Program-made: the position numbers and the translations under genes
Notes under the pieces: generated by a model
The model's database searches: none
What the model saw: only the letters and a program-made list of their open reading frames with translations
What the model was told of the DNA's origin: nothing
Assembly (NCBI GenBank): GCA_016283175.1
Contig: JAEEMK010000088.1
Coordinates: 1 to 35,917 of the forward strand
Length of the DNA: 35,917 nt
Reading direction: 5' to 3'
DNA from: Bacteroidales bacterium
GTDB lineage: Bacteria; Bacteroidota; Bacteroidia; Bacteroidales; P3
Part shown: piece by piece, positions 1 through 35,917 of the stretch
Position numbering within the stretch: position 1 is the first letter of the stretch
Layout of the letters: each line of letters opens with the position of its first letter

Positions 1-169
1 GAATGCGGAAGAACGATGCCAGCGCAAGCCAGAAGCCGAACATAATAACGATAAGCAGCCAGTTGAAGAAGTTCAAGTGGTCGGTCAAGACAATCATCAG
101 CACCGTTATGGCCACGAAGATGGCCAAAAGGCTGAAAAGCAGTCGATATCCTTCTTTGTGTATGTACAT
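1..169 (-). CDS. psd: Phosphatidylserine decarboxylase, N-terminal part (runs off window)
   Basis: Only the first 56 codons lie in the window; the rest is beyond the left edge. The reading frame starts with ATG at 169 and reads MYIHKEGYRLL followed by two closely spaced hydrophobic segments and a short FFRI tail. Bacteroidota Psd proteins begin in this way, with an 'IHREG' motif, a membrane hairpin and a 'FFR' segment. The enzyme decarboxylates phosphatidylserine to phosphatidylethanolamine at the inner membrane. The start lies 4 nt after the cdsA stop, so the two are almost certainly one transcript, and cdsA makes the CDP-diacylglycerol that feeds this pathway. The catalytic LGST-type self-cleavage site cannot be seen, so the call rests on the N-terminus and the gene order. 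Confidence 0.75.
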   Translation of the reverse strand, partial: MYIHKEGYRLLFSLLAIFVAITVLMIVLTDHLNFFNWLLIVIMFGFWLALASFFRI

Positions 170-173
170 AGAC

Positions 174-1034
174 TTACATATAAATTATCCCTAAAAACAG
201 TAAAACAAAAGGAACAGCCATAAGTATGCTGTCGAAGCGGTCCAGCACACCGCCGTGCCCGGGCATAATGTTGCCGCTGTCCTTCACGCCGCAGTAGCGC
301 TTGAACATCGACTCAATCAGGTCGCCCAAGGTGCCTACCACGCTGCATATCAATCCGATGATAGCCCACCCCATAATGAGGATGTGGGGGTAGAAGAGTG
401 GCCCGACGAATATCGCCGCGGCGATGCAGAACACAACACCTCCTATTGTCCCTTCCCACGTCTTGTTGGGCGAGTGGCGCTCCCACATCTTGTGCTTTCC
501 GAGCAGCATACCGGTCATATAAGCAAAGCTGTCATTGACCCATATCAGGATGAAAATCATCATTGTCAATCCGGCTCCAACGCTCTGGACTTCGTTGAGC
601 AAAGCCAGCGGCGTCATAATCCAGATCGACGGCAGCAGGGTGTGTCCCACAGTAGTGAACGGCTCGCTGTCGTTGTGCCACAGCTGGACGAGGAAAGTGG
701 TCAGATACAAGACAGGTACCAAGCCTACCATTATCATTGCAAAATAGTATAGCGTGATAGGGTCGGAGCAGGTGCCATAGTTCGGGAAAATGGTCAAAGC
801 GACATAAGTGGCGATGCCGGCAATGAAAGCCATCGGCTTGTTGCTCTTCACGCCTTTCAACTCCAGATTGTGAACATACTCGTATATGCCGATGATGCCT
901 ATCGCAAAAAAGACGCAGGCAAAGACAGCGTTGCCCAGCAATGCGTTGTCCGTCCATTTCCCCAGGAAAATGCTGCAGACGACGATTGCTACATACACGG
1001 CTCCGCTTAGCGTTCTTGTCAAAAATTTATTCAT
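174..1034 (-). CDS. cdsA: Phosphatidate cytidylyltransferase (CDP-diglyceride synthase)
   Basis: The 286-aa integral membrane protein makes CDP-diacylglycerol from phosphatidate and CTP, the branch point for phospholipid synthesis. Hydrophobic segments run along the whole length. The family signature is present near the C-terminus: SMFKR, then VKDSGN, then PGHGGVLDRFDS, which carries the conserved Asp residues for metal and CTP binding. An additional conserved stretch, WVNDSFAYMTG, lies near the middle, and KTWEGTIGG follows it. Length and start (ATG at 1034, after a short gap from the LUD gene) are normal for Bacteroidales. It is the fourth gene of the rsfS-ftsH-LUD-cdsA-psd operon. Confidence 0.96.
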   Translation of the reverse strand: MNKFLTRTLSGAVYVAIVVCSIFLGKWTDNALLGNAVFACVFFAIGIIGIYEYVHNLELKGVKSNKPMAFIAGIATYVALTIFPNYGTCSDPITLYYFAMIMVGLVPVLYLTTFLVQLWHNDSEPFTTVGHTLLPSIWIMTPLALLNEVQSVGAGLTMMIFILIWVNDSFAYMTGMLLGKHKMWERHSPNKTWEGTIGGVVFCIAAAIFVGPLFYPHILIMGWAIIGLICSVVGTLGDLIESMFKRYCGVKDSGNIMPGHGGVLDRFDSILMAVPFVLLFLGIIYM

Positions 1035-1052
1035 TTGTATCTATGGTTAAAG

Positions 1053-1697
1053 TCAATTCGTCTCGTCTTCAATCAGTATCAGGTACAGTTTCTGCTGCCC
1101 TTTGCGGTATGCGTAGCTGCTCGGCTGGGTGATGATTATCTGTTCAGGATAGTCGGTATAGAGTGTCTTGAGCCTGTCGTTGGCCGTCTGCCAGTCGGCA
1201 ACCACCTGCGAGGTGAAGGCCAGCACCACTGTCGTTTCGGGAAGCGAAGGTATGGTCTTGCCGAGTCCCAGATTGGAAGTGATGACTATGCCGCCCTGCC
1301 AGGCTATGAGGGCCTCACAAAGCGTGGCACCGAAGGGATAGCGCTTCGTGGGTTCGCACAGGCAGCAGTTTTCCATACCTATATGTCCAAGAAACGAGGC
1401 GAGATTCTCGCTGGCACAACCAATCACTATGTCTCCGTGACGGTGTTGTATCTCCTCCATCCGTTGGCGTATGTCGTTCTCGTTAAGACAGTAGTACATC
1501 GTGCCGCCAGCCTGTGTGAAATGCTGCGCAAAGGCAACGCTGAGGTCTTCTTCGCTGACAACCTCGGCTGTGTCGGTGGCATTGTCACCGTTGGCGATGT
1601 CATTGCGGTCTATCAGTGCCTCGCGAATGTCTTTCATCACTCTGTCCTTGCGCAGACTTCCCGCCTGTAAAACCTGACTGTGTCGGTCGTCTTTCAT
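1053..1697 (-). CDS. LUD-domain protein (LutC/YkgG-like)
   Basis: The 214-aa protein resembles the LUD family (LutC/YkgG type) that in other bacteria takes part in lactate utilisation. Visible family features are the central GDIVIGCASENLASFL region, the CLCEPTKRYPFGATLCEALIAW stretch (quoted in part as GATLCEALIAW) and the beta-strand segment GGIVITSNLG. No LutA or LutB gene is nearby. A LUD gene between ftsH and cdsA is a usual arrangement in Bacteroidales, so the context supports orthology but does not reveal the function. The ATG at 1697 is 47 nt after the ftsH stop; a second in-frame ATG 20 codons in (MKDIREAL) could be the true start. Confidence 0.8.
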   Translation of the reverse strand: MKDDRHSQVLQAGSLRKDRVMKDIREALIDRNDIANGDNATDTAEVVSEEDLSVAFAQHFTQAGGTMYYCLNENDIRQRMEEIQHRHGDIVIGCASENLASFLGHIGMENCCLCEPTKRYPFGATLCEALIAWQGGIVITSNLGLGKTIPSLPETTVVLAFTSQVVADWQTANDRLKTLYTDYPEQIIITQPSSYAYRKGQQKLYLILIEDETN

Positions 1698-1744
1698 CGG
1701 AATGAATGGTTAAAAAAGTTTGAAGGTTAAATGGTTTTAGGGAT

Positions 1745-3880
1745 TTACTCCTTGGGGTCTTCGTTCTTGTCTTCGTTCTTGTCTTCGTTCTTGTCTTCGT
1801 TCTTGTCTTCGTTATGGTTTCCCTCTTCCTTGTTTTCGTTCTTGCTTTCCCACGCTCTCGGACCATATATGTTCTCAACATCTTCGCGGAATATTACTTC
1901 GCGCTCGAACAGCAGGTTGGCCAGCTGGTCAAGTTTGTCGCGGCTGGCAAGAATAATGTCTTTGGCACGCTGATAAGCCTCTTCGATCATACGTTTCACC
2001 TCGTTGTCGATGGTCTCGTTGGTCTGTTCGCTGAATGGTTTTGTGAAGTTCCATTCGCTTTGGCCTGTCGAGTCGTAGTAGCTTATGTTGCCAACCTTGG
2101 GGCTCATACCGTAGTATGCCACCAACGAGAAAGCCATCTTCGTGGCGCGTTCCAGATCGTTGAGGGCTCCGGTCGAAATCTGTCCGAAAACCACTTCTTC
2201 GGCGGCGCGGCCGGCGACAAGCGATGTTATTTCGTCGAACATCTGCTCATATGTTGTTATCTGGCGTTCTTCGGGCAGGTACCAGGCGGCGCCCAATGCC
2301 TTGCCGCGCGGCACTATCGTCACCTTCACCAGCGGCTGGCCCCAGCGCAGCTGCCAGCTCACCGAGGCGTGACCCGATTCGTGGTAGGCAATGGTGCGTT
2401 TTTCCTCGGTGGTGATGACCTTCGAGCGCTTCTCCAATCCACCTATGATACGGTCTATGGCATCGAGGAAATCTTGTTTCTCAATCAGCGGCTTGTTTTT
2501 GCGGGCGGCAACAAGTGCAGCCTCGTTGCAGACGTTGGCAATGTCGGCTCCCGAGAAGCCGGGGGTCTGCTTCGACAGGAAATCCTTGTCGATGTCGTTG
2601 CCCAGTTTGAGGCCTTTCATATGCACCTCGAATATGGCTTTGCGCTCGTCGATGTCAGGCAGTTCCACGTAAATCTGACGGTCGAAGCGTCCGGCACGCA
2701 GCAGGGCCTTGTCGAGGATGTCGGCACGGTTGGTGGCGGCCATAACAATGACGCCGTTGTTTGTTCCGAAGCCGTCCATCTCTGTAAGCAGCTGGTTCAG
2801 CGTGTTCTCGCGCTCGTCGTTGGCGTTGCTCATACCTCCGCGGCTGCGGGCACGGCCCACGGCGTCGATCTCGTCGATGAAGATAATGCAAGGAGCTTTC
2901 TTCTTGGCTTCCTCAAAGAGATCGCGGACGCGCGAAGCACCGACGCCGACAAACATCTCGACGAAGTCGCTTCCCGACATCGAGAAGAAGGGCACGTTGG
3001 CTTCGCCGGCAACAGCTTTGGCCAGCAGCGTCTTGCCGGTACCCGGAGGACCAACCAGCAATACGCCCTTGGGTATCTTGCCGCCCAGGGCGGTGTATTT
3101 CTTCGGGTTCTTGAGGAAATCGACAACCTCCATCACTTCTTCCTTGGCTCCTGCCAGGCCGGCTACATCCTTGAAAGTCACGTTGGTCGACGTTTTGCCG
3201 TCATAAATCTTGGCCTTCGACTTGCCGACGCTGAATATTCCGCCGCCGCCACCGCCCATCTGACGGTTGGTTATGCGGCTCATAATGAAGAAGAAGAATA
3301 TCAGCATCAGCAGCGGGCCGAACCAATACATCACCTTTTCCCACGTCTTGTCGCTCTCGCGGGCCTTGAGTTCAATGTGGCTGTTGCGGCGTATTTCGTT
3401 GATGCGTCCGATATTGACATATCCGTTGCTGTCGGCGAGACCGGCTGTGTCGCGTTCAAAATTCTGCTGTGCCACCATATCGAGGTCGCTCTTGAACGTT
3501 TCGATGTCGACAAACTTGTAGATATAATGTCCGGCATCCTTCATATCTTTGATGCCACGGGTGATGTCGTTGTACGAGCTGTCGCCCTGCAGCGCCTCCT
3601 CTTTGATGAAAATCTCGGCGCGTTCCTTGTCGACCACCACTATCTCCTTCTGGTCGCCCTTGCGAAGTATCTCGTCAAGGCGGCTCCAACCAATTTCCTT
3701 GCTGCCACCGCGGCTGCCGCCGCCAAGCCATACGCCGCCAAGCGATATTATTATGACGGCATAGACAATGTACATCACCCAGTCGGAACCCTTTTTCTTC
3801 CCGTTGCCGGGCTTGTTGTTGCCCTGCTTGTTCAGAGGGTTGTTCTGTCTCGTCTTTTTATTGTTGTTGTTTTCGCTCAT
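1745..3880 (-). CDS. ftsH: ATP-dependent zinc metalloprotease FtsH
   Basis: The 711-aa membrane-bound AAA+ protease degrades misassembled membrane proteins and short-lived regulators. Order of parts: Asn/Lys-rich cytoplasmic N-tail (1-32), first membrane helix (about 33-53), periplasmic domain (about 60-180), second helix (about 182-202), a Gly-rich linker (GGGGGG near 209), then the AAA domain with Walker A GPPGTGKT (277-284), Walker B IIFIDEID (332-339) and the second region of homology ending in GRFDRQI (about 397-403). The zinc motif HESGH is at 500-504. The acidic/basic C-tail is made of NEDK repeats encoded by a 12-bp tandem repeat. The gene follows rsfS with a 23-nt gap. All catalytic motifs are intact. 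Confidence 0.98.
1758..1812. repeat. 12-bp tandem repeat in the 3' end of ftsH
   Basis: About 4.6 copies of a 12-bp unit (plus strand TCTTCGTTCTTG) are present with no mismatches. On the coding strand they encode the peptide NEDK repeated, finishing NEDPKE. The unit is a multiple of three, so copy-number change would lengthen or shorten the tail without a frameshift. Expansion by replication slippage is the likely origin (inference). Confidence 0.95.
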
Positions 3881-3903
3881 TATCTTCTTTCAAAAATCAT
3901 AGT

Positions 3904-4272
3904 TTATAATTCAACCTTCTCGGCATCGGCCCAAAGTTGTTCCAAACGGTAGTGGTCGCGCTTGTCTTTCAGGAAGATATGCACCACTACGTCGAAATAG
4001 TCCATCAGTATCCACTCAGCGTTGTCATAGCCTTCTATGCGTAGCGGATTGGAACCCGTAGCCTTCTTGATGCTTTCAAACACACCGTCGCAGATGGCTT
4101 CGGTGTGCGACGGCACGTTGCCGCTGCAGATGACGAAGTAGTTGGCAGGCGCCGACTGCACTCCCTGCAGGTCCAATATCACAGTGTCGAGACCTTTTTT
4201 GTTCTCGATGCCAAGCGCTGCGAGCTTTGCAAGCGCCTTGCTTTCAGTTAGTTTATCTTTGTTTATTGCCAT
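3904..4272 (-). CDS. rsfS: Ribosomal silencing factor RsfS
   Basis: The 122-aa protein binds L14 (uL14) on the large ribosomal subunit and blocks subunit joining when nutrients are scarce. Family features visible are the central 'VILDL' strand, a YFVICSG strand near residue 47, and the C-terminal block EWILMDYFDVVVHIF, the RsfS/Iojap hallmark. I chose ATG at 4272 (MAINKDKL): a longer frame would begin at a TTG at 4290, only a few nucleotides after the -7 box, where transcription should start. It is the first gene of the operon leading into ftsH, an order common in Bacteroidota. Confidence 0.95.
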   Translation of the reverse strand: MAINKDKLTESKALAKLAALGIENKKGLDTVILDLQGVQSAPANYFVICSGNVPSHTEAICDGVFESIKKATGSNPLRIEGYDNAEWILMDYFDVVVHIFLKDKRDHYRLEQLWADAEKVEL

Positions 4273-4295
4273 TATATGTAAATAGTTCAAATTTG

Positions 4296-4303
4296 CAAAA
4301 ATA
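4296..4303 (-). promoter_or_regulatory. Promoter -7 box for the rsfS-ftsH operon
   Basis: The minus strand reads TATTTTTG, an exact match to the Bacteroidota -7 consensus TAnnTTTG, 24 nt before the rsfS start codon. No TTTG lies at the ideal 19-20 nt distance upstream, so the -33 element is weak or absent. Confidence 0.7.
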
Positions 4304-4385
4304 CGAAAAAAAAACTTTACACGGGCTGAAAACGTTCCACAAGGATAAAAAAAATAAAGACATTACGTTTTCGAAGTCCTGCAAC

Positions 4386-4398
4386 TGACAAAATGTCA
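4386..4398. promoter_or_regulatory. Operator-like 13-bp palindrome, copy 1
   Basis: TGACA-AAA-TGTCA is a perfect palindrome with a 3-nt centre, followed on the plus strand by seven T residues (4401-4407). A 15-nt word containing it, ACTGACAAAATGTCA, occurs again at 4718-4732. It lies about 83 nt upstream of the rsfS -7 box. A regulator binding site or a small plus-strand terminator are both possible. Confidence 0.5.
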
Positions 4399-4477
4399 TA
4401 TTTTTTTGAGTCTCTTTACGACCTTTTTTTACCGTCAATACCCATAGCGGCCTCCAAAATTGAAGTGTAAAAAAGAT

Positions 4478-4600
4478 GTTATTTCCATAAACCAACCCTG
4501 GTCGTTGTACAGTATATGTACAGTATTTGTACAGTATATGTACGCTTTAGAAGCGTACATATACTGTACAAATACTGTACATATACTGTACAACGACCAG
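4478..4600. repeat. Large palindromic element, copy 1 (perfect 50-bp inverted repeat plus flank box)
   Basis: Arms 4498-4547 and 4551-4600 are exact reverse complements over 50 nt, with a 3-nt loop TAG. From the outside inwards an arm is CTGGTCGT, then 11-bp units TGTACAGTATA, TGTACAGTATT, TGTACAGTATA, then the tip TGTACGCTT. Outside the left arm lies a box GTTATTTCCATA (4478-4489) and CCCTGG overlapping the arm end, both related to flanks of the other two copies. The element sits after the tsaE terminator and about 195 nt before the rsfS -7 box. The spacer 4273-4758 holds no gene I can support. Confidence 0.95.
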
Positions 4601-4633
4601 TGATAGTGTTGTTAAACAGTGTGTTATGAAGAC

Positions 4634-4681
4634 GAAAAAAGAGAACTCCCTAAAGGCGTTGAATTAGGCTTTTGGGGAGTT
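4634..4681 (-). terminator. Rho-independent terminator after tsaE
   Basis: On the minus strand, AACTCCCCAAAAGC pairs with GCCTTTAGGGAGTT (14 bp with two G-T pairs, about 10-nt loop), followed by CTCTTTTTTC. It lies 78 nt after the tsaE stop and would end the minus-strand DUF1599-to-tsaE transcript. Confidence 0.75.
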
Positions 4682-4716
4682 GGTAGGTTAAAAACGATGC
4701 TGTCGCGTGGGTACCC

Positions 4717-4741
4717 GACTGACAAAATGTCAGTCTTTTTT
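4717..4741 (+). terminator. Terminator-like palindrome on the plus strand, copy 2 of the TGACA palindrome
   Basis: GACTGACA-AAA-TGTCAGTC forms an 8-bp stem with a 3-nt loop and is followed by six T residues on the plus strand. Both neighbouring genes are on the minus strand, so a plus-strand terminator here has no obvious client. The core repeats the palindrome at 4386-4398. It may be an operator, or it may end an antisense or small RNA (inference). Confidence 0.5.
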
Positions 4742-4758
4742 CGCAGGTGATTTTTAAA

Positions 4759-5181
4759 CTATTCCTCTACCGCGGCGGTCAGTGTGCGAATGCCGTTCTG
4801 CTCGGCGATTTCGATGCGCAGGTAGTGGTCGGGTAGAAGGGGTTCTATTTTCTCGGTCCATTCGGTGAAGCACCAACAGCCAGAATAGAAGTATTCTTCA
4901 TAGCCGATGTCGTAGGCTTCGTCGAGGTTCTTGAGACGGTAGAAGTCGAAATGGTAGATTGGCTCGCCGTTGTGGTCGGCGTACTCGTTGACGATGGCGA
5001 AGGTGGGGCTGCAGACGTTCTGCTCAACGCCCAGCTGTGCGCAGATCTCCTTGATGAGTGTCGTTTTGCCGACACCCATTGACCCGAAGAAGGCGTAGAA
5101 ACGTTCGCCAGGGAACTTTTCAAGCAGTTGATGGGCTACGTCTGGCAACTGCTCAATATTATTGAAAGTCAGAGATAGCAT
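4759..5181 (-). CDS. tsaE: tRNA threonylcarbamoyladenosine biosynthesis ATPase TsaE
   Basis: The 140-aa P-loop ATPase works with TsaB and TsaD to make the t6A modification at position 37 of ANN-decoding tRNAs. The Walker A loop GSMGVGKTT is at about 33-41, followed by the family motifs CSPTFAIVNEY (around residue 57) and HFDFYRL (around residue 77), and EWTEKIEPLLP towards the end. Length is normal. It is the last gene of the minus-strand group and is followed by a terminator. tsaB and tsaD are not in the window. Confidence 0.96.
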   Translation of the reverse strand: MLSLTFNNIEQLPDVAHQLLEKFPGERFYAFFGSMGVGKTTLIKEICAQLGVEQNVCSPTFAIVNEYADHNGEPIYHFDFYRLKNLDEAYDIGYEEYFYSGCWCFTEWTEKIEPLLPDHYLRIEIAEQNGIRTLTAAVEE

Positions 5182-5233
5182 TTTTTAGTTGAATGTTGTT
5201 TTTGGGGAGCTAAGAGGAATTTACGTTTTCCGC

Positions 5234-5800
5234 TTATCTCAGCCTGTCGGCGGCGCGCACTTTCATCTCGTCTTTCTTAATGGCACGTTGTGCCAGATAG
5301 AGCAATACTATCGTAACGATTGGAATGATGGTTCCCGGAGTGAGCATATCAACGTTGATGGGTTGGTCGGTAAAGTGCAGCTCCTGCAATACACGCAGGT
5401 ATCCTCCATTGCCGCCGGCACCGTTGATAGCCCAGAAGAAAATGAGAAAGATGTACACGATGTTAAGCAGGGCTCCGCAGGCCACGACACGCATCTGAAG
5501 GATGCGGTTCTTATATAGAAATATGCTCACCAGCGCGATGACGCCCACCAGCGCGGCCACCAGTCCAAGCACCCATACGCCTTTGAGATGTACGATGTCT
5601 TGACCGATGTAAGTGATCTGTGTTAGGTCGTTGTTGTTGTCGGCATAGCGGCTGTCTTTGCCAATGAGTTGCAGTTCGGATGTGGTTTCGCCTTCTCCGC
5701 TCAGGCTGGGCATTGTGTAAATGGCTATGGGGAATTGGAAAAGCATTATGATGCCTACTGTTGCAAGTACTAAAAAGAATGATTGAATGCGCTGTAACAT
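5234..5800 (-). CDS. DUF4293-type integral membrane protein
   Basis: This 188-aa protein begins MLQRIQSFFLVLATVGIIM, the typical N-terminus of the Bacteroidota DUF4293 family, and has four hydrophobic segments (about residues 5-27, 68-95, 100-125 and 150-170) separated by a polar extracytoplasmic loop. The C-terminus is short and basic (AQRAIKKDEMKVRAADRLR). No function is established for the family. It lies 52 nt before tsaE and 94 nt after the DoxX-like gene, in the same direction. The 94-nt spacer is very A-rich on the coding strand, as is usual before Bacteroidota start codons. Confidence 0.8.
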   Translation of the reverse strand: MLQRIQSFFLVLATVGIIMLFQFPIAIYTMPSLSGEGETTSELQLIGKDSRYADNNNDLTQITYIGQDIVHLKGVWVLGLVAALVGVIALVSIFLYKNRILQMRVVACGALLNIVYIFLIFFWAINGAGGNGGYLRVLQELHFTDQPINVDMLTPGTIIPIVTIVLLYLAQRAIKKDEMKVRAADRLR

Positions 5801-5894
5801 TTTAGTTTTAGGTTTTTGTTTTTTTTTTTTGTTTTAAGGTTTTAAAGGATTGTTTGGTTTGAATGGGTGAATGGATGCAGATAAATGACAAACG

Positions 5895-7073
5895 CTATTC
5901 TTCAACTTCAAAGGGGTAGTCCTTGATTTTGTCAGCGTTCTTGTAGTGCCATTTGCCTTTGACGGTGGCTTCTTCCATCAGCACAAAGCCGGGGTTGCTG
6001 CGTATCATAGCTTCGATGGCTTTGTCGTCGCTGAAATAGTATTCAACATCCATCAGGGTGTTGCCATAGAGGAACTGCAGCAGTTCGCTCTGTTCTGCAC
6101 TGCTGACGACGGCAAAGCGTATGCCACGTTCTTCGGCCAGTTGTTTGATGTCGGCAATGGCTTTGACTCCACGTCCATTGACATCGCCGACGTGATGTAT
6201 GGTGCACAGCATTACAGGACCGTCGACGGCACCAATCAGGTCGAATGTGTAGTCCTCACCGTCGGCGTCAACGACGGGGAAGGAAACTATGCTGTCGTTC
6301 TTGGGATTGACAATCTCGTAGGGGCTTACGGTGGAGGTTCCAACCCATTCCCATTTGTCGCCCCATTCGGGGTCGGCGGCATAGCAATCCATCAGTTCTT
6401 TGGAATCCATAGTCTTGAATTCTCCAGTTGCTTTGTTTTTGTATGTCACTTGGTTGGTTGTCTCAAGACCTTCGTCAAGGTTTTTGATCATTTTGTTGCC
6501 AACTTTCCAAGGGCGGAAGTCGATGACTGGCTCGTTGTTGATGTTATAAAGTCCAAAGACAACCATTGCAGCGATGGCTGCCAGTGCTATAAGTGTATCG
6601 CGTTCGAAGTGTTTGGAGCGCGACCAGCGGCGGGCAAGGAATATGAAGACTGTGGGTACGTCGAGTATGATGTTCTTCCAGAAAGTCTGCCAGTTGGTGA
6701 GCTTCACGGCGTCGCCGAAACAGCCGCAGTCGTCCACTTTGTTGGTAATGGCGTCGTAGAGTGTGGTGGCTGTGAAAAAAGCCATCATCAGCAGCAACAG
6801 CCAGGCGGTGAGTTTGCGGAACGAGCCTGTGATGAGCATTATTCCGACAAGGAATTCGGCCGTGATGAGAGCCATTGAAAGGAATGGTGCCAGCGGCAGA
6901 GCCCAGTCGAACGACAGACCGCCGATGCTCCAGGCGGTCATATACTCCTCCACCTTGAAAGCGGTGCCAAGCGGATCGACGCCTTTGGTGAAGCTTGAGA
7001 AAAGGAACACCAGCCCTACAAACCAGCGGGCTATGACATAGATAATCGAATTGGTCTTGGATTCTTTAATCAT
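5895..7073 (-). CDS. DoxX-like membrane protein of the BT_3928 family
   Basis: The 392-aa protein has an N-terminal DoxX/MauE-like four-helix region (about residues 10-175), seen in IIYVIARWFVGLVFLFSSFTKG (first part IIYVIARWFVGLVFLFSSFT), the PLGTAFKVEEYM segment, the EFLVGIMLITG helix and a DDCGCFGDAVKLT loop with paired cysteines. The second half is soluble and resembles a thioredoxin-like domain without a CxxC (PVMLCTIHHVGDVNGRG, then FAVVSSAEQ). In Bacteroides the same protein type stands next to a DUF1599 gene, as it does here. A role in envelope redox chemistry can be guessed from the MauE likeness, but it is not established. Confidence 0.8.
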   Translation of the reverse strand: MIKESKTNSIIYVIARWFVGLVFLFSSFTKGVDPLGTAFKVEEYMTAWSIGGLSFDWALPLAPFLSMALITAEFLVGIMLITGSFRKLTAWLLLLMMAFFTATTLYDAITNKVDDCGCFGDAVKLTNWQTFWKNIILDVPTVFIFLARRWSRSKHFERDTLIALAAIAAMVVFGLYNINNEPVIDFRPWKVGNKMIKNLDEGLETTNQVTYKNKATGEFKTMDSKELMDCYAADPEWGDKWEWVGTSTVSPYEIVNPKNDSIVSFPVVDADGEDYTFDLIGAVDGPVMLCTIHHVGDVNGRGVKAIADIKQLAEERGIRFAVVSSAEQSELLQFLYGNTLMDVEYYFSDDKAIEAMIRSNPGFVLMEEATVKGKWHYKNADKIKDYPFEVEE

Positions 7074-7116
7074 TATGAATAGTTTAAAGGTTTAAAATTT
7101 AAAGGTTTGATGGTTT

Positions 7117-7695
7117 TCAATTTTCTGTTCCCGGTTTCACGTTACCGAGTCTGATAAGGCAGAAAAGCGAGTAGTTGATAATGTCCATATATCCGCCCTC
7201 CACGCCTTCTGAAATGAGTGTCTTCCCGTCGTTGTCTTCGATTTGCTTTATGCGTTTCAGTTTCATCAAAATGAGGTCGGTCATCGAACTGACACGCATC
7301 TGGCGCCACGCTTCGCCATAGTCGTGGTTTTTGTCAAGCATCAGCTTTACGGTGCGTCCCAGGTGCTTGTCGTAGAGTTCCATTGCCTTTTCGAGCGGCA
7401 GTTCCATACTGTCTTCACTTTCAGCTTTCTGTACTTCACTTCCAAGTTCTTGTTGTATCAGTGCCATAACAGCATAATTGACCATAGCTACATATTCGCC
7501 GCGGACATCGTCGCCTATGCGGTTCTCGCCAGTCTCCTCGATGCTGCGTATGCGGTTGGCCTTGATGAAAATTTGGTCGGTGAGCGATGGCAGCCTGAGG
7601 ATGCGCCACGAGGTGCCATAGTCGCGAGTCTTTTTCTCAAAGATGTCGCGGCAGAGTTTTGTCTGTATCTCGAATTCTTTTTCTGTCTGGGTCAT
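7117..7695 (-). CDS. DUF1599-domain protein with internal duplication
   Basis: The 192-aa protein consists of two similar halves. The first carries RDYGTSWRILRLPSLTDQIF and the second carries HDYGEAWRQMRVSSMTDLIL; each is followed by a basic 'RIRSIEE / RIKQIED' segment. This duplicated arrangement is that of DUF1599 proteins, for which I know no demonstrated function. I place the start at ATG 7695 (MTQTEKEFEIQ); the longer frame to 7761 has an unrelated N-terminal extension. It heads the minus-strand group and is divergent from folP, sharing an 85-nt spacer. Confidence 0.85.
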   Translation of the reverse strand: MTQTEKEFEIQTKLCRDIFEKKTRDYGTSWRILRLPSLTDQIFIKANRIRSIEETGENRIGDDVRGEYVAMVNYAVMALIQQELGSEVQKAESEDSMELPLEKAMELYDKHLGRTVKLMLDKNHDYGEAWRQMRVSSMTDLILMKLKRIKQIEDNDGKTLISEGVEGGYMDIINYSLFCLIRLGNVKPGTEN

Positions 7696-7780
7696 TTGGT
7701 TTTTCGCGTTTTGAGACAATAATAGAAGCTTTTTTGATATTCGCACAATTAAACAACGCAATGTCCGTTCTTTTATTGTT

Positions 7781-8701
7781 ATGATGTGTAATAATTATTT
7801 TTTACCGTTCACAATACGCTGCGGCGAACGCCTGGTTCGTTATGATTCACCGGCGGTGATGGGCATTCTCAATGCCACTGTCGACTCGTTCTACGACGGC
7901 GGTCGCTATTGCACTGAAGACCAAGTGGTGGCACGCGCTGAACAGATGGTGGCCGAAGGGGTCGACATCATCGATATCGGCGTCGTGTCGACGCGTCCCG
8001 GTGCTGTTATGCTTACGCCCGACGAGGAGGCTCGGCGGCTTTCAAAGGTTGTCGACGTTGTGCGCCGCAGGTTGCCTGAGGCCGTCCTGTCGGTCGACAC
8101 TTGCTATGCTCTGCCAGCCCGTGCGGCTGTTGAGGCTGGTGCCGACATCATCAACGACATAGGAGGTGGTCTTTTTGATGCAGAAATGTTTCGCACTGTT
8201 GCCGAACTGCATACACCATATGTGCTGATGCACAACCCTTACGGCTGTGCCGACGACCCCGCAGGCGTTAAGCACATTAAAAGACTGTCTGAATCTCAGA
8301 ACCAGACTTCAGAACTTGACGGTGATCCCACCCCTGATGTTATTTTGAAGCTTTCTGAAAGTGTAGCAAAGCTTCGTACAATGGGTGTGGCCGATATTAT
8401 CATCGACCCTGGGTTCGGCTTTTCAAAATCCCTCAATCAAAACTATAGTCTGTTGGGTCGCATTGGCGAACTTCGAGAATTGTTTCCAGATTGTCCTCTG
8501 TTGGTAGCACTGTCGCGCAAATCGATGATTTACCGTCTTTTGGATACAACACCCGAAGATGCCTTGACAGGCACTGTTGCATTGCACACTGTGGCTTTGA
8601 TGCAAGGTGCGCAGGTGTTGCGTGTCCACGATGTCCGTGCTGCCCGACAAACTATCGCGGTAATCGATAAACTGATAAACAGCAGACAATCTGTATTGTA
8701 A
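7781..8701 (+). CDS. folP: Dihydropteroate synthase
   Basis: The 306-aa TIM-barrel enzyme joins 6-hydroxymethyl-dihydropterin pyrophosphate and p-aminobenzoate to dihydropteroate in folate synthesis. Motifs: MGILNATVDSFYDGG (about residues 27-41, normally NVTPDSF), DIGVVSTRPGA (Bacteroidota variants usually read DIGAYSSRPGA), DIINDIGGG, VLMHNP, IIIDPGFGFSK, LVALSRKSMI and VLRVHDV near the C-terminus. All pterin and phosphate binding blocks are present although several are slightly off consensus. Two adjacent ATGs (7781, 7784) are possible starts. It is followed by cdaA after 38 nt, a widespread Bacteroidota pairing. Confidence 0.95.
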   Translation: MMCNNYFLPFTIRCGERLVRYDSPAVMGILNATVDSFYDGGRYCTEDQVVARAEQMVAEGVDIIDIGVVSTRPGAVMLTPDEEARRLSKVVDVVRRRLPEAVLSVDTCYALPARAAVEAGADIINDIGGGLFDAEMFRTVAELHTPYVLMHNPYGCADDPAGVKHIKRLSESQNQTSELDGDPTPDVILKLSESVAKLRTMGVADIIIDPGFGFSKSLNQNYSLLGRIGELRELFPDCPLLVALSRKSMIYRLLDTTPEDALTGTVALHTVALMQGAQVLRVHDVRAARQTIAVIDKLINSRQSVL

Positions 8702-8739
8702 ATCCATAGTTAATAATCCACAACTCAAAAACAAATATA

Positions 8740-9522
8740 ATGCAAGGCTTACCCTCGATAACAATTGTTGATATTATAGACATATTCTTGGTGGCATTTC
8801 TTGCCTACCAGATTTACAAAGCGGTGCGTGGCACCAATGTGCTGCGCATATTCTGGGCCGTTGTGGTCATATACATCCTCTGGCAAGTGTCGTCGCTCAT
8901 AGGTATGCGTTTGACGGCCACCATATTGGGACAGTTTATATCCATAGGTCTTATATTGCTGATTATAGTCTTCCAACCCGAAATACGTAAATTCTTGCTG
9001 ATGGTCGGCACAAAAACGAGCATCGATGGCGACAATATTCGAAAACGCTTTTTGTTCTGGAAGAAAAGTGTAAGCGACCAAAAAAGCAGCATAGAACTGG
9101 AACCGTACATACAGGCCTGTATGCATATGTCGCAGAGTAAGACTGGCGCGCTGATAGTTTTTATACGCCAGAATGAAGTCGGCGACATAATTCGTACTGG
9201 AGAGCGCATTGATGCTGTTGTTTCGTCGGCGTTACTGGAGACACTGTTTTTCAAGAATTCGCCGCTTCACGACGGCGCCGTGCTGGTGAAAGGGAACCAG
9301 GTTGTCGCGGCACGATGCATTTTGCCTGTGTCGTCCAACCTCTCCATCGACCCTAATCTGGGCCTTCGTCACCGTTCGGCCATCGGCGTGACGGAACAAC
9401 TCGATGTCATATCGGTGATTGTCAGCGAAGAAACTGGTGCCATTTCCTATGCTGTTGGCGGAGAAATACACCACGACGTCACCCCCGTCCAACTGCGCCA
9501 CTATCTGGAAACTGCTCTTTAG
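8740..9522 (+). CDS. cdaA: Diadenylate cyclase, CdaA type (c-di-AMP synthase)
   Basis: The 260-aa membrane enzyme condenses two ATP into cyclic di-AMP. Three N-terminal membrane helices (about 8-26, 35-54, 60-79) precede a DisA_N catalytic domain with the DGA motif at 178-180 and RHR at 210-212, both required for catalysis. Family context: no cdaR gene follows, in line with the folP-cdaA arrangement of Bacteroidota. c-di-AMP controls K+ transport in many bacteria, and a trkA-trkH locus lies 4.8 kb downstream; a link here is inference, although TrkA-type RCK_C domains are known c-di-AMP receptors in Firmicutes. Confidence 0.96.
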   Translation: MQGLPSITIVDIIDIFLVAFLAYQIYKAVRGTNVLRIFWAVVVIYILWQVSSLIGMRLTATILGQFISIGLILLIIVFQPEIRKFLLMVGTKTSIDGDNIRKRFLFWKKSVSDQKSSIELEPYIQACMHMSQSKTGALIVFIRQNEVGDIIRTGERIDAVVSSALLETLFFKNSPLHDGAVLVKGNQVVAARCILPVSSNLSIDPNLGLRHRSAIGVTEQLDVISVIVSEETGAISYAVGGEIHHDVTPVQLRHYLETAL

Positions 9523-9723
9523 GATGTTCCTAAAAGCCGCCGAATTCGGTAGTTCTCGTGTTTTTGGTGCATTCTTATATCAGTTGGTATAGGAACGATT
9601 GCTGTTGCTTGTTGGTTATACCGCACTGGTTCCGATGTGTACGTTTTTTTTATCAAGTTGTAAGATTTCGAGGGGCTGAAACGTCTAATTATAGATGTGG
9701 TTGTAAAATGTATGTAAATATAT

Positions 9724-9754
9724 TTTGTCATTAAAATATATTTATGTACTTTTG
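9724..9754 (+). promoter_or_regulatory. Promoter of the M16 peptidase gene
   Basis: TTTG (9724-9727), 19 nt, then TACTTTTG (9747-9754) is an ideal Bacteroidota -33/-7 pair, 56 nt before the start codon. The spacer 9523-9723 shows only a small perfect palindrome CCGAATTCGG and no clear terminator for cdaA. Confidence 0.85.
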
Positions 9755-9809
9755 CAAATTGCGAAAATATCGAATTATTTAAATAACTAACTAAAATTCA
9801 AAACAAAAA

Positions 9810-12656
9810 ATGAAGAAACAAATTTTTATTCTGTTCCTGTTTCTGTTCGCTGCAGCTGGAATGAGCTTTGCCCAGTTCGGCACCGCCGGCGGCAAGAAAG
9901 AGAAGAAATCGGACCTCACCGCTAAGGTTCCCATTGACAAAAAAGTCCGTATGGGTAAGCTGGATAACGGTATTACCTACTACATCCGTGCCAACAAGAA
10001 ACCTGAAGGCCGTGTGCAGTTCCGTTTGGTCGTCAATGCCGGCTCTATCCTTGAGGATGAGGACCAGCTGGGTCTGGCTCACTTCACCGAGCATATGGCT
10101 TTCAACGGTACGGAGTACTATCCGCACAATGAGTTGATCAACAAGCTGCAAGCCAAGGGAGTGCAGTTCGGTGGCCACGTCAATGCCTACACATTCTTTG
10201 ACCAGACTGTCTATTATGTCAATATGCCCAACGATGCCGAGATGCTCGAGATGGGTATGAAAATCCTCGACGGCTGGGCAAGCAAGCTGTTGATGGATTC
10301 CAAGGAAATTGACGCAGAGCGTGGTGTTATCATTGAGGAATGGCGTGGCCGTTTGGGTGCCCAGGACCGTCTGCAGAAGCAGTACTGGCCCATTATGTTC
10401 AAGGATTCGCGCTATGCCAACCGTATCCCCATTGGAACTGAAGAGGTCTTGAAGACCTTCCAGCGTCAGACAATTGTCCGCTTCTATGAAGACTGGTATC
10501 GTCCAGACCTGCAGGCTGTCATCATTGTTGGCGACATCAACGTCGACGAGATTGAGGCCAAGGTTAAAGAGTATTTCAATGACAACAAAATGCCCGCCAA
10601 CCCCAAGGAGCGTCCTTATTTCAATGTACCCGATAACAAGGAACCCCTCGTAGCCATTGCTACCGACAAGGAGGCATCATCGGCCAACATCCAGATGTTC
10701 TGGAAACATCCCCAGGCTCCCAAAGGCACTGTCGGTGACTATCGTCAGATGCTCGTGCGCAACCTTGCCGAGAATATCATTAACGCCCGTTTCGCTGAAA
10801 TGGCCGAGAAGGCCAGCGCTCCTTTCCTTTATGCAGGTGGCGGCTATGGTAGCTTCTTTGCTAAACTTGACTGCGCTGTGCTTACCGCATTCCCCAAAGA
10901 CAACCGCATTGAAGAAGCTACCGCTATGCTTCTTAAGGAAATGAAGCGTGTCGACGAGCACGGCTTCCTGCAGACCGAGCTGGATCGCGCCAAGGAGAGC
11001 CTGCTGGAAAGCTATCGCAAGGCCGCCAAAGAGCTCAACAAGACCCAGAGCAACGCCTTTGCTGACGAGTATACTCAGCACTATCTTGAAGGCGACGTTA
11101 TCCCCGGTATCCGTCAGGAGGACGCCTATGCTCGTGAATTTGTCCCTGAAATCACCCTCGAAGAGGTCAACAACGTTGTGAAAGACTGGATCACTGATGA
11201 GAACTTCATCTATGTCCTTACCGCTCCCGAGAAAGAAGGTTACAGTATTCCCACCAAGGATGCCATCCTGAAAGTCGTTGCCGACAGCAAGAAAGAGCAG
11301 ACCGAGCCTTGGGTTGACACATACAAAGACGAGCCTTTGTTCGACAAAGAAGTCAAAGATGTCATTCCGGTTGTCCTCAGCGAGAACACAGTGTTCGACT
11401 ATAAAGAGTATGTCCTCCCCAACGGCATCCGCTTTGTTGTAAAGAAGACCAACTACAAAGAGGACGAGATTCGTATGCGCAGCTTCGCTTTCGGCGGTTC
11501 GGCACTCTACAGCGACCAGGAAGCCTTTATGGTTGGCAATGTTGCCAATTTGGTCGACGAAGCCGGCATCGCTAACTTCAGCAGCAGCCAGCTCAGCAAA
11601 AAACTTCAGGGCAAGACTGTTGGTGTCAGCCCCTATATCAGTAGCAATACTCAGGGCTTCAGTGGCAGCTGTGTTCCCAAGGATCTCGAGACTATGATGC
11701 AGCTTGTCGATCTCTACTACGAGGCTCCTCGCAAAGACCGCGAATCGTTCGATCGCAATATCGAAACCCTTCTCACCCAGGTGCGTATGGCTGCAGCCAA
11801 CCCGCAGGCCAAATTTATGAAGGATTTCTATGAAATGGCTTACGACCACAACCCGCGTCTTGTTGTTATGCCTACCGAAAAGGATGTCAATGGCATTGAC
11901 TTCGAGCGTGTATATCAGATTTATAGCGAGCGTTTCGCCGATGCCAGCGACCAGATTTTCATCTTCGTCGGCAACATCAGTGATGATAATATCAGAACTA
12001 TCGCCAACTACCTCAATATCCTGCCTACCAACGGTAAGCAGAAGAATGAGCCTAAACTCGACAAGGGTCCGAAGCTGGCTGAGGGTGTCAACCACAGCCT
12101 TACGCTGGCTGGTACCGACAAGCAGGGTATGGTTATCGTAATGGGCGAGACCCGCGGTTTTGCCGGCAAGGCAGACCTGCGCGAGCGCATTGCCGTTACT
12201 GCTCTTGGCGAGGCTCTGCAAATCCGCACCACCGAGGTTATACGCGAGAAGATGGGCGAGACTTACAGCCCCTATGCTACTGCTTCCTACGATATTGACT
12301 TTGACGGCGATGTCAGCTGGCTCTTCTATCTGCAGTGCGCTCCCGAAAACTGTGCAAGTGTTGAAAAGGCTGCTATCGACCTGATCAAGGAATGTGTCAA
12401 GAAAGGCTGCGACCGCGAGACTCTCAACAAGGTGAAACTGCAGATGATCAAGGAACGTGAAACCCAGATGCAGGAGAACAACTTCTGGATGGGTCAGATT
12501 CTTGGAATCTATATGTATGGCGAGAACCGCGATGCCAACATCACCGACTATGAGGCTATGGTTAACAGCATCACTACCCACGATATGAAGCGTCTTGCAC
12601 GTCGTTATTTCGATCTGGGTCACTATGCAGTAGGCACTCTCAAACCCGAAAATTAA
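9810..12656 (+). CDS. Secreted M16 family zinc metallopeptidase (pitrilysin/insulinase type)
   Basis: The 948-aa protein has a signal peptide (hydrophobic 4-17, likely cleavage after SFA at residue 21) and two tandem M16 units. The N-terminal unit carries the inverted zinc motif HFTEH (91-95), with downstream glutamates in ERGVIIEEWRGR (170-180) as the third ligand region. The C-terminal unit (from about 530) has no HxxEH and is the usual inactive partner that closes the peptide chamber; ETRGFAGKADLRER and ETYSPYATASY are typical late conserved blocks. It probably degrades peptides in the periplasm. The gene stands alone between its own promoter and a strong terminator. Confidence 0.95.
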   Translation: MKKQIFILFLFLFAAAGMSFAQFGTAGGKKEKKSDLTAKVPIDKKVRMGKLDNGITYYIRANKKPEGRVQFRLVVNAGSILEDEDQLGLAHFTEHMAFNGTEYYPHNELINKLQAKGVQFGGHVNAYTFFDQTVYYVNMPNDAEMLEMGMKILDGWASKLLMDSKEIDAERGVIIEEWRGRLGAQDRLQKQYWPIMFKDSRYANRIPIGTEEVLKTFQRQTIVRFYEDWYRPDLQAVIIVGDINVDEIEAKVKEYFNDNKMPANPKERPYFNVPDNKEPLVAIATDKEASSANIQMFWKHPQAPKGTVGDYRQMLVRNLAENIINARFAEMAEKASAPFLYAGGGYGSFFAKLDCAVLTAFPKDNRIEEATAMLLKEMKRVDEHGFLQTELDRAKESLLESYRKAAKELNKTQSNAFADEYTQHYLEGDVIPGIRQEDAYAREFVPEITLEEVNNVVKDWITDENFIYVLTAPEKEGYSIPTKDAILKVVADSKKEQTEPWVDTYKDEPLFDKEVKDVIPVVLSENTVFDYKEYVLPNGIRFVVKKTNYKEDEIRMRSFAFGGSALYSDQEAFMVGNVANLVDEAGIANFSSSQLSKKLQGKTVGVSPYISSNTQGFSGSCVPKDLETMMQLVDLYYEAPRKDRESFDRNIETLLTQVRMAAANPQAKFMKDFYEMAYDHNPRLVVMPTEKDVNGIDFERVYQIYSERFADASDQIFIFVGNISDDNIRTIANYLNILPTNGKQKNEPKLDKGPKLAEGVNHSLTLAGTDKQGMVIVMGETRGFAGKADLRERIAVTALGEALQIRTTEVIREKMGETYSPYATASYDIDFDGDVSWLFYLQCAPENCASVEKAAIDLIKECVKKGCDRETLNKVKLQMIKERETQMQENNFWMGQILGIYMYGENRDANITDYEAMVNSITTHDMKRLARRYFDLGHYAVGTLKPEN

Positions 12657-12676
12657 TTGAAAGACAATAGTGTCAA

Positions 12677-12706
12677 GGGCGACGTGTTGACGCGTCGCCC
12701 TTTTTT
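12677..12706 (+). terminator. Rho-independent terminator after the M16 gene
   Basis: GGGCGACG pairs perfectly with CGTCGCCC around an 8-nt loop, followed directly by TTTTTT. It begins 20 nt after the stop codon. Confidence 0.93.
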
Positions 12707-12717
12707 AATGTTGTATT

Positions 12718-13608
12718 ATGATTTCAATTAAAGATGTAGAATTCTTGTCGTCGCGCGACCCGGAAAGCCATAAGGGCGACTACGGTCACGCCTTGCTCAT
12801 TGCCGGCAGCTATGGCAAGATGGGCGCTGCTGTCCTTGCTGCTCGTGCCTGTCTGCGTTCCGGTGTAGGACTGCTGACGGTGCACGTGCCGCGTGCTGGT
12901 GTTGACATTATGCAGACCGCTGTGCCTGAAGCTATGCTTTCTTTGGATGATAATGCTTCGGAGTTTAGTTCGCTGCCTCTTAAACTGGATGGCTATGATG
13001 CCATTGCTGTAGGCCCGGCCATAGGAACTTCCGAAGCCACCTCACAAGCGATTAAGACTTTGTTGGAAGCCTGTTCGGGCAGTGTGTCGTCGGCTCCGAA
13101 GGACAAGAAGCAGCTGATTATGGATGCTGACGCTCTAAACATCTTGTCGTGCCACCCTGAATTAATGCACCTTGCTGCGGGAACGGTCTTCACGCCACAC
13201 GCGAAGGAGTACCATCGTTTGTTTTCCGACTCTGCACCTCAAATTATGGCAAATATGCACAATCTTGTGATTGTTAAGAAGGCTCACCGTACTCAGATTT
13301 ATGCACCGGGAGTTGAGCCAATTGTTAATGTAACAGGCAATGCAGGTATGGCCACGGCGGGTAGCGGAGATGTGCTGACGGGAATAACGCTTGGACTTAT
13401 GGCTCAGGCTGTTGCATACAGGCGTCGGCATAACGATGTTGACCTTTCTACACAGCAGATTTCCGCTTTGGCAGTCAATATTCACGGCCAGGCTGGCGAT
13501 ATAGCTGCATCGCGTCAATCGCAGGCCGCTTTGATTGCATCGGACATTATCGACAGTATATCCGATGTTTACGTCAGGTATTGCTCATTTCACAATGATG
13601 GGAAATAG
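12718..13608 (+). CDS. nnrD: ADP/ATP-dependent NAD(P)H-hydrate dehydratase
   Basis: The 296-aa ribokinase-fold enzyme repairs hydrated NAD(P)H. Motifs: HKGDYGHALLIAGSYGKMGAA (core GDYGHALLIAGS) at about 19-34, ARACLRSGVGLLTVHVP, DAIAVGPAIGT, LIMDADALN with the catalytic-region Asp, FTPHAKEYHRL, NLVIVKKAH and NAGMATAGSGDVLTG near 215-229, the conserved C-terminal block. The NnrE epimerase domain found fused at the N-terminus in many species is absent here, so this is a stand-alone dehydratase. It starts 12 nt after the upstream terminator's T-run, so its promoter must lie inside or before that terminator or reading-through feeds it. Confidence 0.95.
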   Translation: MISIKDVEFLSSRDPESHKGDYGHALLIAGSYGKMGAAVLAARACLRSGVGLLTVHVPRAGVDIMQTAVPEAMLSLDDNASEFSSLPLKLDGYDAIAVGPAIGTSEATSQAIKTLLEACSGSVSSAPKDKKQLIMDADALNILSCHPELMHLAAGTVFTPHAKEYHRLFSDSAPQIMANMHNLVIVKKAHRTQIYAPGVEPIVNVTGNAGMATAGSGDVLTGITLGLMAQAVAYRRRHNDVDLSTQQISALAVNIHGQAGDIAASRQSQAALIASDIIDSISDVYVRYCSFHNDGK

Positions 13609-13682
13609 TTTTATTTGCTCCCTTTCGCGCTGTCTTTAACAATTCTTTCGGCATAAGTCGGCGCGATATTCTGTTTTTTTTG

Positions 13683-13690
13683 TATTTTTG
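13683..13690 (+). promoter_or_regulatory. Promoter -7 box of the upxY-trk operon
   Basis: TATTTTTG matches TAnnTTTG exactly, 38 nt before the ATG of the upxY-like gene. No clear -33 TTTG stands at the standard distance. Confidence 0.65.
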
Positions 13691-13728
13691 CAGTTTCATT
13701 TTTATGGAACAAATATTATATTATATAT

Positions 13729-14286
13729 ATGTTGACGTCTGAACCACAATGGGTTGCGCTATATACTAATCCTCGCGCCGAGAAGAAAGCGGAGCAGAAA
13801 ATGGTTGCTGCAGGCTTCGAAGTCTATCTGCCGATGCGTAAAGAACTCCATACTTGGAGTGACCGCAAAAAGTGGGTGGAAGTACCATTGCTGAAGTCGT
13901 ATATTTTTGCCAAGATTACAAAAAAGCAGGAAGTTCCTCTGTTGAACGTGCCCAATGTTGTTGCAATGGTCAAGTTCAATGGACAGGTTGCGACAATACC
14001 CGAGAAAGAGATACAGATGATGAAGGATTTTATTGCCGCAGAAGTTGATGTTCAGGTTAAAACGACAGAAAAACTGCATAGCGGTGTGCGTGTGCGCATA
14101 CACAGCGGTCCTTTGGAAGGTAAGGTCGGAATGCTTATAAGCGACTGTGAAGAAGGAAATTTTGCTGTTGAAATAACTGGTATAAGTATGGCTATGGTTG
14201 TTCACGTTGACAAAGACCTGATGGAGGTGTTGCCGAACGATGAAAATCCAAAACCGCGGAAGAGAAAAAAATTCATAATACGATGA
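13729..14286 (+). CDS. UpxY/NusG-family transcription antitermination protein
   Basis: The 185-aa protein has a NusG N-terminal (NGN) domain (WVALYTNPRAEKKAEQKM, then FEVYLPMRKELHTWSDRKK) and a C-terminal KOW region (VRVRIHSGPLEGKVGMLI, about 120-137), ending in a basic tail PKPRKRKKFIIR. This is the make-up of the UpxY subgroup of NusG paralogues, which in Bacteroides raise read-through of the capsule operons they head. Here the stop codon overlaps the trkA start (ATGA at 14283-14286), so it is translated together with a potassium uptake operon rather than a polysaccharide locus. It is too specialised in position to be the general NusG, which normally sits by rplK, but sequence comparison would be needed to exclude that. 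Confidence 0.85.
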   Translation: MLTSEPQWVALYTNPRAEKKAEQKMVAAGFEVYLPMRKELHTWSDRKKWVEVPLLKSYIFAKITKKQEVPLLNVPNVVAMVKFNGQVATIPEKEIQMMKDFIAAEVDVQVKTTEKLHSGVRVRIHSGPLEGKVGMLISDCEEGNFAVEITGISMAMVVHVDKDLMEVLPNDENPKPRKRKKFIIR

Positions 14287-15626
14287 ATATCATTATTGCA
14301 GGTGATGGCGAGGTTGGCTTCTATTTGGCCAAGTCTTTGACGTTGTTGAACTACAACATCACCGTCGTTGACCCTAATTCGGAGTTGCTGGGACGTTTGG
14401 AGAAAGAAACGGATTTGCTGACCATTGTTGGCGATTCTACATCGCCCAAGGTACTCGAAGAAGCCAATGTCCACGATTGCGACCTCTTCCTTTCTGTGTT
14501 GCACGACGAACCTATAAACTTGGTTACCTGTATTTTAGCCAAGAAGCTTAAAGCCAAGAAAACAGTGGCTCGAATCACCAACGCCGAACTGCTGTCGCCA
14601 AAACATCGTGAAATGTTCCGCGACCTTGGTGTCGACGAGATGGTATGTCCTGAGCGTATTGCTGCCAAAGAAATCACCAACCTGCTGAACCACACTGTTG
14701 CCACTGAGTTTTTCGACTTCAGTGGCGGTCTGTTGACTATGTACCTCATACGCCTTGAGGAGGAATCACCCGTCAGGGGCAAGTCGGTCAAAGAACTCAG
14801 TCAGATATACTCAACGTTGCAGGTGCGCATCGTCGCCATCCTGCGCCGCGGTGAGACTATAATACCGCATTCAGACACAGTCTTTGAGGCCGGCGATATG
14901 GCCTATATCATCAGCAAAGCCAACCAGATGGATACCGTCAAGAAACTTGCCGGCGGCGCCGAAATCGACATCAAGAACGTTATGATCGCCGGTGGCGGTC
15001 GCATAGGGCGTTATGCTGCTTTGACACTTGAAAACGAAAAACGCATCACACTCGTGGAACAAAACCGCAAACGTTGCGAAGATCTCAGTGCGGTGCTTTC
15101 GAATAGTTTGATTATCAATGGCGATGCAACTGACATAGAACTGCTTAAGGATGAAGGCTTGACAAACACGGATGCTTTCATAGCTGTCACCGATTCGTCG
15201 GAAACCAATGTCCTGACCTGCCTCCACGCGCGTCGTTTTGGCATTCGCAAAACCATTGCCTTGGTCGAGAACACAGGATTCATCAACATTTCGCAGGATA
15301 TTGGCATCGACACCATTATTAACAAGAAACTAATCACAGCCAGCTACATAGCCCGTTTCATAGTTAAAGGCGATGCCGTCAGCAGCAAGTGGCTTAGCGG
15401 CACCAATGCCGAGTTGATTGAGTTTGTCGTCGGCCGTCACGCTACAGCTACGCGTGTGACTATCGGCGAGTTGCGTCTGCCTGAAGGTCAAGCCACAATC
15501 GGTGGTATCATCCGTGGTCGCGAGACGCTGTTGCCCACGCGCGAAACAAGGCTGAAAGAGCTTGACAAAGTCGTTGTTTTTGCGCTGCCTAACGCGATGG
15601 ACAAGGTGGCTAAACTGTTTGACTAA
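14283..15626 (+). CDS. trkA: Trk potassium uptake regulatory subunit TrkA
   Basis: The 447-aa cytoplasmic protein binds NAD(H) and nucleotides and gates the TrkH channel. It shows the double RCK layout: first Rossmann fold starting MNIIIAGDGEVGFYLAKSL, first RCK_C near 140-225, second Rossmann fold from about 230 (VMIAGGGRIGRYAALTLE), and second RCK_C to the end. Acidic residues close the second strand of each fold (VVDPN; LVEQN), as for NAD binding. Its start overlaps the upxY-like gene by 4 nt and it is followed by two trkH genes after 5 and 15 nt, so the four form one operon. Confidence 0.96.
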   Translation: MNIIIAGDGEVGFYLAKSLTLLNYNITVVDPNSELLGRLEKETDLLTIVGDSTSPKVLEEANVHDCDLFLSVLHDEPINLVTCILAKKLKAKKTVARITNAELLSPKHREMFRDLGVDEMVCPERIAAKEITNLLNHTVATEFFDFSGGLLTMYLIRLEEESPVRGKSVKELSQIYSTLQVRIVAILRRGETIIPHSDTVFEAGDMAYIISKANQMDTVKKLAGGAEIDIKNVMIAGGGRIGRYAALTLENEKRITLVEQNRKRCEDLSAVLSNSLIINGDATDIELLKDEGLTNTDAFIAVTDSSETNVLTCLHARRFGIRKTIALVENTGFINISQDIGIDTIINKKLITASYIARFIVKGDAVSSKWLSGTNAELIEFVVGRHATATRVTIGELRLPEGQATIGGIIRGRETLLPTRETRLKELDKVVVFALPNAMDKVAKLFD

Positions 15627-15631
15627 AACAA

Positions 15632-17116
15632 TTGCCTGTCTTGAAAACCATTAAGCCTCGTTTCAATTTCCGGCTGGCTTGCAGGCTGCTGGGTATGCTG
15701 CTGGTTATTATGGCGGTGGCGATGGCTGTGCCTGTAGCCGTATCGCTCTATTATGGCGACGGCTCCCAGTTCGGCCTTGTAGCCTCGGGGCTTATCATAC
15801 TTGTGTTGGGACTCTTCCTGCGCAACTTCCTCGGCATTGGTGCCACCTATGAGTTGCACGAACGGGAAAGCTTCTGGTATACTGCCGTCATTTGGATTGT
15901 GGTCCCGTTGATGGGAGCCCTGCCTTATATCTTCACCAGCACTGTCACCAGCTTTACCGACGCCGCTTTCGAGTCCTTTTCGGGCTTTACAACCACGGGC
16001 TCGTCAGTGCTTACAGGTCTTGAGACGAAGCCGCGTGGGCTGCTCGTCTGGCGCAGCGTGTCGCAATGGATCGGCGGATTGGGACTCATACTCTTTGTCG
16101 TCGCCATATTGCACCGCCTCAACGAAGGCAGTGCACGCCTATATGAAGCCGAATTCTCCGGCACTTTGCAGCGTCGTCTGCATCCACGAATGGCTCGCAA
16201 CGTGGTGTTGATGTGGACGGTGTATGTTATGCTTACGCTGGTGCTGTTTTTGTTGCTCTATTCCGACGGCAATAGCTTTGTCGATTCCTTCTGTACGTCG
16301 TTGAGTACCGTTTCGACGGGTGGTTTTATGACCTGCGATGCGGGTCTTGCTGGCTTTTCTAATTTCTCAAAGTGCTGTATCACAGTCTTTATGTTCCTTT
16401 CTGGAGTTAATCTGGCCGTGCTTTATTGTTTCTTTACCGGACGCTGGCGCCAGATACACGGCGACGAGGAATTTCTGCGTTATGTGCTTGTTTTTGTAGT
16501 AGCGGTAGTCGTCAGCGCTACTGCCTTTTGCATTGCCGAAGGGCGTTTTGACTGGCGAAACGTCACGTTTTCGCTTTTCCACATCGCGTCGACAATGTCC
16601 ACCTGCGGTTTCTACACTGCGTCGCCGGATGTGTGGCCTATGGTGGTGTCGGTGCTCACTTTCCTGCTTATTTTCCTTGGAGCCTCGGCTGGTTCTACGG
16701 GCGGAGGGTTGAAAATCAAGCGTATAATGATGTTGGCACGATATGTGCGCAACTATTTTGTCCGTATGATTCACCCGCGTGCCGTGCTCAGTGTCAAGGT
16801 GAACGGCAAAGTGGTGGAAGACAGCTACGTTATACGCATATTCACTTTCATATTTCTCTATCTGCTTTTTGTCGCCGTCGGAGCATTTGTACTAACCATC
16901 TGCGGCAGTGACATACCCAATGCATTCTGTATGTCGGCGGCGAATATCGGCAATCTTGGCCCGTCGCCAGTCATCAACAGCCTTGGCGCCAATCTGGATT
17001 ATGTCCAGCTTCAGCCCGTAGCCAAATGGACTATGATGGTGCTTATGCTTGCTGGCAGAATTGAAATATTTGCGATAGTGTCAATACTTTTGCCGGCTTA
17101 TTGGAGACGTAAATAA
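15632..17116 (+). CDS. trkH: Trk/Ktr potassium uptake channel subunit TrkH, first paralogue
   Basis: The 494-aa membrane protein forms the K+ pathway by four non-identical M-P-M repeats. The selectivity loops are visible: SFSGFTTTGSSVL (about 115-127), TVSTGGFMT, STMSTCGFYT and SAANIGNLGPSP, each with the filter glycine. The connecting GASAGSTGGGLKIKR segment is also typical. No ATG fits the start; TTG at 15632 or, nine bases on, TTG at 15641 are the candidates, both right after the trkA stop. Coupled translation from trkA would explain a weak start codon (inference). Confidence 0.94.
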   Translation: MPVLKTIKPRFNFRLACRLLGMLLVIMAVAMAVPVAVSLYYGDGSQFGLVASGLIILVLGLFLRNFLGIGATYELHERESFWYTAVIWIVVPLMGALPYIFTSTVTSFTDAAFESFSGFTTTGSSVLTGLETKPRGLLVWRSVSQWIGGLGLILFVVAILHRLNEGSARLYEAEFSGTLQRRLHPRMARNVVLMWTVYVMLTLVLFLLLYSDGNSFVDSFCTSLSTVSTGGFMTCDAGLAGFSNFSKCCITVFMFLSGVNLAVLYCFFTGRWRQIHGDEEFLRYVLVFVVAVVVSATAFCIAEGRFDWRNVTFSLFHIASTMSTCGFYTASPDVWPMVVSVLTFLLIFLGASAGSTGGGLKIKRIMMLARYVRNYFVRMIHPRAVLSVKVNGKVVEDSYVIRIFTFIFLYLLFVAVGAFVLTICGSDIPNAFCMSAANIGNLGPSPVINSLGANLDYVQLQPVAKWTMMVLMLAGRIEIFAIVSILLPAYWRRK

Positions 17117-17131
17117 CTAAAACATTGTGCA

Positions 17132-18670
17132 GTGAAAAAACAAGGTACATCAAAAAGGAAGACAGATGCAGCATTGGTGCTCAGGCCGTTGGGCGCGCCG
17201 CTCATAGGCGAGGGCATTGCTATGTCGTTGTGCCTTGTGCCTGCGCTGCATTTTGCCGATGGCACGGGGTGGCGCATTCTTGCGGCCTCGCTGACGACGG
17301 TGCTCTTCGGCGCTCTGTTGCTTTGGACTTTGCCTCGCCGCACAGCCCTTTCCGGCACCACCGACAGGCGCCTTTCCTATCTTACCGTAGCTTTTGTTTG
17401 GCTGGCGCTGACTTTTTTCGGCACATTGCCGTACCTTTTATCTGGCCTTCAATTGAACAGCGATGCCGCAGGCTTCTCGCTGTTCAATTCGCACTTCTCA
17501 ATTTCCTTTTCCGATGCTTTCTTCGAGTCGATGTCGGGTCTGACTTCTACAGGTGCCTCGATCTTGGATGCTGTCGAAACCCAGCCTAAGTCACTGCTGC
17601 TGTGGCGCAGTATGAGTAATTGGCTTGGTGGTTTTGGCATCATACTTCTTGTGTTGGCTGTTGTGCCGACTTTGGGTCTTAACAAATACAGTCTTTACAC
17701 CGCCGAGGCCAGCAGTGCCGACAACACTGGCAAAACTACCGCCTCGATGCGAACAATGGTGCGTCAGACACTGATTACATACCTTTCGCTGACGGCATTT
17801 TTCATCGTCTTGCTTACAATTGCAGGAATGACGCTGTGGGAAGCTGTAAACCTGACGTTCAGCAATATATCGACTGGCGGGTTTTCTATCTACGGCGACA
17901 GCATAGCACGTTTCACAGCCACCCAGCAGTATATTCTGACTGCGGCGATGTTCGTTGGCGGCATCAACTTTGCGCTGCTCTACAATTTCTTCACCCTGCG
18001 ATGGAGCAAAATAAGCCGTAAACTTGACCAGTTCGGCTTCTACCTGATACTCATACTGCTGTCGGTCGCCTTTGTCGTTACGGCGTTGCACCGTCGTTGC
18101 GGCTTCGCTTTTGACGATGCCCTGCGTTGCGGCATTGTACAGACTGTCAGTGTTGTAACCACCACTGGAAGCGTTGTCGCCGACACCAATCTTTGGTGGA
18201 CCCCCATTGTGCTGCTGTTTCTTGTATTGAGTCTTTGCGGCGGAATGGCTGGTTCGACCACAGGAGGTGTGAAGATAATGAGGGTGCTGATACTGCTTCG
18301 CACTGTGCGGCTTACGCTGACCAACCGTTTGCATCCCAATGCCTACAATCCTGTCCGCCTCAACGGATATCCTGTGTCGAACGATATGATTACCAATGTG
18401 ATGGTGATTTTTATCGTTTATGTAATCACAATGTTGCTGGGAGTCTTGGCGTTGATGCTTTGTGGGGTCGACGCCACCGAGTCGCTTGGTGCCGTTTTTG
18501 GGTGCATCACCAGCTATGGCCCTGGACTCGGTGCCTGCGGTGGCTTTGGAAGCTACGCCGCTTTTCCCGCTGTGGCCAAATGGATTTGCTCTGCATTGAT
18601 GCTGCTTGGTCGTCTCGAATGCCTTACAATCATCATCATTTTCCTGCCCGGTTTTTGGCGTAACCGTTGA
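17132..18670 (+). CDS. trkH: Trk/Ktr potassium uptake channel subunit TrkH, second paralogue
   Basis: The 512-aa second TrkH-type protein follows the first after 15 nt and begins with GTG. Filter loops read SMSGLTSTGASIL (about 133-145), NISTGGFSIY, VVTTTGSVVAD and CITSYGPGLGACGG, all with a glycine. The third loop (TTTGSV) differs from the first paralogue (STCGFY). The GMAGSTTGGVKIMRVL segment matches the family. Divergence from its neighbour shows that this is an old duplication, not a recent copy. Both probably use the single TrkA encoded upstream. Confidence 0.94.
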   Translation: MKKQGTSKRKTDAALVLRPLGAPLIGEGIAMSLCLVPALHFADGTGWRILAASLTTVLFGALLLWTLPRRTALSGTTDRRLSYLTVAFVWLALTFFGTLPYLLSGLQLNSDAAGFSLFNSHFSISFSDAFFESMSGLTSTGASILDAVETQPKSLLLWRSMSNWLGGFGIILLVLAVVPTLGLNKYSLYTAEASSADNTGKTTASMRTMVRQTLITYLSLTAFFIVLLTIAGMTLWEAVNLTFSNISTGGFSIYGDSIARFTATQQYILTAAMFVGGINFALLYNFFTLRWSKISRKLDQFGFYLILILLSVAFVVTALHRRCGFAFDDALRCGIVQTVSVVTTTGSVVADTNLWWTPIVLLFLVLSLCGGMAGSTTGGVKIMRVLILLRTVRLTLTNRLHPNAYNPVRLNGYPVSNDMITNVMVIFIVYVITMLLGVLALMLCGVDATESLGAVFGCITSYGPGLGACGGFGSYAAFPAVAKWICSALMLLGRLECLTIIIIFLPGFWRNR

Positions 18671-18732
18671 AAAAGCCGCAAATCGCAGCTGTTTCCTGCG
18701 TGTTAGCCCTGTTTTTAGCATATACCTGCATA

Positions 18733-18844
18733 GGCATATGTACAGTATTTGTACAGTATATGTACAGTATATGTACGCTTCTGAAGCGTACATATACTGT
18801 ACAAATACTGTACATATGCCAGGGAAAGTATATCGAAAATAACG
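18733..18844. repeat. Large palindromic element, copy 2 (asymmetric arms)
   Basis: The left arm (18733-18780, 48 nt) reads GGCATA, units TGTACAGTATT, TGTACAGTATA, TGTACAGTATA, then tip TGTACGCTT. The loop is CTG (18781-18783). The right arm (18784-18820, 37 nt) mirrors it exactly but lacks one 11-bp unit. The conserved box, here on the minus strand, is at 18829-18844 (CGTTATTTTCGATATA in that strand). The spacer 18671-19047 has no gene; it holds this element and the ftsE promoter box, with at most a weak 5-bp hairpin (CGCAG/CTGCG near 18686) after trkH. Confidence 0.93.
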
Positions 18845-19024
18845 TTTTGGCAGCCAGAGGGAATTTGCGAAACATATTGGAAAGTGGAACGACGGTGGAC
18901 ATTGATTTTCAATGGCTAATGAACTGTGCTTTATGATTGTGGCTGCCGGTTTGGTCATTTGGCATAAATTGGCGTTAAAAAATGAAAAGATTTATAGTCC
19001 AAAAGCAAAATCAATTTTTTTTTG

Positions 19025-19032
19025 TATTTTTG
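19025..19032 (+). promoter_or_regulatory. Promoter -7 box of ftsE
   Basis: TATTTTTG, following a run of T residues, matches TAnnTTTG exactly and lies 15 nt before the ftsE ATG. No good -33 box is visible. Confidence 0.65.
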
Positions 19033-19047
19033 CAGAAATAAAACAAT

Positions 19048-19743
19048 ATGGACAAGGAACAGATTATTGCTCTCAATAACGTGACAATCAGCCACGAAGA
19101 AGGTGTCGTGCTTCGCAACGTCAACTTCAAAATGGAGAAAGGCGAGTTTGTCTACCTCATAGGCAAGAGCGGCGCTGGCAAAACGTCGCTTTTGCGCACG
19201 CTTTATGGCGACAGCCCTCTCGAGGAGGGCAGCGGTGTTATATGCGGCTTCAATCTTGGTAGCCTCAAACGTCGTCAGATACCGATGCTGCGCCGCCGTC
19301 TGGGCATCGTTTTCCAGAATTTTCAGTTGCTTACTGACCGTAATGTGTATGACAATCTTGCTTTTGTGCTCCGCAGTATTGGCTGGAAGAAGAAACAACT
19401 TATCGACGAGCGTATTATGGAAGTGTTGACGGCTGTCGGCGTGGCCGACAAGGCTGGCTATCAGACTTATCACCTCTCGGAAGGCGAACGCCAGCGTGTC
19501 GGCATTGCCCGTGCGTTGGTCAATACGCCCGACTTGATTCTTGCCGACGAGCCGACAGGCAATCTCGACCCCATAACGTCGAGCGAGATTATGCATCTTT
19601 TGACCGAGATAAACCGTAATTCGGGAGTGTCGATGCTCATATCGACGCACGATTTTATGATGATAGACAAATTTCCGGCACGTGTGGTCTGCTGCGAGGA
19701 CGGTACACTGGTCGATCCGCAAATCGACGACCAGGCACAATAA
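19048..19743 (+). CDS. ftsE: Cell division ATP-binding protein FtsE
   Basis: The 231-aa ABC ATPase pairs with FtsX and activates peptidoglycan hydrolases at the division site. Walker A is GKSGAGKT (39-46), Q-loop at Q90 in VFQNFQLL, ABC signature LSEGERQR (143-150), Walker B LILADEPTGNLDP (163-175) and the H-loop in STHDFMM. VFQNFQLLTDRNVYDNLAF is characteristic of FtsE and close relatives. No ftsX gene is adjacent, which is common in Bacteroidota. The OmpA-like gene follows after 44 nt. LolD-type transporters are the main alternative, but the FtsE-like Q-loop region and length favour FtsE. Confidence 0.88.
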   Translation: MDKEQIIALNNVTISHEEGVVLRNVNFKMEKGEFVYLIGKSGAGKTSLLRTLYGDSPLEEGSGVICGFNLGSLKRRQIPMLRRRLGIVFQNFQLLTDRNVYDNLAFVLRSIGWKKKQLIDERIMEVLTAVGVADKAGYQTYHLSEGERQRVGIARALVNTPDLILADEPTGNLDPITSSEIMHLLTEINRNSGVSMLISTHDFMMIDKFPARVVCCEDGTLVDPQIDDQAQ

Positions 19744-19787
19744 TTTTTCGACAGCCGCGTTATAAGGCAAAAATAACAGTAAAAGCA

Positions 19788-20711
19788 ATGAAAAAACTGA
19801 CTCTTTTGATTCTTGTGGCTCTGCTGGCTCCTATGGTTGCCACAGCACAGAATACAAAAAAAGGTGCTAAAGTGGTGAGTCCTTTCATCGAAGGCAAACA
19901 GAAAGTGCGCAAGAGCGACTACGATTCGATATGGAAATTCACCACCTTCGACGCCAAGAAGATATATTTTTGCGATTTCGACTATTCGACCATACCGGCG
20001 TTGACCGAGTTGCGCCATCCTGATTGGGGCAATTTCACTCCGGTGATGAACTATCTTACCACCGTCGCGCGTTCGCCGATGCGCATCTGCGCTGTTTTTG
20101 CAGTCAATCCGTCGGTCGAGGACGACGCTCTGCGTGAGCAGCTTGTCGAACAGGGCAGGGAAGAGGCTCTTGAAGCTTTGAAGACCTATCAAGCCTGGGC
20201 TGCCGAGAAGAAACTGAAGAATAAGTTGCAACTCAATGTGGCACAGGTCGACTACCGCTATTGGCAAGGTACCGAATTCTTCACCACAGAGCAGTCGCCC
20301 GATCAGCTTATACACGTCGGTGTGCTGCTCTATTTCGGCACCAAGAAGATAAATATGTTCCCCTCTGCCGCCGAAGGAGCCAAGTCGTTCAAGGATGTCA
20401 AGTTCTTCCCCAACGACGCAACGGTCGTTGAAAGCTGGGAGCCGATGCTCGACAGCCTTGCTGTATATATGCAGGAAAACGAGCGTCTTGAGGTGCTTTT
20501 GCGCGGATACAGCGACAATACCGGTACCGAGGCCTACAATCTGGGCCTTTCGCGCCAGAGAGCCATCGAAGTGAAAAAACGCCTCACCGCCCGCGGAGTT
20601 AGCGAGTATCGTGTTGAGATAGAAGCCAAAGGCACTGCCGACCCCATCGGTGACAACTCGACCTACGAGGGTCGCATTGCCAACAACCGTGTGGCTATTA
20701 TCATTCAGTGA
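19788..20711 (+). CDS. OmpA-family peptidoglycan-binding envelope protein
   Basis: The 307-aa protein begins with a signal peptide (MKKLTLLILVALLAPMVATA, cleavage before QN). A middle region of about 180 residues (20-200) has no family I recognise. The C-terminal domain (about 200-307) is OmpA-like: LRGYSDNTGTEAYNLGLSRQ, then RAIEVKKRLTARGV, KGTADPIGDN and a final GRIANNRVAIII, including the conserved Asp and Arg that hold diaminopimelate. It should anchor the outer membrane or periplasm to the cell wall. It lies between ftsE and the acyltransferase gene with short gaps, which suggests co-transcription. Confidence 0.9.
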   Translation: MKKLTLLILVALLAPMVATAQNTKKGAKVVSPFIEGKQKVRKSDYDSIWKFTTFDAKKIYFCDFDYSTIPALTELRHPDWGNFTPVMNYLTTVARSPMRICAVFAVNPSVEDDALREQLVEQGREEALEALKTYQAWAAEKKLKNKLQLNVAQVDYRYWQGTEFFTTEQSPDQLIHVGVLLYFGTKKINMFPSAAEGAKSFKDVKFFPNDATVVESWEPMLDSLAVYMQENERLEVLLRGYSDNTGTEAYNLGLSRQRAIEVKKRLTARGVSEYRVEIEAKGTADPIGDNSTYEGRIANNRVAIIIQ

Positions 20712-20735
20712 ACGGCAAATCTTGATTAGAGAATT

Positions 20736-21698
20736 GTGACCAACAAGGAACGATATAGAGAAATATGTGAATCAGGGGAATACGATATTCCCCTGTTTTT
20801 GCAATATTGGTGGATGGAGACCGTTTGCAAGGGCAAGAACTGGGATGTTGCTCTGGCTTTCGACGGTGCTCGTCTGTTGGGTGCTATGCCTTTCCTCTTT
20901 GGCCGTCGTTGTGGAATGACTTATATTCTTGAACCCCAGCTGACGCAGTATTCGGGTCCTGTGTACTTTTATCCTGAAGCACTCTCGTATAGTAAACGTC
21001 TTGAATTTGAAAAAGTTGTGGTACGACAGCTGCTGGACGGCGTGGAAAAGCTGCAACCGGCCTATTTCCTTCAGAACTTTTCGCCTGAAGTGACCAATTG
21101 GTTGCCTTTCTATTGGGCTGGCTATAAGCAAACCACTCGCTATACATACCGCATCGCCGACATACGCGACCCTGAGAAGGTCTTTGCCGGCTTTGACACC
21201 GAAAAACGGCAGCGCAAGATACACCGTTACGAAGATACAACAACGGTTCGCTTCGATATGTTGCCGATGGATTTTGCCCGGTTCCATAATGAATATTGGT
21301 CTGGAAAGGGCAGCGAGGACAAGCTGAGTGCCGAATTCATAGCAAGAGTTTGCGCTGCCGCCATTGAGCGTGGCAACGGCACGATAGCTTCGCTCCACGA
21401 TGCCGACGGTAGGCTGCTGGTGGCACGTTTTGTGCTCTTCGACAGCCGATGTGCCTACTCGCTGATGTCGGCACAAAACAACAGCCTTCACAAAAGCGGT
21501 CACAGCGAAACGTTGTTTTGGGCCATAATAAAGTATTTGAGCAACAAGACGGTGTCGTTTGATTTTGAAGGCAGTATGGACGAGGGTGTCGAGTATTTCT
21601 ACCGTTCGTTCGGTGCTGTTCAGACACCTTTTTTTGAGATTTCCAAGTGCAACAGCCGTCTGTTTGCATTGTTGCTAAAACTGCATCAATGTCGATAA
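20736..21698 (+). CDS. FemAB-like/GNAT-fold acyltransferase
   Basis: The 320-aa protein looks like a member of the GNAT or FemAB-like acyltransferases found in Bacteroidota: an N-terminal part with PLFLQYWWMETVCKGKNWDV, a middle RKIHRYEDTTTVRF segment, and a C-terminal core with LLVARFVLFDSRCAYSLMSA, HKSGHSETLFWAIIKYL and DFEGSMDEGVEYFYRSFGA. The last block (FEGS...YRSFGA) resembles the acetyl-CoA end of FemAB-type folds. The substrate is unknown. Translation probably starts at GTG 20736, 24 nt after the ompA-like stop. It is followed after 19 nt by a methyltransferase gene. Confidence 0.75.
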   Translation: MTNKERYREICESGEYDIPLFLQYWWMETVCKGKNWDVALAFDGARLLGAMPFLFGRRCGMTYILEPQLTQYSGPVYFYPEALSYSKRLEFEKVVVRQLLDGVEKLQPAYFLQNFSPEVTNWLPFYWAGYKQTTRYTYRIADIRDPEKVFAGFDTEKRQRKIHRYEDTTTVRFDMLPMDFARFHNEYWSGKGSEDKLSAEFIARVCAAAIERGNGTIASLHDADGRLLVARFVLFDSRCAYSLMSAQNNSLHKSGHSETLFWAIIKYLSNKTVSFDFEGSMDEGVEYFYRSFGAVQTPFFEISKCNSRLFALLLKLHQCR

Positions 21699-21717
21699 CC
21701 GCCAATAATCAACTGCT

Positions 21718-22758
21718 ATGAACAACCCCGATGCTGTACAGAAAGAGTTTGCCGCCAGATTGGCGGAAATAGATGTCAACGAGCTCGATATCACGCTCTA
21801 CAGCCGTGTGGCACTGCAACGTGTGCTTGATGCGGCGGAGTACTATCTCGACATCTATCGCAACAGTCTCGAACGAGTTCTGGAAATGTGCGCTATGTCG
21901 CCCGACGAGATAACTGTTGTCGACTTTGGCGGCGGGCACGGTATTTTGAGTATCTTTGCAAAAAAACTTGGATTCAGCAAGGTAATATATATCGACTACA
22001 ATGCCGATGCTACCGCTACCGTGAAATGTCTGGGCGAGCGCTTTGGTGTAGCGCCCAATGTCGTGTTGCAGGGTGACATCGAAGTGCTTAAGGAATGGTG
22101 TGTAGCCAACAACGTCATTCCCAATGCACTTTTGGCAATGGATGTAATTGAGCATATATATGTGCTCGACAGTTTCTTCGGTTCGCTGCATTCGCTGTCG
22201 CCGCAGATGAAGATGGTCTTCACGACGGCATCGAATCCATACAACAGCCGTGTTGTCCGTCGTCTGCGCAAGGCTATGCAGGCCGACGAGCTTGGCACAA
22301 CAACACGCAAAGGTTTCTGGAAAATGCGCCGCGACTTTATTCAAAAGCTGCAGCCTGAGATGTCTGAACGAGAGCTCGACTACTGGGCGGACAATACGAG
22401 AGGATTGGTTTACAGCGATGTGGAACGTGCAGTGGAGTCGCAGTCACCAAACTTGCTGCTTGATCCAGACAACACCTGCGACCCCGAGACAGGCAGCTGG
22501 ACAGAACGGATTCTGCCCGTCGAAGACTACCGTCAGCTGCTGCTGCCATACGGTTTTACGCTGACGGTATTGCCTGGACGCTACAACGAATATCGTCGCG
22601 GTCCAAAACGTTGGGCAAGCGATTACTACAACAAGCAGATTGATAATGCTCCTGATGGCGAGCCTCGTGGTTTCCGCGAACGATATCGATACAACAAAGC
22701 CCTCAAGGTCGCGCCGTTTATCTATCTTGTTGTCGGAATGAACGAAGGTAACTCATAG
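21718..22758 (+). CDS. Class I SAM-dependent methyltransferase
   Basis: The 346-aa protein shows a class I methyltransferase core. Motif I is VVDFGGGHG (67-75), the acidic end of strand 2 is IYIDYNADA (about 88-96), and the motif around LLAMDVIEHIYVLDSFFG matches the 'D-V-I-E-H' type used by small-molecule methyltransferases. A long C-terminal part (about 180-346) with RYNEYRRGPKRWASDYYNK is lineage-specific. The substrate cannot be told. It sits 14 nt upstream of rlmH and 19 nt downstream of the acyltransferase gene, so it belongs to the same operon. Confidence 0.85.
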   Translation: MNNPDAVQKEFAARLAEIDVNELDITLYSRVALQRVLDAAEYYLDIYRNSLERVLEMCAMSPDEITVVDFGGGHGILSIFAKKLGFSKVIYIDYNADATATVKCLGERFGVAPNVVLQGDIEVLKEWCVANNVIPNALLAMDVIEHIYVLDSFFGSLHSLSPQMKMVFTTASNPYNSRVVRRLRKAMQADELGTTTRKGFWKMRRDFIQKLQPEMSERELDYWADNTRGLVYSDVERAVESQSPNLLLDPDNTCDPETGSWTERILPVEDYRQLLLPYGFTLTVLPGRYNEYRRGPKRWASDYYNKQIDNAPDGEPRGFRERYRYNKALKVAPFIYLVVGMNEGNS

Positions 22759-22772
22759 GAGATATTTGAACA

Positions 22773-23246
22773 ATGAACATTAAGTTGCTGGTTGTCGGTA
22801 AGACGGATGACAAATACCTTCAGGAGGGTATTGACGTTTATGTCAAACGTTTGAAGCACTATGTCAATTTTGAAATCACTGTCATTCCTGCACTTAAGGA
22901 CCAGAAGGGAGCATCGCCCGAAGAGATAAAGGAGCGCGAAGCGGCTTTGATATTGAAGCAGATAGAGAAATGTGACCGTGTTGTCTTGCTCGACGAACAC
23001 GGCACTGAACATACGTCTGTGGGCTTCTCGCAGTATCTTCAGAAACAGATGAATGCTGGTGTGCGCAATCTTGCTTTTGTAGTTGGTGGTGCCTTCGGCT
23101 TCGCGCCAAGTGTATATTCTGCCGCTAACGACAAGATATCTCTTTCCAAGATGACTTTCAACCACCAGATGGTGCGGCTCTTCTTTACCGAGCAGCTTTA
23201 CCGTGCCTTCACTATCCTCCACCACGAGCCCTACCATAACGAATAG
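22773..23246 (+). CDS. rlmH: 23S rRNA (pseudouridine1915-N3)-methyltransferase RlmH
   Basis: The 157-aa SPOUT methyltransferase modifies pseudouridine 1915 in helix 69 of 23S rRNA. The N-terminus MNIKLLVVGKTDDKYLQEGI, the LLDEHGTEHTS segment, the knot region FVVGGAFGFAPSVYSAANDK and the C-terminal block SKMTFNHQMVRLFFTEQLYR, ending HHEPYHNE, are all family hallmarks. Length is standard. It ends the ftsE-to-rlmH run of genes; a new promoter lies just after it. Confidence 0.98.
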   Translation: MNIKLLVVGKTDDKYLQEGIDVYVKRLKHYVNFEITVIPALKDQKGASPEEIKEREAALILKQIEKCDRVVLLDEHGTEHTSVGFSQYLQKQMNAGVRNLAFVVGGAFGFAPSVYSAANDKISLSKMTFNHQMVRLFFTEQLYRAFTILHHEPYHNE

Positions 23247-23262
23247 CACGGCGACAATGATT

Positions 23263-23292
23263 TTTGTAATTTGCAAAAAAGTACTATCTTTG
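23263..23292 (+). promoter_or_regulatory. Promoter of the DRTGG-PHP pair
   Basis: TTTG (23263-23266), 18 nt, TATCTTTG (23285-23292), a good Bacteroidota -33/-7 pair, 54 nt before the start codon. Confidence 0.8.
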
Positions 23293-23346
23293 TAGTTCCA
23301 AACTTAAATGTTGATTGTATAATAATAAATTAAAAATAAACAAGAT

Positions 23347-23682
23347 ATGAAAGTTAAAGACGTTGTTGAAGCTTTAAACCTCAAGGTGCTTTCGGGTGCA
23401 CAGGGACTTGATAAGGAAGTGGAAGGCTGCTATGTCAGCGATTTGTTGAGCGATGTGATGGGCAACGCCGAGATGGGCAATATCTGGGTGACTCTTCAGA
23501 CCCACAAGAACGTGATGGCCATTGCTTCGCTGAAGGAACTTGCCGCCGTCATCCTCGTCAAGGGACAGAGCGCCAGCGACGACACCCTGGAACAGAGCAA
23601 CGAAGAGGGCATCCCGTTCCTCTCCACCGCGGCAGAAACATTCGAAACGGCAGGAAAAATCTATGAACTGCTGAAAAAATAA
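23347..23682 (+). CDS. Small DRTGG-domain protein
   Basis: The 111-aa protein is a stand-alone DRTGG domain: MKVKDVVEALNLKVLSGAQG, then EVEGCYVSDLLSDVMGNA, then ASLKELAAVILVKGQ and GIPFLSTAAETFETAGKIYELL. The domain is known from HPr kinase and phosphotransacetylase N-termini and is thought to bind a regulatory ligand. Small DRTGG genes next to a PHP gene are usually found near iron hydrogenase or electron-bifurcating complexes in Clostridia and Bacteroidota; no hydrogenase subunit is in this window. It probably works together with the PHP protein encoded 74 nt downstream. Confidence 0.85.
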   Translation: MKVKDVVEALNLKVLSGAQGLDKEVEGCYVSDLLSDVMGNAEMGNIWVTLQTHKNVMAIASLKELAAVILVKGQSASDDTLEQSNEEGIPFLSTAAETFETAGKIYELLKK

Positions 23683-23756
23683 ACAAAGCGCGAACTTTGA
23701 AGTTGTCTTTTTGGGCGCAAGCCCCAAATTGACGAGGTCAATGTTGTTGTTTGAAA

Positions 23757-24539
23757 ATGGAGCAGCTGCATCCGTATAAGGCTGATTTGCATATTCATAC
23801 AGTCCTTTCGCCGTGTGGAGACCTTGAAATGAGCCCGTCGGCCATTGTCAAGCGCGCACTGGCGAGGGGGCTGGATATGATTGCTATCACCGACCACAAC
23901 ACCACCCGCCAGATCAAGGTGACGCAGAAGATAGGCCGCGAAAATGGCCTCTTTGTGCTTGGAGGTGTGGAGGTTACATCACAGGAGGAGACACACTGCC
24001 TATGCTATTTTGCCGATGATGAGCAGCTTGACCAGTTCCAGATATTTCTCGACGCCCATCTGCCGCCCATCCCAAACGACGAGGATCGTTTCGGCTACCA
24101 GCTCATTGTCGACGAGGAGGATGAGATTGTCGGCGAGGAGGAATACCATCTTCTTAATGCCATAGATGTCGACATCGACGGCATTTATGACGAGGTGCAC
24201 CGCATCGGCGGTCTCTTCATACCGGCGCACATCAACAAAGGCACCACCTCGCTGATGAGCCAGCTGGGTTTTGTGCCTCCCGACTTACGTGCCGATGGTT
24301 TGGAAATCAATTTCCGCACCACAAAAGCCGAGCAGCTTAAGAAATTCGCCTACCTGAAACGATTCAATTTCATCACTGACAGTGATGCTCATTTCATTGA
24401 TAATGTGGGTGATGTTTATAATGTAGTCTATATGGCACACCGCAATTTCGACGAGTTCCGCAAGGCTCTGGCAGGTGAAGACGGCCGCTATATCGACACA
24501 GAATACTTCCGCGAACACAAATTGCCCAGGATAATTTGA
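23757..24539 (+). CDS. PHP-domain phosphoesterase-like protein
   Basis: The 260-aa protein has the PHP metal-binding motifs DLHIHTVLSPCGDLEMSP (about 10-27), MIAITDHNT (about 43-51), a central LGGVEVT, the LFIPAHINKG segment (about 160-169) and FITDSDAHF (about 208-216). This is the full set of histidines and aspartates for a trinuclear metal site, as in the histidinol phosphatase and polymerase PHP families. The real substrate is unknown. I prefer ATG 23757 to the TTG at 23751. A hairpin-like TTGGGCGCAAGCCCCAA lies in the gap after the DRTGG gene. Confidence 0.88.
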   Translation: MEQLHPYKADLHIHTVLSPCGDLEMSPSAIVKRALARGLDMIAITDHNTTRQIKVTQKIGRENGLFVLGGVEVTSQEETHCLCYFADDEQLDQFQIFLDAHLPPIPNDEDRFGYQLIVDEEDEIVGEEEYHLLNAIDVDIDGIYDEVHRIGGLFIPAHINKGTTSLMSQLGFVPPDLRADGLEINFRTTKAEQLKKFAYLKRFNFITDSDAHFIDNVGDVYNVVYMAHRNFDEFRKALAGEDGRYIDTEYFREHKLPRII

Positions 24540-24672
24540 CAATAATTATTTGAAACGTTAATTCGAAATGGCGGTCGGCGGCGTGGAGCATCTTCCACAA
24601 TGTCAGCAGTTTTTACGATACGGCATTGTTTTATGCTGTCATCTTCTATCTATGATGAATATAGAAAAAACT

Positions 24673-24700
24673 GTGCGAGGCGGCATTTGCCGCCTCGCAC
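24673..24700 (-). terminator. Terminator of the btuB-btuG operon
   Basis: GTGCGAGGCGGCA and TGCCGCCTCGCAC pair over 13 bp around a very short loop (4 nt in practice). On the minus strand it is followed by AGTTTTTTC, and it starts 27 nt after the btuG stop. The GC-rich stem could also stop plus-strand transcripts from the PHP gene. The rest of the gap 24540-24660 shows nothing. Confidence 0.9.
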
Positions 24701-24726
24701 GAATCCATTATAAGTTAAAGTCAGTG

Positions 24727-25818
24727 TTATTTAGTCGTTGCTATGCGGGTCGATTTGCCGGTGGCGGCGTCCATAACTTCCAGACTGTTGCTGAAGGTCA
24801 CAGTGGCGTAGGCCTTGCCGTTGACGACAATGAGGTCCTGTGCCACGTCGCCAAGTCCGCGACCGTTGTTGTCGGCAAAGAAGTTGGCCGTGCAGCTTGC
24901 CGTCGAGACATCGATACGGCTGATGCCAGAGTTATTTTTGCTCCAAGAGCCTTCATTAAGAATTAGAAGGTTGTCGCCGCTGGTAGCTACGGCTTTCGAG
25001 GGGTTGATTCCGACCTGTGTGGCTCCGAGGCGCTGCTGGCCATTGGCACTGTAGACATAGCAGTCGCCGTTGGTGGTGTAGTTGCCATCGGTGGTGATGA
25101 CAATGTCGCCGTTGTTCTGGTTGACACTAATGCCGTAGATGCCGTCAGCTGAGCTGAAATCGGTCAGTATCTCGCTGATGACGTGGCTGTTACCGTCAAT
25201 CTTGTAGAAGTTTGTGCTGGTGGTGTAGTCGGGATTGTAGGTGGTGGCACAGCCATAGATGTTGCCGTTGTAGACGTCGAACTTGGTCAGTGCCTGTCCG
25301 AGGTCTACAATCTCTTTGTTGGTGATGTTCATAATGTATGTTCCGCCGAAATCGGTGGTATAGTCGCCCCAAGTGTTAAAGACTATATGGTTGTCGTCCA
25401 GCTTTTTGACAAATTGCGGGTTCATACCTACGGTGATGCTGTCAATCAGCGTGAAGCTGGCGATGTCAACTACATACAGCTTGTTGTCGTAGCTGTAGTT
25501 GTAGTTCTCGTCCGATATGTTGCTGCTGGCGATGTAGAGCTTGCCGCCCACGGCAGCGATGCCTTCGGGATGGAACTGGCCGAACTTGCAGAAGCCGGTG
25601 AACTGGTTCTGTGCAATGTCGAAGCGAGCCACGCCCAGCGGAAAGTAGCTGGTAACGTATAGTTTGCCGTTGTCCTCGGCCATATAGCGCGGGTTCTCGA
25701 AATTAATTCCGTTGGCATTGTTGTTGGTCTCTTCTTCGGGTTTGTCCTTGCAGGAGACTAATGTCATTGTTGTCAGCGCCATAAGCGCTACGAATGTTTT
25801 CAGAAAAGCTTTTTTCAT
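24727..25818 (-). CDS. btuG: BtuG-like surface cobalamin-binding lipoprotein (beta-propeller)
   Basis: The 363-aa protein has a lipoprotein signal (lipobox LVSC, Cys at about 23) followed by KDKPEEE, an acidic stretch of the kind that sends Bacteroides lipoproteins to the cell surface. The mature part is a repeated propeller: blades begin with motifs such as NPRYMAEDNGKLYVTSY, HPEGIAAVGGKLYIASS and NPQFVKKLDDNHIVFNT. This is the YncE/DUF5074-like type to which Bacteroides BtuG belongs, a very high-affinity B12 scavenger that docks on BtuB. It follows a BtuB-type receptor in the same riboswitch-led operon with 14 nt between them, so B12 capture is the likely role. Confidence 0.9.
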   Translation of the reverse strand: MKKAFLKTFVALMALTTMTLVSCKDKPEEETNNNANGINFENPRYMAEDNGKLYVTSYFPLGVARFDIAQNQFTGFCKFGQFHPEGIAAVGGKLYIASSNISDENYNYSYDNKLYVVDIASFTLIDSITVGMNPQFVKKLDDNHIVFNTWGDYTTDFGGTYIMNITNKEIVDLGQALTKFDVYNGNIYGCATTYNPDYTTSTNFYKIDGNSHVISEILTDFSSADGIYGISVNQNNGDIVITTDGNYTTNGDCYVYSANGQQRLGATQVGINPSKAVATSGDNLLILNEGSWSKNNSGISRIDVSTASCTANFFADNNGRGLGDVAQDLIVVNGKAYATVTFSNSLEVMDAATGKSTRIATTK

Positions 25819-25832
25819 TGTATGTTTTTATT

Positions 25833-27884
25833 TTAAAAAGAATATACTGCCTTTATGCGGAAGTTGCGACCCATCATAGGATATGAGCGGACAACTTCGT
25901 ACTGGACGTTTAAAAGGTTGAGCACCTGTGCTTGAAGTCTCAGGTCGCCAACGCGCATCTCGAAGGTTCGGTCGATGGTGATGCCGTGGTCGGCATAGGC
26001 GGGCAGCATCGACTCGTCGCTGTTCTGCTGCTGGTCGTAGCGACGGCCCACCAGCATACAGTTGTAGCCGATGTTCAACCAGCGGTGCTGCAGGTAGAGC
26101 GTGATTCCGCCACTGTGGCGCGGGGTGTAAGGTATCTGATGGCCATATGTCTTGGGGTTGTCGGGATCGGTGCAGTCCAGGGCGCGCTGCAGGCTGTAGG
26201 TCAGCGTAGCGCTGAGGCCGAAATGAGGCCACTGCCACTCGGCATTGCCTTTGACATCGAGACCGGTGATCTCGACCAACCCCAGGTTCATTGTCGACCA
26301 GATGAACATATTCTGTCGAGGCACGGCTATGATTTTGTCCTTCACGGCATTTCTGTAGCCGTCGACGGTGATGAGATAGCTGTGGTGCCGTGTCGAATCG
26401 CCTTTTTTCAACCCTGAAAGCGTGAAGCCTACATTGTGCTGGCTGGCACGTTCGGGGCGCAGTGTGTCGAGTGGGATGACAAAATAGTACAGTTCGTTGA
26501 AATTGGGAACTCGGTAGGTGTCTTTGTAGAAATAGCGCAGGCGCAGGTTGCTGTTGTTGAAAGGCTTAATAGTGATGCCGGCATATGGCGACAGCCTGTT
26601 GTAGCCGACGGTATAGTCATTGTCGCAGGCTTTTTCGCTCACCGCTGTGGCCAGAATGTTGGCTTTGGCACTGATGCGTGGCCGCGAGTATTGCAGTGCA
26701 AAGGTGCTGAGCGACGTCAGGCGCTGCACTTTGTTGTTGTGCGAAAGGTTGCTTTGCAGTGCCGTCGCCGCTATGTCGCTGGCTATGCTGGCCGACAGGT
26801 GTTCGGCGGCTCTCCACACTGCGCTGCCCGAAAGGTAGCCTTCCTGCTGGCTGTATTCGTTTTTCTGGTATCGCGATAGGGTTGGAGCCTTGAAATTCTC
26901 GTACAAGTCATTGGTATATTGGTATTTGCCTATGGCTTGCCAACGCAGTTTAGACCTTGAGGCGGTGTATTTCACCTGTGCGAAAAAGAGTTTCTCTTTG
27001 GTGTTTTCCGAACCGCCTGTGACATAATATGCAACCGGTCCTGGAAGTTCGTGGTATCCTTGCACATAGTGCACTTTGGCTGTCAGCGAGCGGTTGAGGG
27101 CAATGCGGTAGAAAAGCGTCATATCGCCTGTCGCAAGCCACATAGCCGAGTGTTCGCGCCGTTCGATCGACGAACTGTCGTTGTGCGACGGTGTGTAGTA
27201 TAGCGTGAAGGGATAGTCGCCGCGACTCTGCAACCAGTTGCCGAAAAAGTTGAGTGATAGCCGCTTTGAGAGCTTTTGTTCGAAACTTAATGTCGGCGAA
27301 ATCATACCGAAGCTGCCGCCTTCGATGCCTATACGCAGGTGTCTACGCTCTCCCGGTAGGAATGAGGGTTCGCGTGTCTCCATATTTATTACGCTGCCTG
27401 CCGCCGTGGCTCGTGCCGACAGCAGCATCTCGTCCTGCTGTCCATTGCTGAGGCTGATGAAAGCGCTGTTGCCCAGCAGGTAACGTCCAAGGTCCACCTG
27501 CCCGTTCTGACAGTCGCTGACGGCCACGCCATCAATGGTCAGCGTGCTGAACTGGCTGCCCAGACCGCGTGCCGACACGGTCTTCATTCCGCCGATGCCG
27601 CCATAGTCGCGAAGTGTGACGCCGGCCATCTGTCTGACGGCGTCGCTCAGCAGCAGTGCACCGCTGCTTTCCATTTTCTTGATGTCGACCACCTGCACCG
27701 GTGCCTGCGACAGCGTCGCCGACGGTTTTTTGTCCTTGGTGACGACGATTGGTGTAAGTTGCTGACGTTGTGAGGCGTTGGTGCTGGAAGTGTCCTGTGC
27801 CGACAGTGGCAAAACAGTTGCCGCCCACATTGTGCAGGCAACCAGAAGGTGCAATATGTCTCTGATAAGCAGTCTTGTTCTCAT
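25833..27884 (-). CDS. btuB: TonB-dependent cobalamin receptor, BtuB type
   Basis: The 683-aa outer-membrane receptor has a signal peptide (about 1-30, cleavage after LSA), a TonB box-like LTPIVVTKDKK soon after, a plug domain (APVQVVDIKKMESSGALLLS to about 170, with GGMKTVSARGLGSQFSTLTIDG) and a 22-strand-type barrel ending RIKAVYSF with a terminal Phe. There is no CarboxypepD_reg extension, so it is BtuB-like rather than SusC-like. I place the start at ATG 27884 (MRTRLLIRD): the open frame continues up to 28085 but that stretch is the cobalamin riboswitch. btuG follows 14 nt downstream. The riboswitch makes B12 or a corrinoid the substrate. Confidence 0.93.
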   Translation of the reverse strand: MRTRLLIRDILHLLVACTMWAATVLPLSAQDTSSTNASQRQQLTPIVVTKDKKPSATLSQAPVQVVDIKKMESSGALLLSDAVRQMAGVTLRDYGGIGGMKTVSARGLGSQFSTLTIDGVAVSDCQNGQVDLGRYLLGNSAFISLSNGQQDEMLLSARATAAGSVINMETREPSFLPGERRHLRIGIEGGSFGMISPTLSFEQKLSKRLSLNFFGNWLQSRGDYPFTLYYTPSHNDSSSIERREHSAMWLATGDMTLFYRIALNRSLTAKVHYVQGYHELPGPVAYYVTGGSENTKEKLFFAQVKYTASRSKLRWQAIGKYQYTNDLYENFKAPTLSRYQKNEYSQQEGYLSGSAVWRAAEHLSASIASDIAATALQSNLSHNNKVQRLTSLSTFALQYSRPRISAKANILATAVSEKACDNDYTVGYNRLSPYAGITIKPFNNSNLRLRYFYKDTYRVPNFNELYYFVIPLDTLRPERASQHNVGFTLSGLKKGDSTRHHSYLITVDGYRNAVKDKIIAVPRQNMFIWSTMNLGLVEITGLDVKGNAEWQWPHFGLSATLTYSLQRALDCTDPDNPKTYGHQIPYTPRHSGGITLYLQHRWLNIGYNCMLVGRRYDQQQNSDESMLPAYADHGITIDRTFEMRVGDLRLQAQVLNLLNVQYEVVRSYPMMGRNFRIKAVYSF

Positions 27885-27919
27885 AATTATCGCCCTTTCC
27901 TCGAGAGCTTTAACACGAC

Positions 27920-28080
27920 GCGTTTGGCAGGTCTTCTGGCTCTGTTCCGGCGGTCCTGGCCTTCCCACACGCCTGTGGCGGTGTGCAGTGGCTTGCTGTG
28001 GACTGCCTGTTGTGGAACTTACAGCAGCGGGACTGTCAATGAATTTCACATTGTTCCCTTTTGACGCCCAACAGACTGAA
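27920..28080 (-). ncRNA. Cobalamin riboswitch in the btuB leader
   Basis: On the minus strand the conserved blocks occur in order: AAAAGGGAACAATGTGAAAT, GACAGTCCCGCTGCTGTAAG (the B12-box region), CACTGC, GGGAAGGCCAGGACC and finally GAGCCAGAAGACCTGCC. These are the core J-regions and B12 box of the AdoCbl-type riboswitch. It begins about 50 nt after the promoter and ends about 36 nt before the btuB ATG. When bound to B12 it should reduce expression of btuB-btuG. Exact outer-stem limits are not settled. Confidence 0.95.
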
Positions 28081-28134
28081 AACAATTATGATGCGATGCT
28101 TCCTGTCTGCCTTTTCGGGCGACCAAACCGGTTG

Positions 28135-28165
28135 CAAAGATACAACCATAAAATAAACTGGCAAA
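28135..28165 (-). promoter_or_regulatory. Promoter of the btuB-btuG operon
   Basis: On the minus strand TTTG (28165-28162), 19 nt, then TATCTTTG (28142-28135): an ideal Bacteroidota pair. Transcription would start near 28128, giving a leader of about 240 nt that contains the riboswitch. Confidence 0.88.
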
Positions 28166-28186
28166 ATAAAACTTTACTAAAGATTA

Positions 28187-28227
28187 AAATTGGAGCCGCG
28201 CCACAATCTGTGACGCGGCTCCAATTT
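28187..28227 (-). terminator. Terminator after the T9SS-cargo gene
   Basis: AAATTGGAGCCGCG pairs with CGCGGCTCCAATTT over 14 bp, then a one-base mismatch and a further CACA/TGTG, with a short loop. On the minus strand it is followed by the weak T-rich TTAATCTTT. It begins 17 nt after the stop codon of the T9SS gene and ends 22 nt before the btuB -33 box, so it insulates the two operons. Confidence 0.88.
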
Positions 28228-28243
28228 ATGTGTAATGTTAAAG

Positions 28244-29656
28244 TTATTTAATCACTAGCTTTTTGTACGCCGTGCCGTTGTTTGTCGTGATGCGAACGAT
28301 ATATGTGCCGCCAGAGATGTTGGAGATGTTGATGGATGTCTGCATACCATCAACGATGCTATGCATCAGTCTCTTGCCGTTGAGGTCATAGATTTCCACT
28401 TCACCGATGCGGAACGACGAGGCTATGGTAACTGTTTCGCTTGCAGGGTTAGGCATCAGGTAGGTGTGTTTGTCTGCAATGGTTTCGACGCGGATAGGCT
28501 CTTCGTTGTTAGCACTAGGTACATAGAATCGAATGCTGTCGCTCCAATCGCTTAAATTCGCAGTGTCACACACCGAGCGTACCCAAGCCGTATACCATTG
28601 TGCCGTATCCAAACCCTGTAATGTGGCCAGACGTGTGTTCCACGTGCTGATGTTGCCGTCTTCGGGCGAGCAATTGTCAGGACAGATGGACAGTTCCCAA
28701 TGGTCGGCATTGTAACCTCCTTCCCACGTCAGCGTGGCGACACTGCCTTCGAGATATGCAAGCGTAAGTTCGCGTGAATTAGCACAGGATATTACACTTG
28801 ATGTGTCTATTATAGGGAAAATGTACATATATCGATTCCAAGGGAAATTTGATAAAGCCGAGTGGTTATTGTGTATTGTTTTGAATGTATGCCAGTTGGT
28901 GTCGGTCACTTCGTACCGGTCGTCATAGTTGTCCTCGTCAATAAAATGCAGTTTCCTTTTGTAATGGTTCGGCTTCGGGTTCATCGTAGTGTCGTGAAGA
29001 TCGTCATATTGCGTAGTCGCTATTGTTATATATGCCCAGCCTTTTTCAGGAGGACTGAAGGTTATATAAAAATCAGAGTGCCAATAGCTGTTGTAGCCTG
29101 TCACTGCAACATAAAATGAATCGTATACTGTCACAGGGTCGTCGAAATAGACTTCATATATCGTGTCAAAATAGTCTCGGTCATAGCCGTTAGTGCGTCT
29201 AGTTATCTGAACACTGTGTTTTGGTGGAGTTTTTGGCGTCCACTGGCCTTCTGCCATCAGGTGCATCTCGTCGCCGTTGCTGTCCACTTCGTACAGTCTG
29301 AAGTACTCGGGTACCATTTTGTTGAAAAAGAAGGTGTCGGCGAGATAGCTATCATTCGTTGTGATAATTCCAAGTTCCAATGCTGCGGCTATGCCGATAA
29401 CCCGCAACGAGGTGTCGATATGGCAATAGCGGGCATATTCGGGTTTGCAAAAATACCCCATCATTGTCCCATTACACCAATCCATATTCTTATCTGTATA
29501 ATTGATGGCATAATGATCCCACCAGTTGGTGTCCCAATAGTAGTAAACAGGGTCACGATCACCTAAAAACAGTGTATCCATTCTAGTTCTATTATCTTGA
29601 GCTTTAATACATACACTAGACAATATTATGGCAAGGAATAAAATAGTCTTTTTCAT
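28244..29656 (-). CDS. Secreted protein with FN3-like region and T9SS type A C-terminal sorting domain
   Basis: The 470-aa protein has a signal peptide (MKKTILFLAIILSSVCIKAQ). Most of the body, about 21-290, is not recognised; it is rich in Tyr, Asp and Trp. Near 295-390 a fibronectin type III-like region is suggested by VATLTWEGGYNADHWELSI and AQWYTAWVRSVCDTANLSDW. The last 75 residues are a T9SS type A sorting domain: YLMPNPASETVTI, VEIYDLNGKRLMHS, SGGTYIVRITTNNG and KKLVIK at the end. It should cross the outer membrane by type IX secretion and be anchored to the surface or released. It is the second gene of an AT-rich operon. Confidence 0.85.
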   Translation of the reverse strand: MKKTILFLAIILSSVCIKAQDNRTRMDTLFLGDRDPVYYYWDTNWWDHYAINYTDKNMDWCNGTMMGYFCKPEYARYCHIDTSLRVIGIAAALELGIITTNDSYLADTFFFNKMVPEYFRLYEVDSNGDEMHLMAEGQWTPKTPPKHSVQITRRTNGYDRDYFDTIYEVYFDDPVTVYDSFYVAVTGYNSYWHSDFYITFSPPEKGWAYITIATTQYDDLHDTTMNPKPNHYKRKLHFIDEDNYDDRYEVTDTNWHTFKTIHNNHSALSNFPWNRYMYIFPIIDTSSVISCANSRELTLAYLEGSVATLTWEGGYNADHWELSICPDNCSPEDGNISTWNTRLATLQGLDTAQWYTAWVRSVCDTANLSDWSDSIRFYVPSANNEEPIRVETIADKHTYLMPNPASETVTIASSFRIGEVEIYDLNGKRLMHSIVDGMQTSINISNISGGTYIVRITTNNGTAYKKLVIK

Positions 29657-29683
29657 TGAATTATGTGTTAGATTTATACATTT

Positions 29684-31087
29684 TTAATTTTCACAGTCAA
29701 TATATATAGGGAAGTCTATCCTTTCCAAAGTTGGATAAATCTTTTCTGGAATAAAACCAGATGAATTAAACGCTTTAATGGGATTCATAGAGTCAATTTT
29801 TCTTACCCTCTCGTAATTATATTCTTTGGCGCCTACACATTGAGGATTTGTCCCAAACGTTTCCATTTCATAATTTAATTCGGTGGGAAAAGATATTTTG
29901 AATCCGCTCAGAATATAATTGTTCAAATTATTATAAATACTCAATCCTTGTTGTTTTATGCCGTTGTTATGAAATGCTAGAATGGTGCCTGAATTGCCAA
30001 GCCAAGTCGGGTTAAATTCGCAAAAGTCGCTTGTCTTTTCAGTTAGTGTGTAATATGAGTGAAGAAATACTACGCTTTCGCTACTGTTGTTATATACCAT
30101 ATCGTCCATTTCTCGTTTTGCAGTCAATCCTATAGGTATTTCGTGATTGTCCAACATAGCATAAACGGAATTGTTTATTATATCGCTTAAACAGAAAATA
30201 CCAATATGAATGTTTGTGTTATCTTTTACAGCTACAGAATCTCTATATTGTTCTTCAGGTGCTTCCCTGTAAGATACTGTCAGAAAATTACCATTGTTTA
30301 TATCTGTCAGTAATACACCATCGTCACGCCAGGGTCTTGCTGATGCAGTATCAATACAATAGATATGGCATTTGTCCTGAATTCCTGATAGGGCAAAAAC
30401 ATCATTAGGATCATATACCCTAATGTTAATGTAGCGTCCGTAGGATGTATCAAATCCAGCAGTCACTAAATAGGGCTCTAAATATTGGTTTTTTACGACT
30501 CTTACATCGGTAAAAGATTCCTCTCTTTTTTCAACGTAGCCTCCAATGTATGTGGGAGTATTAGTGTCTGTGTCAAAATCAATCAGACAAGGATAATTAT
30601 TTTTTATTTCGCAAGTACCAATGCAGGCAATGTGAATAGTGTTGTTCGCGCGTGGGAAAGCAGTAATACGAGTTAATTCATAAACAGTATACACGTCCTC
30701 ACCAGCATATAAGTGTGGTAACACGGTGATGTTCCCATTATTTATGAAAACATCTTGGATGTTGAAAAAACCGATTATTCCCAAACTACCTTTTGTTGTC
30801 TTGCCGCAGAAATATACTATATCACCATATATCAAAAAATCATTCACCCAATATCCTTTCATCGTAATCTCAGTTGCTTGCATATTGCTCCTTGAATAGA
30901 CAAATGTGACACTGTCTTTTGAATCATAGCAGGTTATTGTTGATGGATATTCGGAGCGATATTCCCTGATAATTGTTTTTTCTGCTGGTTTTGACATATG
31001 AGGTTGGCGGACTACTACGCTTGTTTGGGCAACTGAGAAAACGTAATAAAAAAATCCACAAATTAATAGTAGTACTTGTTTTTTCAT
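29684..31087 (-). CDS. Secreted protein of unknown function
   Basis: I do not recognise this 467-aa protein. A signal peptide is clear (MKKQVLLLICGFFYYVFSVA, cleavage before QTS). The rest shows many short beta-like strands with repeated YI, Y-x-V and DF segments (for example GSLGIIGFFNIQDVFINNGN and CLIDFDTDTNTPTYIGGY), suggesting a propeller-like fold, and it ends IDFPIYIDCEN with no T9SS sorting domain. No catalytic motif is visible. I chose ATG 31087; the longer frame to 31111 would start at a non-ATG codon inside the promoter zone. The next gene follows after 27 nt, so the two are co-transcribed and may be exported together. The DNA is visibly richer in A and T than its neighbours, which hints at lateral acquisition. 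Confidence 0.8.
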   Translation of the reverse strand: MKKQVLLLICGFFYYVFSVAQTSVVVRQPHMSKPAEKTIIREYRSEYPSTITCYDSKDSVTFVYSRSNMQATEITMKGYWVNDFLIYGDIVYFCGKTTKGSLGIIGFFNIQDVFINNGNITVLPHLYAGEDVYTVYELTRITAFPRANNTIHIACIGTCEIKNNYPCLIDFDTDTNTPTYIGGYVEKREESFTDVRVVKNQYLEPYLVTAGFDTSYGRYINIRVYDPNDVFALSGIQDKCHIYCIDTASARPWRDDGVLLTDINNGNFLTVSYREAPEEQYRDSVAVKDNTNIHIGIFCLSDIINNSVYAMLDNHEIPIGLTAKREMDDMVYNNSSESVVFLHSYYTLTEKTSDFCEFNPTWLGNSGTILAFHNNGIKQQGLSIYNNLNNYILSGFKISFPTELNYEMETFGTNPQCVGAKEYNYERVRKIDSMNPIKAFNSSGFIPEKIYPTLERIDFPIYIDCEN

Positions 31088-31108
31088 AATAATAGTTTTT
31101 TCTGATTG

Positions 31109-31116
31109 CAAAAATA
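31109..31116 (-). promoter_or_regulatory. Promoter -7 box of the secreted-protein operon
   Basis: The minus strand reads TATTTTTG, exact to TAnnTTTG, 22 nt before ATG 31087. The best -33 candidate (ATTG, about 21 nt upstream) is weak. Confidence 0.6.
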
Positions 31117-31195
31117 CTAAAAAAAATCAAATAACGCCAATAAAAAAAATATTATTCTGTTATATTAGTGTTTTAAATAGTCAAATAGGAAGGTT

Positions 31196-31528
31196 ATGCT
31201 TGTAGATTTCAACAAGATAGACGAGGTGGCAAATCCTCGTTTCAAAGGCGGCGAAGGCGACACGATGTTCCGCACGTTCAACGACGGCGTTAACAAAATT
31301 ATGCGTGGACGGCTTGAGCCAGGCTGCTCGATAGGTCTGCACACGCACGAGACCAACAGCGAGATAATCTATATCATCAGTGGCGATGCCCGCTGCCTTT
31401 ATGACGACGGCGAGGAGCGCCTTGCCGCCGGCCAGAGCCACTACTGCCCCAAAGGCCATTCGCACAGCCTTATCAACGCCAGCGCAACCGAGCCGTTGCT
31501 GTTTTTTGCCGTCGTTCCGGAGCAATAA
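31196..31528 (+). CDS. Single-domain cupin protein
   Basis: The 110-aa protein fits both cupin motifs exactly. Motif 1 is GCSIGLHTHETNSEIIYIIS then G (about residues 43-63), with the two His and the Glu for metal binding. Motif 2 is GQSHYCPKGHSHSLIN (about 81-96), with its His. A metal-bound small-molecule role is likely; the substrate is unknown. The ATG at 31196 is preceded by AGGAAGG, an unusually good Shine-Dalgarno-like sequence for a Bacteroidota gene. It is transcribed away from the secreted-protein operon and no partner gene is close. Confidence 0.9.
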   Translation: MLVDFNKIDEVANPRFKGGEGDTMFRTFNDGVNKIMRGRLEPGCSIGLHTHETNSEIIYIISGDARCLYDDGEERLAAGQSHYCPKGHSHSLINASATEPLLFFAVVPEQ

Positions 31529-31567
31529 TGCTGTTTTTGCTAATATTAAACTTGTAAAAATCAGTAC

Positions 31568-31617
31568 ATTGTGAGCGTTTGTGTTTCACAATGTTTCACA
31601 GTGTTTCAGAATGTTGA
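31568..31617. repeat. 10-bp tandem repeat with adjoining hairpin after the cupin gene
   Basis: Units TGTTTCACAA, TGTTTCACAG, TGTTTCAGAA and a partial TGTTGA run from 31582 to 31617. Upstream CATTGTGA (31568-31575) pairs with TCACAATG (31586-31593). No T-run follows, so it is not a standard terminator. It stands 15 nt before the flank box of palindrome copy 3. Confidence 0.75.
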
Positions 31618-31631
31618 ATAAGGTACAATAA

Positions 31632-31755
31632 CGTTGTTTTCGATATATCTTCTTCGTCATATGTACAGTATATGTACAGTATTTGTACAGTATATGTACG
31701 CTTCTGAAGCGTACATATACTGTACAAATACTGTACATATACTGTACATATGACG
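31632..31755. repeat. Large palindromic element, copy 3 (perfect 49-bp inverted repeat plus flank box)
   Basis: Arms 31655-31703 and 31707-31755 are exact reverse complements over 49 nt, loop CTG. From the outside in: CGTCATA, units TGTACAGTATA, TGTACAGTATT, TGTACAGTATA, tip TGTACGCTT, that is the same unit order as copy 1. The conserved box CGTTGTTTTCGATATA is at 31632-31647. With G-T pairs the stem can be extended by about five bases. The spacer 31529-31969 has no gene I can support. Confidence 0.95.
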
Positions 31756-31901
31756 GGGAAAACACGGGGGTGGATGAATTAAAAACCTGGTGGCCACGCA
31801 AAAAAAAGGCCTTGCTCAAATCTCCTTTACACGGTCCACTGGACCTTGTGTCTCACTCGCGTTCCACCGTAGCTTGTGACTTTTTAATTTTTCTTAAAAA
31901 A

Positions 31902-31909
31902 TATATTTG
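31902..31909 (+). promoter_or_regulatory. Promoter -7 box of the zinc metallopeptidase gene
   Basis: TATATTTG matches TAnnTTTG, 60 nt before the chosen start. No -33 TTTG at the standard distance. Confidence 0.5.
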
Positions 31910-31969
31910 GTGCAATAAAACAATTGAAAGTGGCGTTACAGGCTGTTGAAAATTATAAAGACAAGAAGA

Positions 31970-32656
31970 ATGAACATTCCCATCATTTGGATAATATTCG
32001 GAGTGCTGTTCCTGCTCAGCATCATTGCTTCGAAAAGCCTCGAGGCCAAGTTCAAGAAGTATTCGAAGATTGCGATGAACTACAATATGACAGGACGCGA
32101 AGTGGCTGAACAGATGTTGAAAGACAACGACATACGCGATGTGACGGTGCAGCAGGTCGATGGCCAGCTGACTGACCACTACAACCCTTTGAACAAGACG
32201 CTCAACCTGAGCAAGGGCGTGTACTACGGCACCAGTGTCGCCGCTGCCGCCGTGGCGGCGCACGAATGCGGCCACGCTGTGCAGCACGCCACGGCTTACT
32301 ATTGGCTGGGCCTTCGCTCGAAGATGGTTCCGGCGGTGAGCATTTCGAACCGTTTCACACCGTGGATTCTTTTTATCGGTATACTTATGGTTCAGAAGTT
32401 CCCGAGCCTGTTGCTCATAGGCATCATCCTTTTCGCTGTCACGACGCTGTTTTCGTTTGTCACGCTGCCTGTCGAAATCAATGCTTCCAAACGTGCGTTG
32501 GTGTGGCTTAACACACATAATATCACCACTCCCGATACCCATATCTATGCCGAAAGTGCGTTGCGCTCGGCTGCTTATACCTATGTCATTGCCGCGTTGA
32601 CCTCGCTGGCCACGCTGCTGTACTACCTGATGATTTACCTTGGCAACCGCGACTGA
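31970..32656 (+). CDS. Membrane-bound neutral zinc metallopeptidase (Zn_peptidase_2 family)
   Basis: The 228-aa protein begins with a membrane helix (NIPIIWIIFGVLFLLSIIA, residues 2-20) followed by a soluble part with the zinc motif HECGHAVQH (98-106) and, after further membrane helices (about 130-165), the third-ligand region LPVEINASKRAL. The final helix is AYTYVIAALTSLATLLYYLM. This is the small membrane metallopeptidase family (PF04298-like), whose substrate is not known. I use ATG 31970 (MNIPIIW) rather than the upstream TTG at 31946. A terminator follows. Confidence 0.9.
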   Translation: MNIPIIWIIFGVLFLLSIIASKSLEAKFKKYSKIAMNYNMTGREVAEQMLKDNDIRDVTVQQVDGQLTDHYNPLNKTLNLSKGVYYGTSVAAAAVAAHECGHAVQHATAYYWLGLRSKMVPAVSISNRFTPWILFIGILMVQKFPSLLLIGIILFAVTTLFSFVTLPVEINASKRALVWLNTHNITTPDTHIYAESALRSAAYTYVIAALTSLATLLYYLMIYLGNRD

Positions 32657-32701
32657 CGTAGGTGTTGCCTTAAGTTGCTAACTTGTAACATACATTATCC
32701 T

Positions 32702-32737
32702 AATAGATTGCATATTTTTGTGCAATCTATTTTTTTT
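32702..32737 (+). terminator. Rho-independent terminator after the metallopeptidase gene
   Basis: AATAGATTGCA and TGCAATCTATT pair perfectly (11 bp) around an 8-nt loop, followed by a run of T residues. The loop itself reads TATTTTTG, identical to a -7 box. Confidence 0.9.
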
Positions 32738-32767
32738 GTTGTCTCGTCGTTACTCGACTTTTTTGTG

Positions 32768-32775
32768 TAATTTTG
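32768..32775 (+). promoter_or_regulatory. Promoter -7 box of mutS
   Basis: TAATTTTG matches TAnnTTTG, 24 nt before the GTG start of mutS. A TTG inside the box at 32773 is in frame but would precede the transcript start, which supports the GTG. Confidence 0.6.
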
Positions 32776-32799
32776 CATTCCCAAAAACGAAAGAATACT

Positions 32800-35439
32800 G
32801 TGGCAGCAAAAGAAGCCAAAATAGAGAAAAACACACCGCTGATGCGGCAGTATCTGGAAATGAAAAAGAAGTTTCCGGACGCGATGCTGCTGTTCCGCGT
32901 CGGCGATTTTTATGAGACCTATGGCAGCGACGCTGTGAAGAGTGCCGGTATACTGGGCATCACGTTGACGCGCAAATCGAACGGTAGCGAGACATTCACC
33001 GAAATGGCTGGTTTCCCTTATCACGCCATAGAGCAATACCTTCCACGCCTGGTAAGGGCGGGGCAGAGGGTTGCCATATGCGAGCAGCTGGAGGACCCGA
33101 AGGCTGTCAAGGGCTTGGTGAAACGCGGCATCACCGAACTGGTGACACCCGGCGTATCGTATAATGATATGGTGCTGGAAGTCAAGGAAAACAATTTCCT
33201 TTGCGGCCTGCATCTCGCCGACAATGTGAACGGCATTAGCTTTCTTGATGTTTCTACGGGCGAATTCTATGTCGCTCAAGGCGATATAAACTATATTGAC
33301 AAGCTGCTTCAGAATTTCCATCCAACGGAAGTGGTGTTGCAGCGCAAGATGCTGCAGCGTTTCCAAGAGTGTTTTCCTGAGAAATACTATACCAACACAT
33401 TCGACGATTGGGTCTTTACACGTGATTTCGCCGAAGAGCTTTTGTTGAAACAGTTTGGCACTACGTCGCTCAAGGGCTTTGGCGTTGAGGAACTTACGGC
33501 CGGTGTCGTAGCGGCTGGCGCGGCGCTATACTATCTGCAGGAAACGCAGCACGACCGCACGCAGCACATATGCCGCCTTACACGAATAGAGGAGGATAAA
33601 TATGTGTGGCTCGACAAGTTCACCATACGCAACCTGGAACTTGTGCATTCGCCCAACGCCAATGCCAAAACGCTGATAGACACTATCGACCAGACGCTGA
33701 CGCCGATGGGGTCGCGACTGATGCGGCGCTGGATAGTGATGCCCATAAAGGACGTTGTGGCTATAGAAAACCGTCTGTCGGTAGTCGACCAGTTGATACT
33801 CAACGCGGAACTTGCCGACCGGCTGAGGCAGCACATCAGGGGTATTGGTGACTTGGAACGCCTGATATCTAAAGTGGCTGTGGGTCGTATTAATCCTCGC
33901 GAGCTTCTGCAGTTGAAACGCTCGCTGGGCGAGATCGACAGTATCAAGAAAATATGCGGTGCGTTGGACAATAACGCTCTGCGGGTTTACGGCGAGCAGT
34001 TGAACAACTGCCGCACTATTTATGAAAAGATTGACAAGGAGATAAACGAAGATGCTCCGGTCAAGGTTGACAAGGGCAACGTCATAGCCGACGGTGTGAA
34101 TGATGAACTTGACGAACTGCGCTCGATGGCCGGTAGTGGCAAGGAGTATCTGATGAATCTGCAACAACGCGAGGGTGAACGCACGGGTATCCCGTCGCTC
34201 AAGGTGGGTTTCAACAATGTTTTTGGCTACTATCTTGAGGTTACCAACACCCATAAGGACAAGGTGCCACAGGAATGGATTCGCCGCCAGACGCTTACCA
34301 ATGCCGAGCGTTACATCACGCCGGAACTGAAAGAGTATGAGGAGAAGATACTCGGCGCCGAGGAACGTATACAGGCCATTGAAAGCCAACTATATGAGCA
34401 AATGCTGCACACATTGACAGGATATGTGCAGCCGATACAATACAATGCCCAGCTGATAGCGCAGATGGATTGTCTTCAGAGTTTTGCCGCCGTGGCTCTT
34501 GCAAACGAATATTGCCGTCCGCAGCTGAACGACGGTACAACCATTGACATCAAAGAGGGCCGCCATCCTGTCATCGAGACACAACTGCCACTGGGTGAGA
34601 AATATATCTCAAACAATGTTTATCTGGATCGCGACACGCAGCAAATCATCATCATCACCGGCCCCAATATGTCGGGTAAGTCGGCATTGCTGCGGCAGAC
34701 TGCTTTGATTGTGCTGATGGCTCAGATTGGCTGCTATTGCCCTGCCAAGTCGGCCAACATAGGAATTGTGGACAAGATTTTTACCCGTGTGGGTGCATCG
34801 GACAATATTTCGTCGGGCGAATCGACTTTTATGGTCGAGATGAACGAGACCGCAAGCATCCTCAACAATGTCAGCGACCGCAGCCTTGTGCTGCTTGACG
34901 AGATTGGTCGAGGAACCAGCACTTATGACGGCATTTCGATAGCCTGGGCCATCACGGAGTTTTTGCACGACAACAAAAAAGTGCGTCCAAAAGTGATGTT
35001 TGCCACGCATTATCACGAACTTATCGAGATGGCTGACCAGTATGAACGCATACAGAACTATCATATTTCGGTCAAGGAAATCGGCAACAAGGTTATTTTT
35101 ATGCGCAAGCTTGAAATGGGCGGCAGCGAGCACAGTTTCGGTATCCACGTTGCCAGAATGGCCGGTATGCCGTCGCAGGTGCTTAAAAGGGCTCATCAAA
35201 TGTTGGAACTTTTGGAGTCGAAAAATGAGAAAATTTCCGACCAAAAAAGTGGGAAAAAACCAAAAAAAGAGGTCAAAAATACTCCCGAACCAGGCTTCCA
35301 ACTCAGTTTCATACAACTTGACGACCCAACTTTGCTTGAGATTAGAGATAAGATTTTAGATATTGATATTGATACACTTACACCGATAGAAGCACTGCTG
35401 AAATTGAATGAAATAAAAAAAATTGTGAGTAAAAAATGA
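32800..35439 (+). CDS. mutS: DNA mismatch repair protein MutS
   Basis: The 879-aa protein binds mispaired bases and starts methyl-directed-type repair. The mismatch-reading Phe-x-Glu is in [12 protein letters not shown] (FYE at 37-39), domain I/II follow, the lever and clamp include [20 protein letters not shown] (as [19 protein letters not shown]), and the ATPase has Walker A GPNMSGKS (about 621-628), the ABC-type signature [19 protein letters not shown] region and Walker [19 protein letters not shown]-terminal helix-turn-helix segment ends the protein. I chose GTG 32800 ([15 protein letters not shown]) because relatives begin a few residues before TPLM. All motifs intact. Confidence 0.97.
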
Positions 35440-35445
35440 TTTTTT

Positions 35446-35476
35446 TTTGTCAGTTTCAAAAATGTTTGTACTTTTG
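35446..35476 (+). promoter_or_regulatory. Promoter of the tRNA operon
   Basis: TTTG (35446-35449), 19 nt, TACTTTTG (35469-35476): an ideal Bacteroidota pair, just after the mutS stop. Transcription should start near 35483. Confidence 0.85.
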
Positions 35477-35484
35477 CACTCGCT

Positions 35485-35523
35485 TTTGACGGAAAAAGTG
35501 TCAAATAAAAAATGACTTTTTTT
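35485..35523 (+). promoter_or_regulatory. Possible attenuator-like leader before the tRNA operon
   Basis: TTTGAC (35485-35490) can pair with GTCAAA (35500-35505). A competing hairpin pairs AAAAAGTGTCA (35493-35503) with TGACTTTTT (35513-35521), with one bulged G, and is followed by more T residues. The two share GTCA, so only one can form. AT-rich and weak; suggestive only. Confidence 0.35.
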
Positions 35524-35540
35524 ATCAGAAAGAGAAGCAA

Positions 35541-35613
<73 letters not shown>

Positions 35614-35643
35614 CAAATAAAAGAGTGGTTATTGAAATAACAC

Positions 35644-35716
<73 letters not shown>

Positions 35717-35740
35717 CAAAGTCTCCAACCAGATTTTGAT

Positions 35741-35823
35741 GCTCTGGTGGTGGAATGGTAGACACGAGGGACTTAAAATCCCTTGCCCGCAAGGGCGTGT
35801 GGGTTCAAGTCCCACCCGGAGTA
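35741..35823 (+). tRNA. tRNA-Leu (UAA)
   Basis: An 83-nt tRNA with acceptor GCTCTGG/CCGGAGT (two G-T pairs), anticodon stem AGGGA/TCCCT around CTTAAAA (anticodon TAA), a long variable arm TTGCCCGCAAGGGCGTG as expected of class II tRNA-Leu, T-arm GTGGGTTCAAGTCCCAC and discriminator A. Confidence 0.93.
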
Positions 35824-35855
35824 CTGAAAAGAGTAGTTTGAAATACTGCAACAAT

Positions 35856-35917
35856 GTCTTGGTAGCTCAGCTGGTAGAGCAATTGACTCTTAATCAATGG
35901 GTCCAGGGTTCGAATCC
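35856..35917 (+). tRNA. tRNA-Lys (CUU), partial at window edge
   Basis: Begins GTCTTGG, TA, D-arm GCTCAGCTGGTAGAGC, anticodon stem ATTGA/TCAAT around CTCTTAA (anticodon CTT), then GGGTTCGAATCC; the acceptor 3' strand is outside the window. The 5' limit is set by counting seven bases before the TA. Confidence 0.88.

Follow-up and report, generated by a model that had tools for sequence, protein, structure and literature searches.

The perfect inverted repeat in the gap between tsaE and rsfS is one member of a family of intergenic palindromes, with about 90 copies in its genome, in which two arrays of phased 11-bp units face each other. With a probability of about one half, we take the element to be the cis component of a two-part, REPIN/MITE-like system dispersed through the genome, with arms that would form a multivalent landing array for a putative protein. 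Computation gave the number of copies, their architecture, their spacing in two genomes, gene context, arm symmetry, the private units and the species-specific cores at shared positions. The window, that is the whole stretch of 35,917 nucleotides that was analysed, comes from a genome of 2.25 Mb in 111 contigs, here called G000; other genomes carry handles of the same form.

The palindrome and its copies in the window

A preliminary description of the sequence had reported perfect 50-nt arms with a 3-nt TAG spacer, three 11-bp units in each arm, and a GTAC tetramer at each 11 bp with a 15-bp step over the loop. All 50 bp of the arms do pair, the three units per arm are present as they were quoted, and the mapped GTAC starts are separated by 11, 11, 11, 15, 11, 11 and 11 bp (Table 1). 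The DNA fold of this copy is calculated at -59.2 kcal/mol, compared to a mean of -13.2 for 200 dinucleotide-preserving shuffles (z -16.9), none of which was as good (0/200). The eight GTACs were also said to lie on a single face of the helix, which is wrong for both arms together; at 10.5 bp per turn, simple arithmetic shows that the 11-bp step drifts by around 17 degrees per unit and that the central 15-bp step places the arms around 150 degrees apart, so that the two arms are rotated away from one another.

Copy 1 occupies a gap of around 0.49 kb between two minus-strand genes. No Rfam family reached the gathering threshold at this copy, and an exact 18-mer was without a match in open PubMed Central papers. 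Sites of the CTGACAAAATGTCA type at 4384-4407 and 4718-4741 flank it within the same gap, and these are possibly a separate regulator site. Two sister copies, on which the preliminary description was silent, are present further along the window, and all three copies are co-directional with respect to their neighbouring genes. A coding role was considered and rejected, since the open reading frames that cross copies 2 and 3 are short readthroughs only.

Table 1. Coordinates of the palindromes, their neighbouring genes and other features of the window
Feature	Position	Strand	Details
rsfS	3904-4290	-	ORF; Pfam RsfS 105 bits
Palindrome copy 1	4498..4600	n/a	arms 4498-4547 and 4551-4600 (50 bp each); loop TAG 4548-4550
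Inverted 11-bp array of copy 1	4507..4591	n/a	eight GTAC centres, starting at 4507, 4518, 4529, 4540, 4555, 4566, 4577, 4588; 3 TGTACAGTAT[AT] units per arm
Tip of copy 1 array			GTACGCTT TAG AAGCGTAC
tsaE	4759-5181	-	ORF; Pfam TsaE 128 bits
TrkH gene	17132-18670	+	Pfam; neighbour of copy 2
Palindrome copy 2	18733..18820	n/a	right arm 1 unit shorter (7 GTAC); outer arms GGCATAT/ATATGCC
ABC-transporter ATPase gene	19048-19743	+	Pfam; neighbour of copy 2
TonB-receptor ORF	25833-28085	-	Pfam Plug 41.9 bits
Cobalamin riboswitch	27909-28086	-	81.2 bits; at start of TonB-receptor ORF
Cupin gene	31196-31528	+	Pfam; neighbour of copy 3
Palindrome copy 3	31656..31754	n/a	8 GTAC; outer arms GTCATAT/ATATGAC
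Zinc-peptidase gene	31946-32656	+	Pfam; neighbour of copy 3
tRNA cluster	35541-35917		Gly, Gly, Leu and a fourth tRNA truncated by the window end

Copy number and conservation of the unit

The search of the genome and its relatives that had been proposed in the preliminary description found many further copies in both, so the absence from every close relative and from the rest of the genome that would have counted against the element is not what is seen. In G000 the palindrome-centre pattern matches 90 times in forward and 88 times in reverse orientation, the unit dimer 160 and 155 times, and 77 tips have the form GTACGCTTNTNAAGCGTAC. A de novo palindrome scan of 772,267 bases returned 46 palindromes in which 34 or more of the 40 arm positions pair, and for every one of these the best lag is 11 when lags 5-19 are compared; a single base-composition shuffle of the scanned sequence gave none, even at 26/40, and chance origin is therefore excluded. 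The same scan contained 16 weaker palindromes (26-33/40), just two of which are partly decayed copies of the GTAC family, and this scarcity, with the copy number, bears out the earlier statement that something keeps the palindrome. The copies are multicopy, short, non-coding, intergenic and inverted, as are ERIC-like dispersed repeats; one of 49 overlaps a strongly scored open reading frame, at its 5' end. A direct 11-bp array with the unit CAACTCTGAGT, in around 8 copies, is found near position 27565 of contig C10 and represents another 11-bp family in this genome.

Within G000 the unit itself is tightly conserved. In 279 units from the de novo palindromes, where the way of setting the frame makes the first unit's GTAC invariant, fixation is 97.8-100% at nine of the 11 positions and 92.5% at a tenth, and the remaining position is divided 58/42.

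That the palindromes are an artefact of assembly has a negligible probability. Four contigs (C18, C34, C43 and C75) do end at a copy, as an artefact might produce, but copies also lie inside long contigs (10 of them in one 325-kb contig of the relative G069), occur in several independent assemblies and have units specific to the species. Survival of the palindromes through absence of SbcCD was also rejected, as SbcD-family proteins score above the cut-off in seven carriers (G000, G069, G045, G025, G053, G144 and G124; 56/119 genomes overall); none was above the cut-off in G042 or G036, and the carriers covered are all those of the GTAC type but G154.

The GTAC type in related genomes

The GTAC-type centre pattern is present in 9/120 genomes of the genus and has no match in the other 111. 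Forward and reverse matches number 65/62 in G069, 54/47 in G045, 45/45 in G025, 26/26 in G053, 23/23 in G042, 5/8 in G154, 1/1 in G144 and 1/0 in G124, so that carriers range from 1 to around 90 copies; a single one-armed array is found in G036. In 393 genomes of the order (G000 and G069 among them) there were no further matches apart from tandem arrays in two genomes. Tandem 11-bp arrays of TGTACGATAGA and TGTACATTACC were observed at L319 (G209) and L318 (G196), which belong to other families of the order. Among the matches listed, the named records comprise UBA3724 and Bacteroidales MAGs of goat and sheep gut origin. The unit of G000 had no match in viral contigs by exact pattern, nor in 72,556 plasmid or 50,697 phage records by blastn (E 0.001).

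Among carriers of the GTAC type the unit differs by species: it is TGTACAGTAT[AT] in G000, TGTACGGTATA and TGTACGCTATA in G053/G042, TGTACAATAYT in G069 and TGTACGATACT in G154. The dinucleotide 3' of TGTAC varies between the species, and TGTAC and TA are constant. Nine of 11 positions are nearly fixed within G000 and TGTAC/TA are constant between species, which is the pattern that would be left by a protein stepping along the DNA one turn at a time.

CarH operators are likewise tandem 11-bp direct repeats, of the form nnnnTnnACAn and bound on one face, as described in passages of PMC9304148. It is distinctly improbable that the palindromes are operators of a global MerR/CarH-type regulator that recognises tandem 11-bp direct repeats with TnnACA. 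The TGTACA of the G000 unit fits TnnACA and copies are situated upstream of genes; the units TGTACGGTATA (G053), TTACGGTAGTA (G012) and TGTCCGCTTGT (G069, second family), however, do not fit, and regular spacing across unrelated genes would be unexpected for a regulon. CarH operators also differ in being promoter sites with three to five unidirectional repeats that are not dispersed by the dozen (passages of PMC9304148).

The pairing of the arms is less constant than their phasing. Only 31-32 of 40 positions pair in three copies from G025 and 31-37 of 40 in 27 copies from G069, and yet the 11-bp phasing is retained; in the set of named MAGs the arms are perfect in 23/39 copies. The preliminary description had offered either an array for a cooperative protein or a cruciform, and of these the phased array is supported by the conservation of the unit, whereas a perfect-arm cruciform does not hold as a general rule because the imperfect arms of G025 and G069 have kept their phase. 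What is constant across species is the inverted 11-bp phasing, and neither sequence nor perfect pairing.

The same evidence bears on the idea that it is the folded form that matters at promoters or in replication, either as a DNA cruciform or hairpin or as an RNA hairpin of 50 bp that RNase III cuts. In its favour are the perfect 50-bp stem, the symmetry of the arms at variable sites and the mild enrichment of G000 copies (see below) at divergent promoters, where negative supercoiling is to be expected. Nevertheless, phasing outlasts perfect pairing in G025 and G069, and other members of the genus carry arrays that are direct or one-armed, so that we regard a role for the folded form as improbable.

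The same architecture with other units

Inverted 11-bp arrays with different units are found in other genomes of the genus. When 20 stretches from 16 genomes were scanned at a threshold of 32/44, 13 arrays were found at lag 11 compared to 0, 3 and 0 at lags 10, 12 and 13; three of the 16 genomes had been picked since an array had already been seen there, and two of the arrays were known beforehand. Lags 7 and 14 gave 9 each and lag 21 gave 7, from heptad-type repeats. In G012 there are 43 palindromes with the unit TTACGGTAGTA, which is present in 1/119 genomes of the genus and has therefore presumably spread within that lineage. Two further palindrome families, TGTCCGCTTGW and TGTCCAGTTGT, occur in G069, and arrays built from yet other units, direct or in part inverted, are found in G010, G068, G015, G024, G035 and G049. 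Families that are private and yet exist in dozens of copies argue for dispersal within the genome.

In four genomes the gap upstream of rsfS is occupied by an 11-bp array, each with a different unit: G000, G035, G015 and, at a weaker score (32/44 within an 80-bp gap), G004. A more general comparison used the 222 genes with a G000 homologue, from 572 called: a G000 palindrome is present upstream in 5/18 genes with an array and in 22/204 without one (one-sided P 0.051), where two of the five are rsfS, and the downstream comparison (1/11 versus 8/211) shows nothing.

Gene context and spacing of the copies

Genes were called with a simple hexamer-based script. In G000, 44 of 49 copies could be classed, with 23 between co-directional, 20 between divergent and 1 between convergent genes; a further copy overlaps an open reading frame at its start. 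The corresponding numbers are 10, 13 and 1 for 24/30 copies from G069, and 11, 14 and 0 for 25/42 copies from the named MAGs. Pooled, 2/93 copies are convergent compared to 45/327 intergenic gaps of at least 100 bp (Fisher P 0.0005), a clear depletion, and divergent pairs are mildly enriched in G000 (20/44 versus 60/195, P 0.047). An intrinsic terminator was rejected on this rarity between convergent genes and on the lack of a T-run at copy 1, which agrees with the earlier view that the palindrome is not a plain terminator.

Spacing was analysed in G000 on 18 fetched contigs or contig parts, chosen for length or for the presence of copies. The 31 gaps between 49 copies have a minimum of 9,251 and a median of 13,494 bp, and a coefficient of variation of 0.35 compared to 0.845 in simulations, a value reached in 0/20,000. 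No gap is shorter than 9 kb, where 15.6 would be expected with uniform placement or 7.8 with the outer copies fixed; contig C13, outside this set, has one gap of 7.6 kb. For the main family of G069 the minimum of 45 gaps is 8,329 bp, with none below 8 kb versus 7.9 expected (0/20,000) and 11/45 at 8-13 kb versus 6.2 expected; a second-family copy is situated 7.8 kb away from one of the main family. In G012 the repulsion is weak, with 1/28 gaps below 8 kb versus 3.6 expected (P 0.09), one below 10 kb versus 4.4 expected (P 0.03), and a minimum of 6.3 kb.

These observations speak for the main rival of the dispersed-system reading, a doubtful one in our judgement, in which the copies would be host chromosome-organising sites where a nucleoid or topology protein, its specificity changing fast between species and bound in promoter-side gaps every 10-15 kb or so, divides the chromosome into domains. 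The hard minimum spacing in G000, the gaps of more than 8.3 kb with an excess at 8-13 kb in G069, the depletion between convergent genes, the small number of half-decayed copies and the occupation of the rsfS gap in four species by differing units would all be expected of such sites. Against this, the GTAC type is missing from most of the genus, carriers vary from 1 to around 90 in copy number, no copy occurs in the initial 54 kb of contig C20, and the homologue test is borderline upstream and negative downstream. The dispersed-system reading has its own difficulties: no autonomous element or transposase was tied to the palindrome, the recurrence at rsfS of arrays with different units fits a host function at least equally well, and the repulsion in G012 is weak.

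It is possible, if unlikely, that such a role extends to the whole genus as a form of chromosome marking, at around one site per 10-15 kb where copies are dense and in promoter-side gaps. Here the architecture of inverted one-turn 11-bp iteron arrays would be conserved and the unit replaced wholesale in each species. The protein would co-evolve with its sites, which would all be rewritten concertedly, as a bacterial counterpart of a fast-changing site specificity.

Arm symmetry and turnover

In 73 G000 copies, chosen by a pattern that fixes the tip, the arms are identical over 48 positions in 32 copies and have at most two differences in 53. Of the 14 variable sites tested at positions 11-49, 12 show more agreement between the arms of a copy than shuffles do, the exceptions being sites 23 and 49, and positions 50-62 are without excess. 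On one side of many G000 copies there is a degenerate flank (the outer 60-120 bp) with GAAAC/A-rich steps of around 10-11 bp, ending near CTGGTTTTCAAT; since this degenerate sequence is common to many copies, the copies look old while their cores remain alike.

When 30 G069 copies were compared to G000, seven were at the position of a G000 copy (one of these judged by a single flank), five positions were empty in G000 and 18 copies were not placed, a class that includes those matching loci of other genomes. At the four shared positions that were aligned, the core is of each species' own type, which is concerted change. For one G069 copy missing from G000 there is a G000 copy around 1.1 kb away, which movement alone leaves unexplained; for another, an outer arm is left in G000 between CCGG repeats and is read as a deletion; and one more joins flanks that in G000 belong to two separate copies, which is a rearrangement at the element. 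Alignment of six filled and empty pairs gave no clear target-site duplication or clean empty site, the clearest reading as a deletion. Palindromes are known as places of breakage and rearrangement (PMC3315005), and such events may act at the 11-bp elements here.

Movement of the palindromes as REPINs by a REP-associated tyrosine transposase (RAYT) is very improbable. The elements are inverted hairpins, intergenic and multicopy, and there are two Y1_Tnp matches in G000; Y1_Tnp, however, is found in 47/74 genomes of the genus and was not found in the carrier G042 (89% complete). A match is present in 5/6 main carriers, with G154, G144 and G124 outside the 74-genome sample. Furthermore, 41 Y1 flanks of up to 500 bp contained no lag-11 array (maximum 21/44) and no 30/40 palindrome, in a survey where the 21 hits read correspond to 20 distinct genes and 25 loci were searched. 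Judged by eye, Y1/RAYT genes adjoin short hairpin repeats. Clusters of such hairpins (e.g. CCCCTACGGGG) were observed by eye at L225, L227, L222 and L177-L187, with a stem that differs from gene to gene. A near-constant distance of around 4 kb between Y1 gene and palindrome at three loci was rejected as chance, as the two neighbourhoods that were read differ.

A model for the proposed dispersed system

From these properties we infer the following working of the dispersed system. Each copy consists of two 11-bp iteron arrays in inverted orientation; in the GTAC type the unit TGTACnnTAnn is present three times per arm, with a fixed tip. Most likely the putative protein would multimerise along each arm with one contact per 11 bp, and two facing protein filaments would meet at the tip. 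Copies would spread within the genome as small non-autonomous elements, behaving in a REPIN/MITE-like manner, and would settle mostly in promoter-side gaps; they may be kept alike by exchange, from copy to copy as well as from arm to arm within a copy. A second copy within around 8 kb would either not be tolerated or not be inserted.

Comparison with known systems

The element is a kind of dispersed intergenic palindrome, and among described kinds BrickBuilt, REPIN and ERIC-type elements come closest to it. ERIC is palindromic, and the host of BrickBuilt, Porphyromonas gingivalis, is a member of the Bacteroidales. Cooperative filaments form on direct repeats of around 11 bp in ParR/parC-type iteron arrays, which differ from the 11-bp palindromes in being a plasmid centromere at a single site.

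The BrickBuilt MITE is described in passages of PMC4596501 as strictly intergenic, species-specific and composed of short tandem repeats, as the palindromes are, with 19 copies in one genome. It differs in having 23-nt direct repeats between a leader and a tail, with small inverted-repeat ends, and those passages contain no mention of a palindrome or of even spacing (PMC4596501). With REPIN/REP-RAYT systems, as portrayed in parts of PMC3116915, the palindromes share inverted repeats, intergenic position, many copies and evolution within the genome; REPINs, in contrast, have short REP units and a proximal RAYT, whereas the RAYTs of this genus adjoin other repeats. REPIN doublets are reported there to be randomly distributed (PMC3116915, in part), which counts against a REPIN reading here. 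Like that of ERIC and other intergenic MITEs, the copy number varies by taxon (passages of PMC10969869); compared to ERIC, the element here has phased 11-bp iteron arms, species-private sequence and a minimum spacing.

Among titles and the starts of abstracts in open PubMed Central, nothing described palindromes of 11-bp iterons that have private units and a minimum spacing. Bacterial palindromes of the dispersed kind are in most cases short and associated with a RAYT (REP/REPIN; parts of PMC3116915). The present class differs in being long, phased at one turn, held to a hard minimum spacing in two genomes and private to the species, with a single type of core per species at shared positions. 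It offers a natural system for palindrome survival in a genome with an SbcD-family gene, for the concerted evolution of dispersed copies, and for asking if bacteria divide their chromosome by dispersed arrays; the sequence of the unit also defines a bait DNA for a direct search for the putative binding protein.
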